From positions 1 through 64,000 of the forward strand of contig JAPYPR010000010.1 of NCBI GenBank assembly GCA_029937545.1: a stretch of 64,000 nt of DNA, written 5' to 3'. Every line of letters starts with the position of its first letter. The first letter of the stretch is position 1. Below, one piece after another: positions 1 to 64,000 of this stretch. The notes below the pieces were generated by a model that ran no database searches, was not told the DNA's origin, and saw only the letters and a program-made list of their open reading frames with translations. This DNA comes from Erythrobacter sp. GTDB lineage: Bacteria > Pseudomonadota > Alphaproteobacteria > Sphingomonadales > Sphingomonadaceae. The translations under genes and the position numbers were made by a program.

Positions 1-78
1 ACGTGAATCACATCCTCATCGCGCTGTGAATCCTATTTATGGGTCCGGACCCTAGAATGTGCAGGCCATGCCTGTCGG

Positions 79-390
79 TTGCTGACGGCCTACGAACCGA
101 CCGGCGAAAAATTTATTGCATGGCTTGCGGTCGAGCGGGCAGCGGATGTTGCCGTAGTGGGCTGCTATGAGTTCCATGGTGACCACCCGGGCTGGCATTT
201 CCATGCGAAGTGTTGCTCAATTGCGGAATTGTCGGGCGGAACACAGCGCCAGCGTAACGGCGGAAGAAGGCTGCCAAAGGCAGGTGCATATCATCGCGAT
301 ACGAGCTACGAGATGACGCGCCAAAAGGCTCTTAACCGCGCATATACGGCATTTAATGTAGAGACGCGACCGAAAGGCGGACTGATATGA
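79..390 (+). CDS. conserved hypothetical protein with HPGWH motif
   Basis: I can name no function. The 103-residue product has a His-rich centre (FHGDHPGWHFHAKC, about residues 32-45) followed by a basic RRLPKAGAYHRDTSYEMTR stretch. That layout is familiar from small conserved hypotheticals next to DUF1828 genes. The only usable in-frame start is TTG at 79, because the frame is closed by a stop at 4-6 and offers no ATG or GTG. The stop overlaps the ATG of the downstream DUF1828 gene by 4 nt, so the two are translationally coupled. The weak start and the nearness of the window edge leave the N-terminus uncertain. Confidence 0.5.
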   Translation: MLTAYEPTGEKFIAWLAVERAADVAVVGCYEFHGDHPGWHFHAKCCSIAELSGGTQRQRNGGRRLPKAGAYHRDTSYEMTRQKALNRAYTAFNVETRPKGGLI

Positions 391-1157
391 AGGAGCAGCT
401 CTGCAAAGCATTTTGTGACGGCATAGCCGTCCGTTCCGTGCCGTCCGGTCTAGCCATTAGCACTGGCTTCACCCTGCCTGATGGAGACGCGATAGGCTTC
501 TATCTGAGAGAAGCGGATGGCCAATTTTTGCTTAGGGATAGCGGGCTGATCCTGCCAAATCTCGAAGCTAGTGGACTTGATCTTAAAAACAAAAACAGGG
601 CCGCTGCTCTGCTGGATCTAGAAGATCAGTACGGTGTCACGCTTGATGAGGACGAGCGCGAGTTTGGGATTGATATTGCGAGCGAGGCAGACGTTCCCAG
701 CGCTGCGCTTCGATTGGTCTCCTTCTTATTGCGTGTAGGGGATTTACTCCTCCTCGCGGAGGAGCGAGTCGCCAGCACCTTCCGCGAGGAAGTAGAGCAG
801 ATGCTTCGCGAGCAAATCGGTGAAAGGGCTATCATCTCCAAGGGAGAACCCCTGGCCGCCGATCTCGAAGATTTCTTGCCAGATTTCAAGATTGAAGCGG
901 ATGGGAAATTGGTCGGATTGTTTCTGGGAACGAACGATGCACGCGTCTTAGAGGCGCTGTATATGCAAATGCGCGCCGAGCATGAGACGCATTCCAGCGT
1001 CTCCATCGTCGCGCTGCTGGAGAACGAGAAAGCGATCCGCGCGCGGGTCAGGCAGAACGCGAACAACCGCCTTGATGCTGTCCCCCATTTCAGGGGTGAT
1101 GAGGCGAGCGCCATTTCTCGAATCGCAAAGGAAGCAGGGCTAGCAAGTGTCCACTAA
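387..1157 (+). CDS. DUF1828/DUF1829-type protein
   Basis: The 256-residue soluble protein opens with a DUF1828-like block: CDGIAVRSVPSGLAIST (about residues 10-26), then a Phe-x-x-x-Asp-Gly-Asp stretch and FLLRDSGLILPNLEASG (about 47-63). The C-terminal half (about 150-250) fits the DUF1829 partner domain. The biochemical role is unknown; such genes occur in accessory and mobile regions. It begins inside the stop of the HPGWH gene and ends overlapping a small basic ORF, which gives a compact three-gene cassette. Lower GC and rarer codons than the housekeeping part suggest acquisition. The family assignment is by eye. Confidence 0.65.
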   Translation: MKEQLCKAFCDGIAVRSVPSGLAISTGFTLPDGDAIGFYLREADGQFLLRDSGLILPNLEASGLDLKNKNRAAALLDLEDQYGVTLDEDEREFGIDIASEADVPSAALRLVSFLLRVGDLLLLAEERVASTFREEVEQMLREQIGERAIISKGEPLAADLEDFLPDFKIEADGKLVGLFLGTNDARVLEALYMQMRAEHETHSSVSIVALLENEKAIRARVRQNANNRLDAVPHFRGDEASAISRIAKEAGLASVH

Positions 1158-1290
1158 AGACCAAGAAACTTACTCTGAAGCGGAAACCGAGGCCCGCCGC
1201 GAGGCAGCGCTCAAAACGCTACTCGCCACCCCGCCCAAGCCAATGAAGGCTAAGGGCAAGAGGCGGCGAGAGTCGAGTCAATCAAAGTAA
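1147..1290 (+). CDS. small basic ORF downstream of DUF1828
   Basis: This 47-codon ORF starts with GTG and overlaps the last 11 nt of the DUF1828 gene. The product is hydrophilic, with an acidic N-terminal half (KDQETYSEAETEARREAAL), a central LLATPPKPMKAKGK and a basic tail. The ATPPKP-K pattern after an E/R helix is typical of very short alphaproteobacterial hypotheticals of antitoxin-like size. I cannot assign a function. The translational overlap is the best argument that it is a real gene. Confidence 0.5.
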   Translation: MSTKDQETYSEAETEARREAALKTLLATPPKPMKAKGKRRRESSQSK

Positions 1291-1317
1291 TGTTTGCGGC
1301 GTTCGCCGCGCTGACGA

Positions 1318-2256
1318 GGGATATTCGCCAGCTTAGGCGGCGATTTTATCAGTCCGCCGATAAGTGAGACGCTTGCCTTCCGTTCCGGCGAGGATAAGCG
1401 CGGCACGTTCGCCATCGTTCATATCGCGGGTGTTGTAGCGGCAATCGAACTCTTTGCAGTAGCGGCCAAGGTGGGCTTCGCTCATGTGGTGATAGGTGCC
1501 GATCACGCCGCGTTTGAAGATCGAGAAGAAGTTTTCAGCTGTGTTAGAATGCTTGAACCCGCCATAGGTGACGTATTCCTTGGCGCTGTGGTTCACGCTG
1601 TAGTGGTGCGCCATCTCGCGCCCTACGGCGGTGTAGATGGGGCTTTCGTCCGTCATTAGGTCGGCGGTGCGGTGGACGTTGGTAACGATCAGCGATCGCA
1701 CGGTGGCCGCATTGACGTTGGCAACATGAAACGAACGGGCGTGGCCATCACGCTCAACCAAAGCGACAACGGCTTTCTTCTTGGCAGGCTTACGAGTCGA
1801 ACGGTTTTTAGCCTTGCCGCCAACATAGGTTTCGTCGGCTTCGACAACGCCAGAATTGCCGCCCATGGGGCCGTCTGGGATGTCCATGGCTTCGCGGATA
1901 CGGTGGCAGAGGAACCACGCCGATTTATAGGTGATACCGAGCATACGGCCCATCTGGGCAGCGCTCATGCCCTTCTTGGAAGCGGCCATAAGGTGAATGG
2001 CCAGCAGCCATTTGTTTAACGGCAGATGCGAGCGCTCCATGACGGTGCCAGTGCGGACGGTGAACTTGTCGCGGCAGTCATTGCAGAGGAACATACCGGC
2101 CTGCGTCTTGCCCGCCATGCGGGTGACGTGAAGCGAACCACAGTGCGGGCAGGAAGGCTCGCCATTCCAGCGCGAGGCTTCGATGTGGGCTTCCGCCTTG
2201 GCAGCGTCATGAAAAATCGGGTCGGTGATGTTGATGTCCATAGGGCATTATATCCC
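1318..2256 (-). mobile_element. IS1595-family insertion sequence (approximate ends)
   Basis: The element is defined by its transposase gene. Just outside the coding region lie GGGATATTCGCC (1318-1329) and, inverted, the complement of GGGATATAATGCCC (2243-2256). These are my best candidate terminal repeats. I find no matching 8-bp target duplication beside them. Homology to an IS5 transposase resumes only at 2291, so the true right end may lie anywhere up to about 2290. The ends are provisional. Confidence 0.45.
1333..2241 (-). CDS. IS1595-family transposase
   Basis: The 302-residue DDE transposase appears intact. The N-terminus has a zinc ribbon (CPHCG at about 31-35, CNDC at about 53-56). 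The catalytic part contains VVEADETYVGGKAKNRS (about 131-147), the hallmark of the ISXO2-like/IS1595 transposase domain, then the second Asp in ADLMTDESPIY and the last acidic residue in HSNTAENFFSIFKR. The length is usual for the family. It lies opposite in strand to its neighbours, between the DUF1828 cassette and the IS5 remnant. No frameshift is visible, so the element may still be mobile. Confidence 0.9.
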   Translation of the reverse strand: MDINITDPIFHDAAKAEAHIEASRWNGEPSCPHCGSLHVTRMAGKTQAGMFLCNDCRDKFTVRTGTVMERSHLPLNKWLLAIHLMAASKKGMSAAQMGRMLGITYKSAWFLCHRIREAMDIPDGPMGGNSGVVEADETYVGGKAKNRSTRKPAKKKAVVALVERDGHARSFHVANVNAATVRSLIVTNVHRTADLMTDESPIYTAVGREMAHHYSVNHSAKEYVTYGGFKHSNTAENFFSIFKRGVIGTYHHMSEAHLGRYCKEFDCRYNTRDMNDGERAALILAGTEGKRLTYRRTDKIAA

Positions 2257-2290
2257 AGAGATGGCCTGCTAAGTAAAGTATATAATTGCC

Positions 2291-2440
2291 GCATTTCTCC
2301 CGATTATGTGGGGCGGGGTTGCGGCGGTTGCTCCTTGCGGAGATCACAGTCTCGACGCCGGCAGCGACGATCTCCTCGCGGATGGCATCGGCATCATAGC
2401 CGCGATCAGCCAGGAATGCCTCGATCCGGTCCCCGCTCGG
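2291..2440 (-). pseudogene. IS5-family transposase fragment
   Basis: Read on the minus strand, this stretch encodes an uninterrupted piece of about 50 residues including FLADRGYDADAIREEIVAAG and then SARSNRRNPAPHNREK. This is the characteristic DRGYDADA / SNRR / P-HxREK block of IS5/IS427-group transposases. It has no start. Homology stops on the 3' side at 2291, next to the IS1595 element, and on the 5' side near 2440. The remainder of the gene is not found on either side, so this is a remnant rather than a simple interruption. Confidence 0.75.
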
Positions 2441-2895
2441 TGCCGTGCCAGCCCCAAGATATACAAGGTTTAGCTTTATTGTTCCGGATAATCGACGGCC
2501 GGATCGAAGCCTCCCGATCTACAGCGGTTATAGCCCGATTGATCACGCCGGTCATATTCAAATATCGGCGCCCCCAAAGAGCAAAGAAGGGGCGCCGAGG
2601 AAGTACGATTGGCAGCGAGCAAGGGTTCATGTGCAGGGCATTGATCTGGAAGACATTGCGCTCAATGGCTTGTCAGAGAGTGCCATCAGGGGGGGCAGGG
2701 ACTTCGGCTGCATGGGCAATGTCGAAGCGAGCCCAGCGAGGATGGATGGCATTCACATCATATCCCTCCAAAATAGCAACGGTATATAAAGAGTGGCCCA
2801 GAGCCGACCGTTCCGAGCGCTTCACCACCAAGAGACCGATTGACATTAAAAATATCCACCGTACTAATAATGATTCGAGGGAGGAGGTGGATAAC
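2441..2895. other. noncoding stretch upstream of the catabolic locus
   Basis: I see no convincing gene here. A short + frame reading includes GAPRKYDWQRARVHVQGID at about 2587-2643, which resembles the start of small sphingomonad DNA-binding-type proteins but is not continued; it may be gene debris. TTGACA at 2840-2845 is a possible -35 element for the receptor gene, without a good -10 at ideal spacing. A strong ribosome-binding sequence, GAGGAGGT, is at 2881-2888. Confidence 0.35.
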
Positions 2896-5325
2896 ATGAC
2901 CGACTTACATGGCGATCGAATTTCCGCGAATGTTTACGGAGCCAGAAGTGGCCTGATTACGCTCGGATTGGCGGGTCTGTTACTATCGGCACCAGCATAT
3001 GGGCAGAGCGATGCCGGGGGTGTTCCCGAGCAGCCATTACCCACCGACACTTCGGCGGGCGAGCAAGAGGACGATACGGGGCAAACGCCCAGCGCCCAAA
3101 CGGACGCCTTCGGCAATGTCATTATCGTTACCGCGCGCAAACGCGAGGAAATGCTGCAGGACATTCCTGTCGCAGTTGCCGCCCTGTCAGGAGAATCTCT
3201 GGACGATATCGGCATCCAGCGGCTCGACGAGACTACGGCGTTGATCCCCAACCTGCGCGTGTCGCATGCGGGTACCGGCCCTGGCGTTGCCAGCCTTTAC
3301 ATACGCGGCATCGGTTACAATGGTACAGAGAAACTCGAAGCCCCTTCGGTCGGCGTCTTTATTGACGATTTCTATTGGGGCATGGGCCACGGACAGCTGC
3401 TCGATACGTTCGATATAGAACGGATCGAAGTGCTTCGCGGACCACAATCGGTCCTGTTCGGCAAGAACACTTCGGGCGGCGCGATCGTCGTGCGCCGGAC
3501 CAAACCCCAGGGCTATCTTGGCGGCAAGGTCAAGGTGGCGATCGGGAATTACGACCAGCGAATTATTCAGGGCCTGCTCCATACGCCGGCTCTGCTGGAC
3601 GAGACCCTGTCGTTCAAAGTGGGCGGAACCTACCGTGAGCGCGAAGGCTTTGCCACGAACCTTTATGACGGCACCAGCGAAGGCGATTACGAGTATGTCG
3701 GCTTGCACGCGATGGCTCTGTGGGAGCCAACCGACAGCCTGGAGGCCCTGTTCGTATTCGACTATAATCGCGAACGTGGCGAAGCAACACCGCTCCAGAA
3801 CGACAATGTGCTGGGCGTTGACCTGTTCTTCGGCGGGCAACAGCTCAATCCCGGTGTACGACCGCACGAGGTCTGGCCAGACCTTGTGAGCGACCAGAAG
3901 CTCGATGCCTATCGTGCCAGTCTGCGGGTCGATTGGGAGACAGGTATCGGAACGATCACCTCGATCACTGGCTATCTGGACGAGGCGGATTATACGCTGC
4001 AGGATTTCGACAGCGGATGCGGCGCGGACACACAGGGGCTGGGCTGTAATTTCACAGTCAATCCGTTGCTTGCCAGCCCGGCCAATCCAACCGGAACTTT
4101 GCACACGATACGGGATCAGGAGTTCAAGGAATTCACTCAGGAACTGCGGATCGCCAGCTCACTGACCGATACATTGTTCCTTCAGGCTGGCGGGTTCTTT
4201 TATGATGATGCGATCGAGAGCCGCCAGACAACCAATTTCGCCGCGTTCGAACGCACCACGCAGGACACCCGCTCCTACGCACTGTTCGGACAGGTAGAAT
4301 GGGAGATCGTGCCAAACCTCACCGCGACAGTCGGTGCGCAATGGATTCACGAGGAGAAGGAGTATTCGAAAACCGTCTCCTATCTTCCCGATGTACCTGT
4401 TGTGGGTGGGTCGGTTCTGCTTCCCTTACTGCAGGACGAAGAGACGTGGGAAGATACGGTTTATCAAGCATCGCTCTCATGGGCACCAAGCCCCGATCAC
4501 CTGCTGTATATATCGCTATCCGACGGGTTCAGAAGCGGCGGTTTCTCTGCCCGTGGTACGGCCGCCGAAGCGGTCGATCCCACGCTTCCCAATTATACCG
4601 GCGGTACGGGCGAGAACTTCCTGGCTTTCGAGCCGGAGACAACTCGGCAGATCGAAATCGGGTCGAAAAACACGCTGTTCAACGGCGCGCTGGTCTTGAA
4701 CCTGACGGCGTTCACTACCGAGCTGAACGGCTTGCAGACAGGAGCCGTCGCTCTCACGCCGAATTTCGGAGTCAATACCAATACGTATGTGAACAATTTC
4801 CAGCTTGCCGAGTTCAAGGGTTTCGAAATCGAGAGTATCCTGAAAATTCCGGGTGTCGACGGGCTGACCTTGCTGGCCAATATGGGGTATCTCGATGCGA
4901 GCGTGAAAGAGGCGATGGTACCGGCAACGCGGCTGGGTGTCGGTCCGGGCGGACTGCCCGGCAGCCCGGCGCAGGGCCTGATCGATCTATCCGACACTCC
5001 GCTGCCGCAAGCACCGGAATATACCTATGCCCTGACCGCGAATTACGAACGGGATGTGACTGCTGACCTGCGGTTCAATTCGACCGTGGTTTATTCCTAT
5101 GTCGATGATGTGGTGCTTCGATCGCAGGGTACTGCACCCGATATTCAGGAAGGCTACGGTCTGCTGGACGCCTCTGTGGGTCTGACATGGAAGCAGTTCT
5201 CTCTCCAGCTGATCGGCAAAAACCTGCTGGACGAGGAATATCGCGTCAATTCCCTGCCGAACGTGTTGTTTCAAGGCTGGGGCAATCCCCGCACTGTGTT
5301 GTTGGAAGCTACGGTCCAGTTTTAG
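2896..5325 (+). CDS. TonB-dependent outer-membrane receptor 1
   Basis: The product (809 residues) is an energised outer-membrane importer that works with TonB-ExbB-ExbD. A signal peptide covers about residues 1-36 and ends APAYG-Q. The TonB-box region IIVTARKREE lies near 77-86 and the plug domain follows (QDIPVAVAALSGESL, then a long beta-barrel). The last residue is the Phe typical of outer-membrane barrels. ATG 2896 is chosen for the strong GAGGAGG site just upstream; the open frame reaching back to 2026 runs through IS sequence and is not coding. It belongs to the sphingomonad receptor group used for bulky organic substrates as well as siderophores. Its position at the head of the catabolic genes suggests substrate import. 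Confidence 0.9.
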   Translation: MTDLHGDRISANVYGARSGLITLGLAGLLLSAPAYGQSDAGGVPEQPLPTDTSAGEQEDDTGQTPSAQTDAFGNVIIVTARKREEMLQDIPVAVAALSGESLDDIGIQRLDETTALIPNLRVSHAGTGPGVASLYIRGIGYNGTEKLEAPSVGVFIDDFYWGMGHGQLLDTFDIERIEVLRGPQSVLFGKNTSGGAIVVRRTKPQGYLGGKVKVAIGNYDQRIIQGLLHTPALLDETLSFKVGGTYREREGFATNLYDGTSEGDYEYVGLHAMALWEPTDSLEALFVFDYNRERGEATPLQNDNVLGVDLFFGGQQLNPGVRPHEVWPDLVSDQKLDAYRASLRVDWETGIGTITSITGYLDEADYTLQDFDSGCGADTQGLGCNFTVNPLLASPANPTGTLHTIRDQEFKEFTQELRIASSLTDTLFLQAGGFFYDDAIESRQTTNFAAFERTTQDTRSYALFGQVEWEIVPNLTATVGAQWIHEEKEYSKTVSYLPDVPVVGGSVLLPLLQDEETWEDTVYQASLSWAPSPDHLLYISLSDGFRSGGFSARGTAAEAVDPTLPNYTGGTGENFLAFEPETTRQIEIGSKNTLFNGALVLNLTAFTTELNGLQTGAVALTPNFGVNTNTYVNNFQLAEFKGFEIESILKIPGVDGLTLLANMGYLDASVKEAMVPATRLGVGPGGLPGSPAQGLIDLSDTPLPQAPEYTYALTANYERDVTADLRFNSTVVYSYVDDVVLRSQGTAPDIQEGYGLLDASVGLTWKQFSLQLIGKNLLDEEYRVNSLPNVLFQGWGNPRTVLLEATVQF

Positions 5326-5401
5326 CGTGCGGGGGACGCGGTTAGCTGCATTCTCCAGTAGACCGGGCATCCAGCCAATAATTGAATAAGGTAAGGTTGA
5401 T

Positions 5402-6607
5402 TTGAATATCGAATTGAATCCGGAAGAACAGGCCTTCCGCCAAGAGGTTCTCGACTTCTTCGACCAGCACCTTACCCCGGCTATCCAGCGGGCCAGCAGG
5501 CTTTCTACAGGTGTTTTCGTTGATCCCCCATGGTCGAAAGAATGGCATCGTGCCCTTTATCAAAAAGGGTGGATTACCTATAATTGGCCGGTGAAATATG
5601 GCGGGTGCGACTGGACCCCTGTTCAGCGCTATATCTACGAAAGCGAGGCTGCCCGCAGGGGCGCACCAGTCGTTGCTCCCATGGGGATCAATCTGGTGGG
5701 GCCGGTAATCTGCGAATTTGGGTCCGACTGGCAGAAGGAGCATTACCTGCCCCGCATTCGGTCCGGGCAGGATTACTGGTGTCAGGGATTTTCCGAACCC
5801 GGTGCGGGTTCGGACCTGTCGAGCCTGAAGACAAAGGCCGTTCGCGATGGCGACGACTATATTGTCTCGGGTGAGAAAACCTGGACCACCCATGCGCATT
5901 TCGCGAACATGATATTCGCATTGGTACGCACCTCGCGGGAGGACAAGCAACAGAACGGGATCAGCTTCCTACTGGTTGACATGAACTCGCCTGGCCTAAG
6001 CGTAAGGCCGATCATCACGATCGCCGGCGATCATGAGGTCAACCAGGTGCATTTCGACGATGTGCGCGTACCCGTACGCAATCTGGTGGGCGAGGAAGGA
6101 AAAGGCTGGACCTACGCCAAATATCTGCTGGAATTCGAACGTGGCGGCGGTGCGCCGTCGACCCGCTCGCGCATTGCGCTGGAACGTTACAAGACAATTC
6201 TACGCAATGAGGCTGGCGATACACCCGGCACCCGGTTGATCGACGAAAAGGATATCGAGCTTCGTCTGGGTCAGCTTGCGGCACGGGTGATTGCCCTCGA
6301 AACGCTCGATATGCGGCAGGTTGCCAATCGGCAGGCAGGATCAAGGCCTGGCACGACCGCCTCGATTGTAAAAACTCTGGGCTCGGAACTGCTGCAGGCC
6401 ATAGAGAAGGCCTCGATGGAAGCGTTGGGCCCTCATGGTCTTCCGGCGCTCATGCTCGAAGGGCCGGATTTTTCCGTGCCCAACGATGCACCCGTGCCCG
6501 AATACGGCCTGGCGGTCGCCGGGCGTCACCTGAATGGGTTGGCCGGTACGATTTTCGGCGGAGCCTCTGAAATTCAGCGGGAAATTATCGCCCGGGAATT
6601 GATCTGA
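5402..6607 (+). CDS. acyl-CoA dehydrogenase (FAD-binding-type subunit)
   Basis: This 401-residue FadE-like enzyme should introduce an alpha-beta double bond into an acyl-CoA using FAD. Visible family features are WCQGFSEPGAGSDLSSLKT (about 121-139), SGEKTWTTHAHFANM (about 160-174) and the C-terminal IFGGASEIQREIIARELI, which contacts FAD. A TTG start at 5402 gives the canonical N-terminus NIELNPEEQAFRQEV. It is 76 nt downstream of the receptor and convergent with a second dehydrogenase 34 nt away. The two are complementary in their C-terminal motifs, so they may form one heteromeric enzyme like the steroid side-chain dehydrogenases FadE28-FadE29. The partner relationship is inference. Confidence 0.88.
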   Translation: MNIELNPEEQAFRQEVLDFFDQHLTPAIQRASRLSTGVFVDPPWSKEWHRALYQKGWITYNWPVKYGGCDWTPVQRYIYESEAARRGAPVVAPMGINLVGPVICEFGSDWQKEHYLPRIRSGQDYWCQGFSEPGAGSDLSSLKTKAVRDGDDYIVSGEKTWTTHAHFANMIFALVRTSREDKQQNGISFLLVDMNSPGLSVRPIITIAGDHEVNQVHFDDVRVPVRNLVGEEGKGWTYAKYLLEFERGGGAPSTRSRIALERYKTILRNEAGDTPGTRLIDEKDIELRLGQLAARVIALETLDMRQVANRQAGSRPGTTASIVKTLGSELLQAIEKASMEALGPHGLPALMLEGPDFSVPNDAPVPEYGLAVAGRHLNGLAGTIFGGASEIQREIIARELI

Positions 6608-6641
6608 AACCTACGCGCCCGACACGGAAATTCGTGAGACC

Positions 6642-7769
6642 TCAGGCAGCTTCGAGCCTGGCAAGCTTCAGTGAATGTTCTCTCTTGCTGCCATAGCTGT
6701 CCTGCAAAACGAGCGCGCGCTTGTAATAATGCGAAAGCTCATATTCGTCGGTCAGGCCGATGCCGCCATGGAGCTGTATCGCCTGTTTGCCGATGAATTC
6801 GAAGGCTTGCGCTGTCGTTACCTTCGCTGCGGAAAGTTGGCGGATACCTTGTGCGGTTTCGGCTTGATAAAGCCCGAGCCCCGCCACTACGCTGTGTGCC
6901 AGTTCATAATGCATCTGCATCTCGGCAAGCCGATGACGCACAACCTGTTTGGCAGACAGAGGTTTTCCGAACTGTACGCGATTGTTCATATAACCGGTGG
7001 TCAGTTCGAACATGCGGCGCAGGATACCCAGACATTCGGCCACCGCCGCATGCGCGCCGATGCGAACCATGCATTCGATGGCCCGGTCCGCCCGGTCCGT
7101 CCCCACAACGATGGTAGTGTCAGGCAATTCGACATTTGCGAATTCGATAGTCGCCGCCGGAGTTCCATCGATAAGCTGGTAGCGATTAATGGCAACCCCG
7201 GGCGTATCTGTGGGAACCAGTAGCAGGATATCTGTTGGTTGATCGGTCGCGTCTCCGACCGCCGCACTGACAAGGAGCAGGTCTGCCGAGGGATAAGCGA
7301 CGAACGGCTTGCTCCCGGTCAGCACGACACCATCGGCGCTCGTCTTCGCGCGGCAAGGGCTATTGTGGAGACCTGAATTGTCGCGAGCCTCGGCAATAGC
7401 CAAGGCAATTGTCTTGTCGCCTGAAACGATGCTTTGCGTAAGCGACTTTGCAAAGTTTCGATCCTTAAAAAAATCGAATGCTGTTGCAGGTATCGCGATA
7501 TGATCGGCAAAGGGTTCGACTGCCAGATGATAGCCGATCTCTTCCTGGACGATCGCAACATCCGTCGGCGTACCTCCCAATCCTCCTAATTCCGACGAGA
7601 ATGGCAGCCCCAGAACACCCAGGTCCGCTAGCTGGGCCCAGCTAACCTGGTCATACCCATGTTCCTGTTCAAGATAACGCACGCGGTCCTGCACCGAATA
7701 TCGAGCCGACAGGAAATTGCGCACTGTGTCGCGGTAAAGGGTCTGTTCTTCGCTCAGATCAAAGTTCAC
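6642..7769 (-). CDS. acyl-CoA dehydrogenase (atypical C-terminus)
   Basis: The 375-residue protein has the acyl-CoA dehydrogenase fold. It starts NFDLSEEQTLYRDTVRNFL and carries IQLHGGIGLTDEYELSHYYK near 333-352, where the catalytic acid is normally found. The C-terminus reads LQDSYGSKREHSLKLARL, so the FAD-contacting G-x-S/T-E-I-Q-R motif of ordinary family members is missing. The start is GTG, with AGGA about 8 nt upstream. Loss of one motif here and its presence in the convergent neighbour (5402-6607) fits an unequal two-subunit dehydrogenase. Alone it might bind FAD poorly. Confidence 0.85.
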   Translation of the reverse strand: MNFDLSEEQTLYRDTVRNFLSARYSVQDRVRYLEQEHGYDQVSWAQLADLGVLGLPFSSELGGLGGTPTDVAIVQEEIGYHLAVEPFADHIAIPATAFDFFKDRNFAKSLTQSIVSGDKTIALAIAEARDNSGLHNSPCRAKTSADGVVLTGSKPFVAYPSADLLLVSAAVGDATDQPTDILLLVPTDTPGVAINRYQLIDGTPAATIEFANVELPDTTIVVGTDRADRAIECMVRIGAHAAVAECLGILRRMFELTTGYMNNRVQFGKPLSAKQVVRHRLAEMQMHYELAHSVVAGLGLYQAETAQGIRQLSAAKVTTAQAFEFIGKQAIQLHGGIGLTDEYELSHYYKRALVLQDSYGSKREHSLKLARLEAA

Positions 7770-7917
7770 TTGCCAATCCTAAAAACACCATGCTGTATAA
7801 TTTTTGATGCCGCGCTTTGCGGAATTTGGCAAGAGACTTGGTGCAGGTTGTCGATTTCTGACATCATGTTCCAGTACCGGCCCACTGATGAAGCGGTGCA
7901 TTCCGGCGAATTGAAGG

Positions 7918-9318
7918 GTGGCTGAATTGCTACAAAAGGAAAGACGTTCGGCCCATATCGGCTTGGCAACCGTTTCGATTATTGCAGTGACGCCAACCGT
8001 TGCGGGAGCCACGATGGTCAATCTTGCGATCTGGCCGATCGTTAATGAATGGGCAGTGCCGCCCCATTCCGCGCAGTGGGTTTCAAGCGCCTACATTGCG
8101 GCCTTGGCTATGGGGCTTCCCGTTTCCGACTGGGTCGCCAGGCGATTCGGGTTAAAGCAGACCGTCGTTGTGTTTCTGGCTTTATATTGCTTGGCGAGCA
8201 TATGGGCAGCGGGCGCATCGAACCTCTCGGCGTTGGTGGTTGCCCGTATTTTTCAGGGCTTTTGCGCAGGAATTGTCCAGCCGGCCACTCTTGCAGCTCT
8301 ATATGTAGCCTTTCCGGCAGAGCGGCGGGGCGTGGCCGTAGGGTTGTTCTCCTTCGCTACGGCCGCGGCGGCCGGAACGGCTCCCTGGATCGGAGGAATG
8401 CTGGCTGATGGCGCAGGCTGGCGTTCGATGTTCGTGGTGCTCGCGATCCCCGCAGCAGTAGCGGTTCCGCTGGCGTACAATTTCTACCCCGCGACGACTT
8501 CCCGGGTTCTCAAAATGCCCATGGACTGGGCCGGACTTGGGCTGCTGGCGATGAGCCTTGGCCTTACAGTTCTGGGGTTGCACCGCGTGGCAACATGGGG
8601 CGGGGAGATGGTGGGACTGCTTTTTCCCGTGATCGGGGCAGCTACCGGTTTCTATCTGTTCTGGCGCCGAGAGTTGTCGGTTCGCGATCCTCTTATAGAT
8701 ATGGGCTCTCTGGCCGAGCCGCGCATGGCTAGTTCCTGCCTGATCAACTTCCTGCTTGGCACCGGACTTTACGGATCGACTTTTCTCATTCCGCTATATG
8801 CTCAGGAAGTCCTCCGCATGACCGCCAACGACGCGGGCCTGGTGCTGCTGCCTGGAGCATGCGTTCTGATGGCCGGCACTTTGATATCGGCCAAGCTTCT
8901 GGATCAGATGTCCCTGACGGTCATGATGTCGGTGGGAATTGCGGTGTTTGCGGCCTCCAATATTCTACTGGCCTACGCCAGTCCGGCGAACACCTTCGCG
9001 GCATTTGCTGCGATTGTGGCGTTCGGAAGGTTGGGCCTGAGCGCGGCCCACCCGGCCGTCCACCTCGCAATCATGAAAAGTGGGACCGCTTCGGTTGGTC
9101 AAAGCGCGGGGTTGACGAATTTGACGCGCCAATTGGGGGGCTCTTTCGGCATCCTCTCCTTAACGCTGGTGGCGCATTGGGGGCATGCACCGGACATCAC
9201 GATGATCGGCCAGGCGGGATATCGGCGCGCCTTCATCGCTTCTGCCATGCTGCTTTTCGCAGCTGTGGCCGCAGCCGCCATCTACTCCAGTGCGCAAAGC
9301 GATCCGCAAAAGTTATAA
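7918..9318 (+). CDS. MFS transporter, DHA2-like
   Basis: This 466-residue inner-membrane carrier has about 14 predicted hydrophobic helices, as in the DHA2 drug:proton antiporter branch of the major facilitator superfamily. The loop SDWVARRFGLKQTVV (about 72-86) is the usual helix 2-3 signature and the segment around GTAPWIGGMLADGAG (about 154-168) is motif C of antiporters. The coordinates use GTG 7918, but the purine-rich GAAGGG at 7913-7918 sits at better distance from TTG 7927, which could be the true start. It is divergent from the second acyl-CoA dehydrogenase across 148 nt. It probably moves the substrate or an intermediate; direction and substrate are unknown. Confidence 0.85.
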   Translation: MAELLQKERRSAHIGLATVSIIAVTPTVAGATMVNLAIWPIVNEWAVPPHSAQWVSSAYIAALAMGLPVSDWVARRFGLKQTVVVFLALYCLASIWAAGASNLSALVVARIFQGFCAGIVQPATLAALYVAFPAERRGVAVGLFSFATAAAAGTAPWIGGMLADGAGWRSMFVVLAIPAAVAVPLAYNFYPATTSRVLKMPMDWAGLGLLAMSLGLTVLGLHRVATWGGEMVGLLFPVIGAATGFYLFWRRELSVRDPLIDMGSLAEPRMASSCLINFLLGTGLYGSTFLIPLYAQEVLRMTANDAGLVLLPGACVLMAGTLISAKLLDQMSLTVMMSVGIAVFAASNILLAYASPANTFAAFAAIVAFGRLGLSAAHPAVHLAIMKSGTASVGQSAGLTNLTRQLGGSFGILSLTLVAHWGHAPDITMIGQAGYRRAFIASAMLLFAAVAAAAIYSSAQSDPQKL

Positions 9319-9435
9319 CACTGGATAAATTATCTATTGGCGTGTGGGCGTGACCTCGTTATAGATGATATTAGCTAACCGGGTAGATTTACAGATCGCT
9401 CGAGATAACTACGACGACGGGAGATCTTTTAGGGA
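9319..9435. promoter_or_regulatory. intergenic segment, possible operator/promoter of the oxidoreductase operon
   Basis: This AT-rich 117-nt gap precedes a run of tightly packed genes (9436 onward). It contains a perfect 11-bp palindrome GATAAATTATC at 9324-9334 and an imperfect GTTATAG...GCTAAC pair at about 9359-9380. Either could be an operator for the TetR regulator at 24456, but no second copy elsewhere in the locus was found to support that. Confidence 0.25.
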
Positions 9436-11388
9436 ATGAAAGCGTTAGAGCCGATCTCGATAGCGGGCGTGCAGATACCCAACCGGGTGGTGCGCACTGC
9501 GCACGGAACCCATTTTGGGGACGGCGGTATCGTGCCTAGCTTGATAGATTATCACGTCGAACGCGCTCGCGGCGGTGTGGGTCTCACCATTCTCGAAATA
9601 GCCGGCGTCCACTTCACCTGTCCCTCGTCGATATGCAATTTCGATGATTCGATCATCGAAGGCTACTCCCGGCTGATGGAGGCGGTGCGTCCGCACGGTA
9701 TGCGCGTGTTCCAGCAATTATGGCATGCTGGGCATAATGGCGTGCCAATAGATGGTGGCCCGCCATGGTCGTCCTGCGACCTGCCCAGTCCGGTCCTCGG
9801 CATTGTGCCAATCGCCATGAGCAAGGCGCAGATCGACGAGATCGTAGCATCCTTCGCCGCCGCGGCAGAACGCTGCAAGAAAGGCGGAATAGACGGCGTC
9901 GAACTCCATGCCTCGCACGGATATCTGCCGCAGCAGTTCATGTCCGCCATGCTCAACCACCGTGAAGACGAATATGGCGGCAGTTTCGAAAACCGGATGC
10001 GCTTCACCGTCGAGGTGCTGTCCGCCATTCGCGAACGCGTCGGTGCCAATTATCCTGTCGGTGTTCGGCTAAGCCCTGAAATTATCGATGGCGGTATGAC
10101 TCCCGAGGAAACTGCGAAGGCGGCGAGCTATCTCGAAGAGCGGGGGCTCATTGATTTCCTAGACGTGTCGATGGGCGGTTATTTCGCGTTTCCCAAGATG
10201 ATCGGCGGGATGTTCGAGCCTGCGGGCTACGAACTCCCTACGAGCGCCCCTGTAACGTCTGCGGTGAAGGTTCCCCGCATCGTAACGGGTCGTTTCCGTA
10301 CGTTGGAAGAAGTCAGCCAGGTTATTTCTGAAGGAACGGCCGATCTTGTCGGAATGACCCGTGCGCACATTGCAGACGCTGCAATCGTGCGCAAAACACG
10401 CGAAGGCAGAGAGGACGAAATCCGTCCCTGTATCGCTTGCAACCAAGGCTGCGTGGGAATGCTGCTGGGCCCGGAACGGCGAATGGGCTGCACGGTCAAT
10501 CCCTATATCGGGCGCGAAGGCGAAATCAACGACGACGCATTACCGCGGTCGGATAAGAAGCTTACAGTTCTGGTAGTCGGCGGCGGTCCTGCCGGGATGG
10601 AAGCGGCCCGCGTCGCGCGGTTGCGGGGACACAATGTCATTCTTGCCGAAGCCGCATCCGAGTTGGGCGGGCAAATCAGGATAGCAGCGCTCGCTCCACG
10701 CCACCAGGCGATCGCGGATTACACATTGTGGCAGGAATCGGAAATCTATCGTCTGGGCGTCGATGTTCGGTTGAGCACCTATGTCGATGCAGATGATATC
10801 GCCCAGTTCGAGGCCGATAAGGTGATTGTGGCAACAGGATCCTATCCGCGTATGGACGGGATTCAGCTCGCCATTCCAGCGCGTCCAATGAACGGAATCG
10901 AGCATTCCGATGCGATGTCGTCGATCGAGTTTTTCACGGACCGACGTAATTCAAAACCGTCGCACGCGATCGTAATAGACGATGTCGGCCACTATGAGGG
11001 GATCGCGGTCGCGGAAGCGTTAATCGAGAAAGGCGCCGAAGTAACTTTCGTCACACGTCACAAGGCGTTCGCTCATCTCCTGGAATCCGCGCTCCAGCCG
11101 GAACCGGCTCTGCAAAGGCTCAATCAGGGCAAATTCCGCCTGCATCTGCGCTCGCATGTAGACACGTTCGATGGCTCCGAGGCAGTCTTGCATGATCTCA
11201 ATGGCGGCGGAAAACACCGCGTACCGGCCGAATGGGCAGTGATGATCAGCCATAATCGCTCGGCTATCGAACCGTTCGAAGGTCTGCGTCAGTCAAATCC
11301 CGGCACGATGGTGGTCGGGGATGCAAACAGCCCGCGTTTTCTTTTGCGCGCTATCGCCGAAGGAAACAGCGCCGGCTGCCAGGTCTGA
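9436..11388 (+). CDS. old-yellow-enzyme / 2,4-dienoyl-CoA reductase-type flavoprotein
   Basis: The 650-residue enzyme has an FMN TIM barrel (about 1-325), a 4Fe-4S cluster region with Cys residues in CIACNQGCVG (about 332-341) and GCTVNP (about 351-356), and a C-terminal NAD(P)H/FAD domain starting LTVLVVGGGPAGMEAARVAR (about 376-395). This is the architecture of FadH and of the bile-acid enzymes BaiCD/BaiH, which reduce conjugated enone or dienoyl-CoA bonds. It reduces or, in reverse, desaturates C=C bonds next to carbonyls. It heads a run followed by P450, flavoprotein, SDR and CoA-ligase genes. The precise substrate cannot be read from sequence. Confidence 0.88.
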   Translation: MKALEPISIAGVQIPNRVVRTAHGTHFGDGGIVPSLIDYHVERARGGVGLTILEIAGVHFTCPSSICNFDDSIIEGYSRLMEAVRPHGMRVFQQLWHAGHNGVPIDGGPPWSSCDLPSPVLGIVPIAMSKAQIDEIVASFAAAAERCKKGGIDGVELHASHGYLPQQFMSAMLNHREDEYGGSFENRMRFTVEVLSAIRERVGANYPVGVRLSPEIIDGGMTPEETAKAASYLEERGLIDFLDVSMGGYFAFPKMIGGMFEPAGYELPTSAPVTSAVKVPRIVTGRFRTLEEVSQVISEGTADLVGMTRAHIADAAIVRKTREGREDEIRPCIACNQGCVGMLLGPERRMGCTVNPYIGREGEINDDALPRSDKKLTVLVVGGGPAGMEAARVARLRGHNVILAEAASELGGQIRIAALAPRHQAIADYTLWQESEIYRLGVDVRLSTYVDADDIAQFEADKVIVATGSYPRMDGIQLAIPARPMNGIEHSDAMSSIEFFTDRRNSKPSHAIVIDDVGHYEGIAVAEALIEKGAEVTFVTRHKAFAHLLESALQPEPALQRLNQGKFRLHLRSHVDTFDGSEAVLHDLNGGGKHRVPAEWAVMISHNRSAIEPFEGLRQSNPGTMVVGDANSPRFLLRAIAEGNSAGCQV

Positions 11389-11451
11389 ACCGGACGATGC
11401 TCAGAGACCCGAACCAGAATACGCAATCGAATTGATGGAAAGAGGATTACA

Positions 11452-12696
11452 ATGACTTCAGCGGCCCAAAGTGCGGACTCTGCCAAGTTGAATTTCGCTG
11501 ACCCACAAGTGATGGAATGTCCTTATCCGTTGTACAAGAAGCTACGGAACGAGGCGCCGGCCTATTTTGTCGAAGAGGCGGGATTCTGGATAATCAGCCG
11601 TTACGACGATTGTCTGGCGGCAGTCAAAAACCCCAAGGTTTTCTCCAGCAAGATGGGTTTTCGGCCGGGCGCCGTTCCTGAAGAGGTGACACGCATTTTC
11701 AACGAGGAAGGTTTCGGGGCGCTCCCCGATACGCTGGTCAGCAACGATCCCCCCTCGCACACCCGCTATCGCAAGCTGGTCGACCGCACCTTTACCGCTG
11801 GCCGTGTGCGTCAAATGGAAGATTACATGGTCGAGGTCGTCACCCAGCTAATTGACGATTTCATCGGACACGGGCGCCTGAAGGTGATGCACGATTTCGC
11901 CATTCCCGTGCCCATGTACGTTATTGCAGACCAACTCGGCGTTCCCCGCAGCGATCGTGACAAGTTCAAACAATGGTCGGATGCAGCGGTTGCGCCGCTG
12001 GGCCTCCTAATATCCGATGAGCGCAAGATCGAATGCGCCAAGCTGGCGGTCGAAATGCATCACTATTTCGCCAAGGTCTTCGCCGATCGACGGGAGAATC
12101 CGCGCGACGACATCATTTCCGATCTGGTTACGAAAGAAGTCGACGGGAAGCCACTGGACACTCCGGAGCTGCTTTCGGTTCTCGACCAACTTCTCGTGGC
12201 CGGGAACGAAACCACTACAAGCGCGATCGGGGCTTCGGTCGTTCGCCTTGCGCAGGAACCCGAGCTTGTTGAACGCCTCGCTGCCGAACCTGAAAAATGC
12301 AACAATTTCGCAGAAGAAATCCTGCGGCACGAATCCCCGGTTCAAGGACTGTTCCGGATGACGACCGAGGATGCCGAAATCGGCGGAACGACCATTCCCA
12401 AAGGCAGCTTGGTTAACCTGCGATACGGCTCGGCTAACCGGGACGAAGAGAAGTATGACTGTCCTGCGGATTTCGATGTAGATCGCAAGAATGCTTCCTC
12501 GCATCTCGCTTTCGGAGCCGGGATTCATCATTGTATCGGAGCTCAACTGGCGCGCCGCGAAATCGCAATCGCCGTACGCGAACTGACAGGGCGGCTGAAG
12601 GACATCCGCCTGGCCGAGCCGGACAAGCTTTCGCACACGCCAAGCGTCATCCTGCGCGGACTCAATGAATTCGAAATCGAATTCTCGAAGCGTTGA
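11452..12696 (+). CDS. cytochrome P450
   Basis: This 414-residue soluble class I bacterial P450 would hydroxylate the pathway substrate using O2 and electrons from a ferredoxin. The I-helix oxygen-activation motif is LVAGNETTTSAIG (about 248-260) and the K-helix ExxR is in EEILRHESP. The haem loop FGAGIHHCIGAQLARRE (about 354-370) contains the thiolate Cys. The N-terminus has no membrane anchor. No ferredoxin or ferredoxin reductase gene lies in the window, so the electron donor must come from elsewhere. The next gene starts 7 nt after its stop. Confidence 0.93.
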   Translation: MTSAAQSADSAKLNFADPQVMECPYPLYKKLRNEAPAYFVEEAGFWIISRYDDCLAAVKNPKVFSSKMGFRPGAVPEEVTRIFNEEGFGALPDTLVSNDPPSHTRYRKLVDRTFTAGRVRQMEDYMVEVVTQLIDDFIGHGRLKVMHDFAIPVPMYVIADQLGVPRSDRDKFKQWSDAAVAPLGLLISDERKIECAKLAVEMHHYFAKVFADRRENPRDDIISDLVTKEVDGKPLDTPELLSVLDQLLVAGNETTTSAIGASVVRLAQEPELVERLAAEPEKCNNFAEEILRHESPVQGLFRMTTEDAEIGGTTIPKGSLVNLRYGSANRDEEKYDCPADFDVDRKNASSHLAFGAGIHHCIGAQLARREIAIAVRELTGRLKDIRLAEPDKLSHTPSVILRGLNEFEIEFSKR

Positions 12697-12703
12697 GGGC
12701 GAG

Positions 12704-14143
12704 ATGCAAGACGATATGACCTTTGATTACGATGTCATTGTGATTGGCGGCGGAGGTGCCGGAATGGCGGCTGCCATCACGGCGCATGACCACGGAGCGC
12801 GCGTGGCACTGCTGGAAGCTGCGGAGCAGCTTGGCGGATCGACGGCACTTTCGGGCGGCGTGGTCTATGGCGCGCCGACCAGTGTGCAGCGCGCCGCCGG
12901 CATCAAAGATGACAGCGTCGATGCGATGTTCGAATATTACATGACGCTCAACCAGCATAAGGTGGAGCCGGGGATAGTCCGGCGGCTTTGCGAACTGTCC
13001 GGGCCCGCCATCGAATGGTTGATCCGCCTCGGCGTGAAGTTCGACCCCGCGGATCTCTACGCCTCAGGTGTAGAAAGCGTTGCTCGCGGCCACAAGGCAG
13101 CTGGCAACGGGGCCGCCATTACCGAGGTTCTCGACCGCGAAGTCAATCACCGCGATATTGACGTTTCGCTCGGCTGCCGGGTGACTGCGTTGCATACCGA
13201 CGAAAACGGCGCAGTGCGCGGCGTGAAGCTTGACGGGGAAATCGTCACCGCCCGGAATGTTATTATTGCGACAGGAGGGTTCGGCCACAACAAGCTGCTC
13301 TTGAACCGCCATTATCCCGAAGCGGCCCAGCACGGCGACTGGACATGGGCCATTACCGCAAAAACATGCACTGGCGACGGCTTGCTGATGGGTCAGGACG
13401 TCGGCGCGGATATCGCCGGTCATGACCGGGGTCTCCTCCTGACCACGCCTGGCTTTTATCGTGACCTTGAAGTCTTCGTGCCCGGATGGCTGGTGTACGT
13501 GAACCGCGAAGGCCGGCGTTTCATCGACGAGACGACCGAATATGCGGTGATGTCCGGAGTGGTAAAGGATCAGATCGGCGGATCGGTCTTCGCAATCTTC
13601 GACGAGAATGCACGCGCCACGGCAGAGCCTGAACCGCGCTATGCCGATGCGCACAAGGCCGGCATCATCACGCTGAACTGGGTGACCGACAAGATCGACG
13701 AGCAGATCGCAAAGGGCAAGGTCGTCAAGGCCGACACGCTCCCCGAACTGGCCGATCAAGTGGGCATTGAAAGCGATACGCTGGAAACGACGATAGCCCG
13801 TTACAACTCGGACTACGAGAAGGGCGAGGACAGCAAGTTCCGCAAGGAAGCCGGTCTGATGAAGCCAGTCTTGCAGCCGCCTTTCTACGCCGCGGAAATC
13901 CGTCCTGCAATCGTCTGCCTCACCTCTACCGGACTGCGAGTGGATGAGGACATGCATGTTCTCGACAGCGCCGACCGGCCTATCGAGGGGCTGTTTTCCG
14001 CAGGCGAGGTTTCGGGAGGTGTTCTGGGCGACCGTTACATCGGGGGCGGCAATTCCATCGCCAATGCGATCGTCTTTGGCCGTGTGGCAGGTGAGCAGGC
14101 GGCGCATGAAGCAGGGGCGACCGCAAATAGGGAGCCAGCATGA
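12704..14143 (+). CDS. FAD-dependent oxidoreductase of the fumarate reductase / ketosteroid dehydrogenase superfamily
   Basis: This 479-residue flavoprotein has the N-terminal dinucleotide fold YDVIVIGGGGAGMAAAITA, an internal VNREGRRFIDETTEYAVM segment of the substrate-capping domain, and a C-terminal FAD loop YIGGGNSIANAIVFGRVAGE. The family includes fumarate and urocanate reductases and 3-ketosteroid delta-1/delta-4 dehydrogenases. The C-terminal loop is closer to the reductase branch, so delta-1 ketosteroid dehydrogenase activity should not be assumed. ATG 12704 is preferred because GAGGG sits just before it; the ATG at 12665 would overlap the P450 gene by 32 nt. The gene overlaps the following SDR by 4 nt. 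Confidence 0.85.
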   Translation: MQDDMTFDYDVIVIGGGGAGMAAAITAHDHGARVALLEAAEQLGGSTALSGGVVYGAPTSVQRAAGIKDDSVDAMFEYYMTLNQHKVEPGIVRRLCELSGPAIEWLIRLGVKFDPADLYASGVESVARGHKAAGNGAAITEVLDREVNHRDIDVSLGCRVTALHTDENGAVRGVKLDGEIVTARNVIIATGGFGHNKLLLNRHYPEAAQHGDWTWAITAKTCTGDGLLMGQDVGADIAGHDRGLLLTTPGFYRDLEVFVPGWLVYVNREGRRFIDETTEYAVMSGVVKDQIGGSVFAIFDENARATAEPEPRYADAHKAGIITLNWVTDKIDEQIAKGKVVKADTLPELADQVGIESDTLETTIARYNSDYEKGEDSKFRKEAGLMKPVLQPPFYAAEIRPAIVCLTSTGLRVDEDMHVLDSADRPIEGLFSAGEVSGGVLGDRYIGGGNSIANAIVFGRVAGEQAAHEAGATANREPA

Positions 14144-14904
14144 TGGCAGGCGATATTTCACTAGAAGGCAAAGTGGCGCTCGTAACCGGGGCGGCTCAGG
14201 GTATTGGCCGCGAGATAGCGAACCGCCTGACGCAGAATGGTGCCCGGGTAATCCTGTCGGATGTCGAGCCGGAGCTGGGCCAGGAAGCCGTCGCCGCGAT
14301 AAACGCCGCGTCCTACCGCGACCTTGACGTTACCAGTGAAGACAAATGGGCAGAAACAATCGCCGCGGTTCGCGAAGAACACTGCCGGCTGGACATTCTG
14401 GTCAACAATGCGGGCATCAGTCCGGCCGCCGACATCGAACAGACGGACCTCGATCTGTGGCGCCGCGTGCAGGCCATCAATGTGGAAAGCGTGTTTCTGG
14501 GTTGTCGCGCAGCCCTGCCTCTGATGCGCGAATCCGGCGATGGCGGTTCGATCATCAACCTCAGTTCGATCCAGGGGATACGTCCTGCCGCACCGCTGGC
14601 CGCATATTCTGCATCCAAGGCCGCCGTGCGCGCCTTGACCAAATCCGTGGCTCTGCACGCAGCTGGCGACCGCATACGCTGCAATTCGGTGCATCCGGGC
14701 GGCGTCCACACCCGTATGCTCGATAATTTTGCTGCTCTGACTGGCGATGCGGATGCAGCCATAGCGCAGATGAATGCGGCAAATCCCCTCGGCCGGGTGG
14801 GAAAACCGCTCGATATCGCGAACGGTGTTCTGTATCTCGCCTCGGACCTTTCTGAATGGGTCACCGGCCTCGAACTCGTCATCGACGGGGGCTCGACCTT
14901 GTGA
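14140..14904 (+). CDS. short-chain dehydrogenase/reductase
   Basis: This 254-residue NAD(P)-dependent alcohol dehydrogenase of the classical SDR type has a Rossmann motif VTGAAQGIGRE (about 16-26) and NNAGIS (about 89-94). The catalytic Ser is in NLSSIQG and the catalytic YSASK motif is about 157-161. The C-terminal segment ends ELVIDGGSTL as usual. It resembles hydroxysteroid dehydrogenases of the BaiA/3-alpha-HSDH kind, but SDR substrates cannot be predicted by eye. It overlaps the upstream flavoprotein (ATGA) and shares one base with the ligase start, so the genes are translationally coupled. Confidence 0.9.
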   Translation: MMAGDISLEGKVALVTGAAQGIGREIANRLTQNGARVILSDVEPELGQEAVAAINAASYRDLDVTSEDKWAETIAAVREEHCRLDILVNNAGISPAADIEQTDLDLWRRVQAINVESVFLGCRAALPLMRESGDGGSIINLSSIQGIRPAAPLAAYSASKAAVRALTKSVALHAAGDRIRCNSVHPGGVHTRMLDNFAALTGDADAAIAQMNAANPLGRVGKPLDIANGVLYLASDLSEWVTGLELVIDGGSTL

Positions 14905-16550
14905 TGCGCGGCACCGCCGATCCTTCCTGCTGGCGCGTATGGCGAAGCCAGGACGAGATGGATAATCTTGTCGAAAGCGGCGTGTGGGAGAATCGCACGA
15001 CCTGGCAGGATGCCGTGTCGAAAGCTGAGGCGGATCCGGATGGCGTGGCAATCTGGTTCGACGATGGTTCCGAACTGAAATATGGCGAAGGTGTAGAGGA
15101 AGCGCGGCGGCTGGCAGTGGCGCTTTCCGAACTCGGCCTTAGCAAGGGTGACGTCGTCAGCGCGAACCTGCCAAACTGGCGTGAAATGGCGATCATCAAC
15201 CTCGCCTGCTGCGCGCTCGGTCTGGTCATCAACCCGATCATCCCGATCTATCGTGATCGCGAGGTGGGGTTCATCCTGAAGGATGCAGGATCGCGTCTTT
15301 TGTTCGCGCCGGGCGGAATGGGCAATTTCGACTATCTGGCTATGGCCCGTCGGCTTGCGCAGCAGACCCCTTCTCTCGAATGGGTGGTCACGGTCCGTCC
15401 GGGTGAAGGAGAAGCCGCTGACCCAAGCTATTCCGATCTGATCGAGCGCGGAAATGCCGAACGGTTCGAGGCGGCTGAGGTCGATCCCAACCATATCAAG
15501 CTGCTGATGTACACATCCGGCACCACCGGAGTGCCGAAGGGGGTTCTGCACAGCCACAACACGCTGAAACGTTCGGCGGCGAATTCGGCCGAAGCACGCG
15601 GCGTGGGCGAAGGTGATATCACCCTGATGGCTTCGCCAGTCACTCATGTGACAGGCTATTCCTCGCTGGAGCAGGCATTCAATTCATCCATCAAGACAGC
15701 GCTGATGTCTCGCTGGGACAAAGTCGCAGCGATTGATTTTATCGAGCGGGCGGGCGCAACCCTGACGGTGGGCGCGACACCGTTCCTGAAGGAACTGGTG
15801 GACGAAGCGCAGGCGCGCGGCACCGGTCTGCCCAGCCTGCGGCAATTCGCGTGTGGCGGGGCCGAGGTGCCTCCACAATTGATCGGGCGCGCACATGACG
15901 TGCTGGAAAACTGCCGCTGTTTCCGGGTCTATGGCAGCACGGAAGTGCCGCTGGTGACGCAGGGTTTCCAGAAGACCGAACATGCACGGCTGGCCGCTGA
16001 AACCGATGGACGCATCCATAATTACGATGTGCGGATCGTGAATGCCGAAGGGCAGGATGTATCACCTGGCGAAGACGGCGAAATTCTCGCTCGGGGCCCG
16101 TCCATGTTCCTTGGCTACACTGACTGGGAAGAAACCGCCAAAGCAGTAGACGAGGACGGCTATTTCCATACCGGCGATTTGGGCCGTGCCGGCCAGAATG
16201 GAAGCATTCTGGTCAGCGGTCGTCTGAAGGATATTATCATTCGCGGGGGCGAGAACCTGAGCGCGAAAGAGATCGAGGATGTGCTTCACCGCCATCCCGC
16301 AATTCAGGAAGCCGCCGTGGTTGCCATGCCGCACACACGACTGGGCGAGGGGGTTTGCGCCTGGCTGATCCTGAATCACGGGCAGGCAGCCCCTAGTGTC
16401 GAAGAACTGGCGAAATTTGTTCGAGAACAGGGGCTGGCTCCGCAAAAAATACCTGAACATATTGAAATAACAGATAATTTCCCTCGAACAGCTTCGGGGA
16501 AAATTCAGAAAAATATTTTGCGGGACAGAATCCGCGAAATTTTGGGGTAA
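14904..16550 (+). CDS. acyl-CoA synthetase (AMP-forming)
   Basis: This 548-residue ANL-superfamily ligase activates a carboxylic acid to its CoA thioester through an acyl-adenylate. Motif A3 is MYTSGTTGVPKGVLHSH (about 202-218). The adenylate motif YFHTGDLG is near 421-428, followed by GRLKDIIIRGGENLSAKEIE, and the catalytic Lys is in PRTASGKIQKNILR near the C-terminus. It looks like the cyclohexanecarboxylate/long-chain FadD branch. ATG 14904 overlaps the SDR stop (TGATG); upstream starts lie inside the SDR gene. As the only ligase in the locus it is the likely entry step for a carboxylic-acid substrate. Confidence 0.9.
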   Translation: MRGTADPSCWRVWRSQDEMDNLVESGVWENRTTWQDAVSKAEADPDGVAIWFDDGSELKYGEGVEEARRLAVALSELGLSKGDVVSANLPNWREMAIINLACCALGLVINPIIPIYRDREVGFILKDAGSRLLFAPGGMGNFDYLAMARRLAQQTPSLEWVVTVRPGEGEAADPSYSDLIERGNAERFEAAEVDPNHIKLLMYTSGTTGVPKGVLHSHNTLKRSAANSAEARGVGEGDITLMASPVTHVTGYSSLEQAFNSSIKTALMSRWDKVAAIDFIERAGATLTVGATPFLKELVDEAQARGTGLPSLRQFACGGAEVPPQLIGRAHDVLENCRCFRVYGSTEVPLVTQGFQKTEHARLAAETDGRIHNYDVRIVNAEGQDVSPGEDGEILARGPSMFLGYTDWEETAKAVDEDGYFHTGDLGRAGQNGSILVSGRLKDIIIRGGENLSAKEIEDVLHRHPAIQEAAVVAMPHTRLGEGVCAWLILNHGQAAPSVEELAKFVREQGLAPQKIPEHIEITDNFPRTASGKIQKNILRDRIREILG

Positions 16551-16566
16551 TTCGGGAGGCCGTTTA

Positions 16567-18945
16567 ATGCTTAAGGGAAATTCGTTACTGTCCAGTTGTG
16601 GCATTGCAATCTGCGCTTCATACGCACTGGCTACGCCTGCTGTTGCACAGGATGTCGTCGAACCGGTATCCGAGGCCGCAGCCGACGTAGAAGATACAGT
16701 CATTGTCGTTACCGCGCGTCGGCGCAACGAGGCGCTGCAGGACGTTCCGATCTCGATCGCGTCGATCGGTGGCGAAGCGCTCGAAAAATCGCAGATCACC
16801 AAACCGGAAGCGCTGGCGGCGCGGGTACCCACGCTTAACATCGCCGTCGGTGGCTCCGGTTCGGGGGGGCAGCTTAGCCTTCGCGGTATCGGTTCCTCGA
16901 ATGTGTCTGCTGCGTTCGATAGTGCAGTCGCGCTTGATTTCGACGGCGTTGTGCTGAGTTCCATGCGCCTGGTCCAGGCAGGGTTCTTCGATGTCGCCCA
17001 GATCGATGTTCTCAAGGGCCCTCAATCCCTCTACTTCGGCAAGAGCGCGACGGCGGGCGTCCTTTCGATCCGATCCGCAGACCCGACTTCGACCTTCGAG
17101 GCTTCGCTGCGGGGATCCTACGAGTTCGAGGAAGAAGGCTATACTGTCGAAGGGTATGTATCCGGCCCGATCAGCGACACGCTCGGCTATCGCGTCGCAG
17201 GCCGTTATAACAAGGTCGACGAGCTCTATTTCAATGCCGCGCCAAATGTTGCCAACCCTTATCGCGGTGAGGAGAACATAAATCTTCGCGGTACACTGGA
17301 ATGGGAGCCGAGCGACGATTTCAAATTCAACATCAAGGCCAATTACGTTGGCCATGAAAACGACGGCGAAATCCGTCACACCCAGATTGACTGCGGCGCG
17401 AACGGCGTTGCCGATCCCCTAGTCTTGCTCGGCGGCGCGGTAGTCGTACCGGCTGGCTATGATTGCGATTCTCTCGACAACACCTTCTGGCTGCCCGATT
17501 CCGCTGAGCCGCTGGGGCTGATGGCACCTCCGGGGATGGATAATAATGGCGGTGTGCCGTTCAATGATACCGACATGTATCTTGTGCGGGCGCGGGCGGA
17601 TATCGCGTTGCAGGACAACCTCTCTCTGGCGTTGGTTACCGGCTACTTCGACTTTGAATCGCGCGGGCAGGATTTCTACGGCTACGGCGGCGTGTTCGGT
17701 GTGGGGACCGATCTCAATCGGAACCGTACGAAACAGTTCAGCCAGGAAATTCGCCTTGCCAGCGACAATGCCGGACCGTTCAACTGGCTTTTGGGTGGTT
17801 TCTACGAGCGGCGCGATATTCTTTTCGAAGCTGCACAGGATGCGGTCAATATCTCGTTCCTGACGCCCGATCCGATTACCGGCGCGACATTCGACTGGCG
17901 CCGTCAACACTACACGACCACCGATGCCTATTCGGTGTTCGGGAGCGTGTTGGTCGAGCCGACGGATCGCCTCGAACTGTCGGCGGGTCTGCGCTACACC
18001 AAGGAAGAGAAGGTCAACCGGATCGAAGTGCCATTTGTTCATGCCGTTCTGTCCGGGGCACCATTCAACTTCCTGGACAGCGGCTTCAAATCTCCGCAAA
18101 TCCGTTTCGAGGACGACAATCTGTCGCCCGAAGTTTCCGTCAAGTATGAAATTTCGGACGATGCCCATGTTTATGCGGCGTACAAAAAGGGGTTCAAATC
18201 CGGCGGTATCGATAACAGCGCACTGCCGTCCAGCGGATTGAGCGACATCGTCGCATCAGGCGATTACTCGCAACTGCTCTTCGGTTCGGAAACCGCCGAA
18301 GGGTTTGAAATTGGCATGAAGAGCATGCTGGCGCAGGATCGTTTGCGCTTTAACCTTTCGCTGTTCAATTATGTCTTTTCCGACCTGCAGATTCAGAGCT
18401 TCGATCCGGTCGCGATCCAGTATAGCACACGCAACGCTGGCGAATTGCGCTCACGCGGGGGCGACATCGATTTAAGCTGGCGCTCGCCAGTCGATGGATT
18501 AACCTTGGCGGCTGCGGTTGCTTATACAGACGCCGAATTCACGGAAACGTACATATCCAATGCCGGGATTGATCTTGAAGGCAGGGAGGCGCCCCGCGCA
18601 CCCAAATGGTCCGGCAATGTTTCGTTCGACTGGTCCATTCCCGTGTCGAACAATCTCGATCTCAGCCTGTTCGGCTTGGCGAATTATTCCGGTTCCTATT
18701 TCGCCGATGCGACAGCGTTCGATGATTATGTGCAGGACGATTACGTAACGCTGGACGCAAACATCACATTGGGAGCGGTGGACGAGAAATGGCGACTGTC
18801 CCTCATCGGCAACAACCTTACCGACAAGATCTATGTCAATCAGGCATCCGGCCGCCCGTTCCGGCAGGCCGGAGTGGGCGATGATCTCGCTCTGACGCAA
18901 AATCGCGGGCGTCAGGTCTTCCTGGAGCTGGCGGTAAAATACTGA
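16567..18945 (+). CDS. TonB-dependent outer-membrane receptor 2
   Basis: The second receptor (792 residues) has a signal peptide of about 28 residues ending ATPAVAQ. A TonB-box region VIVVTARRRNEALQDVPISI follows, then a plug domain with FDVAQIDVLKGPQSLYFGKS, and a 22-strand-type barrel that ends in aromatic Tyr. GGGAGG at 16553-16558 sets the ATG 16567 start, 16 nt after the ligase. It is clearly divergent from receptor 1, so the pair is not a recent tandem duplication. Two receptors in one locus suggest uptake of a scarce hydrophobic compound, or of two related ones. Confidence 0.9.
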   Translation: MLKGNSLLSSCGIAICASYALATPAVAQDVVEPVSEAAADVEDTVIVVTARRRNEALQDVPISIASIGGEALEKSQITKPEALAARVPTLNIAVGGSGSGGQLSLRGIGSSNVSAAFDSAVALDFDGVVLSSMRLVQAGFFDVAQIDVLKGPQSLYFGKSATAGVLSIRSADPTSTFEASLRGSYEFEEEGYTVEGYVSGPISDTLGYRVAGRYNKVDELYFNAAPNVANPYRGEENINLRGTLEWEPSDDFKFNIKANYVGHENDGEIRHTQIDCGANGVADPLVLLGGAVVVPAGYDCDSLDNTFWLPDSAEPLGLMAPPGMDNNGGVPFNDTDMYLVRARADIALQDNLSLALVTGYFDFESRGQDFYGYGGVFGVGTDLNRNRTKQFSQEIRLASDNAGPFNWLLGGFYERRDILFEAAQDAVNISFLTPDPITGATFDWRRQHYTTTDAYSVFGSVLVEPTDRLELSAGLRYTKEEKVNRIEVPFVHAVLSGAPFNFLDSGFKSPQIRFEDDNLSPEVSVKYEISDDAHVYAAYKKGFKSGGIDNSALPSSGLSDIVASGDYSQLLFGSETAEGFEIGMKSMLAQDRLRFNLSLFNYVFSDLQIQSFDPVAIQYSTRNAGELRSRGGDIDLSWRSPVDGLTLAAAVAYTDAEFTETYISNAGIDLEGREAPRAPKWSGNVSFDWSIPVSNNLDLSLFGLANYSGSYFADATAFDDYVQDDYVTLDANITLGAVDEKWRLSLIGNNLTDKIYVNQASGRPFRQAGVGDDLALTQNRGRQVFLELAVKY

Positions 18946-18986
18946 ACGCGTGGAAACGAAAGAACGGAAAGTGAAGAGGTGCGATC

Positions 18987-20525
18987 ATGGTTGAGACACT
19001 GACAGGGACGAACCGGTCGAAAGGGATGTCCTACCAGGAGCTTTTGAAGGCCGATTCCAAACGCGTACCATCTTCCCTGAAGAAGCAATCGCCAGCGGAG
19101 GATGCCCCCCTTTCGATTGAAGTGGAGCGATATTTCTCCCGCGAATTCCATGAGCTGGAAGTCGAAAAACTCTGGAGTCGCGTGTGGCAGCTTGCCTGCC
19201 ATGAAGACGATATCCCGAACGTCGGTGATGTGCTGAATTATGATATCGCATCAAAGTCCTACATTGTAGTCAGGACCGGCGAAGACGAATTTTCGGCCTA
19301 CCCCAACGCTTGCCGCCATCGCGGCCGCCAACTTGTCGATTGTCGTAAGAAGGGGCTAGGCGTCTTGCGCTGCCCCTTCCACGGCTGGTCGTGGAGCCTT
19401 GATGGAAAGCTCAAGGAAGTTCCCTGCCAATGGGACTTTCCCGGCGTAAGCGAAGAGACTCATTCCCTGCCGAGGGTGCAAACCGGGCGCTGGGGCGGTT
19501 TCGTCTTCATCAATCCCGATCCCGATGCCGAACCGCTCGAAGAATTTCTCGGCGGTATCGACGAGCACTGGACCACGCTTCCTTTCGAGCGGCGATACAA
19601 GGCCGTTCATGTTGCGAAGAAACTGCCCTGTAACTGGAAGATTGCGCAGGAAGCCTTCATGGAATCCTATCACGTGATCGCCACCCACCCGACATTGCTG
19701 CTCGAAATGGGGGATGCGAATTCGCAGTATGACAGCTTCGGCGTTCTCTCTCGCGCGATCTCGCCTCAGGGCATTGCCAGCCCGCATATCGACACTGATC
19801 TTGCCGGTGAGCCGCATGACGACACCACGCCGTTCACCGCCTATCGCCATCCGGTAACCGGCGATTTTTACGAACGGCTGGAAGAAGACCGGATCCGGCT
19901 GACCAAAAAGGATGGCCGCACCGGTATTTTCAACTCGAACGCAGAACCGTTGGAAGGCGAACTGGACAATGCCGACCAGCATATCTGCAATTGGTTCGGC
20001 GGCCGGCTGACACCCGATATGGAAGCCGACAAGCACCCCTTTGGAGCATTGCCGGTGGCGGAGGCTAGGGCCAGGCGCGCGGAAGCCAAGAGGGACCAAT
20101 TACGGCCCCTGATGGGTGACGAGATTGACAAGGTCTGTGACGCAGAGCTGGTCGATTCCATTTATTACAGCATCTTCCCCAATATCAGCCCATGGGGATG
20201 CTATAATCCCATTTTTTACCGCTTCCGGCCCGACGGCGACAATACGGAGCAGTGCATTCACGAAGTTATGTTCATGATGCCGGTTCCCGAAGGGCAGGAA
20301 CGGCCCGCGCCAGCCCAAATCCACTGGCTGGACATAGATGACGATTACATGGACGCACCCGAACTGGATCGTCTGGCCAAGGTGTTCAACCAAGATCAGA
20401 TCAATCTGCGCGCCGTGCAGCAGGGCTTGCACAGCATTCCGGATGGACGGGTAACGCTGGCCGAATATCAGGAAACCAAAATCCGTCATTTCCACGCCAA
20501 TCTGAACGAATGGCTGGGGCTTTAG
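18987..20525 (+). CDS. Rieske non-haem iron oxygenase, alpha subunit
   Basis: This 512-residue ring-hydroxylating-type oxygenase carries the Rieske 2Fe-2S ligands in ACRHRGRQL and CPFHGWSW (about residues 108-132). The mononuclear iron site includes the two His of MESYHVIATHP (about 225-235). The protein is longer than many alpha subunits (about 420-460). It starts after AAGAGG at good spacing, 41 nt after receptor 2. No small beta subunit, ferredoxin or reductase gene follows. It may therefore be a homo-oligomeric oxygenase, such as the KshA or carnitine/choline-type oxygenases, with an unlinked reductase. It should hydroxylate a pathway intermediate; the site is unknown. Confidence 0.9.
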   Translation: MVETLTGTNRSKGMSYQELLKADSKRVPSSLKKQSPAEDAPLSIEVERYFSREFHELEVEKLWSRVWQLACHEDDIPNVGDVLNYDIASKSYIVVRTGEDEFSAYPNACRHRGRQLVDCRKKGLGVLRCPFHGWSWSLDGKLKEVPCQWDFPGVSEETHSLPRVQTGRWGGFVFINPDPDAEPLEEFLGGIDEHWTTLPFERRYKAVHVAKKLPCNWKIAQEAFMESYHVIATHPTLLLEMGDANSQYDSFGVLSRAISPQGIASPHIDTDLAGEPHDDTTPFTAYRHPVTGDFYERLEEDRIRLTKKDGRTGIFNSNAEPLEGELDNADQHICNWFGGRLTPDMEADKHPFGALPVAEARARRAEAKRDQLRPLMGDEIDKVCDAELVDSIYYSIFPNISPWGCYNPIFYRFRPDGDNTEQCIHEVMFMMPVPEGQERPAPAQIHWLDIDDDYMDAPELDRLAKVFNQDQINLRAVQQGLHSIPDGRVTLAEYQETKIRHFHANLNEWLGL

Positions 20526-20577
20526 GCTTTGGCGCAGTCCCTTTTCATTCGCGCTTCCGATATTACGAGGTCAGATC

Positions 20578-21570
20578 ATGAATAAACCGGCATCTTCGCC
20601 TTCGCTCTCGCCCGATATGGCGCGGACCATTTACCGCAAGGCCTATCTTATTAACCGGACGGACGAGCGGTTTCGTGCGATGCTGACCAATGGCGAACTG
20701 GCGGTCGCTTATTATCCCGTTCGGGGGCACGAGGTGATCGCTGCCGCGGCGATGGCGGCGCTCGAGACAGAGGATTACCTCGTCACCACCTATCGCGGGC
20801 TTCACGATGCGCTGGGCAAGGGTATTCCTTCGCGCCTGCTTTGGGCCGAGTTTGCGGGCAAGCGAACAGGCACCTGCAAGGGCAAGGGAGGTCCGATGCA
20901 CATCACCCATCCCGAAACGGGCGTCATGGTCACCACCGGGATCGTGGGGTCGGGTATTCCGATCGCCAACGGACTGGCGATGTCATCGCAAATTCGCGGC
21001 GAAAACCGCGTGGCGGTGGCGAGCTTCGGCGACGGGGCCAGCAATATCGGTGCGTTCCATGAAGCGCTTAACATGGCATCTGTGTGGAAACTGCCGGTGA
21101 TCTTCCTGTGCCAAAACAACCAATATGCCGAGCATACGGCGCTCGCGGCCGGCACATCGGTATCCAGCATCGCGGAACGCGCGGCGGGGTATGGCATGCC
21201 GGGTGTGTCCTGCGACGGTCTCGACCCAGCCAGTGTTTATGAAGCAATGAGCGAAGCGGTCAGCCGGGCGCGTGCCGGTGACGGCCCGACCCTGCTCGAA
21301 GCGCGCACTTTCAGGTTGCTGGGGCATATCTTCGGCGCGGACTTTAGCTATGTCCCCAAGGAAGACCTGAGCGCCGCGGAAGAACGTGCCAGCATGACGA
21401 AGCTACGCCAGTGGTTCAGCGAACGACAGGTATCCGAGAAAGAACTGACACAGATCGAGGAGGACGTCGATGCCGAGATCGACGAGGCTGTCGCCTTCGC
21501 TCTGGAAAGCGAACCGCCCGACCCGGACGATATCAGGTTCGATATCTATGAAACGGAGCAAGCGGCATGA
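20578..21570 (+). CDS. thiamine-diphosphate-dependent dehydrogenase E1, alpha subunit
   Basis: This 330-residue E1-alpha resembles pyruvate/acetoin dehydrogenase subunits. The ThDP-Mg motif is GDGASNIGAFHEALNM (about 148-163), followed by IFLCQNNQYAEHT. The phosphorylation-loop analogue RLLGHIFGADFSYVPKED is also present. With the beta subunit it would decarboxylate a 2-oxo acid or cleave an acyloin and pass the acyl group to a lipoyl arm. It overlaps the beta-subunit gene by 4 nt. Assignment to pyruvate or acetoin specifically is not justified; the locus suggests a pathway-specific 2-oxo acid or ketol. Confidence 0.88.
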   Translation: MNKPASSPSLSPDMARTIYRKAYLINRTDERFRAMLTNGELAVAYYPVRGHEVIAAAAMAALETEDYLVTTYRGLHDALGKGIPSRLLWAEFAGKRTGTCKGKGGPMHITHPETGVMVTTGIVGSGIPIANGLAMSSQIRGENRVAVASFGDGASNIGAFHEALNMASVWKLPVIFLCQNNQYAEHTALAAGTSVSSIAERAAGYGMPGVSCDGLDPASVYEAMSEAVSRARAGDGPTLLEARTFRLLGHIFGADFSYVPKEDLSAAEERASMTKLRQWFSERQVSEKELTQIEEDVDAEIDEAVAFALESEPPDPDDIRFDIYETEQAA

Positions 21571-22565
21571 GCGCGGAGAAAACAAGTTTTGCACAGGCGT
21601 TGAACGCGGCGCTCGATGACGCGATGGCGGATGACGAGAACGTCATCATGCTGGGCGAGGACGTTGCCGATGAACAGGGCGGTGGCGTGTTCAAGGTCAG
21701 CAAGGGGCTATCGGGCAAATATGGCACGAAGCGTGTGCGCTCTACACCCATCTCCGAGCAGGCGATAATCGGGGCCGCTGTCGGCGCAGCCATCACCGGC
21801 ATGCGCCCTGTGGCCGAGATCATGCTGATGAACTTCATCACTGTGGCTATGGACCAACTGGTCAACCACGCTGCGAAGCTGCGGTTCATGTCTGGCGGAC
21901 AGACGAATGTTCCTCTGGTCGTGCGCACGACCACCGGTGCGGGCGTGGGTTTTGGCGGGCAGCATTCCGATATGCTGGAAGCCTGGTTCGCGCATGTTCC
22001 GGGGATGAAGATCGCCACCGCATCCAATCCGGCCGATGCCTATGGCCTGATGCGTTCGGCAATCGACGATGAGGACCCAACCATTCTGATCGAGAATATC
22101 ACCCATTACGGAATGACCGGTCCGGCTGCCGTGCCGGGCTACCGCGTGCCGCTGGGTAAGGCGGCGATTTCGCGCGAGGGCGGGGACGTTACTCTCATAA
22201 CCTATGGCCGGGGCGTTGGCGATTGCCTGAAGGCGGCGGACCAGCTTGCCGATGAAGGCATCGAGGCGGAAGTGATCGATCTGCGCACCGTATCGCCCTG
22301 GGACGAGGAAGCAGTCCTGTCCTCGGTCGCCAAGACCAAGCGCGCGGTGATCGTGCACGAAGCAGTGCGTCCGTTCGGTGCTGGCGCAGAAATCTCCTCG
22401 CGCATTCACGAGGAACTGTTCGGTGAACTGGCGGGACCGGTCCGGCGGGTTGCGTCCTATCCATCGCCCGTTCCCTTTGCAAAACCGCTGGAAACGGCCT
22501 TTCTCTACAGCGTCGCGGACATCGTCCATGCAGCGCGTGAAACCACCCAGAAGAAAGTACAGTAA
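21567..22565 (+). CDS. thiamine-diphosphate-dependent dehydrogenase E1, beta subunit
   Basis: This 332-residue transketolase-like E1-beta contains the pyrimidine-binding domain (MLGEDVADEQGGGVFKVSKG at about 29-48; FGGQHSDMLEAWFAHVPGM). A C-terminal transketolase domain ends IVHAARETT. It completes a heterotetrameric E1 with the preceding gene and is fused to it by an ATGA overlap. Its stop overlaps the start of a lipoyl-domain gene (TAATG). No dihydrolipoyl acyltransferase core or dihydrolipoamide dehydrogenase follows, which is unlike ordinary acetoin or pyruvate dehydrogenase operons. Confidence 0.88.
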   Translation: MSAEKTSFAQALNAALDDAMADDENVIMLGEDVADEQGGGVFKVSKGLSGKYGTKRVRSTPISEQAIIGAAVGAAITGMRPVAEIMLMNFITVAMDQLVNHAAKLRFMSGGQTNVPLVVRTTTGAGVGFGGQHSDMLEAWFAHVPGMKIATASNPADAYGLMRSAIDDEDPTILIENITHYGMTGPAAVPGYRVPLGKAAISREGGDVTLITYGRGVGDCLKAADQLADEGIEAEVIDLRTVSPWDEEAVLSSVAKTKRAVIVHEAVRPFGAGAEISSRIHEELFGELAGPVRRVASYPSPVPFAKPLETAFLYSVADIVHAARETTQKKVQ

Positions 22566-22795
22566 TGAGCGTAGAAGTTCGCATACCCAAGCTTGGCATG
22601 AGCACGGAAACCGCCACCCTTTCCGAATGGTACGTCGAAAACGGCGCGCAGATAACCAAGGGTGCGCCGCTATATGCAGTTGAAACTGATAAATCGACCA
22701 CCGAAGTGGACGCACCCGCCGACGGACAGGTCGAGATCATCGGCGAAATCGATGCCGAATACGAAGTGGGTGCCTTGATCGCGCGGATTACCTGA
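22565..22795 (+). CDS. stand-alone biotinyl/lipoyl-domain carrier protein
   Basis: This 76-residue protein consists of one lipoyl/biotinyl domain. The modified Lys lies in the turn VETDKSTTEVDAPADGQVEI (about 38-57). ETDK fits lipoylation and differs from the AMKM turn of biotin carriers. A normal E2 would continue with a peripheral-subunit-binding domain and a catalytic acyltransferase of about 230 residues; here the gene simply stops and the next one begins. It is therefore a mobile lipoyl arm, probably served by the E1 encoded just upstream. The acyl acceptor enzyme is not encoded nearby. Confidence 0.85.
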   Translation: MSVEVRIPKLGMSTETATLSEWYVENGAQITKGAPLYAVETDKSTTEVDAPADGQVEIIGEIDAEYEVGALIARIT

Positions 22796-22824
22796 ACATG
22801 GGGAAACAGCGGAGTAGGAACCAG

Positions 22825-23235
22825 ATGGATGACGATATTTTTATCAGCGCGGAAGGGGGCAAAGCCCGGATTGTTGCGGGAAAGCACCGGCAAACCGGAC
22901 AAGTAGTCTTTCCAAGGCCGCAAGGGACAGAAGAAGAGGACTTCCAACGGATCGAGTTGCCGCTAAGCGGCACATTGTGGACCTATACGGTCCAGCGCAT
23001 TCCGCCGAAGAACCCGCCATTTGTAGGTGTAAACAGTCCCGAAGACTACCAGCCCTATGCCGTGGGCTATATCCAGTTCGGCGATCAGGTAATGATCGAA
23101 GGCCGGATCGCGGGCGACCCTGATAGTCTTGAGATCGGTATGCGGATGGACAGCGTACCCCTGTCATTCCCTACTCCAGATGGGGCAGAGATGACGACAT
23201 ATGCCTTCGCACCGGCAAATGGGAGCAGATCATGA
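22825..23235 (+). CDS. DUF35 OB-fold protein lacking zinc-ribbon cysteines
   Basis: This 136-residue DUF35-type protein is the usual partner of thiolase-like aldolases and ketosynthases. The OB-fold signatures are GTLWTYTVQRIPPK and YQPYAVGYIQFGDQVMIEGR. The N-terminal part normally carries a four-Cys zinc ribbon (C-x2-C-G...FP), but here reads GKHRQTGQVVFPRP with no Cys in the whole protein. ATG 22825 is chosen because GGAGTAGGA precedes it; ATG 22798 has no ribosome site. The stop overlaps the thiolase-like gene by 4 nt. In steroid side-chain degradation the analogous DUF35 domain of ChsH2 activates the aldolase Ltp2. Confidence 0.82.
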   Translation: MDDDIFISAEGGKARIVAGKHRQTGQVVFPRPQGTEEEDFQRIELPLSGTLWTYTVQRIPPKNPPFVGVNSPEDYQPYAVGYIQFGDQVMIEGRIAGDPDSLEIGMRMDSVPLSFPTPDGAEMTTYAFAPANGSRS

Positions 23236-24377
23236 ACGACGTGTATGTGATAGGGGCAGGTATCCACCCATTCGGACGGCATGAGGGGAAGACCGGTCTC
23301 GACCTCGGGGTCGATGCGACGAAGCTGGCGGTGGAAGACAGCGGAATCGCGTGGGAAGATGTAGAGGCAGCGTTTGGTGGTTCCTCGGCCTCCGGCAATG
23401 CGGATGCCGTGCTTCCGCGCATGGGCCTGACCGGGATTCAATTCATCAACGTGGCCAACGGCTGTGCCACAGGCGGTTCTTCCGTTCTGTCTGCCTACTG
23501 GGCTATCAAGGCGGGGGAATTCGAAACGGCCTTGGCGGTCGGGTTCGACAAACATCCGCGCGGATCGTTCAATCCCGATCCGGTCAGATATGGCCTGCCG
23601 CAGTGGTACGGTGAAACTGGTATGATGCTGACAACCCAGTTCTTTGCGATGAAGATCCAGCGATACATGCACGATTACGGGATTTCTACTAAATCGCTGG
23701 CGAAGGTCGCTGCCAAGGCGTTTCACAACGGTTCGAAGACCCCCCATGCCTGGCGCCGCACACCGATGGATGCCGATACCGTGCTTCAATCACGTATGAT
23801 CAGCGATCCGTTGACGCAATATATGTTTTGCAGCCCATCGGAGGGCGGGGTCGCCCTGATCCTGGCGTCTGAGAAGAAGGCACGCCAACTCGGACGTACC
23901 CAGGTCAAGCTTCGTGCGGCTGCGCTCAAGACCCGGCCGGAAAACAGTTTCGAGGTCTTCTCTCCCTCGCTATCGGTCGAGCGGGGCGAAACGCCGACCA
24001 TGCTGGCAGCTCGCGCAGCTTTCGAGAAGGCGGGGGTGGGCCCTGAAGATATCGATATCGCCCAGGTCCAGGATACCGAGAGCGGCGCTGAAATCATGCA
24101 TATGGCCGAGAACGGCTTTTGCCGAGACGGAGAACAGGAACAATGGATTGCCGAGGGACGCACTGCGATCGGCGGTGAATTGCCGGTCAATACGGATGGG
24201 GGCTGTATTGCCTGCGGGGAACCGATCGGCGCTTCGGGCCTGCGGCAGGTTTATGAAAATGTCCTCCAACTTCGCGGTCAGGCAGAAAACCGGCAAGTCG
24301 AAGGCGCCCGGTTGGCTTTTTCACAGGTCTATGGCGCGCCAGGGCTTTCGGCGGTCGCAATCCTCGAGAAAGGATAG
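23232..24377 (+). CDS. thiolase-like protein (Ltp2-type aldolase / SCP2-thiolase family)
   Basis: This 381-residue thiolase-fold protein has NGCATGGSSVLSAYWAIKAG (about 76-95) at the nucleophile loop. It differs from true thiolases at the other two catalytic positions. The conserved Gly-His-Pro loop is CGEPIGASGLRQ, with Glu for His, and the final Cys loop is replaced by QVYGAPGL with a Tyr. Such changes are known in the Ltp2 retro-aldolases that release a ketone and a short acyl-CoA from branched beta-hydroxyacyl-CoA. Overlap with the DUF35 gene supports a complex. I favour aldolase over thiolase; the older name would be lipid-transfer protein or acetyl-CoA acetyltransferase. Confidence 0.82.
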   Translation: MNDVYVIGAGIHPFGRHEGKTGLDLGVDATKLAVEDSGIAWEDVEAAFGGSSASGNADAVLPRMGLTGIQFINVANGCATGGSSVLSAYWAIKAGEFETALAVGFDKHPRGSFNPDPVRYGLPQWYGETGMMLTTQFFAMKIQRYMHDYGISTKSLAKVAAKAFHNGSKTPHAWRRTPMDADTVLQSRMISDPLTQYMFCSPSEGGVALILASEKKARQLGRTQVKLRAAALKTRPENSFEVFSPSLSVERGETPTMLAARAAFEKAGVGPEDIDIAQVQDTESGAEIMHMAENGFCRDGEQEQWIAEGRTAIGGELPVNTDGGCIACGEPIGASGLRQVYENVLQLRGQAENRQVEGARLAFSQVYGAPGLSAVAILEKG

Positions 24378-24455
24378 CTTTGCATGGTTGCGTATATCAG
24401 GGTTGGAATGCATAGTTGCAAGGGATGATCTTGTCGGCTCCGGATACCCAATGAT

Positions 24456-25157
24456 TTGCTGAATATCCAAACAACTTACGATAGTCCCGGGATGGCTGAA
24501 AGGCGTCGGCGGATTCTCCATGAAACCCGCAAGCTCATCAATGAAGAGGGACTGGAGGGGTTCAGCATGCGGGAACTCAGCAAGCGGGCTAATGTCGCGC
24601 CCAAGACCCTTTATAATGCTTTCGGCGACCGGGATCGACTGATCGGCTTGGCTATTCGCGAAATGTATGATGCTTTGCGCTACAACGTAAAGTTCAAGAC
24701 GTCCGACAAAACGCTTTCCGGCCTGCTAGATCGGGCCATTGTATTGAACCGGGGCAATCTGAAGGCGCGCAATTACGCAAAAGCGGTAGCGACAATCTAT
24801 TTCGCCCCCGGAACACATTTGGAGTTGCGCGATATTCTGCAGGAGATGGCAGTCGGCAAGACCAGCGAATGGCTGGCCGATCTCCGCACGAAAGGGCAGC
24901 TTCATGACTGGGTCGATATCGAACATCTGACGCGGCACATGGCCAACATGGAATATGCCCTGATTCTGGACTGGGCGACCGGGAGGGTAAAGGACTCAGA
25001 ATACCTGTTTCGCTTTGCCGAAATCGTGCTTTTCAGTGCGCTGGCTTCGACACGGGGCGAAGTTTACGAAACCGCGCGGACAATGATGGTCCGCATGGCC
25101 GAAACCCGCGAGGTTCCCTCATTCGGAAACCCGGTTATCGGCCACCAGAGTTCGTAA
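24456..25157 (+). CDS. TetR-family transcriptional regulator
   Basis: This 233-residue one-component regulator has an N-terminal helix-turn-helix (about 17-63) containing GFSMRELSKRANVAPKTLYN and a helical ligand-binding domain behind it. TTG 24456 is used so that the YDSPGMAERRRRIL extension, usual in this sphingomonad group, is included; ATG 24492 is the alternative. It lies 78 nt after the thiolase-like gene on the same strand and closes the catabolic locus. It probably represses that locus until a substrate or CoA-ester binds. The operator was not identified with confidence. Confidence 0.88.
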   Translation: MLNIQTTYDSPGMAERRRRILHETRKLINEEGLEGFSMRELSKRANVAPKTLYNAFGDRDRLIGLAIREMYDALRYNVKFKTSDKTLSGLLDRAIVLNRGNLKARNYAKAVATIYFAPGTHLELRDILQEMAVGKTSEWLADLRTKGQLHDWVDIEHLTRHMANMEYALILDWATGRVKDSEYLFRFAEIVLFSALASTRGEVYETARTMMVRMAETREVPSFGNPVIGHQSS

Positions 25158-25660
25158 GGTCCCCTTCACCGCTCTGAACTGATCGGGTGACTTGATCGTT
25201 TCTTTTGGGAGTCGGGCGCGCCGGGATCGGCGGACTGATACAAAACGATAGCCCTTCGACATTCTCGATCGTTGCACGCGCGCGATGATGAGCCGGTAAT
25301 CGAGCGGATAGAACTGGCAACCAGTTTTTCGTCGTGTACGCTTATCCGGTTACTCGAGCGCCTTCAGATCGATTGGCTGATCTGACCTGCGGTAAAAGCG
25401 AACCGAAATCCTTGCCATGGGAACTGTCTTCTCAGTCTGTATGCCCAATTTGGAGGGGCGAACCAGAAATCCATCCCAGCCAGCTTTCAAAGCTGAAAAT
25501 TTGATCCTGCGTCCCAAAAAGGGCATCGAACCAATGCATTAGACGGTATTTGCGGGCCTTTTGCGGGCTCTTTGCACAAACCGAATTCCCTAAACATCTG
25601 AAAACAGGTAGAAAAAGAGGGCGCATGAGATGCCTCTTCTGGCACCAATTCTCTGTAAGC
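25158..25660. other. gene-free stretch at the right edge of the catabolic locus
   Basis: About 500 nt hold no reading frame with recognisable similarity. I see no tRNA, attachment-site repeat or IS end. CCCTTCGACATTCTCGATC at about 25252-25270 is faintly like one arm of the repeat described at 29776 but has no partner arm. The region separates accessory genes from a decayed galM, so an ancient junction may lie here. Confidence 0.4.
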
Positions 25661-26714
25661 TTAAATCGCAGTGCATTCGAACGCGTAGATCGTTCGGCTT
25701 GCGAAGCTGCGTCCGGGATGCAGGATCGTGGCGGGGAAGTGTGCTAGGTTCGGACTGTCGGGGAAGAATTGCGTTTCCAGCGCGATGGCGCTGTGAGGCG
25801 CGTATATTCTTCTGTTTTTACCCTTCGGCTCGCCGCCGAGGAACTTGGCGGATTAGAGCTGCAGCCCGGGCATGTCGGTGTGAACCGTCATGCGGCGGCC
25901 ACTGGCAGGGTCGAAAAGCGTAGCGGCTTCGCGCATGCCGGCGCCGTTTAGCGCGAAGCAGTGATCGTAACCCTTGCCGAGCGCGAGCTGTGCGTCCGGT
26001 GCGTCGATGTCGCGGGCGATCGGCTTGGGCTCGCGGAAATCGAATGGCGTCGATGCGACATCGGCCAACGCCCCGCTCGGGATGAGCTCGGGCGTTACCG
26101 GGAGGTAATGATCGGCGTGGATGGAAAGGACGTGGTCGAGCACGCTGGGCGCGCTCGCGCCCGCTAAATTCCAGTAGCTGTGTTGCGTCGGATTGAACGG
26201 CGTCGGCGCGTCGGTTTCCGCCGTGTAATCGGTGACGAGCCGGCGATCCTCGGTCCAGACGTAGCGCATGCTGGCGCGCAGATTGCCGGGATAGCCCTGG
26301 TCCCCGTCCGCGCTTTCCAGCGTGAAGGACACGCCGTCGCCCTCGCTCGTGCTGCTGAAGGCTTCCCCGCTCCAGCCGCGCTTGTCGAAGCCTTCCCGTC
26401 CGCCGTGCAATGCGTTCGGCGGTGGGTTCGCGTCGAGCACGTAAGTGTCCATCCAGCGTGAAGCGCGCGCCGGCGATGCGATTGGCGAAGCGTCCGATCA
26501 CCGCGCCGTGGTAATGGGGTTCGGAGAGACAGGTCGCGGCGCTGTCCTAGCCGAGGACTACGTCCGCGAGGTGGCCTCTGCGATCGGGCACCTCGAGCGA
26601 CAGCATCGTCGCGCCGAGATCCATGACCGTAAGCACTGCGCCATCAGCGCTTTCCAACCACCAGCTATGGACATCGCGGCTGTCGGCCAGCGCTTCTAAG
26701 AACCGCTTCTCCAC
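25661..26714 (-). pseudogene. galM: aldose 1-epimerase, disrupted
   Basis: Read across frames, this is a galactose mutarotase of about 350 residues. Recognisable pieces include LESADGAVLTVMDLGATMLS, AVIGRFANRIAGARFTLDG, NPTQHSYWNLAG, the catalytic region KGYDHCFALNG, and a C-terminal APHSAIALETQFFPDSPN. Three lesions are visible: an in-frame TAG at 26547-26549 right after ADVVLG, a frameshift near 26447-26453 (about one extra base) before DTYVLDANPPP, and TAA at 25853-25855 after MPGLQL. A GTG at 26712-26714 is the probable original start and the original stop is at 25661-25663. Downstream codons remain protein-like, so decay is recent. Confidence 0.88.
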
Positions 26715-26849
26715 TATCTTGGGCGGCGCAGCAGATTGCCTGCGCGTGGACAAGCGCGAAGTGCGGATGGGGGCGAAAATGCCTCGCGGCTTGAAAAAGA
26801 CTCGCAAACAGTGTGCTGGAGGCAGCAACGCAAGAGAGAGGCATTCGCG

Positions 26850-27725
26850 ATGAAGATGCGGTCATGGCTATTCGCGCCGGGCGACAGCGAGAAGAAGATG
26901 AGCAAGGCGGCCGATGGCGATGCCGATGTCGTGATTTTCGATCTCGAGGACGCCGTTGCGCCTGAGAACAAGCCTGCAGCGCGCGGCATGATCCGCGAGT
27001 ATCTGGATGCGCATCCGGAAAAGCGCGAACGCATTTTCGTACGCGTCAATCCGCTTGACGGACCCTACACGCTGCTCGATCTTGCGGCGGTGATGCCGGG
27101 GCGGCCGGGCGGGATCATGCTGCCCAAGGCCTATGGCCGACAGGATGTCGAGGCGCTGGACAAGTACCTCTCCGCGCTGGAGGCGGCGAACGATATCGCG
27201 CTCGGCTCGACGCCGGTGATCGTGCTGCTGACCGAAGTGGCGGAGAGCATGTTCCACGCTGGCGACTTCAAGGGCGCGCCGCGGCTGGTGGCGCTGACCT
27301 GGGGGGCGGAAGATCTTGCCGACAGTATCGGCGCGGCGAGCAACCGCAATCCCGACGGCAGCTTTGCGTTTACCTACGAGCTGGCGCGCAGCCTGTGCCT
27401 GCTCGGTGCGGCCGCGGCAGGCGTTCCGGCCATCGAGACGATCCAGGCCGACTTCCGCGATCTGGATGGGCTCAGGGCGCGTGCTGAGACCGTCCGGCGC
27501 TCGGGCTTTCGCGGCATGCTGGCGATCCACCCGGCGCAGGTGGAGGTTATCAACGAGGCCTTCACGCCGAGCGCGGAGGACGTTGCCGAAGCGGAGGAAA
27601 TCGTCGCGATCTTCGCCGCCAATCCCGGTGCGGGCACGATCGGCTGGAAGGGCGGCATGCTCGACCGGCCGCATCTGTCCCGGGCGCAGCAATTGCTGGC
27701 GCAGGTCGGGCAGGGGTCCGACTAA
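26850..27725 (+). CDS. CoA-ester lyase of the HpcH/CitE family
   Basis: This 291-residue TIM-barrel lyase acts on citramalyl-, malyl- or related CoA esters using Mg2+. Features are RSWLFAPGDSEKKMSKA (about 3-19), ADVVIFDLEDAVAPENKPAA (about 24-43) and RVNPLDGPYTLLDL. The acidic metal ligand is in LTEVAESMFHAG and ALTWGAEDLADSIGA follows. ATG 26850 gives the canonical N-terminus KMRSWLFAPGD; longer starts run back into the decayed galM. It stands alone between galM and the convergent tyrC, 17 nt from the end of the latter. It is more likely general metabolism than part of the upstream catabolic locus. Confidence 0.87.
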   Translation: MKMRSWLFAPGDSEKKMSKAADGDADVVIFDLEDAVAPENKPAARGMIREYLDAHPEKRERIFVRVNPLDGPYTLLDLAAVMPGRPGGIMLPKAYGRQDVEALDKYLSALEAANDIALGSTPVIVLLTEVAESMFHAGDFKGAPRLVALTWGAEDLADSIGAASNRNPDGSFAFTYELARSLCLLGAAAAGVPAIETIQADFRDLDGLRARAETVRRSGFRGMLAIHPAQVEVINEAFTPSAEDVAEAEEIVAIFAANPGAGTIGWKGGMLDRPHLSRAQQLLAQVGQGSD

Positions 27726-27742
27726 GCTCCAGAATTTGGGCG

Positions 27743-28648
27743 CTAGTGGTCGGAGCGGCCGAAATCGGGCCGGGCATCGTCCTGCCCTTCCTCGATGATC
27801 GAGCGGCGGATCGTGCGCGTGCGCTCGAACAGCTCGAACAAAGTGTCGCCGTCGCCATTGCGGATCGCGCGTTGGAGGGCGGTGAGGTCCTCGGTGAAAC
27901 GGCCCAGCACTTCGAGCACGGCGTCGCGATTGGTCAGGAAGACATCGCGCCACATGGTCGGATCGCTGGCGGCGATGCGGGTGAAATCGCGGAAACCGCC
28001 GGCGGAATATTTGATGACCTCGCCGCGCGTCACCTCCTCCAGATCGCTGGCGGTGCCGACGATGGTGTAGGCGATGAGGTGGGGGATATGGCTGGTCACC
28101 GCGAGCACGAGGTCGTGGTGCGCAGGTTCCATGATCTCGACCTTCGCGCCAAGGCCTTGCCAGATGCCAGCGACTTGCTCGACCGCCTCTGTGGGGGTGT
28201 CGTCTTCAGGGGTGAGGATGCACCAGCGGTGGCGGAACAGCTCGGGAAAGCCTGCCTCGGGTCCGCTCTTCTCTGTACCCGCGACGGGGTGGGCCGGGAC
28301 CACCACGGCATCGGGCAGGGCCTTCGCAACAGCCTGCGCGACGCTATGCTTCGAAGAGCCGACATCGCTGACGATCGCTCCGGGCGGCAGCGCGGCTGCA
28401 ATGCTTTGCGCCGCAGCGGCCATCGCGCCGACGGGCACGCAGAGGATGACGAGCTGCGCCTCGCGCACCGCGTCGTCTGCGGTGTCGCAGACGGCGCCGA
28501 CCAGGCCGCGCTCCGATGCTTTTCGCCTGACGTCCGCATCCGCATCCCATCCGGTGGTAGTGATTGCGGGGAGCGTCTCGCGCAGGGCGAGGCCGATGGA
28601 GCCGCCGATCAGGCCGAGACCGATGATCGCGATCCGCTCGATGCTCAT
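27743..28648 (-). CDS. tyrC: prephenate/arogenate (cyclohexadienyl) dehydrogenase
   Basis: This 301-residue NAD-dependent enzyme of tyrosine synthesis has the Rossmann start [20 protein letters not shown]. The TyrA-type motif around [18 protein letters not shown] includes the catalytic His, and [13 protein letters not shown] lies further on. There is no fused chorismate mutase or ACT domain, as in the alphaproteobacterial TyrC type. ATG 28648 overlaps the stop of hisC by 4 nt, so the pair forms an aromatic amino-acid operon: aminotransferase first, dehydrogenase second. Whether prephenate or arogenate is preferred cannot be told. Confidence 0.9.
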
Positions 28649-29745
28649 GCGGGTTCTCCGCACAGGTCGCGCAACACGGCGGCGATGGCATCCATCTGCT
28701 CAGGTGTGCCCACGGTGATCCGCAGCGCTTGCGGCAGGCCCTGGCCGGGCAGGTGACGCACGGCATAGCCCGCTTCGGCAATTGCATTAAGCGCGGTGGT
28801 TGCGGCGAGATCGCCTTCGAACACGACGAGGACGAAATTGGCCTCGCTCGGCAGGGCGCGCAGGCCGTGATTGCCGAGGGCTGCGATCTGGTCGACGAAG
28901 CGCGCGCGGGCAGCCGCATTGGCATCTCGCGACTCGGCGACGAAGGCTTGGTCTGAAAGCGCGGCTAGTGCCGCCCGCTGCCCGCTAGCTGTAACATTGA
29001 ACGCGCCGCGCAAGCGGTTGAGCGCATCGATCAGGAGCGACGCTCCGGTCGCCCAGCCCACGCGCTCGCCCGCAATTCCATAGGCCTTGGCGAAGGTGCG
29101 GGTGACGAGGACGTTGTCGTGCCGGGCGGCGAGATCCATGCCGCCATCGTCCACTCCCTCGGGTAGGAATTCGGCATAGGCCTGGTCGACCACCAGCAGC
29201 ACATCCTTTGGCAGGACCGCGTGCAGGCGCTCCACTTCGGTGCGCGGCAGGAAGGTGCCGATGGGATTATTCGGGTTGTCGAGCAGCACCACTCGCGTCC
29301 GCTCGGTCACGGCGGCAAGGATGTTATCGACATCGGGCGCGTAGTCGCTGTCCTCGGCCAGCACGACCTTCGCCCCGACCTTGTGCGCGAGCAGCGGGTA
29401 GAGCGAGAACGAGTAGCGCGAAAACAGCACTTCGTCGCCCGGCCCGGCGAAGGCCTGCACTGCGCCATGGAGGCATTCACCCGAGCCGGTGCCGCAGACA
29501 ATGCGCACCGGATCGATGCCGTGCAGTTCGCCAATGGCCTCGCGCAATTGCGTGGCGTCGGGGTCGGGATAGAGGTTCGGCTCGTGCTCGCCCGCAAGCG
29601 CCTCGATCACCTTGGGGCTGCAGCCGAGCGGGTTCTCGTTCGCCGACAATTTGACCAGCGGGCGGCCATCGGCAGCCTTCGACTTGCCGGGCACATAGGC
29701 GTGGATCGCCTCGATCCACGGTTTCAGGGTAGGACGGTCTGCCAT
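28645..29745 (-). CDS. hisC: histidinol-phosphate / aromatic aminotransferase
   Basis: This 366-residue class I/II PLP aminotransferase has [16 protein letters not shown] at about 31-46, [15 protein letters not shown] and [11 protein letters not shown]. The Schiff-base Lys lies in [18 protein letters not shown]. The ATG at 29745 gives a normal N-terminus ([20 protein letters not shown]). Coupling with tyrC suggests that it serves phenylalanine/tyrosine transamination as well as, or instead of, histidine synthesis; HisC homologues are known to do both. No other his genes are nearby. Confidence 0.88.
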
Positions 29746-29775
29746 CTTGCGTCTGCGCCATAAAGAATTACGGCC

Positions 29776-29844
29776 CTTCGACAAGCTCGGGGCGAACGGT
29801 TAGAGCGCTGAGTTCTAAATCCGTTCGTGCTGAGCTTGTCGAAG
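29776..29844. repeat. REP-like hairpin with CTTCGACAAGCTC arms
   Basis: The left arm 29776-29799 and the right arm 29821-29844 pair at about 21 of 24 positions. The loop between them contains a second inverted pair, TTAGA and TCTAA. The arm sequence (CCGTTCGTGCTGAGCTTGTC read along the right arm) is familiar as a dispersed intergenic repeat in Sphingomonadales genomes. It lies between divergent hisC and metX. Without the rest of the genome I cannot count copies. Confidence 0.75.
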
Positions 29845-29875
29845 CATCGTTCTTTCTCGTGAGCCAAGGCCAGAT

Positions 29876-30964
29876 TTGAGCACCACCTCTAAAACGCTGA
29901 CATTGCCCGCACCGCTGCCGCTCGACGGCGGGGGCGAGCTGGCGCGTGTCGAGATCGCTTACGAGACATATGGCGCGCTGAACGCGGACCGCTCCAACGC
30001 CATCCTGCTGTGCCATGCGCTGACCGGCGACCAATATGTCGCGAGCCCTCACCCGATCACCGGCAAACCCGGATGGTGGGAGCGGATGGTCGGCCCCGGA
30101 AAGCCGATCGATACCGACCGCTTTCACGTCATCTGCCCCAATGTCATCGGCAGCTGCATGGGCTCCACCGGCCCGGCGAGCGAGGCTTCGGACGGGCAGC
30201 CTTATGCCATGCGCTTCCCGGTCATCACCATCCGCGACATGGTCCGCGCGCATGGCGGTCTGCTCGACGCGCTGGGGATCGAAACGCTGCATGCCGTGGT
30301 CGGCGGATCGATGGGCGGGATGCAGGCGCTGAGCCTCGCGGCCAACTGGCCCGAGCGCGCAGAACGCGTCCTCGTGATCGCCTCGACCAGCCGCCATTCG
30401 GCGCAGAACATCGGCTTCCACGAACTCGGGCGGCAGGCGGTCATGGCCGATCCGCGGTGGAACCAGGGCGACTATTACACTGGCGAGGCACCCGACAGCG
30501 GCCTCGCCGTGGCGCGCATGGCGGCGCATATCACCTATCTTTCCGAAGAAGCGCTGACCGAGAAGTTCGGGCGGAACCTGCAGGATCGGGAGGCCAAGAC
30601 CTTCGGCTTCGATGCCGATTTCCAGGTCGAATCGTACCTGCGTTACCAGGGTAGTGGCTTCACCCAGAGGTTCGACGCCAACAGCTATCTCTACATCACC
30701 CGAGCGATGGATTATTTCGACCTTGCCGAGGAACATGGCGGAAAACTTGCGAATGCGTTTGCAGGGACGCAAGCGCGCTTCTGCCTCGTCAGCTTCGATA
30801 GCGACTGGCTCTATCCGACCGCGGAGAGCCGCCATGTCGTCCACGCTCTAAATGCGGCGGGCGCAGCGGTCAGCTTCGTGGAGCTCAGCGCGCCGCATGG
30901 GCACGACAGCTTCCTGCTCGACGTCCCGGCGCTCGATCGGGTGATCCGGGGCTTCCTGAGATGA
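29876..30964 (+). CDS. metX: homoserine O-acyltransferase
   Basis: This 362-residue alpha/beta-hydrolase transfers an acyl group from acyl-CoA to homoserine in methionine synthesis. The nucleophile elbow is [15 protein letters not shown] (Ser near 147). The Asp and His of the triad are in [10 protein letters not shown] and [11 protein letters not shown], near 308 and 342. [10 protein letters not shown] is also typical of MetX. The start is TTG 29876, with CCAAGG about 7 nt upstream. The stop overlaps metW by 4 nt, the usual metXW pair. Acetyl versus succinyl specificity is not clear by eye. Confidence 0.93.
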
Positions 30965-31545
30965 GCATTCGGCCCGACCTTGCCGTTATCGCTGGACACG
31001 TAACACCCGGCAGCCGCGTGCTCGATATCGGCTGCGGCGACGGGGCGCTGATGATTGCCCTGCGCGAAAAAGACTGCGACGTGCGCGGCATCGAAATCGA
31101 CGGCGACTGCGTCGAACGCTGCGTCAGCCAAGGCCTCAGCGTGGTGCAGGGCGATGCCGACCGCGATCTCGCCGACTATCCCGACAAGGGCTTCGACTAC
31201 GCGATCCTCAGCCAGACGCTACAAACCGCCGCGCGGCCGGACCGCATGTTGGACGAGCTGTTGCGTGTCGGCACCCGCGCCTTCGTCAGCTTCCCGAATT
31301 TCGCCCATTGGCGCACCCGCGCCGCCTTGCTGTTCGGCGGCCGCATGCCGGTAACGCGCGCGATACCTGTCAGCTGGTATGCGACGCAGAACATCCATCA
31401 CGTAACGGTGAAGGATTTCCGCGACCTCGCCAAAGAAAAAGGCGCGCGGATCGAGCGCGAATGGTTCTTCGCCGGCGAGCGGCCGCTTGGGCGTGCTGGT
31501 GCGAACGGGAGAGCGGAGTTCGCCGTCTTCGAGCTGAGCCGCTAG
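30961..31545 (+). CDS. metW: methionine biosynthesis protein MetW
   Basis: This 194-residue class I methyltransferase-like protein pairs with MetX in proteobacteria. The SAM-binding motif is [17 protein letters not shown] (about 18-34), and motif-II-like YAILSQTLQ follows. The C-terminal part includes [20 protein letters not shown], which is typical of MetW. It overlaps metX by 4 nt and is convergent with fghA, overlapping its end by 4 nt. Confidence 0.92.
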
Positions 31546-32384
31546 ACCCCCAGCCGCTCCGCGTGCCACGCGATATGCTCGGCCATGAAGGTCGAGATAA
31601 AGTAATAAGAGTGGTCGTAGCCCTGCTGCATGCGGATTTCCGGGTTCATGCCGGCCTTGGCGCAGGCCATCGATAGGGCGCCGGTCTTGAGCTGCTCCTC
31701 GAGGAAATTGTCCGCCGTGCCCTGGTCCACCAGCAAATGGTCGAGCCGCGCGCCGTCCTCGATCAGCGCGACCGCATCGTAATCGCGCCACGCCGACTTA
31801 TCCTCGCCGAGGTAGCGGCCGAGCGCCTTTTCGCCCCACGGAACCTGGCTCGGCGCGACGATCGGCGAAAAGGCGCTGACCGAGCGAAAGCGGTCGGGGT
31901 TGCGCAAGGCAATGGTGAGTGCGCCGTGGCCGCCCATCGAATGGCCGGTGATCGACTGCCGTTCCAGGTCGACCGGAAACTCCGCCGCGATCACTTCGGG
32001 CAGTTCCTGCTCGATATAGCTGCGCATCCGGTAGTGCTTCGCCCACGGCTCCTGCGTCGCATCGACATAAAAGCCTGCGCCCTTGCCGAAATCATATTCG
32101 TCCGCCGCATCGGGCACGCCCTCTCCGCGCGGGCTGGTGTCGGGGGCGACGAAGACGATCCCGTGTTCCGCACAGGCACGGCGGTATTCGCCTTTCTCGG
32201 TGACGTTCTCATGCGTGCAGGTGAGGCCAGAAAGATACCACAGCACCGGCAGTTTGATCCCCGGCATGTGCGGCGGGACATAGACCGAAAAAGTCATTTC
32301 CGTCCCGGTTTCGCGCGACTGGTGGGAGCAGACGAATTGCTCGCCTTCATAGGCCCGGTTTTGCGAAATATAGTCGAGCGGCAT
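31542..32384 (-). CDS. fghA: S-formylglutathione hydrolase
   Basis: This 280-residue esterase D-type hydrolase releases formate and glutathione from S-formylglutathione, the second step of formaldehyde detoxification. Family features are WYLSGLTCTHENVTEKGE (about 58-75), APDTSPRGEGVPDAADEYDF and the nucleophile elbow ITGHSMGGHGALTIAL (Ser near 150). A triad Asp is in LLVDQGTADNFL and a triad His in YDHSYYFISTF. ATG 32384 is chosen because upstream codons in this frame are not protein-like. It is the last gene of the frmA-cupin-VOC-fghA run. Confidence 0.93.
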   Translation of the reverse strand: MPLDYISQNRAYEGEQFVCSHQSRETGTEMTFSVYVPPHMPGIKLPVLWYLSGLTCTHENVTEKGEYRRACAEHGIVFVAPDTSPRGEGVPDAADEYDFGKGAGFYVDATQEPWAKHYRMRSYIEQELPEVIAAEFPVDLERQSITGHSMGGHGALTIALRNPDRFRSVSAFSPIVAPSQVPWGEKALGRYLGEDKSAWRDYDAVALIEDGARLDHLLVDQGTADNFLEEQLKTGALSMACAKAGMNPEIRMQQGYDHSYYFISTFMAEHIAWHAERLGV

Positions 32385-32499
32385 GATTGGGTTTCCTATC
32401 GGATCGGAAAGTTGGCCTGCCCCAATACGCGAAGGGCGCAGCCGGCCAAGAACCGCTGCGCCCAAAGCACCCCTGTTCGGGACGATATGAAGTGGAGGC

Positions 32500-32892
32500 T
32501 CAGCTCGCGCGGTGGATACCGCAGATCTTGTGGCCGTCGAGGTCGCGGAAGTAGCTGAGGTGCATCGCGCCCATCGTGCTTTCGCGCAGGCCCGGCGGGT
32601 CCTCGATGCTGGTGCCGCCATTGGCCACGGCGACATCGTGAAGTTCCTTCACTTGTTCGGGCGAGGTGCAGCGAAAGCCGATGGTCATGCCATTGGCGCA
32701 GGTCGCGGCTTCGCCGTCGATCGGCTGACTGAGCGCCAGGACATTGCCGTCATGCATAAAGAACACGCGCTTGGTCCCGCTGTCGGTGGTGTTGTCCATC
32801 GCCCCCTCGACGCCGAGCACGCCGAGGACCTTCTCGTAGAACGCCTTCGACTTGTCGATATCGTTGGTGCCGATCATGATATGATTGAACAT
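32500..32892 (-). CDS. VOC/glyoxalase-fold protein
   Basis: This 130-residue single vicinal-oxygen-chelate domain protein starts FNHIMIGTNDIDKSKAFYEK. It has PIDGEAATCANGMTIGFRC in the middle and AMHLSYFRDLDGHKICGIHR at the end. Metal ligands of the fold are plausible at the first His and near the C-terminus. GGAGAGG before ATG 32892 supports the start. It lies between the cupin gene and fghA in the formaldehyde operon. A role in handling glutathione adducts or methylglyoxal is possible, but no substrate can be assigned. Confidence 0.85.
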   Translation of the reverse strand: MFNHIMIGTNDIDKSKAFYEKVLGVLGVEGAMDNTTDSGTKRVFFMHDGNVLALSQPIDGEAATCANGMTIGFRCTSPEQVKELHDVAVANGGTSIEDPPGLRESTMGAMHLSYFRDLDGHKICGIHRAS

Positions 32893-32954
32893 TCGCGCCT
32901 CTCCTTTGCGTTTCGATTCGCTACCTTAATGAGACCCTTCGGTTGCGCAAGCAA

Positions 32955-33307
32955 TCAAACATCGACTGCGATGGTCGCCGTGTCCGGATCGCCCGTATTC
33001 GGTGCCTCAGCCGGATCGAGCATCAACAGCTGGACTTCCCCTTTGCGCGCGGCGGGGCGGTGCTCTTCGCCCGTTTCGATCAGCAAGAGCTCGCCCGGCA
33101 GCAGCGTTTCCGTGCGATCGCGAAATTCGACTTCCAACTCGCCGGAGATGCAGAGGAAGAGCTCGTCATGGGTATGGCTGTGCCAGTCGAATTCGCCGTC
33201 GAGCTTCGCGATGCGGACCTCGTGCCCTTCGTATCGCGCCACGATGCGCGGCGCCCAGTGCTCGCTGAAGGTAGCGAACTTTTCGGCGAGTACGACTTTC
33301 TTCGCCA

Positions 33308-33308
<1 letters not shown>
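32955..33308 (-). CDS. cupin-domain protein
   Basis: This 117-residue single cupin has the metal-binding motif WHSHTHDELFLCISGELEVE (about 42-61) with two His and a Glu, followed by the second motif with GEEHRPAARKGEV. Its ATG overlaps the stop of frmA by one base (TGATG). This places it inside the formaldehyde-detoxification operon, where small cupins are often found; their function there is not established. It may be a sensor or a metal enzyme. Confidence 0.85.
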
Positions 33309-34414
<1,106 letters not shown>

Positions 34415-34512
34415 TGTAGGTGTCTCCTGTTCGCTCGCGGACCTAGGCAAAGCGGCGTGACCCCGCAAGCACGGTTGCCCGCCATTCAGGCGAGGGGATA
34501 TAGAGCCGCGGC

Positions 34513-34899
34513 ATGACGAAACTGCTTCTCGCCGCCGGCCTTGCCCTCGCATCGCTCCCGCTCGCCGCGCAGGATGCGCCTGCCCCTGCCGAGGCTGCGC
34601 TGCCCACACTCTCGCTCGAACAGCGCAGCAGCCTGCGCTGCGGTGTCGCCTTCGGGCTGATCGCCAAGGGTCAGGCGGAAGGCGATGCGCGCGCTGCTTC
34701 CTATCCCGCGATGGAGCCCCGCGGGCGCGAATTCTTCGTGCGCACCATGGCCGGGCTGATGGACGATCACGACCTCACCCGCGAACAGGCGAACGAGCTG
34801 GCCTTCGAGACCACGATGACGCTGATGAACGAGGGGCTGGAAGCGCGCGAAGCGATGATGCCCAATTGCCTGCTGCTGCTGGAAGCTTCGGGCGTCTGA
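34513..34899 (+). CDS. small exported hypothetical protein
   Basis: I do not recognise the family. The 128-residue product has a signal peptide ([19 protein letters not shown], about residues 2-20) and a mature helical domain. Cys residues are in [14 protein letters not shown] and PNCLLLLE, and could form one disulfide. It is divergent from frmA and followed 67 nt later by another exported small protein. A periplasmic location is likely; the role is unknown. Confidence 0.7.
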
Positions 34900-34965
34900 G
34901 CCCGTTCATGGCAGACTCAGCGCAAATCCGGTAGAAGCCGCGCGACGTAATTTCGGGGAATGACC

Positions 34966-35409
34966 ATGCGTAACGCCATCCTGCCTCTTGCCGCCGCGCT
35001 CGCGGTGACTGCCGCGCCTGCTGCCGCGCAGGACTACGACGCGCCGGACGTGGATGCTGCGCCCGAAACCCTGCCGCTTGCCGATATGGCGGAGGAGATG
35101 CGCGATCCCGAGCGGCAGCGCGACATGGCGCTGATGCTCCAGACCATGACCGAAGTGCTGCTCGACCTGCCGATCGCTCCGCTGGCCAAGGCCGCAGCCG
35201 ATATGGCGGGGGAGAAGGCCGAGGAAATCGATCCCGATCTTACCCTGCGCAAGGTCGCGCCCGATGCGGGCCGACTGAGCGAGGAAGTCGCCGTGGTTGT
35301 CCCGCGCGCGATGCAGGCGATGGGCGGGCTTGCCGAGGGGCTGTCCGACATGACGCCGGCCTTGCGCGACATGGCCCGCCGGATGCGTGAAGCGCTGTCG
35401 AAAGACTAA
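34966..35409 (+). CDS. exported hypothetical protein
   Basis: The 147-residue product has a signal peptide ending APAAAQ and a helical mature part with LADMAEEMRDPERQRDMALM and MGGLAEGLSDMTPALRDMAR. No family is known to me. ATG 34966 is preferred to the ATG at 34960 because CGGGGA then sits at normal distance. The mature part is Met-rich and amphipathic, suggesting a periplasmic coiled or helical-bundle protein. It forms a tandem with the previous exported gene. Confidence 0.68.
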   Translation: MRNAILPLAAALAVTAAPAAAQDYDAPDVDAAPETLPLADMAEEMRDPERQRDMALMLQTMTEVLLDLPIAPLAKAAADMAGEKAEEIDPDLTLRKVAPDAGRLSEEVAVVVPRAMQAMGGLAEGLSDMTPALRDMARRMREALSKD

Positions 35410-35496
35410 GCCTTCACCGATCCACTGGAATTTTAGCGCCTTCTCGCGCCGCCGTGGTGGACGCGCGACTCGCACTGGTGCATGAGCGGGGAACCG

Positions 35497-36168
35497 ATGT
35501 GGCAGCTTTACCAGTTCCCCCTGTGTCCCTTCAGTCGCAAGCTGCGCCTGCTCATGAGCGAGAAGAACGTCGCCTATGAGCTGGTGCGCGAGAACCCGTG
35601 GGAAGGGCGCGACGAGTTCTGGCAGCTGAACCCGGCGGGCCGCACGCCCGTGCTCCACGATCCCGACCGCCGCATCGCGCTAGCCGACAGCCGCGCGATC
35701 TGCGAGCTGCTGGAGGAAACGGTCGACCGCAATCCGATGATCAACGGATCGGCGCTGCAACGCGCGGAGATCCGCCGGCTGGTCGCGCTGTTCGACGAGA
35801 ACCTCTATGCCGACGTGACCGCGCCCGCGCTGCACGAGAAGATGAAGAAGCGCCTCGTCCTGCGCCAGTCGCCCGATGCGCAGGTGCTGCGCCAAATGGG
35901 CCGCCTGCTGCACGGCCACCTCGACTATATCGACTGGCTGGTGGACACGCGCCAATGGCTCGCGGGGCCGACGCTGAGCTTGGCCGATCTTGCCTGCGCG
36001 GCGCAACTTTCGGTGGTGGAATATCTCGGCGCGATGGACTGGAAGGGCCACGAACAGGCGCACGACTGGTATATGGTCATCAAGAGCCGCCCGAGCTTTC
36101 GCCCGCTGCTGGCAGAGAAGATGGAAGGCCTGCCCCCGCCGCGGGAGTATGCGGCGTTGGACCTTTAG
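35497..36168 (+). CDS. glutathione S-transferase family protein
   Basis: This 223-residue GST-like protein has an N-terminal thioredoxin fold (WQLYQFPLCPFSRKLRLLM; the CPFS segment holds the likely active-site residue). NPAGRTPVLHDPDRRIALAD includes the cis-Pro, and ADSRAICELLEE contacts glutathione. The C-terminal helical domain has WLAGPTLSLADLACAAQL. ATG 35497 is preferred over 35482 because GCGGGGA lies just before it. It may be detoxifying or redox-related; the genomic position does not specify a substrate. Confidence 0.85.
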   Translation: MWQLYQFPLCPFSRKLRLLMSEKNVAYELVRENPWEGRDEFWQLNPAGRTPVLHDPDRRIALADSRAICELLEETVDRNPMINGSALQRAEIRRLVALFDENLYADVTAPALHEKMKKRLVLRQSPDAQVLRQMGRLLHGHLDYIDWLVDTRQWLAGPTLSLADLACAAQLSVVEYLGAMDWKGHEQAHDWYMVIKSRPSFRPLLAEKMEGLPPPREYAALDL

Positions 36169-36239
36169 CCGGGTTCTGGATTGTCATTCACCTTGGAGTT
36201 CGCAAAGCCGGGGTGGTCTTCAAATTTCCCCGTTTCGAT

Positions 36240-36656
36240 TCAGGTCCAATAATCCTGAACATTCGTCCATGCCTCTTTTGATGCTGGTCCCAACCACGGA
36301 ACAAAATCCGAAGGTCGGGTAGAATTGTAGCGGACGGTAGCGGTCAAATCCTCGAGAAGTCCGATCACCGCAGCTTCGGAGACGTAGTGCTCGCCTCGCT
36401 CGACCCAGTCCTCCACCACGCCAAAAATGGCGGGGAAACCGCTGGTTTCTCCTCGCTCAAGCATGGCGATCAGGTGATTGGCGAGTTCGCTGAGCGCAAG
36501 ATAGTGTGGGAGATCTGCTTCCGTTGCGTCCTCAAGCTCTATTGGCTCGCTTTCCCACTCTTCCACGAAGTCTTGCGACGCCGGTTTGAAGCTCGGGCAG
36601 GCTTCGAGCATGGCATCCATGAAATCGGCTTTCGTGATGGGTGGCGGGGTGTTCAT
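36240..36656 (-). CDS. hypothetical acidic protein
   Basis: This 138-residue acidic, soluble, mostly helical protein is unrecognised. Visible features are FVEEWESEPIELEDATEADL, ALSELANHLIAMLERGE, VEDWVERGEHYVSEAAVIG, and a Trp-rich C-terminus ending VQDYWT. It resembles in size and acidity the single-domain DUF and immunity-type proteins, but I see no diagnostic motif. It stands alone between the GST gene (convergent) and mutM. Confidence 0.65.
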   Translation of the reverse strand: MNTPPPITKADFMDAMLEACPSFKPASQDFVEEWESEPIELEDATEADLPHYLALSELANHLIAMLERGETSGFPAIFGVVEDWVERGEHYVSEAAVIGLLEDLTATVRYNSTRPSDFVPWLGPASKEAWTNVQDYWT

Positions 36657-36718
36657 GCGCCAGCGCTACGGAGACCCTCGCTGGGTTGCAATGGAAAGCG
36701 GATTGCGAAGGGATTTCG

Positions 36719-37534
36719 CTACCTCTGACAAACCGGGCAGAACCACGTGCTCCGCCCGCCCTGCACGATGCGCCGGATCGTGCCGCCGTCCTCGTGGTGG
36801 CAGGGCTCGCCTTCGCGGCCGTAGACGTGGAAGCGGGTGGCGAAATAGCCGAGGTTGCCGTCGGGCTGGGCGAAATCGCGCAGGGTGGAGCCGCCGTCAC
36901 GGATCGACTGTTCGAGCACCTCGCGGATCGCGGGGACGAGACGGCGCAGTTGCGGCATGGTCACCTTGCCGCCGGCCTTGCGCGGGCTGATCCCACTGCG
37001 CCACAGCGCCTCGCAGACATAGATATTGCCCAGCCCCGCGACGATCCGCTGGTCGAGCAGCAGCAGTTTGATCGCCTGCTTGCGCCCGCGCGTCGCCTCG
37101 CGCAGGTGCTCTGCTGTGAGGGCGTCGCCCAGCGGCTCCGGCCCCAGCGCGGCGAAGGGCTTCCACACCGCCAGCTCGCCATTGGTCATCAGGTCGACTG
37201 AGCCGAACCGGCGCGGATCGTTGAGCGCAAAGCGGTTGCGCGCGGTCTCGAGGATCAGGTGATCGTGCTTGTCGGCATCCTCCGGATCGATCCGCCAACG
37301 CCCGCTCATGCCGAGGTGGAACACCATCGCATGATCGCGGCTGGTGTGGATCAGCCCGTATTTCGCCCGGCGCGCGAGATGCGTGACGCTCGCCCCGGTC
37401 AGCGCCTGCACCAGACCGGCGGGGAAGGGGCGGCGCATGTCGGGCCGGTTGATCGTGACGCGGGTGATTGTCTCGCCCTCGAGGAACCTCGCGAGCCCGC
37501 GGACGGTGGTTTCGACTTCGGGGAGTTCGGGCAT
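36719..37534 (-). CDS. mutM: formamidopyrimidine-DNA glycosylase
   Basis: This 271-residue base-excision repair enzyme removes 8-oxoguanine. The catalytic Pro and Glu follow the start Met (PELPEVETTVRGLARFLEG). RFALNDPRRFGSVDL is the strand-insertion loop, LLLDQRIVAGLGNIYVCEAL is the helix-two-turn-helix, and the C-terminal zinc finger ends RIVQGGRSTWFCPVCQR. Unusually, the first Cys pair of the finger reads EPCHHEDGGTIRR, with Glu where the second Cys is expected. It lies divergently from ubiE, the arrangement conserved in alphaproteobacteria. Confidence 0.95.
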   Translation of the reverse strand: MPELPEVETTVRGLARFLEGETITRVTINRPDMRRPFPAGLVQALTGASVTHLARRAKYGLIHTSRDHAMVFHLGMSGRWRIDPEDADKHDHLILETARNRFALNDPRRFGSVDLMTNGELAVWKPFAALGPEPLGDALTAEHLREATRGRKQAIKLLLLDQRIVAGLGNIYVCEALWRSGISPRKAGGKVTMPQLRRLVPAIREVLEQSIRDGGSTLRDFAQPDGNLGYFATRFHVYGREGEPCHHEDGGTIRRIVQGGRSTWFCPVCQR

Positions 37535-37564
37535 GGTAGGGGTCGAGTAACAGGGGGGTGGTGC

Positions 37565-37733
37565 GGCGTCTATGAGTTGGTTTTCTGCGTGCGGAAAGCG
37601 CATCCGCGCTTTCCTTGTGGCTGTTCCGTCCCACGCCCCCTCCCGGCCACCCAATCAGTATAATGCCATGGGTGGTCGGGAGGGGGCGTGGGACGGAACA
37701 GGGCGCAGCGACCAAAGGGAGCGGATAGACGCC
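37565..37733. repeat. nested intergenic palindrome
   Basis: Three inverted pairs are present. The outer pair GGCGTCTAT (37565-37573) and ATAGACGCC (37725-37733) encloses a 9-bp hairpin GGAAAGCGC-atcc-GCGCTTTCC (37593-37614). It also encloses a long hairpin whose 32-nt arms (37622-37653 and 37669-37700) match at 31 of 32 positions around a 15-nt loop. The arms read TTCCGTCCCACGCCCCCTCC and its complement. It carries no ORF and lies between divergent mutM and ubiE. It looks like a REP/MITE-type non-autonomous element. Confidence 0.85.
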
Positions 37734-37762
37734 ACTAAAACTTCCCCCTAAAGCCCACCCCC

Positions 37763-38494
37763 ATGACCGACACCGTTTCCTTCGGCTACGAAGACATCGA
37801 CGCGACCGAGAAGACCGGCCGCGTGGGCGAGGTTTTCTCCAGCGTCGCCGCCAAATACGACATCATGAACGATGCCATGTCGGGCGGCATGCACCGGCTC
37901 TGGAAGAACCGTTTCGTTGCCCGCGTGAAACCGCAGGAGGGCGAGGCGATCCTCGACATGGCGGGCGGGACGGGTGACATCGCCTTCCGCCTGGCCGAGC
38001 GCGGCGCGAGCGTGACGGTGAGCGACATCAACCAGGACATGCTCGATGTCGGCATCGAACGCGCGATGGAGCGCGGGATCGACGGATTGGTCTGGAGCCG
38101 CCAGAACGCCGAAGAACTGACCTTCTCCAGCCGCATCTTCGACGCCTATACCATCGCCTTCGGCATCCGGAACGTGACCCATATCGACAAGGCCCTGCGC
38201 GAGGCGCACCGTGTGCTGAAGTTCGGCGGGCGGTTCTTCTGCCTCGAATTCAGCCAGACCGACTGGCCGGGCTTCAAGGACATTTACGACCTTTATTCGC
38301 ATAAGGTCATGCCGCAGATCGGCAAGGCGATCGCCAATGACGAGGACAGCTACCGCTATCTTGCCGAATCGATTCGCCGCTTTCCGAAGCCCGCCGAATT
38401 CGAAGCGATGATACGCGATGCGGGGTTCGAGAATACGCGCGTGGAATCGATCCTCGGCGGGGCAGTCAACATCCATACGGGGTGGAAGGTTTAG
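37763..38494 (+). CDS. ubiE: ubiquinone/menaquinone C-methyltransferase
   Basis: This 243-residue SAM-dependent methyltransferase acts in ubiquinone synthesis. Features are GEVFSSVAAKYDIMNDAMSG (about 22-41), the SAM motif ILDMAGGTGDIAFRLAERG (about 65-83), and YTIAFGIRNVTHIDKALREA, the UbiE signature 2 region. The C-terminus ends GGAVNIHTGWKV. It is followed at once by ubiB, whose ribosome site lies within its last codons. Confidence 0.95.
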   Translation: MTDTVSFGYEDIDATEKTGRVGEVFSSVAAKYDIMNDAMSGGMHRLWKNRFVARVKPQEGEAILDMAGGTGDIAFRLAERGASVTVSDINQDMLDVGIERAMERGIDGLVWSRQNAEELTFSSRIFDAYTIAFGIRNVTHIDKALREAHRVLKFGGRFFCLEFSQTDWPGFKDIYDLYSHKVMPQIGKAIANDEDSYRYLAESIRRFPKPAEFEAMIRDAGFENTRVESILGGAVNIHTGWKV

Positions 38495-38496
38495 GG

Positions 38497-40059
38497 GTGG
38501 CGAGACCGCTCACTCACATTCTCCGGCTGGGCAAGTGGGCGCGCATCCTTGCGCGGCACGGCGCGCTGCGTGGGATCCAGAACGATCCTAATACTCCGGT
38601 TCCGGTCAAGCGCCTGATCGGTATCTTCAGCATCGGCACGATGAAGTCGCGCGAGCCGGACTACGCCGGGGCCTTCCGCGAGATCGGCCCGGCCGCAATC
38701 AAGCTCGGCCAGACGCTTGCCACGCGGCCCGATCTCGTCGGCGAAGATGCGGCGCGTAACCTGCTCAAGCTGCAGGACGACCTGCCGCCGGTCGACTTCG
38801 AATTGATCCGCCAGAGCATCGAGTCAAGCTTCGAACAGCCGCTCGAGAACCTCTATGCCGAGTTCGACCCCGCGCCCGTCGGCGCCGCCTCCATCGCGCA
38901 GGTCCACCGTGCGGTCACCACCGAAGGTCGGCAGGTCGCGGTCAAGGTCCTGCGCCCCGGCGTGCGCGAGCGGTTCGCCAAGGATATCGCGACCTATGAG
39001 TGGGCCGCCGCCCATCTCGAAAGCTTCGGCGGAGAGGCCGCGCGCCTGCGCCCGCGCCTCGTCATCGCCAATTTCAAGCGCTGGACCAATCGCGAACTCG
39101 ACCTGCGGCGCGAGGCGGCCAGCGCCTCCGAACTGGCCGAGCACATGGTCGGCACCGAGGGCTACGAAATTCCCGGCATCGACTGGGACCGTACCAATGG
39201 CCGGGTGATGACGGTCGATTGGATCGACGGCGTCAAGATCAGCGATACAGAGGCGATCCGTGCGGCAGGCCACGATGTGAACGAGCTGGCCAGCCGCCTT
39301 GTGCTTGCCTTCCTGAAGCAGGCCATCGCCGCCGGATTCTTCCACGCCGATATGCACCAGGGGAACCTGTTCGTGAAGCCGGACGGGACGATCGCCGCGA
39401 TCGATTTCGGCATCATGGGCCGGATCGATCGGCAGGCACGCACGTGGCTGGCGGAGATCCTCTACGGCCTGACGACCGGCAATTACCGCCGTGTCGCCGA
39501 AATCCATTTCGAAGCGCAATATGTGCCGAGCTATCACGATGTCGACGAGTTCGCGACGGCGCTTCGGGCGGTGGGCGAGCCGATGCGCGGCAAGCCGGTG
39601 AGCGAGTTGTCCGTCGGCCAGATGCTCGACGGGCTGTTCGCCATTACGCGCGATTTCGACATGCAGACCCAGCCGCACCTGCTGCTGTTGCAGAAGACCA
39701 TGGTGATGGTCGAAGGCATCGCGACACAGCTCAATCCCGGCATCAATATGTGGGACACCAGCGCGCCCTATGTCCGCAGCTGGATCCGCGACGAGCTAGG
39801 TCCGGAAGCCGCCATTGCCGACCGTATCCGCACCGACACCGAAACGCTGCTGCGCATCCCCGACCTCGTGCGCCGGATCGAGGACCGTTTCCCGCCCAAG
39901 GGCGGCGCGCCCGAACCGCCGCCGCTGCCCGACATCGAATTGATGTGGGAAAGGCGCGAACGCAAAGAGCGCGGACGCGGCTGGCTGGGTTATGTGCTGG
40001 CGGCACTCGGAGGGGGTCTGGCTGCATGGGCGGCAGTGACGCAGGGATGGATCGGCTGA
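38497..40059 (+). CDS. ubiB: ubiquinone biosynthesis regulatory kinase-like protein
   Basis: This 520-residue ABC1/UbiB protein-kinase-like ATPase is needed for aerobic ubiquinone synthesis. The KxGQ motif is in GPAAIKLGQTLATRPDL. VGAASIAQVHRAV is the Ala-rich nucleotide loop, and VKVLRPGVRERF holds the Lys. FFHADMHQGNLFVKPDG and AIDFGIMGRID are the catalytic and Mg-binding loops. One or two C-terminal membrane helices follow (YVLAALGGGLAAWAAVTQGW). GTG 38497 is chosen because GGAAGG is 8 nt upstream. Confidence 0.94.
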   Translation: MARPLTHILRLGKWARILARHGALRGIQNDPNTPVPVKRLIGIFSIGTMKSREPDYAGAFREIGPAAIKLGQTLATRPDLVGEDAARNLLKLQDDLPPVDFELIRQSIESSFEQPLENLYAEFDPAPVGAASIAQVHRAVTTEGRQVAVKVLRPGVRERFAKDIATYEWAAAHLESFGGEAARLRPRLVIANFKRWTNRELDLRREAASASELAEHMVGTEGYEIPGIDWDRTNGRVMTVDWIDGVKISDTEAIRAAGHDVNELASRLVLAFLKQAIAAGFFHADMHQGNLFVKPDGTIAAIDFGIMGRIDRQARTWLAEILYGLTTGNYRRVAEIHFEAQYVPSYHDVDEFATALRAVGEPMRGKPVSELSVGQMLDGLFAITRDFDMQTQPHLLLLQKTMVMVEGIATQLNPGINMWDTSAPYVRSWIRDELGPEAAIADRIRTDTETLLRIPDLVRRIEDRFPPKGGAPEPPPLPDIELMWERRERKERGRGWLGYVLAALGGGLAAWAAVTQGWIG

Positions 40060-41165
40060 CGGACGGCGCAGCGGCGCCCACATGGGACCGCTTCGCGCAT
40101 TGGAGCGCGTGGCCCGCCCGCGTGCTGCTGGTGGTGGTGGCCATGCTGCTTGTGCTGGCCGCGCTGACCCCGCTGACCGCCCGGATGGATGGTACGCCGG
40201 CGGATGTGCCGGAAATGGCGCTGCCGGGAGACAGCGCACCCGCCAACGACGCTGCGAAGCGGGACGAAGATCTTGCCTTCTACGATCGCATAATCGAGCG
40301 GATCGAGGGCGGCGAGAACTATTACGATTTCGTGGTCGAGGAGCAGCGCGCGCGCGACTACCCGGTGCGCCCCGGCGCCACCGTGCGCCTGCCGACGCTT
40401 GCCTATATCCATGCCTGGCTGGGCGAGCCTGGGATGATTGCGTTGTCGATCGCACTGATGCTCGCCTGCATCTGGGCCTGGTGGCGCAGGTTGGGGGACG
40501 AGCCGGGCGGCAGCCGGATGCAGCGGATCGGCGCGGCGCTGATGTTCATGGGCGGCTCTCTCGGGCTCAACCGCTCCTATTTCGTGCTGCACGAACTTTG
40601 GGCCGGGATGCTGGTTGCGCTGGCCTTCGGGCTGCATCGCCCGGGGAGATGGGGCCGGGCGCTGGCCGTGGCTGCGCTGGCGCTCGCCATTCGCGAGCAT
40701 GTGCTGCCCTTCGTGCTATTGCTGGGCGCGATGGCGGCGTGGCGGCGGGACTGGAAAGAAGCCGCGGCTTGGGCGGCGCTGGTCGCGGTGTTCTTTGCAG
40801 CGATGGCGTGGCACCTTGCGCAGGTGAACCCGCAGGTCCTCCCGAGCGATCCGGAAAGCCCTGACTGGCTCGTTCTGCGCGGTCTCTCCGGCTGGCTCGG
40901 CAATATCGTGTTGAGCTCCAATCTGCGCTTCCTGCCGCATGAGCTTGCAGGGCCGATCGTGCTGCTGATGGCGCTTGGCTGGGCGGGGTGGAAATCGTCC
41001 GCCGGGACGACAGGGACGTTCCTCTATCTCGGCTATGGCCTCGCCTTCATGCTGGCTGGCCGGGCGAACAATTTCTACTGGGGCGCAGTCGTCGCCCCGG
41101 CCATGTTCGTCGGGCTTGCGTTCTTGCCGATGGCGCTTCGCTCGCTCGTCAGATCGGCGCGCTGA
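40026..41165 (+). CDS. polytopic membrane protein, glycosyltransferase-like
   Basis: This 379-residue inner-membrane protein has about 8-9 hydrophobic helices and an early periplasmic loop with RDEDLAFYDRIIERIEGGEN and YDFVVEEQRARDYPVRP. The acidic residue in the first loop and the overall topology resemble GT-C-type glycosyltransferases of the ArnT/PMT kind, but no definite signature is present. ATG 40026 overlaps the end of ubiB by 34 nt and is preceded by GGAGGGGG at suitable spacing. It is probably co-transcribed with ubiEB; its substrate is unknown. Confidence 0.7.
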   Translation: MGGSDAGMDRLTDGAAAPTWDRFAHWSAWPARVLLVVVAMLLVLAALTPLTARMDGTPADVPEMALPGDSAPANDAAKRDEDLAFYDRIIERIEGGENYYDFVVEEQRARDYPVRPGATVRLPTLAYIHAWLGEPGMIALSIALMLACIWAWWRRLGDEPGGSRMQRIGAALMFMGGSLGLNRSYFVLHELWAGMLVALAFGLHRPGRWGRALAVAALALAIREHVLPFVLLLGAMAAWRRDWKEAAAWAALVAVFFAAMAWHLAQVNPQVLPSDPESPDWLVLRGLSGWLGNIVLSSNLRFLPHELAGPIVLLMALGWAGWKSSAGTTGTFLYLGYGLAFMLAGRANNFYWGAVVAPAMFVGLAFLPMALRSLVRSAR

Positions 41166-41171
41166 GCCGCC

Positions 41172-41561
41172 TCAGGTCGAAAGTTTCGGCCAGCCCCACA
41201 GCTTTATCGCATAGGCGAGCACGGCGATGTGCAGCGCCTCGACCCCCATCGGCACCATCCAGCCGTCGTACGGCCCCTCGATCACGAGATTGATGAAGCG
41301 GCCGGTGAAGGCGATCAGGAACAGACCGAGCGCAGGCAGCAGCACATCGCCGCGCCGCCGCCAGGCGCCCCAGCCCATCGACAATGCGCTGATATAGAAG
41401 AAGGCGGTCATGTCTCCGCGCAGGGTCGAGCTGCCATGCGTGCTCGCCACCGACAGACCGAAATCCGCGCCCGATGTGGCCGGATTCACCAGAAAACCCG
41501 TGCCGATCACCAGATCGATAATCGCCAGTATCAGGATGATTGCGCTCAGGATGACATGCAT
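41172..41561 (-). CDS. small four-helix membrane protein
   Basis: This 129-residue integral membrane protein has four predicted helices: LSAIILILAIIDLVIGTGFL, then DMTAFFYISALSMGWGAW, VLLPALGLFLIAFTGRF and ALHIAVLAYAIKLWGW. It resembles DUF4345-like small membrane proteins, without certainty. ATG 41561 is taken as start because GGAGGGG is 5 nt upstream; the longer ATG at 41591 has no ribosome site. It is convergent with the previous membrane gene and divergent from coaBC. Confidence 0.7.
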   Translation of the reverse strand: MHVILSAIILILAIIDLVIGTGFLVNPATSGADFGLSVASTHGSSTLRGDMTAFFYISALSMGWGAWRRRGDVLLPALGLFLIAFTGRFINLVIEGPYDGWMVPMGVEALHIAVLAYAIKLWGWPKLST

Positions 41562-41677
41562 CGGCCCCTCCGTTTCCCCTTTCTTTACCATAGGCGGCTA
41601 CGCGTAATCCCGCAATCCGCCCGCGCTGCGCGCTGGCCATGACGAACGGGGGGCGCTAGCTAGCGCTTGATGACACG

Positions 41678-43474
41678 ATGGGAATGCATTCGCCGATCCG
41701 CGCCCACGCAGGCGCGAGCCAAGCAAGCGTGCGGGATGCCGACGTGAGCGGCCCGCACATCCTGCTCGTGATCGGGGGCGGTATCGCCGCCTACAAATCC
41801 TGCGAACTGGTACGCATGATCCGCAAGGCGGGCGGCAAGGTGACCTGCGTACTGACCGACGGCGGCCAGCAATTCGTCACCCCCATGGCGCTCGCCGCAT
41901 TGAGCGAGAACAAGGTCTATACCTCGCTCTTCGATCTCAAGGACGAGGTCGAGATGGGCCATATCCAGCTGAGCCGCGAGGCCGACCTGGTGGTCGTGTG
42001 CCCGGCGACGGCGGATTTGCTCGCCAAGATGGCTGCCGGCATTGCCGACGATCTGGCGACCACACTGATCCTCGCGACCGACAAGCCGGTGCTGACCGTG
42101 CCCGCGATGAACGTGCGGATGTGGGAGCATTCGGCGACCCAGCGCAATGCCGACTGGCTCCGCCAGGCCGGTGTCGCGGTGATGGATCCGGACGAGGGCG
42201 CGATGGCTTGCGGCGAATTCGGCCCGGGTCGCCTGCCGGAGCCTGCCGCGATCCTTGCGCGGATCGCGGAGGAGCTCGACCTCGATATCGATGTGCCCGA
42301 GCTGCCCGCGCCTGCCGCTGCGCAGCTTGCTGCGCCGGTCGAGGACGAGATTCCCGACGACGACGAGGCAGAGGGCGATATTTTCGAAGCGCTCGAACCC
42401 GAGGCAGAGGAAGAGATCGAAACGAACGGTGGCGGCCTCGGCGGCTTGCTGTCGATGATCATCCCGCGCAGCACCAAGCAGCGCAGCCATGAGGAAATCG
42501 AGGAAGAATTCGCAGCGGAGCCGGAGGACGAACCGGTCGCCGAAGAGGAGTTGCTGGAAGAGCTTCCCGAAGAGGACATCGCCTTCGATCCCGGGGCTGC
42601 GTCGTCGCTGCTCGCCAGCAAGGGCGGAGCCTCGGCAGCGCCGCCGATCGATGTGCAGGCGCTCAATCATACTGTTGCACGGCAAGACATGCGGTCGGCC
42701 CCGCAGCCGCTCGAAGCGAAGGGCGAAAGCGTCTCGGTCAGCTTCGACGAATCGCCGCTGGCCGGTCAGGCTGCCTTCGATCCCGATCCCGAACATCGCC
42801 CGCTCTATGGCAAGCATGTGCTCGTCACTGCCGGCCCGACGCGCGAGCCGATCGATCCGGTGCGTTATATCGCCAACCGGTCGAGCGGGAAGCAGGGCTT
42901 CGCCATTGCTGCCATGGCCGCCGCCGCAGGCGCGCGCGTCACGCTGGTGACCGGACCTGTGCACCTGCCGACGCCCATCGGAGTCGACCGCGTGGATGTC
43001 GAAACCGCCGAAGACATGGCAGAGGAGGTTCGCCGCGCCCTTCCTGCGGATGCCGCTTTCATGGTGGCCGCAGTCGCCGACTGGAAGAGTCGCAGCGTCG
43101 CGACCGAGAAGATGAAGAAGCGCGGCAGCGCGCCGCCCGCGCTGATCCTCGCCGAAAACCCCGATATCCTCGCCAGCGTGGCCGCCGGGCGCAGGCGCCC
43201 CCCCCTGCTGGTCGGCTTCGCCGCCGAGACCGAGAACGTTGTCGAGAACGCCAAGTCCAAGCGCAAGCGCAAGGGCGCCGACTGGATCATCGCCAACAAC
43301 GTCAGCTTCTCCGAAGGCGAGAGCGTGATGGGCGGCGACATGAACCAGGTCCATGTCGTCACCTCCAGCGGTGTGGAAAGCCTGCCCGAAATGCCCAAGG
43401 AAGAGGTTGCGCGCGAGCTTGTCCGCATGGCAGCAGAAGCCCTCAATCGAGAGGGTGACGAGGACAATGACTGA
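41678..43474 (+). CDS. coaBC: phosphopantothenoylcysteine decarboxylase / phosphopantothenate-cysteine ligase
   Basis: This bifunctional coenzyme A biosynthesis enzyme is 598 residues long, against about 400 for the family. The FMN decarboxylase (CoaC) domain spans about 25-195, with [20 protein letters not shown], the active-site His region [30 protein letters not shown] and [14 protein letters not shown]. The ligase (CoaB) domain spans about 378-595, with [20 protein letters not shown] and [10 protein letters not shown]. Between them is a linker of about 180 residues, highly acidic in its first part ([20 protein letters not shown]), that ordinary CoaBC lacks. It overlaps dut by 8 nt. Confidence 0.93.
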
Positions 43475-43928
43475 TCGCATCGGGGTACGGATCAAGCGCC
43501 TGCCCCATGGACAAGATCTCGACCTGCCTGCTTACGCTACCGATGGCGCGGCGGGCATGGATGTGGTGGCGGCAGAGGCCGTTACGCTCAAACCGGGCCA
43601 GCGCCATGCCGTGGCCACCGGCCTCGCGGTCGCGATCCCCGACGGCTACGAAATCCAGGTGCGGCCGCGCTCGGGCCTTGCGCTCAAACACGGCATTTCC
43701 GTGCCCAACACGCCCGGAACGATCGACAGCGATTATCGCGGCGAGCTGAAGGTCATCATGATCAATCACGGGACGGACGATTTTCCCATTGCGCGCGGCG
43801 ACCGGATCGCGCAGCTGGTGCTGGCCCCGGTAACGCAGGCCGAATGGGACGAAGTCGAGGAACTTGACGATACTGCGCGCGGCTCCGGCGGGTTCGGCTC
43901 GACCGGCGGGCACGAGCGCCTGCACTGA
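43467..43928 (+). CDS. dut: dUTP diphosphatase
   Basis: This 153-residue trimeric dUTPase keeps uracil out of DNA and supplies dUMP. All five family motifs are visible: [62 protein letters not shown], and the C-terminal [12 protein letters not shown] arm. ATG 43467 lies inside the end of coaBC; the pair is a conserved coupled unit in alphaproteobacteria. Confidence 0.96.
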
Positions 43929-43932
43929 TTTC

Positions 43933-44487
43933 TCAGCGCGCCGCCCGGCGGTGCGCCCGGTGGAAGCAAAAAGCCGCAGCGCTCCAGATCGCGGCGAACA
44001 CCAGAAGCACGCCCCATTCGACAACATGGCCGGGCATCAGTTGCAGTGCCGCGACGCCCAGCACGGGCTGGCCGATCGCGATCACCGCCATGATCCAGCG
44101 TAACGCCGCAGGGAGAAAGCGGAAGATCAGGCTCAGCAGCACCCCGCCGATCACCAGCACGCTGAAGCCCGCGTTCACTGGCTCGCCCTCGGCACCGATC
44201 ATGCCCACGGCGGCATTCGCCCAGACCGTCATGAACCCCGCGACCGATGCTATTGCGATACCGAGACCCTTCGGCGTTCTGCCACCGAATCGCTTCGCGA
44301 GTTCGAGGCCGGTGCCCAGCGCCAAGAGACGGACCGCCGCAAAACCGAAGTCCAGCGGCGTCCAGTGTACTTCGCCGGTGAAAAGCATGGCGATGGCGGG
44401 CAGGGCGAGCAGCGCCATCGCCGCGCCCCATCCGGCGATGCGCCATCCGTTCAGCCAATTGTGCCGTGCGTTTGCTGGGTCGTTCAT
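43933..44487 (-). CDS. hypothetical polytopic membrane protein
   Basis: This 184-residue protein has five or six hydrophobic segments (for instance WGAAMALLALPAIAMLF, FSVLVIGGVLLSLIFRFLP, VVEWGVLLVFAAIWSAAAF). It has a short cytoplasmic N-terminus NDPANARHNWLNGWRIAG and a basic tail. I do not recognise the family. ATG 44487 has GGAG just upstream and is favoured over a longer start at 44550. It is convergent with dut and divergent from the broken winged-helix gene. Confidence 0.7.
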   Translation of the reverse strand: MNDPANARHNWLNGWRIAGWGAAMALLALPAIAMLFTGEVHWTPLDFGFAAVRLLALGTGLELAKRFGGRTPKGLGIAIASVAGFMTVWANAAVGMIGAEGEPVNAGFSVLVIGGVLLSLIFRFLPAALRWIMAVIAIGQPVLGVAALQLMPGHVVEWGVLLVFAAIWSAAAFCFHRAHRRAAR

Positions 44488-44622
44488 CTCGGCTCCTATG
44501 CTTGCGATGCCGGATAGCTGCCGCGAAACCTGCGTGAGCGGCATGAGCAATTCGTGAGCAATGCTTGAAAACCTTCCTCACCCTGACCGCATCGCTTAGA
44601 GAACATGGTCGAAAGGGGGCGC

Positions 44623-45641
44623 ATGGAGCGGCAATCGGACAGCTTGCATTTCGGCGATTTCGAGCTCGACCTGGCCGACCGCCAGTTGCGGCGCGGGGGC
44701 ACTCCGGTCGAACTCGGCAGCCGGTATTTCGATGCGCTGGCCTTGTTGGTCGCCATGCCGGAGCCTTGGTGTCGAAGACCCGCTTCATGGATGAAGTCTG
44801 GCCCGGCATCCCGGTCACCGACGAGGCGCTGACCCAATGCATTCGCACCCTGTGGCGGACCTTGGGCGATGACGCCGCCAACCCCCGCTATATCCAGACC
44901 GTGCCGAAACACGGTTACCGCTTTCTGGCTGAAGTCGCAGTAGAAGACGCCCCCGAGCTTGCAGCGCGGAGATCGTCGATCGCCGGACACGTCGCGGGCG
45001 TCTTCACCCTATCGGGCGCTCTCGCCGGAATACTGGGCGGAGCCTTCTATGGCGCGCTCGCAGGCACGGGCGGCGGCGCGACGATCGTCGTGCTGGCGGC
45101 ATTGGTCGGCGCGCTCGGGACGCTGGCCGGGGCCGCGATCGGTCTCGGCATGGCAGCCGCGATCGCCTGGCGCGAACGAGCCGATCCGTCCGTCATAGCA
45201 GGAGCAATGACAGGGGGCGTCATTGCGGGTGCTCTCGGCAGCACGTTGGGGCGCGACGGGATCGGCCTGCTGACCGGAGAGGCGCTTGGCCGGGTGACCG
45301 GCATTTACGAAGGGCTTGTACTCGGCGCGGCTGTGGGGCTGGCAGGTTGGCTCGTGCTGCGGGAGAACGCATCGCCTGCACCGCGCCTCGCATGTGTCGC
45401 CATGGTGCTCGGCCTCGTTGCTGGCTTCTTCATCGACATCGGCGGCGGTCGGCTGCTCGGTGGCAGTCTCTACGCGCTGCAGCACAGCCTGGGCGACACG
45501 TAGCTTCGCCTCGAAAGCATCGGCGCGCTCGTCGGCGAAAGCACCTTCGGACCGACTGCTCGTTTCGCCACCGCCATTGGCGAGGGGGCGGTATTCGTTC
45601 TGGCCATCGCGACGGGTCTGCTTGTCCTGAAACGCCGCTGA
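44623..45641 (+). pseudogene. winged-helix DNA-binding membrane regulator, disrupted
   Basis: The intact protein would be about 339 residues. It has an OmpR/CadC-type winged-helix domain (FGDFELDLADRQLRRGGTPV, then VSKTRFMDEVWPGIPVTDEA and YIQTVPKHGYRFLAEV) followed by several Gly/Ala-rich transmembrane helices. Two lesions are visible. A frameshift of about one missing base near 44757-44766 separates ALALLVAMP from LVSKTRF. TAG at 45501-45503 falls between HSLGDT and LRLESIGALVGES. Reading resumes cleanly to the stop at 45641. It has a good start (AAAGGGGG before ATG 44623). It may be a pseudogene or carry sequence errors. Confidence 0.8.
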
Positions 45642-45671
45642 AACAAGAAAGGGCGGCTCTGCGGACCGCCC
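45641..45671 (-). terminator. intrinsic terminator of the DUF4136-like lipoprotein gene
   Basis: On the minus strand, a GGGCGG...CCGCCC stem (45651-45656 with 45666-45671) is followed by TTTCTTGTTT. It lies 31 nt after the stop of the gene at 45702 and just after the end of the convergent winged-helix pseudogene. Confidence 0.65.
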
Positions 45672-45701
45672 TCTCCCGTGAAACCCCAGAGGGAAATATG
45701 A

Positions 45702-46418
45702 TTAGTCGATCCGGCGGACGACTTTCTCTTCCGGCTTGATCGAGATCCGCACCGTCTCGCCCGAATTGCCGGGGAAGTCGGTGAACATCGCTTCGACCAG
45801 GTTCGGTACGAGGTATTGCAGGCGGTTCGATGTCGACATGGCCTGCGCCTTGCCTTCGAACAGTCGCTGGCCGTCCACAGCGCGGTCGATCTTCATGTCG
45901 ATCCCGCTGGTATAGACCGTGTAGCTGCGGATTTCCGGCCCGCCGAACCACGGATCGTAGAAGCCATAACCCCAGCGGCTGCCGAAGTAACGCGGACGGT
46001 AATAGCCGAAGCCGGGGCGATGAAAATGCGACCGGTAAAACGGGCTGCGATAGCCATACCACGGATCGTAGAACGGATCGCTGAAACCGGTCGTGCGCAC
46101 GCGCTCGCGGCCGTTGTCGACACCATAATCGAAGCGGACCAGCAGGCTGGCGGCCTCGGCGGAGGGCGCTTCGGCATAGCCGAGGCGGTTCATCTGCGCT
46201 TCGACGAGATCGGCATATTGCGCGAACTCGAGCCCGCCGGCCAGCGACGGATCGTCGGCGACGACGTAGAAGGTTTCGCCCTGCGGTGCGGGCAGCTGCG
46301 TCTGGAAACGCTGCACTTCCGCCTTGAACGGGGTGGCGCAGGCAGCGAGGCCTGCGAGGATCATCGGCACGGAGGCGAGTTTAAGAGTGCGCCCCCAACC
46401 TTTTTTCAGGTCAGTCAT
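45702..46418 (-). CDS. DUF4136-like lipoprotein
   Basis: This 238-residue exported lipoprotein has a signal peptide with lipobox LAGLAAC (Cys near 27). The mature domain starts TPFKAEVQRFQTQLPAPQGE and holds SAEAASLLVRFDYGVDNGRE, then a Tyr/Gly/Arg-rich low-complexity middle (SPFYRSHFHRPGFGYYRPRY) and a C-terminal KIDRAVDGQRLFEGKAQAMS. This layout fits DUF4136 envelope lipoproteins of unknown function. ATG 46418 is used; longer starts give non-protein-like sequence. It is downstream of trpS on the same strand, across 177 nt. Confidence 0.8.
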   Translation of the reverse strand: MTDLKKGWGRTLKLASVPMILAGLAACATPFKAEVQRFQTQLPAPQGETFYVVADDPSLAGGLEFAQYADLVEAQMNRLGYAEAPSAEAASLLVRFDYGVDNGRERVRTTGFSDPFYDPWYGYRSPFYRSHFHRPGFGYYRPRYFGSRWGYGFYDPWFGGPEIRSYTVYTSGIDMKIDRAVDGQRLFEGKAQAMSTSNRLQYLVPNLVEAMFTDFPGNSGETVRISIKPEEKVVRRID

Positions 46419-46595
46419 ACTCAGTCCCTTTCGAACGGACACGCAACGTATCACGATTGCGAATGAATGCGCAGTCCGCCGCTTCCCCGAGGCACACTGC
46501 CAGTAAGTGTGCTTGGGTGTAGGTGAGCGGATGTGAACCCGGTTTGAATGCCGTGATTCACATTTGTTGTGCAATCGCAGGGGCTTGTGTCTCGC

Positions 46596-47612
46596 TTAGC
46601 GGACGAGGCCGAGCGCCGCATAAGCGGCGGTGAGCGTGTCGCGCCCGGCCTCGCGGGCCTGCGAAGCGCCGCGCGCAAGGATCGCATCGAGCGCTTCCTC
46701 GTCGTCCTTCAGCTCGAGGAAGCGCGCATTGATCGGCGCCAGCGTCTCGACCAGCACCTCACCCAGCGCAGGCTTGAACGCGCCGAAGCCCTGTCCGCCG
46801 AATTCGCCCAGAACCTCGCCCGCGCTCTTGCCGGCGAGCGCGCCGTATATGCCGACGAGGTTCCGGGCTTCGGCCCGGCCTTCGAGGTCCTTCTCGTTAT
46901 CGGGCAGAGGCTCAGGGTCGGTCTTTGCTTTCTTAACCTTCTTCATGATCGTGTCGGTATCATCGGTCAGGCTGATGCGGCTCATGTCCGACGGATCGGA
47001 CTTGCTCATCTTCGCGGTCCCGTCGCGCAGGCTCATGATCCGTGCCGCAGCGGGCGGGATATAGGGCTCGGGCAGGGTGAAGAGCGGCGCATCCTCGGCA
47101 CAGAAGTCGTTGTTGAACTTCTGTGCGATGTCGCGCGCCAGCTCCAGATGCTGTTTCTGGTCCTCGCCCACGGGCACGTGGGTCGCCTGGTAGAGCAGCA
47201 CGTCGGCGGCCTGCAGCACGGGATAGGTGAACAGGGCGACGCTCTGCCCCTCGCGATTCTTGCCCGCCTTGTCCTTCCACTGCGTCATCCGGTTCAGCCA
47301 GCCCATGCGGGCCGTGCCGTTGAGCAGCCATTGCAGTTCCGCATGGGCGGGAACCTGCGCCTGGTTGAACAGCACGGCCTTCGACGGATCGACACCGCAG
47401 GCGACCAGCGTGGCGACCATTTCGCGCGTATTCTGCGTCAGCTCCGCCGGGTTGTGCGGCTGCGAAATTGCGTGCAAATCGGCGAGGAAAATGAAGCATT
47501 CGCCCCCTGCGGCATGCGCCTCGTCCTGCAGCTTCACGTAATTCACGATCGCGCCAAGGTAATTGCCGAGATGCGGCTTTCCGGTGGGCTGTATGCCGGA
47601 GACTACACGCAT
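46596..47612 (-). CDS. trpS: tryptophanyl-tRNA synthetase
   Basis: This 338-residue class I synthetase charges tRNA-Trp. The HIGH-type signature is [20 protein letters not shown] (about 6-25) and the KMSKS loop is [17 protein letters not shown]. Other features are [12 protein letters not shown] and [20 protein letters not shown]. The length is normal for bacteria. It starts 4 nt after the murJ stop on the minus strand, so the two are probably co-transcribed. Confidence 0.97.
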
Positions 47613-47616
47613 GGGA

Positions 47617-49188
47617 TCAGGGTTCTCTCTTCTTGGTCAAGGCGGCGATGCGCTGCTTGTCGATCGCACCTATGGCGAAGGCGACGCCGAAATAGACGAT
47701 GGCCGAGCAGGCGACGAGCACCAGCAGCGCGCCGATCCGCTGGAACAGGCCGGCGGAATACCAGCCGGTTAGCAAATCGCGCGCGAACCACAAGGCGGCG
47801 CCCATGGCGGCGGCGGCAACGAGCTGCCGCGCGATGCGCCCGACCAGCTTCAGCGGAATGGCGTAATATCCGCGCTTCACCAGCACGATGTAGAGATAGG
47901 CGACATTGATCCACGCCCCCACCACGCTGGCGAGGGCGACGCCGACCACGCCGTAATCGGCGATGAGCGCGAAGTTCATGACCATGAAGACCGCCAGCGA
48001 AATGAACGCCGCGTAGACCGGCGTGCGGGTGTCCGACCGCGCGTAGAAATTGGGCACCAGCACCTTGACTAGCACATAGGCAGGCAGACCGAGCACCAGC
48101 ATGGCGAGCACCTGCCCGGTCAGCTCCGCCTGCTCGAGGCTGAAGCGGCCACCCTGGAAGATCATCGTAACGAATGGCACGGCGCAGACCGCAAGCGCGA
48201 CGGCCGCCGGGATGGTCAGCAACATGGACAGCTCGATCGCATCGGACTGGATGCGATCGGTGCCTTCCTTGTTCTTCGCCCCGACGAAGCGCGAAAGCGT
48301 GGGCAGGATCGCGGTCGACAGCGCGATGCCGATGATACCGAGCGGCAGCTGGTTCAGCCGATCGGCATAATTCATGTAGCTGATCGCGCCGCTATCCAGC
48401 TTGTTGAGGAAGTAGAGCTGGACCAGCGTATTGATCTGGTAGGCCCCGCCGCCGATGGCCGCCGGCAGCGCGATGATCGACAGACGCTTCACTTCGGGCG
48501 TGATCCGCGGCCACAGCAGCTTCGGGCGGAAGCCCTCCACCCGCGTCCAGACGTAGAGCCAGACGAGCTGCACCACCCCACCAATGGTGACCGCCCAGGC
48601 CTGGCTGTAGCCGATCTGCTCGATCGTCCAGCCCCAGCTGGACATGGCATATTCGCCGAACAGCAGTGCGGCGATCAGCACCAGGTTGAGCAGGATCGGG
48701 AAGCTCGCCCCCGGCGCGAAGCGGCTGACCGAATTGAGCATGCCGGTGAATAGCGTCACAAGGCTGACCAGCAGGATGTAGGGGAACATGATCCGCGCGA
48801 AATCGACTTCCATCGCGAAGGTCGCCGGATCGGCGTCGCCATCGCCCAGCAGGGTGATGACCCACGGCATTGCCAGCATCATGATCGCACACAATGCGAT
48901 CAGCACCGGCAGGAAGACGCTCAGCACATCGTCGGAGAAACTGCGCGCATCCTCGATCCCGCCGTCCCCTTGAAGACGCTTGGAGAACATCGGGACGAAG
49001 GCCGCCGAAAACGCGCCTTCCGCGAACAGGCGGCGGAAGACATTGGGAATGATGAAGGCCTGAAACCACGCATCGGTGACGGCATTCGCGCCGAGGACGC
49101 GCGCGAAGATCATCTCGCGCGCCATGCCGGCGATGCGGCTGATCATGGTCAGCCCGCCGATCGTACCCACGTTTTTGAGCAGGCTCAT
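47617..49188 (-). CDS. murJ: lipid II flippase
   Basis: This 523-residue inner-membrane flippase of the MOP superfamily has about 14 helices and moves lipid II across the membrane for peptidoglycan synthesis. It begins [20 protein letters not shown] and includes [20 protein letters not shown], diagnostic of MurJ/Mvi[21 protein letters not shown]-type and [20 protein letters not shown] segments follow. Its order trpS-murJ-secB is common in Sphingomonadales. Confidence 0.96.
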
Positions 49189-49218
49189 GTCAGAGCCTCC
49201 GCATCAGGCCGGGCGAAC

Positions 49219-49749
49219 TCAGGCCTCGCCGGTCGGTGCCGGAGCGCCTGCGCCCTGTTCCTGCGCCCGCTGGGCGAGCTGTTGCTGGTAGATGCCGCCG
49301 AAATCGATCGGGTCGAGCACCAGCGGCGGGAAACCTGCATCGCGCACGGCGTCGGCGATGACGCGCCGGGCGAAGGGGAACAGCAGGCGCGGAGCTTCGG
49401 CGAACATGAACGCATGCGCATGTTCGTCGGGCAGGTTGCGAATGCCGACGAGGCCGCAATATTCGAGATCGACAAGGTAGAGATTGCCCTTGCCGGTTTT
49501 CGCGGTGGCGGTGACCTTCAGCACCACTTCGTGCACGTCGTCTCCGGCCGGTTCGGAACCGATGTTGAACTGTACGTCCAGCTGCGGCTGCTCGTTCCAC
49601 TGGAAGCACTCGGGCGCGTTCGGATTTTCAACCGAGAGGTCCTTCACATATTGCGAAATGAGCCCGACCGCAGGCGAATTGTCGGCACCGTTCGCACCGG
49701 CTGCTGGATCGGGGTTGAGGTCGGTGAGAACGTCGCCTTCGTCGGCCAT
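49219..49749 (-). CDS. secB: protein-export chaperone SecB
   Basis: This 176-residue cytosolic chaperone feeds preproteins to SecA. Features are ISQYVKDLSVENPNAPECF, LYLVDLEYCGLVGIRNLPDE and APRLLFPFARRVIADAVRDA. The C-terminal FPPLVLDPIDFGGIYQQQL is the family hallmark. The tail after 155 is Gln/Ala/Gly-rich and variable. It is divergent from the Tim44-like gene across 240 nt that holds both promoters. Confidence 0.96.
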   Translation of the reverse strand: MADEGDVLTDLNPDPAAGANGADNSPAVGLISQYVKDLSVENPNAPECFQWNEQPQLDVQFNIGSEPAGDDVHEVVLKVTATAKTGKGNLYLVDLEYCGLVGIRNLPDEHAHAFMFAEAPRLLFPFARRVIADAVRDAGFPPLVLDPIDFGGIYQQQLAQRAQEQGAGAPAPTGEA

Positions 49750-49989
49750 GATGTCAGTCTTTCGATTCGGGTTCGGAATGGTCTTGCGGACCAGTCTCCG
49801 GGAGCCGATCCGCTACAGGTCGCGCGCCTAGCAGGTGCGGGGGCAGGGGGCAATGCGCCCTCGCAAAGGGAAGCTGCCGAGGAAACGCGTTCATCCCGGG
49901 AACATTGCCGGTTTGTAATTTGTACCTATCTAGGGCAGGAATGCTTCAGCGGCATTCCCAACACCAAGGGTCAAGCGGACAACCATATT

Positions 49990-50649
49990 GTGATTACCGA
50001 AATCGTCATCCTCGCCATGATCGCAGCCTTCCTGGGCTTGCGTCTCTATTCGGTGCTCGGCCGCCGGTCCGAGCATGAGGAGGAGGTGATCCCGCACCGT
50101 TTCGACCGCACCGATGCAGGCGATGCGCCGCGCGAGGTCGAAGCACCGCGCCCTGCGACGCCGCCGGTTGCGCTGCGGTCCAACGACAATCGCGTTCCTG
50201 CCAACGAGGCCGGCATCCGTGCCATCGCCAGCGCCGATCCGCAGTTCGACCTGCTCGCCTTCCTCGAAGGGGCCAAGGGTGCCTATGGCATGGTGCTCGA
50301 ATCGTTCTGGCAGGGCGACAAGGAAACCCTGCGCGAGCTGGCCGACGACGACGTCTACGAAAGCTTCGCCGGTGCGATCGAGGCGCGCGACGAAGCGGGC
50401 GAAACGTTGGAGAATCGCTTGATCCGGATCGAGGATGCGAGCGTTCGCAGCGCCGAACTCGATGGCCGTATCGCCCGCATCGCCGTGCTGTTCGTAGCGG
50501 ATATCGCCGCCGTGACGCGCGACAAGGATGGCAATGTCATCGCCGGATCGCTGGACGATGCGGTGGAAAGCCGGGACGTATGGACCTTCTCGCGCAATGT
50601 CGATGCGTCCTCGCCCGACTGGATACTCGACGAAACCGACCAGGCCTGA
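49990..50649 (+). CDS. Tim44/TimA-domain protein
   Basis: This 219-residue membrane-anchored protein has one N-terminal helix (EIVILAMIAAFLGLRLYSVL) and an acidic linker. A C-terminal Tim44-like domain contains FLEGAKGAYGMVLESFWQGD and SRDVWTFSRNVDASSPDWIL. GTG 49990 gives the N-terminus usual for sphingomonad homologues. The family is related to the mitochondrial import subunit Tim44 and is found in alphaproteobacteria, where its role is poorly known. It is followed after 22 nt by mltA. Confidence 0.88.
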   Translation: MITEIVILAMIAAFLGLRLYSVLGRRSEHEEEVIPHRFDRTDAGDAPREVEAPRPATPPVALRSNDNRVPANEAGIRAIASADPQFDLLAFLEGAKGAYGMVLESFWQGDKETLRELADDDVYESFAGAIEARDEAGETLENRLIRIEDASVRSAELDGRIARIAVLFVADIAAVTRDKDGNVIAGSLDDAVESRDVWTFSRNVDASSPDWILDETDQA

Positions 50650-50671
50650 CCGGCCGAACCTGCGGGAGGGC

Positions 50672-51862
50672 ATGATGCGCGGCTGGACGATCCTCGCAGC
50701 GAGCGCGCTGCTTAGCGCCTGCGTCAATGTGGTTCCTTCGTCTTCGCCCACTGTCAGACCTGCGCCGGCTCCTCCGGGCGCGGTGACCAGTGCCGCACTT
50801 GCCGACATCCAGCGAGGTCCCGAGATCGCGGGACTTGGCTTTTCGGGTAGCGATGCGAGCGGCGCGCTCGCCAGTTTCCGCGAGTCCTGCCCCAAGCTGC
50901 TCGCGCGAACCGACCAGAGCGGCCTGACGCAGCGCGAGGACTGGCGTCCGGCATGCGAGGCGGCGGCGGGCTGGCCCCTGGGTGACGCAAGCCGGTTCTT
51001 CTCCAGCTATTTCGAGCCCGTGCGGATCGGCGACGGCACGGCCTTCGCCACCGGCTATTTCGAACCCGAGATCCGCGGCAGCCGCGGCCGCGCGCCCGGC
51101 TATGACGTGCCGGTCTACAAAATGCCACCCGAGCTGGAGCGCGCCTGGCCCGCCGACATGCCGGAAAGCGAGCGCACCGGTCGCCCGCCGCTCGGCCGCT
51201 ATGATGCGAGCGGTAACTTCGTGCCGTTCTACGAACGCTCCGAGATCGTCGCCGGCGCGCTCGCCAATCGCGGGCTGGAAATCGCCTGGGCGGCCGATCC
51301 GGTCGAGTTCTTCTTCCTCCAGATCCAGGGTTCCGGTCTGTTGCGCCTGCCCGACGGCTCGCTGATGCGGATCGGCTATGCTGGGCAGAACGGCCGCGAA
51401 TATGTCGGTATCGGTTCGGTAATGCGCGAGCGCGGCCTGCTTGGCGACGGGCTGGGGAAATACCCCGGTTCGATGCAGGGGATCATGCAGTACATCCGCG
51501 AAAACCCGGCCGAGGGCGAAGCGCTGATGAACCTCAACAAGAGCTGGATCTTCTTCCGTGAGCTCGCCACCGACGGGCCGCTCGGCGCGCTGGAGGTTCC
51601 GGTGCGTGGCCAATCGTCCGTCGCGGTCGATCCCAAATTCGTGCCGCTGGGCGCGCCGGTCTTTCTCGACCTCGACCGGAACGAGGCCGACGGCTTATGG
51701 ATCGCGCAGGACACCGGCGGCGCGATCAAGGGAGCCAACCGCTTCGATACCTTCTGGGGCAATGGCGAAGAGGCGCGCCGGATCGCCGGCGGCATGAGCG
51801 GCCGCGGGCAAGCGATCGTCCTGCTGCCCCGCGGCACCACCGCCCGCCTCCAGAACCGGTGA
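50672..51862 (+). CDS. mltA: membrane-bound lytic murein transglycosylase A
   Basis: This 396-residue peptidoglycan lytic enzyme begins with a lipoprotein signal (LAASALLSAC, Cys near 16). The MltA domain has FATGYFEPEIRGSRGR and YERSEIVAGAL. VEFFFLQIQGSGLLRLPDG and MQYIRENPAEGEALMNLNKS follow. The 3D domain carries the catalytic Asp region (GLWIAQDTGGAIKGANRFDT). GGGAGGG at 50664-50670 precedes tandem ATGs at 50672 and 50675. The stop overlaps the Smr gene (GTGA). Confidence 0.94.
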   Translation: MMRGWTILAASALLSACVNVVPSSSPTVRPAPAPPGAVTSAALADIQRGPEIAGLGFSGSDASGALASFRESCPKLLARTDQSGLTQREDWRPACEAAAGWPLGDASRFFSSYFEPVRIGDGTAFATGYFEPEIRGSRGRAPGYDVPVYKMPPELERAWPADMPESERTGRPPLGRYDASGNFVPFYERSEIVAGALANRGLEIAWAADPVEFFFLQIQGSGLLRLPDGSLMRIGYAGQNGREYVGIGSVMRERGLLGDGLGKYPGSMQGIMQYIRENPAEGEALMNLNKSWIFFRELATDGPLGALEVPVRGQSSVAVDPKFVPLGAPVFLDLDRNEADGLWIAQDTGGAIKGANRFDTFWGNGEEARRIAGGMSGRGQAIVLLPRGTTARLQNR

Positions 51863-52410
51863 GCGCCCCGCGCGGCCTGAGCGAGGAAGAAAGCGAAGCC
51901 TGGGAGAAACTGGCGGCGACGGTCACGCCCATGCATCCGGCCATCGCGAGGCCCAAGCCCGAAGCTGCGAAGCCTCCGCCGCCGAAACAGCCCAAACTTC
52001 GCAAACAGCAGACTGAGCGGCCTGTGGCGGCTGCACCTCGCACCCAGCCGAAGCCGTCGCCGCCGGGAAATCTCGACTCGCATTGGGACCGTCGGCTCAA
52101 ATCAGGCGCGCTCCAGCCCGATCTGACACTAGACCTGCATGGCCATAATCTCGATGCGGCATACGACCGGCTGATGGGAGGCGTGGCACAGGCGCGCGCG
52201 CTTGGATTTCGGACCATCCTGCTCGTCACGGGCAAGTCCCGCCCGGTCGCGGCAGCAGATCGCGGCGCCTCTCGCGGTGTAATCCGCGCCAAGGTGCTCG
52301 ACTGGCTGGCCGCATCGAATCACCACACCGCCATTGCAGCCGTCCGCCGCGCGCACCCGCGCCACGGCGGGGACGGCGCGCTGTATATTGTTCTTAAGCG
52401 GGGGCGCTAA
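51859..52410 (+). CDS. Smr-domain protein
   Basis: This 183-residue protein has a Pro/Lys-rich disordered N-terminal half (about 20-75) and a C-terminal Smr domain. The domain contains LTLDLHGHNLDAAYDRLMGG (the conserved DLHG loop), TILLVTGKSRPVAAAD, and a final HGGDGALYIVLKRGR. Smr domains are small nucleases related to the MutS2 C-terminus. GTG 51859 overlaps the mltA stop. It closes the conserved Tim44-like/mltA/smr run. Confidence 0.9.
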   Translation: MSAPRGLSEEESEAWEKLAATVTPMHPAIARPKPEAAKPPPPKQPKLRKQQTERPVAAAPRTQPKPSPPGNLDSHWDRRLKSGALQPDLTLDLHGHNLDAAYDRLMGGVAQARALGFRTILLVTGKSRPVAAADRGASRGVIRAKVLDWLAASNHHTAIAAVRRAHPRHGGDGALYIVLKRGR

Positions 52411-52447
52411 AGGGGCGCAGCGTCCTTGCCACGCCCCCTCGGTTCAC

Positions 52448-54541
52448 TCAATCTTGCTTCACGCTCTCGCGGTCCCAGAAGCGCAGTTCGCCGCACTTCT
52501 CGATAAAGGCGCTGGCTGCGTCCTTGCCCGAGGAAACATCGACGAAGCCGTCGTCCATCCAGTTCCAGACGCCTGCCGTTTCAAAGAGCGGCTTGACCGC
52601 GGGGACGTAGGCGACAAATTTTGCGTGGGCGAAAGCATCGTTGACGAAGTCGATGCTCGGCTTGTCGGTGTTGTAGCGCTTGGCCGAAGCCTCGCTCATG
52701 ACCACGGCCACCGCGTCGTAGGTGACCGAGGGGCCGCCATCGATTTTCTCGTCGGCTTCCATCATTTTGCCGTTGGACAGCTTGGCGCCGGCAACATGCG
52801 GCGCCACGATTTCGACCATGCCGCCCGCGCCGGTCGCGGCGTCTTTCAGCGCCTTGACGACATCCGCATCGGCGCCTTCGGCAATATAGATGCCCAGTTT
52901 GCGTCCGCGGAAATTGCCGGGGCCGTTCTTGAGAATCGAAAGCGCGGGGCTTTCGGCAAGATCGGTGATCGGATCGCGCGCCGCCGGTACCTTCTCGGGC
53001 AGTTCGGGAAGGCCGATGCCGTCGGCAACCTCCTGCGCCAGTCCTTCGTCGATATGCCGCAGGTGGCCGACCATCCGCTTTCGGATGCTCATGCGGCCAA
53101 CCTTGGAAAGCTCGAAAGTCAGCGCATTCGCCATATGCGTCTGCTCGACCGGGGTCTGCGAAACGTAGAACTGGCGAGCTTGGCTGTAGTGATCGGCGAA
53201 GGTCTCGCTGCGCACGCGCATCTTGGGTCCTTCGACCGGAGCTTCATAGCTTTGGAACCCCCTCATCGGGCAAGCGCGCGGGCCGCGATCTTCCTCGGCA
53301 CCGTCGCCATCGCCCCAGCTATTGGGCTCGTAATTCACTCGGCCCTTGGGATTGGTCATCGCCATGTGGCCATCCTGCTGGAAGTGGCGCACCGGGCACT
53401 TCGGCGCGTTGATCGGCAGGTGCGTGAAGTTGGGGCCGCCCAGCCGCTTGAGCTGCGTGTCGAGATAGCTGAAATTGCGCCCTTGCAGCAGCGGATCGTC
53501 CGAATGATCGATGCCCGGTACAAGGTTCTGCGTACAGAAAGCGACCTGCTCGGTCTCGGCGAAGAAGTTGTCGACATTGGCGTCGAGCGTCAGCGTACCG
53601 ATGATCTCGACCGGGACCTGTTCCTCGGGAATTATCTTTGTCGCGTCGAGCACGTCGAACTCGAACTGCTCGGCGAATTCCTCGTCGAACACCTGAATGC
53701 CGAGGTCCCATTGCGGGAAGTCGCCTGCCTCGATCGCATCCCACATGTCGCGGCGATGGAAATCGGGGTCCATCCCGTTGACCTTGAGCGCCTCGTTCCA
53801 AATTACCGATTGCAGGCCCAGCTTGGGCTTCCAGTGGAACTTGACGAAGTGACTCTCACCTTTCTCGTTAACGAGCCGGAAGGTGTGGACGCCGAAGCCT
53901 TCCATGAAGCGGAAGGAGCGCGGGATCGTTCGGTCCGACATGATCCACATGATCATATTCATCGATTCCGGGCTCAAACTGACGAAGTCCCAGAAATTGT
54001 CGTGTGCGGTCTGCGCTTGCGGGAAACCGCGATCGGGAGCGGGCTTGGCGGCATGGATCAGGTCGGGAAACTTGATCGCGTCCTGGATGAAGAATACCGG
54101 AATGTTGTTGCCGACCAGGTCCCAATTGCCCTCCTGCGTGTAGAACTTCGTCGCGAACCCGCGCACGTCGCGCGCCAGATCGGGTGAGCCTTTGTTCCCC
54201 GCGACGGTCGAGAAGCGCGTGAAGGTCGGCACCTTGACGCCTTCCTCATTGAAAATTCGCGCCCGCGAATATTGCGGAATCGCTTTCTTCAGTTCGAAGT
54301 GACCATGCACGCCATACCCGCGGGCATGGACCACACGTTCGGGGATCCGCTCATGGTCGAAATGGAAGATCTTTTCCCGCGCGATCTGGTCTTCGAGCAA
54401 CTGCGGCCCGCGCGGGCCCGCGGTGAGCCAGTTTTGGTCGTCCGCGATCGGATGACCTTGCGCGGTGGTCATCACATCATCGTCGCCCTTCGGCTTCTGA
54501 TGGTTGACGCCGCCATCGGACAACGCAAAATTGTCGGTCAT
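52448..54541 (-). CDS. katE: large-subunit (HPII-type) catalase
   Basis: This 697-residue monofunctional haem catalase belongs to the large clade. The active-site segment is [20 protein letters not shown] with the distal His, and the haem Tyr is in [21 protein letters not shown]- and PDR-type conserved blocks lie between. After the core, a flavodoxin/DJ-1-like domain starts [20 protein letters not shown] and runs to the end, as in E. coli KatE. It lies on the same strand as katG but behind a strong terminator, so it has its own promoter. Confidence 0.96.
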
Positions 54542-54869
54542 GTCTGTTGCTCCAGTTCAAGTAGTCGGTGCGTCTGAGAGGGACCTCTCGACTCAAGACT
54601 TACGGAGCGTAGGCGCCTTCGTTCCTCCGACCCTTCGAAAACATGACGGGATCAAACTATTATCAATAAAAAAGCCCCCGACCTGGAGTCGGGGGCTCTC
54701 GGTGGACGACCAGCCAGGCCGTCTATGCACTGACCATGGACGAAGATGTGTCAAATGTCAAAGCGTTCCTGGGCTGCGATGAGTGGAAGAATTAACCATA
54801 ATCGATCAGCGCGCGTGATGTATTTGCGGGGCGCGTTCTATGTCGAACTGCGCTCCGCAGACAGCCAGC
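54542..54869. other. intergenic region between katG and katE
   Basis: These 328 nt hold the katG terminator (54664-54697) and, to its left, the presumed katE promoter region at about 54560-54660. No gene is supported. A short reading on the + strand is not protein-like. Confidence 0.5.
54664..54697 (-). terminator. intrinsic terminator downstream of katG
   Basis: On the minus strand a 10-bp stem, AGCCCCCGAC with GTCGGGGGCT (54673-54682 and 54688-54697), has a 5-nt loop and is followed by TTTTTTATT. The stem is perfect and the U-run strong. It separates katG from katE. Confidence 0.88.
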
Positions 54870-57086
54870 TCAATTATGGTACTTCGCGTAGGTCAAATCG
54901 AAGCGGTCGGCATCCATCACCTTGGTCCAGGCCGCCACGAAGTCCTTCACGAACTTCTCCTCGTTGCCGTTCTCGGCATAGACTTCAGCCACCGCACGCA
55001 GGCGGGAGTTGGAGCCGAAGACGAGGTCGGTCCGGGTGGCGTGCCACAGCGTCTTGCCGGTCTTCCGGCAGGTGCCGACGAATTCCTCGTCGCCGCTTTC
55101 GTCGACCACTTCCCAGATCACGCCCATGCCGAGCAGGTTCCTGAAGAAGCTGTTGTCGAGCTTGCCGGGCGTATCGGTCAGCACGCCGATGCTGTTGCCG
55201 TGCTGCGTATGCTTGCTCACCGCACCCATGGCGCGCATGCCGCCGAGCAACACCGTCATTTCCGGGATCGAAAGACCGAGCAGGTGCGCCCGGTCGATCA
55301 GCATATCCTCGGTCTTCACTGATGCCTTGGTCTTGAGATAGTTGCGGAAACCATCGGCGAACGGCTCCAGCGGCTCCCAACTCTCGGCATCGAAGTCTTC
55401 GCGCTTCGCATCGCCGCGGCCGGTGGTGACCGGAACGGAGATGTCGAAGCCTGCATCCTTCGCTGCCTTCTCCACCGCGACCGACCCGGCGATGACGATG
55501 GCATCGGCCATCGAGATACCGCCGCGGAGCTCGTCGAGCTTGGCGAGGACTTCGCCCAGCTCTTCGGGATCGTTGACCTTCCAGTTCTTCAGTTCGTCGA
55601 AGCGGATATGTGCGCCATTGGCGCCGCCGCGATGGTCAGAATTGCGATAGGTCGAGGCCGAGGCCCAGGCTGCCTTGACCAGCGCCGGGATGGTCAGGCC
55701 GCTATCGAGTACCTTCGCCTTGAAGGCGGACAGATCACCATCCGATACCTGCGTTCCGGCGGGCACGGGGTCCTGCCAGATCAGGTCTTCGCCCGGCACT
55801 TCGGGGCCGAGGTAACGGACCTTGGGGCCCATATCGCGGTGGCACAGCTTGAACCATGCGCGAGCAAAGGCATCGTCGAGGGCCGACTGGTCGTTGAGGA
55901 AGCGTTCCGAAATCTTGCGATATTCCGGATCGCGCTTCAACGCCATGTCGGCCGTCGTCATTATGGTCGGGACCTTCTTGTTCGGGTCCCGTGCATCGGG
56001 CGCCATGTCGGCCTCTTCCGGGTCGATCGGGGTCCACTGGTGTGCGCCCGCAGGGCTCTTGGTGAGCTCGTAATCGTATTTGAACAGCAGCCGGAAATAG
56101 TCGTTGCCCCACTGCGTCGGGTTCGGCGTCCATGCGCCCTCGATGCCCGAGGTGGTGATGTGGCCCTTGCCGATCTCGTCCGGGTCGGTCAGCCAGCCGA
56201 AGCCCATGCGGTGCAGGTTCTCGCCTTCGGGAGCATTACCGAACGTGTCGGAAGGCGCGGCGCCGTGGCACTTGCCGAAGGCGTGGCCGCCGGCGGTGAG
56301 GGCAACGGTTTCCTCGTCGTTCATGGCCATGCGGGCGAAGGTTTCGCGCATGTCGCGCGCCATGCCCTCGGCATCGTGCGGATTGCCGCCCGGACCTTCG
56401 GGGTTGACGTAAATGAGGCCCATCTGGATCGCGGCGAGCGGGTTTTCGAGCGCGCGGCCTTCATCGGGATGGATACGGGTTTCGGCGCCGGTATCGACCC
56501 ACTTTTCTTCCGTACCCCAATAGACGGTTTCGGGGTCGAACACGTCCTTGCGGCCACCGCCGAAGCCGAACACGGGGCCGCCCATGCTTTCGATCGCGAC
56601 ATTGCCGGTAAGGATGAAGAGGTCGGCCCAACTGATGTGCTTGCCGTATTTCTGCTTGATCGGCCACAGCAGGCGGCGGGCCTTGTCGAGATTGCCGTTG
56701 TCGGGCCAGCTGTTGAGCGGGGCGAAGCGCTGCTGGCCGCTGCCGCCGCCACCGCGTCCGTCGCCGGTGCGATAGGTTCCTGCCGCGTGCCACGCCATGC
56801 GGATGAAGAACGGGCCGTAATGGCCATAATCCGCCGGCCACCATTCCTGGCTGTCGGTCATCAGGTCGGTCAGGTCCTGCTTCAGCGCCTTGTAGTCCAG
56901 CGCATTGAAGGCCTCGCAATAGTCGAAATCCTCGCCCATCGGGTCTGCCGCGCGGCCGCCTTCGGTGAGGATTTCAAGATCGAGCTGGTCGGGCCACCAA
57001 TCGCGGTTCCGGCGGCCGAAAAGGTCGCGGGTTCCGCTGTCTCCAGTGAAGGGGCAGCCGCTGATATCTCCGGTCTTGGCGTCCAT
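54870..57086 (-). CDS. katG: catalase-peroxidase
   Basis: This 738-residue bifunctional haem enzyme detoxifies hydrogen peroxide. The distal Arg-Trp-His set is in [17 protein letters not shown] (about 95-111). The Tyr of the Met-Tyr-Trp cross-link is in [20 protein letters not shown], and the proximal His is in [15 protein letters not shown]. The C-terminal duplicated domain (about 430-738) lacks haem ligands, as usual. A 30-bp palindrome lies about 80 nt upstream. The gene sits between katE and ahpFC in one peroxide-defence block. Confidence 0.97.
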
Positions 57087-57165
57087 GTAAGTGCTCTCCT
57101 CTAGAATAAAGACTCGGTCTCCCGTCCGAGATTGGAGGCACTGTGAACACCGCCCGGTAATCCGT

Positions 57166-57195
57166 CCAATCGATTAAACGGTTCAAATTGATTGG
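57166..57195. promoter_or_regulatory. palindrome upstream of katG, candidate peroxide-regulator site
   Basis: CCAATCGATT (57166-57175) and AATTGATTGG (57186-57195) are inverted and match at 9 of 10 positions around a 10-nt spacer. The site lies 80 nt upstream of the katG start, and the ahpF terminator lies on its other side. Size and position fit a LysR-type operator such as OxyR, but no oxyR gene is in the window. Confidence 0.45.
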
Positions 57196-57231
57196 CTGGG
57201 ACGATTTTGCGATGGGCCGTGTCACCAGATA

Positions 57232-57263
57232 TTAAAACGCCGCCATCCTGCTGGGATGACGGC
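57232..57263 (-). terminator. intrinsic terminator downstream of ahpF
   Basis: On the minus strand, GCCGTCATCC (57254-57263) pairs with GGATGGCGGC (57239-57248) with one mismatch around a short loop, and GTTTTAAT follows. It starts 27 nt after the ahpF stop. Confidence 0.75.
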
Positions 57264-57289
57264 GCTCTTGCTTTGGTTTGCCGGCCGGT

Positions 57290-58879
57290 TCAGGCGGCCT
57301 GCGCGATGTCCTCGGCAGGCTCGGTTCGGATGAGGTAGTCGAAGGCGGAGAGGCCCGCTTTGGAGCCTTCGCCCATGGCGACGACGATCTGCTTGTAGGG
57401 CACGTTGGTAACATCGCCCGCACCCAGTACTCCGGCGATATTCGTGCGGCCTTCCTCGTCCGTCACGATCTCGCCGAACTCGGTCAGATCGAGGCCCGAG
57501 TCCTCGAGCCATTCGGTGTTCGGCACGAGGCCGATCTGGACGAACACGCCTTCGAGATCGATGCGCCGTTCGTCGCCGCTCCTGCGATCCTTGAGGACGA
57601 GGCCATTCACCTTACCGTTTTCGCCGGTGATCTCGGTGGTCTGGCCGCTGGTGACGATCTCGACATTGGAGAGACTGCGCAGTTTCGCCTGCAGGACTTC
57701 GTCGGCGCGCAGCTTCTCGTCATATTCGATCAGCGTTACGTGGCCGACGATCTTGGCAAGGTCGATCGCCGCCTCGACGCCCGAATTGCCGCCGCCGATC
57801 ACCGCGATGCGCTTGCCCTTGAACAGGGGGCCGTCGCAGTGCGGACAGTAGGCCACGCCTTTGTTGCGATACTCGGCTTCGCCCGGGACGCCGAGATTGC
57901 GCCACCGCGCGCCGGTCGCGAGGATCAGGCTGCGCGCCTTCAGGCTCGCACCATTGCCCAGTTCGACCGTATGCAGCCCGCCCTCGGTTTTTGCTGGCAC
58001 CAGCTTCACAGCCTTGGCGAGGTTCATCAGATCGATCATGTTCTCGCCGACCTGGCGTTCCAGGTCCGCCGCCAGTTTGGGCCCTTCGGTATAGGCGGTG
58101 CCTGGCAGGTTCTCGATGCCGAGCGTATCGTGCAGCTGGCCGCCGAAGCGCTCCGCCGCGATTCCGGTGCGAAAACCCTTGCGGGCGGTGTAGATCGCGC
58201 TGGCCGCGCCTGCCGGACCGCCACCGACGATGAGGACTTCGAACGGATCCTTGGAGGATAGTTTCTCTGCGGCCTTAGCATCGGCATTGGTATCTAGCTT
58301 GGCGAGGATCTCGGCCAGCTCCATCTTGCCATTGTAGAAGGGTTCGCCGTTGAGGAAGGTTGCCGGCACGGCCATCACATCGCGCGCGTCGACCTCATCC
58401 TGGTAGGTCCCGCCTTCGATCAGCGTCGCAGTGATGCGCGGATTTTCCAGCGCCATCAGCGTGAGTGCTTGCACCACGTCGGGGCAATTGTGGCAGCTGA
58501 GCGAGAAATACATCTCGAAATTGAAGTCGCCTTCGAGGCCGCGGACCTGCTCCAGCAGATCGGCATCGACCTTCGGCGGATGGCCGCCGGCCCACAGCAG
58601 AGCGAGCACCAGCGAGGTGAACTCGTGCCCCATCGGCAGGCCGGCGAAGCGCACCCACTTCTCCGCATCGCTCGTGCGGCGGATGACGAAGCTGGGCGTG
58701 CGGTCGTCCGTCCCATCGAAGCTCGCTTCGACCATGTCGTGGAGGCTGGCGATTTGTTCCAGCAATTCGCGCGTCTGGCGCGATTTCTCGTCATTGCCCA
58801 GCGACGCAACAAGTTCCACCGGCTCGCGCAAATTGGCGAGATACGTGGTGAGCTGCTGTTTCATCGTGTCGTCGAGCAT
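57290..58879 (-). CDS. ahpF: alkyl hydroperoxide reductase subunit F
   Basis: This 529-residue NADH-dependent flavoprotein recharges AhpC. The N-terminal tandem thioredoxin-like domain carries the CxxC of [15 protein letters not shown] (about 125-139). A thioredoxin-reductase-like part follows, with [20 protein letters not shown] for FAD, the second redox pair in [16 protein letters not shown] and [13 protein letters not shown] for NADH. ATG 58879 follows GGAGACC. It lies downstream of ahpC across 149 nt that contain a hairpin. Confidence 0.96.
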
Positions 58880-58983
58880 GGCGGTCTCCGAAGGAAGTCA
58901 GGATAGGGAAAAGACCCGGGGCGGGGATTGGGGGGAGGATGCCCCGGGCCTTCCAGCGACCCGAGCGGGGCTCGGGCTCTTAG

Positions 58984-59013
58984 CGCGCTCCTTCTTAGAA
59001 GGTAGGGAGCGCG
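58984..59013 (-). terminator. hairpin between ahpC and ahpF, possible attenuator
   Basis: CGCGCTCC (58984-58991) and GGAGCGCG (59006-59013) form a perfect 8-bp stem with a 14-nt loop, 16 nt after the ahpC stop on the minus strand. No U-run follows. It could protect the ahpC message end or reduce read-through into ahpF. Confidence 0.45.
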
Positions 59014-59028
59014 TATGCGGTTGTCGGC

Positions 59029-59595
59029 TTAGATCTTGCCCACCAGGTCGAGCGAGGGGGCCAGCGTGTCACTGCCTTCTTCCCACGCGGCGGGGCAGAC
59101 CTGGCCGGGATTGGCGCGGACGTACTGGGCGGCCTTGATCTTGCGGGCGAGTTCGTTGGCATTGCGGCCGACGCCTTCGCAGGTCTGTTCCATGATCTGG
59201 ATCACACCGTCGGGATCGACGACGAAGGTCGCGCGGTCGGCAAGGCCGACGCCTTCACGAAGCACGTCGAAATTGCGCGCGAGAACATGGTTCTGGTCGC
59301 CGAGGAACGGGAAGTCCAGCTTGCCGATCTTGTCCGAAGCGTCGTGCCAGGCCTTGTGGCTGAAGTGCGTGTCGGTGGACACGGCATAGACTTCGACGTC
59401 CATCTTCTGAAGCATGTTGTACTGCTCGCCGAGGTCTTCGAGTTCGGTCGGGCAGACGAAAGTGAAGTCGGCCGGGTAGAAGAAGAACACGGCCCACTTG
59501 CCCTTCACGTCCTCGTCGGTGACGTCGTAGAAATCCTCGCCGGCCTTGAAGGCGGTGGCGGTGAACGGTTTGATCTGGCTTCCGATGATACCCAT
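59029..59595 (-). CDS. ahpC: alkyl hydroperoxide reductase subunit C, peroxiredoxin
   Basis: This 188-residue typical 2-Cys peroxiredoxin has the peroxidatic Cys in [19 protein letters not shown] (about 38-56) and the resolving Cys in [16 protein letters not shown] near 168. The length and the C-terminal extension match the AhpC1 group that works with AhpF. GGAGA lies before ATG 59595. The 243-nt upstream region presumably holds a peroxide-responsive promoter. Confidence 0.97.
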
Positions 59596-59838
59596 GGGTT
59601 GTCTCCGTTGTGGGGTTGAAACTGACGGGTATCAGATAGGGCGTGGTGCGATGCACAAAAGCGATATGTTGCGATTGCGAGCATCGGAATTATCAATCAC
59701 AGGTTTGGAACTTTAGAAAAGTGCAACAGAGGCGCGATTTCATTGAGTTGTACGCAATCACCCGACATTTCGAGAAATCCTTAGCCGTGCACCAAATCTG
59801 CTGATAATGAGAATGCATCGCAATAAGAAGGATTCGTT

Positions 59839-60348
59839 ATGCGCAAATTTGCTTTCGCCGCCATCATCGCCGGTAGCACCCTTGCCCTCGCAGCCTGCTC
59901 GGGCGAGACCGACGACACGGCGATCACCGACGATGCGACGACCCCGGCCCAGATGGAAACGGTCGAAGCTACCGACACGCAGACCGTGATCGATGCCGGG
60001 ACGGCGACTGCCGAAGATCTCGCAGGCATCGAAGGCATCTCCGAAGAACTGGCAGCTGCCATCGTTGCGGGCCAGCCCTATGCCGACGTCACCGCTTTCA
60101 ACACGGTCCTGGTGGAAAGCCTCACCGAAGAGCAGGCCGCCGCCGTGCGCGAGCGCGTGTTCGTGCCGGTCAATCTCAACGAGGCGACCGAAGAGCAGAT
60201 CCGCCTGATCCCTGGCATGACCGACAAGATGGTCCACGAGTTCGAGGAATACCGCCCTTACGAGGACATGGCCGAATTCGACCGCGAGATCGGCAAGTAT
60301 GTGGACGAGGCGGAAGTCGCCCGTTTCCGCAACTACGTCACTCTCTGA
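59839..60348 (+). CDS. lipoprotein with helix-hairpin-helix repeats
   Basis: The 169-residue protein has a lipobox LALAAC (Cys near 20), an acidic Thr/Asp-rich linker (about 22-50), and two helix-hairpin-helix-like units: DLAGIEGISEELAAAIVAGQ with PYADVTAFNTVL, and NLNEATEEQIRLIPGMTDKM with EYRPYEDMAEFD. This resembles ComEA-type helix-hairpin-helix domains, which bind DNA, but the sequence is strongly acidic, so binding DNA is doubtful. AAGGA precedes the ATG. It is convergent with the next gene, overlapping it by 16 nt. Confidence 0.82.
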   Translation: MRKFAFAAIIAGSTLALAACSGETDDTAITDDATTPAQMETVEATDTQTVIDAGTATAEDLAGIEGISEELAAAIVAGQPYADVTAFNTVLVESLTEEQAAAVRERVFVPVNLNEATEEQIRLIPGMTDKMVHEFEEYRPYEDMAEFDREIGKYVDEAEVARFRNYVTL

Positions 60349-60917
60349 CGCATTTGCAGCACGATCCTGACGCCTTCGATTCCCACAAGGAGACCGACGT
60401 GTATCCATGCCGTGGTAGGATCGAAGGCGGACAGGACCCAGTGCAGGAAGACCAGCACCGCCGCCGGATAGACCAGCCGGTGCAATGTCTTCCATGACCG
60501 CTTGAGCGCCCTCGTCGCGATGTCGTTCGATGTCGCGGCGAGCGGCACGAACAGCGCAAGGGCAAGCCAGCCCGCCAGCAAATAGGCCTCGCTCGCTTCC
60601 GCCAGCACTGCGGAAAACGAGGCCTTTTTCCAAAGATAAATACCCGTGTGGAACGCGGCATAGCCGAAACTCGCCACGCCAAGGTCTCGCCTCCGCCGCA
60701 TCAGCCACACAGCCCATTTATGTTTGCGAAATGCGAGCCGGATCGGCGTGACTGCCAGCGTCAGCAGCAGCAACCACGCGGCCCAGTCGCCGCTATCTCC
60801 GATAGCATGGCCATAGCCATAGGCGTCAGGCGTGGCGATCCAGCGCCAGCTCATCCACAGGCCGGGTAGCGCGAGGATAAACCAAAGGGTCGGACGCGAT
60901 TTCAGGAAAGACGCCAT
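60333..60917 (-). CDS. ferric-reductase-like haem membrane protein (MsrQ/YedZ type)
   Basis: This 194-residue protein has about six membrane helices and conserved His residues in FGYAAFHTGIYLWKK, KTLHRLVYPAAVLVFLHWVL and nearby, consistent with two b-type haems. MsrQ passes electrons from quinones to the periplasmic methionine sulfoxide reductase MsrP; no msrP is seen here. ATG 60917 is used because upstream codons extend the protein without a hydrophobic match. It shares its 3' end with the HhH lipoprotein gene. Confidence 0.8.
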   Translation of the reverse strand: MASFLKSRPTLWFILALPGLWMSWRWIATPDAYGYGHAIGDSGDWAAWLLLLTLAVTPIRLAFRKHKWAVWLMRRRRDLGVASFGYAAFHTGIYLWKKASFSAVLAEASEAYLLAGWLALALFVPLAATSNDIATRALKRSWKTLHRLVYPAAVLVFLHWVLSAFDPTTAWIHVGLLVGIEGVRIVLQMRQRVT

Positions 60918-60993
60918 TGTGTTCAGCCGCAACATGGCCGCCACCGATTTGGCAAGTCCTAACTGCTCTGCGCCCTCATCCGAAGCTGCGGAA

Positions 60994-61545
60994 CTAGTTC
61001 ATCAGCAGGGCCCGGCTGACCCGGCCGGTGCCGGAGCGGATGAGCCCGATAGCGCTTGCTGCTGCCGTAGACAGGTCGATCACGCGGTTGCCATGAATCG
61101 GCTCGCGGTCGTTGATGGTCACCACCACGCTGCGGCCGTTGGCCGCAATTGGTCACGCGCACTTCGCTGCCGAGCGGCAGTGTCCGATGCGCTGCTGTCA
61201 GGCGGGAGGGATCGAAAATCTCGCCGCTCGCCGTGCGATTGCCGGCCAGGTCGTTGCCGTAATAGCTCGCGTCGCCGCTGCCGATAGGGCTTTCCGAGGC
61301 GGACGGCATTGGGTCGGGGTTTGCCGCGACCGATGGCACTGTCGCCACCGGATCGAGCGCGGCGACGGGTTGTGCGTCGACGCTGGCGACGCCCTTGCCG
61401 AGCTTGACCAGATCGGGGGTTTGGTACTGCTGCGACAAGGCTCCGCCAAGCGTCAGCGCTGCGGCGCCAAGGATAGCAATTGCGGCGGTCAGAAGCTGCC
61501 GCTGGGACTTGAGCTTGGTGAACGCTCTCAGCCGTTCGTGGCGCG
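60994..61545 (-). pseudogene. rlpA: RlpA-like septal lytic transglycosylase, frameshifted
   Basis: The N-terminal part carries a hydrophobic signal segment (LLTAAIAILGAAALTLGGAL). It then has the double-psi barrel start ASYYGNDLAGNRTASGEIFD and LTAAHRTLPLGSEVRVTN. At about 61145-61150 the frame shifts by one extra base. The natural continuation, ANGRSVVVTINDREPIHGNR then VIDLSTAAASAIGLIRSGTG, is in another frame and ends at the TAG at 60994-60996. The Asp of the active site is in that second part. No ATG or GTG start is clear upstream of TTG 61438, so the 5' limit is approximate. Sequence error remains possible. Confidence 0.8.
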
Positions 61546-61649
61546 TCGGTAATGTGTGATCGATAGTGTGGCCGTGCTGTAGTTCCCTTCTACCATATCA
61601 GCGAACAAGCAGGGGTCGATTTTCCGAAATTGGCGGAAATCCTCGCGTT

Positions 61650-62732
61650 CTACCCACACTGCGCGCGGTGGAGGAGCTTGTGGTCGGCCAGCACCAGCGC
61701 CATCATCGCCTCGACCACGGGCGTGCCGCGAATGCCCACGCAAGGGTCGTGGCGGCCCTTGGTGCGGACTTCGGTCGCATTACCCTCGCGGTCCACGCTG
61801 GCGACCGGCGTCAGGATCGAACTGGTCGGCTTGAAGGCGACGCGGCAGGTCACAGGCTGGCCGGTCGAGATACCGCCCGCGATGCCGCCGGCGTGATTGG
61901 CGGCGAACTCCGGCCCGTTTTCGCGCTTTCCTGATTTCGGGGGCGACATCGCATCGGCATTCTGCTCGCCGGTCAGGCGGGCGGCATCGAAGCCGTCGCC
62001 GATCTCAACGCCCTTGACCGCATTGATGCTCATCATCCCGCTCGCAAGGTCGGCGTCGAGTTTGGCATAGACCGGCGCGCCCCAGCCGGCGGGCACGCCG
62101 CGCGCCACGCAGTCGACCACCGCGCCGAGCGAGGAGCCGGATTTGCGGGCGTTGTCGACCAGCTGCTCCCAGCGCCTGGCGGCCTCGGCATCGGGGCACC
62201 AGAACGGGTTGCGCGAAATCTCCGCCGCTTCGAAATTCGCCGGATCGATCCGGTCGCCGCCGATCTCCGAAACGAAGGCGAGTACCTCCACTTCGCCGAC
62301 CACCTTGCGCGCAATCGCGCCTGCCGCGACGCGCATCGCGGTTTCCCTCGCGCTCGATCTCCCGCCGCCGCGATAGTCGCGAAAGCCGTATTTCGCGTCA
62401 TAGGCATAGTCGGCATGGCCGGGGCGATAGGTCTTGGCGATCTCCGAATAATCCTTCGATCGCTGGTCGGTATTCTCGATCAGCAGGCTGATTGGCGTCC
62501 CAGTCGTCTTGCCTTCGAAAACGCCGGACAGGATCCGGACTTCATCCGGCTCCTTGCGCTGGGTGGTGAATTTGTTCTGCCCCGGCTTGCGCGCATCGAG
62601 AAAGGGCTGGATGTCGCTTTCGTCCAGCGCGATGCCCGGCGGGCACCCGTCGACCACCGCACCGATCGCGGGTCCATGGCTCTCGCCCCAGGTGGTGAAG
62701 CGCAACGTCCGTCCGAAGGTGTTCCAGCTCAT
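61650..62732 (-). CDS. aroC: chorismate synthase
   Basis: This 360-residue FMN-dependent enzyme carries out the last step of the shikimate pathway. The start is [20 protein letters not shown] with signature 1. [20 protein letters not shown] and [20 protein letters not shown] form signature 2 and the FMN site, and [15 protein letters not shown] is signature 3. The length is normal. It is divergent from ruvA across 118 nt. Confidence 0.97.
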
Positions 62733-62850
62733 GGGATTGCCTCATGCCCGCAATTGTGGGCGCAAGTCCATTGCGGCTGGACCAAAACCTTCTTGTGGCC
62801 CAAGAACAAAAGGCGCTCATGCAGCGTAGCGGTAGCGCGGAAAGACACGG

Positions 62851-63456
62851 ATGATTGCGAAGCTCAAAGGCCTGCTCGACGAAACCGGCGCGGACTGGGC
62901 GGTGATCGACGTCGCGGGCGTGGGTTACCTCGTGCATTGTTCGTCCAAGACGCTCGCCGCGCTCGGCGAGACGGGCGAGGCGTGCACGGTCTACACCGAT
63001 TTGCAGGTGAGCGAAAACGACATGCGCTTGCTGGGCTTCGCCGAGGCAGCCGAGCGCGACTGGTTCCGCCTGCTCACCCAGGTGCAGGGGGTGGGGAGCA
63101 AGGTCGCGCTGGCGATCCTCTCCGCGCTGTCGACCGGCGAGGTTCAGCAGGCCTGTGCTCAGGGCGACGCCGCCACGGTGGCGCGGGCGCAGGGCGTCGG
63201 GCCCAAGCTCGCGGGGCGAATCGTCAACGAACTCAAGGACAAGGCGGGCGCACCACCGGGCGGCGGCATGGCGGGCGGCGCGGCTCCGGCTACCCCTGCA
63301 GGCGGAGCGAGTGCCGACGCGGTAAGCGCCCTCGAAAACCTCGGCTTCAAGCCGGCCGTGGCAGCACGCGCGGTGGCAGCCGCGCAAGGCGAACTCGGCG
63401 ACGGCGCGAGCGAGGGTAATTTGATACGAGTGGCATTGAAGAGGGCAGCAGGATGA
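62851..63456 (+). CDS. ruvA: Holliday junction DNA helicase subunit RuvA
   Basis: This 201-residue DNA-binding subunit recognises Holliday junctions and loads RuvB. Domain I is [20 protein letters not shown]. The two helix-hairpin-helix motifs lie around [19 protein letters not shown] and [21 protein letters not shown] Gly/Ala-rich linker (about 132-150) leads to domain III ([20 protein letters not shown]). It overlaps the next gene by 4 nt. ruvB and ruvC are not within the window. Confidence 0.97.
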
Positions 63457-64000
63457 ATGACAATCTCATGCGATATGCGATTACGGCAGCAGCAGCGGCG
63501 CTCCTGGTAACGGCAGCGCAGGCACAGGCGCAGGACATGGAGGCCTTCAAACGCGGCCCGGTGTTCGCGAATTTCGGGGCGCATGCGCCGGTCGCGGGGA
63601 TGGGCGAACTGCCTTCGGATGTCGCTTTCAGGCACAGCTTCGATGTTGCCGAGGCCGCGAGCGATGGCAAAGCGAACAGCCACATCGAGAGCGCCGCGCG
63701 CTTCATCAACATGCACGCTGCAGCAGGGGTCGATCCGGAGAATATCCAGGTCGCGGTGGTCGTCCACGGCGGGGCTTCGCTCGACTTGCTGCGCGATGCT
63801 GCGTGGAAGGCGAAAGGCAAGTCCGGCGTTAACGGCAGCCACGCGCTGGTCCGCACCCTGCTCGACGAAGGCGTGCGTGTGATCCTCTGCGGCCAGAGCG
63901 CGGCGGCGCACGGCATCACGCATGACGAACTGATCCCCGGCGTGGAAATGGCACTCTCCGCCATGACCGCCCACGCGCTGTTGCAGCAAGCGGACTACTC
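63453..64000 (+). CDS. exported DsrE-family protein (partial, runs off the window)
   Basis: The gene starts ATGA over the ruvA stop and has no stop before the window ends (182 codons visible). It has a signal peptide ([20 protein letters not shown]) and a mature domain resembling DsrE/DsrF-like periplasmic proteins. Relevant segments are [40 protein letters not shown] and [20 protein letters not shown] with its single Cys. It is probably near complete, ending [13 protein letters not shown]. The role of this exported group is unclear; a sulfur-transfer-like fold is likely. Confidence 0.82.

Follow-up and report, generated by a model that had tools for sequence, protein, structure and literature searches.

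What reaction can be expected of a DUF35 protein that lacks every cysteine and of a thiolase-fold partner that has exchanged its usual catalytic residues? The question is raised by two overlapping genes in a stretch of 64,000 nucleotides of Erythrobacter sp. DNA (here called the window). Thiolase folds partnered by DUF35 proteins are already known to carry out thiolysis, C-acylation and retro-aldol cleavage, and the original prediction placed the pair in the last of these classes. The two genes and their immediate neighbours are:

20578..21570, + strand: thiamine-dependent dehydrogenase E1 alpha, 330 aa (PF00676, E 1.8e-67)
21567..22565, + strand: E1 beta, 332 aa, overlapping E1 alpha by 4 bases (PF02779/PF02780, E 5e-37/3.5e-39)
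22565..22795, + strand: stand-alone lipoyl-domain protein, 76 aa, with the lipoylation motif ETDKSTTE (PF00364, E 1.8e-14)
22825..23235, + strand: DUF35 / ChsH2-type OB-fold protein, 136 aa, zero cysteines (PF01796, OB_ChsH2_C, E 4.5e-13)
23232..24377, + strand: thiolase-fold protein with a rewired active site, 381 aa (PF22691, Thiolase_C_1, E 2.5e-34; PF00108, Thiolase_N, E 4.1e-11)
24456..25157, + strand: TetR-type regulator, probably of the cluster (PF00440, E 4.3e-10), found in the same place in L002-L007

Active site and relatives of the thiolase-fold protein

Four short elements define the active site, all on the + strand:

23463..23465: codon of Cys78, the thiolase nucleophile (NGC78ATGG), in 82/82 alignment rows; Gly in Ltp2 and Sal
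24069..24080: QDTE 280-283, replacing HDCF/HDAF of thiolases and YDHF/YDCY of aldolases, in 82/82 rows
24204..24224: C325-I-A-C328-G-E330-P331, replacing LxxxGHP; C325, C328 and E330 in 82/82 rows
24330..24344: YGAPG 367-371 loop, replacing the Gly-rich/second-Cys loop, in 81/81 rows that have this end

Both frames of the pair are open and share four bases (23232-23235). The features first remarked upon are all present: the 136-aa DUF35 protein has no cysteine, Gly-Glu-Pro stands at 329-331 of its partner in place of Gly-His-Pro, and the Tyr-Gly-Ala-Pro-Gly loop lies at 367-371. The original residue list is correct as far as it goes, but it omits the intact nucleophile Cys78 and the change of HDCF/YDxF to QDTE, both of which are decisive. 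A scan of genome contigs gave at least 577 relatives, and the best 80 of these, together with the window and the copy from its own genome (L001), make up the alignment of 82 rows. Cys78, Gln280 to Glu283, Cys325, Cys328 and Glu330 are invariant throughout, and Tyr367 to Gly371 is identical in every row except one that is gapped there. As they are invariant across related loci, these features are the marks of one family and more than chance. Among 34 rows with 65-94% identity to the window, 122 columns are invariant, Cys78 and the rewired motif among them, a pattern typical of a kept active site. A non-catalytic or regulatory thiolase fold, which the replacement of most thiolase acid/base positions might suggest, is very improbable on this evidence.

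The steroid aldolases Ltp2-ChsH2 and Sal-Shy (6ok1, 9myr) share the thiolase fold and the DUF35 partner, and they too have lost the GHP His. According to one report, Ltp2 relies on Tyr294 and Tyr344 and Sal on Tyr302 and Cys304 for catalysis, the Tyr of the YDxF/Y motif (YDHF/YDCY) is the base, and a Gly at the nucleophile position of Sal makes thiolysis impossible (PMC12329534); Sal1, Sal2 and their homologues are likewise described, in part of another, as lacking the thiolase cysteine (PMC8399759). In an alignment of 22 rows, the column of Ltp2 Tyr294 and Sal Tyr302 holds Gln280 of the window protein, the His296/Cys304 column holds Thr282, the column of Tyr344/Gln352 and the GHP His holds Glu330, and the nucleophile column holds Cys78 where Ltp2 and Sal have Gly. 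At the level of sequence, the QDTE/GEP family is thus a mirror image of the aldolases, with the nucleophile kept and the Tyr base absent. If the Tyr of YGAPG was meant to stand in for an aldolase Tyr, it fails to do so, as the aligned Tyr positions are Gln280 and Glu330.

By sequence, the closest solved structures are the SCP2 thiolase 6hsj (E 1.6e-45), 7yvy (3.1e-44) and BbsB (1.4e-41), and the matches to Ltp2 (9.4e-28) and Sal (6.3e-27) are weaker, a ranking that could stem in part from the common cysteine region. In a tree of the 22 rows, nine family rows form one clade (support 100/100), and a split supported at 100/99 leaves the family on the thiolase side and CtSal, Ltp2, IpfD and other lipid-transfer proteins on the opposite side. 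The neighbours on the thiolase side are SCP2 thiolase, BbsB and a Sphingopyxis thiolase, with no single sister resolved among them. An AlphaFold2 model computed from 34 sequences (pLDDT 81, pTM 0.87; loops 109-115, 120-122, 128-133 and 192-202 below pLDDT 50) is most similar to the SCP2 thiolase 6hrv_B (Z 47.5, rmsd 2.0, 350 residues aligned), followed by 6esq (46.7), BbsB 7pyt (46.5), PhlC (43.5), Ltp2 (41.0) and Sal (39.0). These differences in Z are modest, and a common fold of a predicted model is no proof of a common reaction. Tree and predicted fold nevertheless place the protein with the SCP2-type and benzoylsuccinyl-CoA thiolases, with which it also shares the nucleophilic Cys in the N-terminal half. 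However, HDCF/HDAF, GHP and the Gly-rich loop of SCP2 thiolase and BbsB are QDTE, GEP and YGAPG here, so that both His positions of thiolases are invariantly replaced, as are the Cys positions that usually serve as acid/base. The Gln/Thr/Glu set found at these positions occurs in 0 of the 7 solved chains in the motif table, and acid/base roles can therefore be assigned to Glu330, Gln280 and Thr282 by position only.

A retro-aldolase of the Ltp2/Sal/IpfDE kind would cleave a beta-hydroxyacyl-CoA into a ketone or aldehyde and acyl-CoA, with Tyr367, Glu330 or Thr282 as acid/base. The architecture of the pair, as in Ltp2-ChsH2, agrees with this, and so does a comparison with the ibuprofen pathway, whose two proteins were identified by accession:

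L131:7640-8827, - strand: IpfD, ibuprofen degradation, pIBU218
L131:7229-7627, - strand: IpfE, DUF35 partner, pIBU218

IpfE, which takes part in the cleavage of ibuprofen-CoA dihydrodiol, has two cysteines, only one of them in the ribbon region, and so lacks a zinc ribbon as does the window protein; the ipf cluster also contains a CoA ligase and a ring-hydroxylating dioxygenase, to which the CoA ligase and Rieske oxygenase of the window cluster can be likened. However, IpfD carries YDAF, lacks a Cys at the nucleophile column and sits on the aldolase side of the tree (in parts of one paper it is termed both a retro-aldolase and a thiolase; PMC9195938). Moreover, two Rhodococcus clusters (L084, L122) hold, beside the pair, a separate lipid-transfer protein with YDCF, a second Tyr, no nucleophile Cys and its own zinc-ribbon DUF35. 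Taken with Gln280 in 82 of 82 rows, Glu330 at the Tyr344 position, the retained Cys and the tree, this makes retro-aldol cleavage improbable, and the pair is probably not the aldolase first suggested.

The family is widespread. In 296 Sphingomonadales genomes, 49 have a thiolase match at E <= 1e-90, one of them (G122) being a copy without its first 23 residues; in a phylum-wide draw, E <= 1e-70 is reached in 3 of 398, including G408, an HDAF/GHP relative (both searches scored no more than the best few candidates of each genome). Of 576 plasmid records, 60 were listed; 19 of these show 49-65% identity, and the next stands at 36%, a clear gap. Nine actinobacterial loci from Rhodococcus, Streptomyces and Mycobacterium branderi were fetched (L084, L085, L121, L122, L124-L128), and all retain Cys78, QDT(E/D), GEP and YGAPG; L085 and L128 have QDTD, and position 328 is Asn in all nine and in L148. 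Ten Thiolase_C_1 proteins were found in 13 related genomes: two have QDTE/GEP (the window and G005), four HDCF with GHP, and four YDxx without the nucleophile Cys. The family is a clade with a new active-site variant inside a known architecture, and a search of open-access PMC retrieved no paper on the QDTE/GEP thiolases or on an E1-lipoyl-DUF35-thiolase operon. A nucleophile that is kept while other catalytic positions are invariantly replaced may mark undescribed chemistry, or an undescribed substrate class, in environmental bacteria.

The DUF35 partner and its zinc ribbon

DUF35 proteins (PF01796) combine an OB fold with a zinc ribbon of four Cys or Cys3His; the window protein has the former and lacks the latter. 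In its AlphaFold2 model (pLDDT 91), residues 1 to about 132 align with full-length DUF35 chains that have a zinc ribbon, with Z scores of 12.8 for BbsA (7pxp_B), 12.3 for the archaeal thiolase partner, 10.9 for PhlB, 10.4 for ChsH2 and 10.0 for Shy. As almost all of the chain is covered by these matches, the ribbon region has apparently been kept although its metal ligands are gone. The zinc-free OB-fold partner that had been proposed is borne out by the model and by the absence of a ribbon motif from the proteobacterial members read. BbsA and the steroid aldolase partners (ribbon C4 or C3H1) differ from the window protein in this respect.

No zinc-ribbon motif occurs in 82 proteobacterial DUF35 rows (the window, 78 of the 80 loci and three plasmid loci), one of which (L060) is cut before the ribbon region, or in 22 further Sphingomonadales loci (L148-L167, L169, L170). 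Eight actinobacterial loci, with nearly the same active-site signature, have kept a ribbon (CxxC...CxxC), and in L085 no DUF35 gene was found adjoining the thiolase. This comparison covers rows with a DUF35 gene and leaves out L035 and L036 (cut before it), L085 and the outgroups L120 and L123. Zinc loss is most simply read from these sequences as a later, secondary change inside the family. As the actinobacterial members keep their ribbons with almost the same signature, the zinc-free partner is not tied to the catalytic switch. A coupling to Cys328 was also considered, given 82 zinc-free rows with Cys and eight zinc-bearing rows with Asn at this position, but it was rejected, since L148 has Asn328 without a ribbon. 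To judge by its sequence, IpfE shows that a zinc-free DUF35 protein is not unique to this family. The ribbon can vanish while the gene pair persists.

Association with E1 and a free lipoyl protein

The genes for E1 alpha, E1 beta, the lipoyl protein, DUF35 and the thiolase-fold protein are arranged head to tail with spacings of -4, -1, +29 and -4 bases. As in acetoin and 2-oxoacid dehydrogenases, E1 alpha and E1 beta are accompanied by a lipoyl domain; these systems, however, have an E2, whereas here the lipoyl domain is a separate 76-aa protein without an E2 catalytic domain. The window's genome contains three E2 acyltransferase domains, none of them on the window's contig. It has four E1 beta-like places (E <= 1e-10) in 3.04 Mb; two of those outside the window are each on a contig that also carries an E2, and the remaining one matches at 29%. 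An E1 match accompanies the thiolase in 28 of the 80 loci and in 22 of the 50 loci with at least 19 kb, against an estimated chance expectation of about 0.03 per 21 kb. E1 alpha and E1 beta are adjacent in 27 of these 28; the exception, L012, has only E1 beta, near the start of the stretch.

An E1 beta with at least 60% identity is present in 32 of the 296 Sphingomonadales genomes, and 30 of the 32 also have the thiolase (Fisher 7e-26, a value inflated by kinship, as 18 of the 30 belong to one genus); counted by genus, co-occurrence is 11/11 versus 17/79 (1.4e-9). Two genomes (G191, G292) have this E1 type without the thiolase, and at a 58% cut the count becomes 30 of 33 (with G226). The two genes lie within 20 kb of each other in 23 of the 30 genomes and 39-622 kb apart or on separate contigs in the other seven. 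Nineteen thiolase genomes lack this E1 type, and seven of the 15 that were read have a more distant E1 alpha at most 2 kb away.

The window-type E1 goes with a single-domain lipoyl protein: all 35 lipoyl ORFs scoring above 45 bits end 0-5 residues past the domain (two are window copies and one is the L006 remnant described below), and weaker matches occur in longer ORFs in L009, L024 and L072. A more distant E1 is followed by a full E2 in L083, L086 and L087 and, by match, also in L069 and L072. We do not extend this to the more distant E1s in general, as no lipoyl or E2 match lies in the stretch beside the E1s of L010, L011, L019, L034 and L044. Both arrangements occur in named strains: Novosphingobium aromaticivorans DSM 12444 has an E1 with a full E2, and Sphingopyxis bauzanensis DSM 22271 an E1 with a lone lipoyl protein. 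The thiolase pair is linked to a thiamine-dependent E1 often but not universally. In L006, a metagenome assembly whose thiolase is 86% identical, a Rieske gene, a lipoyl remnant of 57 residues, an intact DUF35 gene, the thiolase and TetR follow one another with no E1 match; E1 alpha and E1 beta have been lost and the pair has been kept. G122 likewise has no E1 match, and no DUF35 match, in 15 kb.

The pair could in principle replace the missing E2 by moving an acyl group from the E1-loaded free lipoyl protein onto Cys78 and then to CoA or a carbon acceptor. The gene order with its overlaps of 4, 1 and 4 bases and a single gap of 29 bases, the 35 single-domain lipoyl ORFs, the scarcity of E2 domains in the genome and the co-occurrence in 30 of 32 genomes all favour such a role, and transacylation wants a Cys nucleophile and not enolate chemistry, which is what is kept and what is lost. 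This reading fits the window operon best but the wider family and L006 poorly. Members of the family also adjoin E1s that have a full E2 (L083, L086, L087) or that stand without any lipoyl or E2 match in the stretch (the five loci above), and others lie on plasmids of actinobacteria, where the stretch shown carries no gene annotated as E1. Furthermore, G191 and G292 carry the E1 without the thiolase, and a housekeeping E2 could serve. Since L006 retains the pair with E1 and most of the lipoyl gene gone, our already low estimate was lowered slightly further, and replacement of E2 now appears quite doubtful. If true, it would mean a 2-oxoacid or acyloin dehydrogenase system without E2. The E1-lipoyl module without an E2 of its own is exposed in any case, and its acyl acceptor is directly testable.

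Proposed reaction and substrate

The explanation that fits best, and to which we give about an even chance, is that both genes encode subunits of a single DUF35-dependent enzyme of the thiolase superfamily that transfers acyl groups covalently via Cys78. The predicted reaction is, on the best reading, thiolytic or retro-Claisen, with rebuilt acid/base residues. By analogy with BbsAB, the archaeal thiolase/HMG-CoA synthase complex and PhlABC, the OB-fold subunit would bind the thiolase dimer and shape the acyl/CoA channel, in this case without zinc. Cys78 would attack the carbonyl of a ketone or thioester, with backbone amides of the YGAPG loop and of Cys78 itself stabilizing the oxyanion. Cleavage of the C-C bond would follow, and the carbanion that leaves, which is perhaps no ordinary acyl-CoA enolate, might be handled by Glu330, Gln280 and Thr282 in place of His and Cys. 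CoA or another thiol would finally remove the acyl group from Cys78. The odd residue set points either to transacylation alone or to a leaving group that is not a plain acyl-CoA enolate.

A different leaving group would also suit a C-acylase of the PhlABC kind, or an enzyme that cleaves beta-diketones or aryl ketones, in which the acyl group moves to or from a carbon other than the alpha carbon of an acyl-CoA, as the residues that hold the enolate are lost. The Friedel-Crafts acylase PhlABC has a Cys nucleophile and a DUF35 subunit in common with the pair, and the predicted fold of the thiolase-like protein resembles PhlC (Z 43.5); according to parts of the published description, the reaction needs no CoA, and the acyl group is carried by Cys88 of PhlC, an essential residue. 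The same parts of that description place His347 and Tyr298 near Cys88, give PhlB a zinc ribbon and add a third subunit, PhlA. His347 and the ribbon speak against this reading, no HMG-CoA-synthase-like third subunit lies directly beside it in the window, where the neighbours are the lipoyl protein and TetR, and none is annotated in five loci. A reaction of this kind is for these reasons unlikely, and covalent acyl transfer with a thiolytic or retro-Claisen outcome is preferred.

Such an enzyme would act in the breakdown of a bulky compound that may resemble a terpenoid or steroid, often alongside a thiamine-dependent E1 step. The nature of the substrate is a guess from the neighbours. Upstream of the window operon are genes for a Rieske oxygenase, a TonB receptor, a CoA ligase, an SDR, a KstD-like flavoprotein, a P450, a BaiCD/OYE-like protein, a transporter and two acyl-CoA dehydrogenases, one of them on the opposite strand (names without a Pfam or NCBIfam result were read from the translation). 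Across the window and its relatives, P450s, acyl-CoA dehydrogenases, SDRs, Rieske proteins, an LEH/SnoaL-like protein and an ADH_N_2-type reductase are among the neighbours. A search with seven query proteins found enoyl-CoA hydratases in only 12 of the 50 long loci, a scarcity that makes an ordinary beta-oxidation thiolase less likely. A scan for promoters and terminators gave a result below the shuffle expectation.

Two published clusters were compared. The bile-salt side-chain cluster of Sphingobium Chol11 was rejected as the same pathway: Table 1 of the report, with a Caenibius cluster described as similar, comprises an amidase, Scd4AB, SclA, a monooxygenase, MaoC and hydrolases, and in the parts of the report concerned the steroid thiolase is marked absent for Chol11 and no E1 is named (PMC8399759). 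The estradiol edc cluster, as described in part of its report, contains a chsH2-like gene, a lipid-transfer protein, thiolases and an HMG-CoA-synthase-like gene, and uses an indolepyruvate oxidoreductase for its 2-oxoacid step.

Loss of the E1 module

The three-gene module of E1alpha, E1beta (thiamine-dependent dehydrogenase subunits) and a lone lipoyl protein, without E2, recurs in Sphingomonadales (L029, L027, L030 and other loci). The window's own free-standing lipoyl protein (22565-22795, about 76 aa) lies immediately 3' of E1alpha/E1beta, with no E2 alongside.

L006, a metagenome assembly whose thiolase is 86% identical to that of the window, is a natural E1-module loss. At L006:9387-10001, E1alpha/E1beta are absent and the lipoyl gene is reduced to a 57-residue remnant, which sits between a Rieske gene and the intact DUF35-thiolase pair.

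DUF35 partners and a solitary thiolase

In two Rhodococcus clusters (L084:8719-10340 and L122:4121-5721), the DUF35-thiolase pair stands alongside an aldolase-type lipid-transfer protein, which carries YDCF and a second Tyr, lacks the nucleophile Cys, and is accompanied by a zinc-ribbon DUF35 of its own. IpfE, the DUF35 partner of IpfD in the ibuprofen pathway (L131:7229-7627, - strand), has two cysteines; because just one of them falls in the ribbon region, the zinc ribbon motif is lost here too.

The thiolase of L168, in a Sphingomonadales genome, lacks its first 23 residues. No DUF35 or E1 match was found near it within the 15 kb examined, and the TetR gene is still 3' of it; this copy looks like a decaying remnant.

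Substrate hints and other reading frames

The substrate may be of steroid or terpenoid type, to judge by two flavoproteins of the pair's cluster:
9436-11388, BaiCD/mycofactocin-OYE-like flavoenzyme
12665-14143, KstD-like flavoprotein

Two further sequences were read from translations only:
1333-2241 (-), ISXO2/IS1595-type transposase-like frame adjoining a TonB receptor
25853-26828 (-), aldose-1-epimerase-like sequence, apparently spread over two reading frames

The latter appears frameshifted or truncated.
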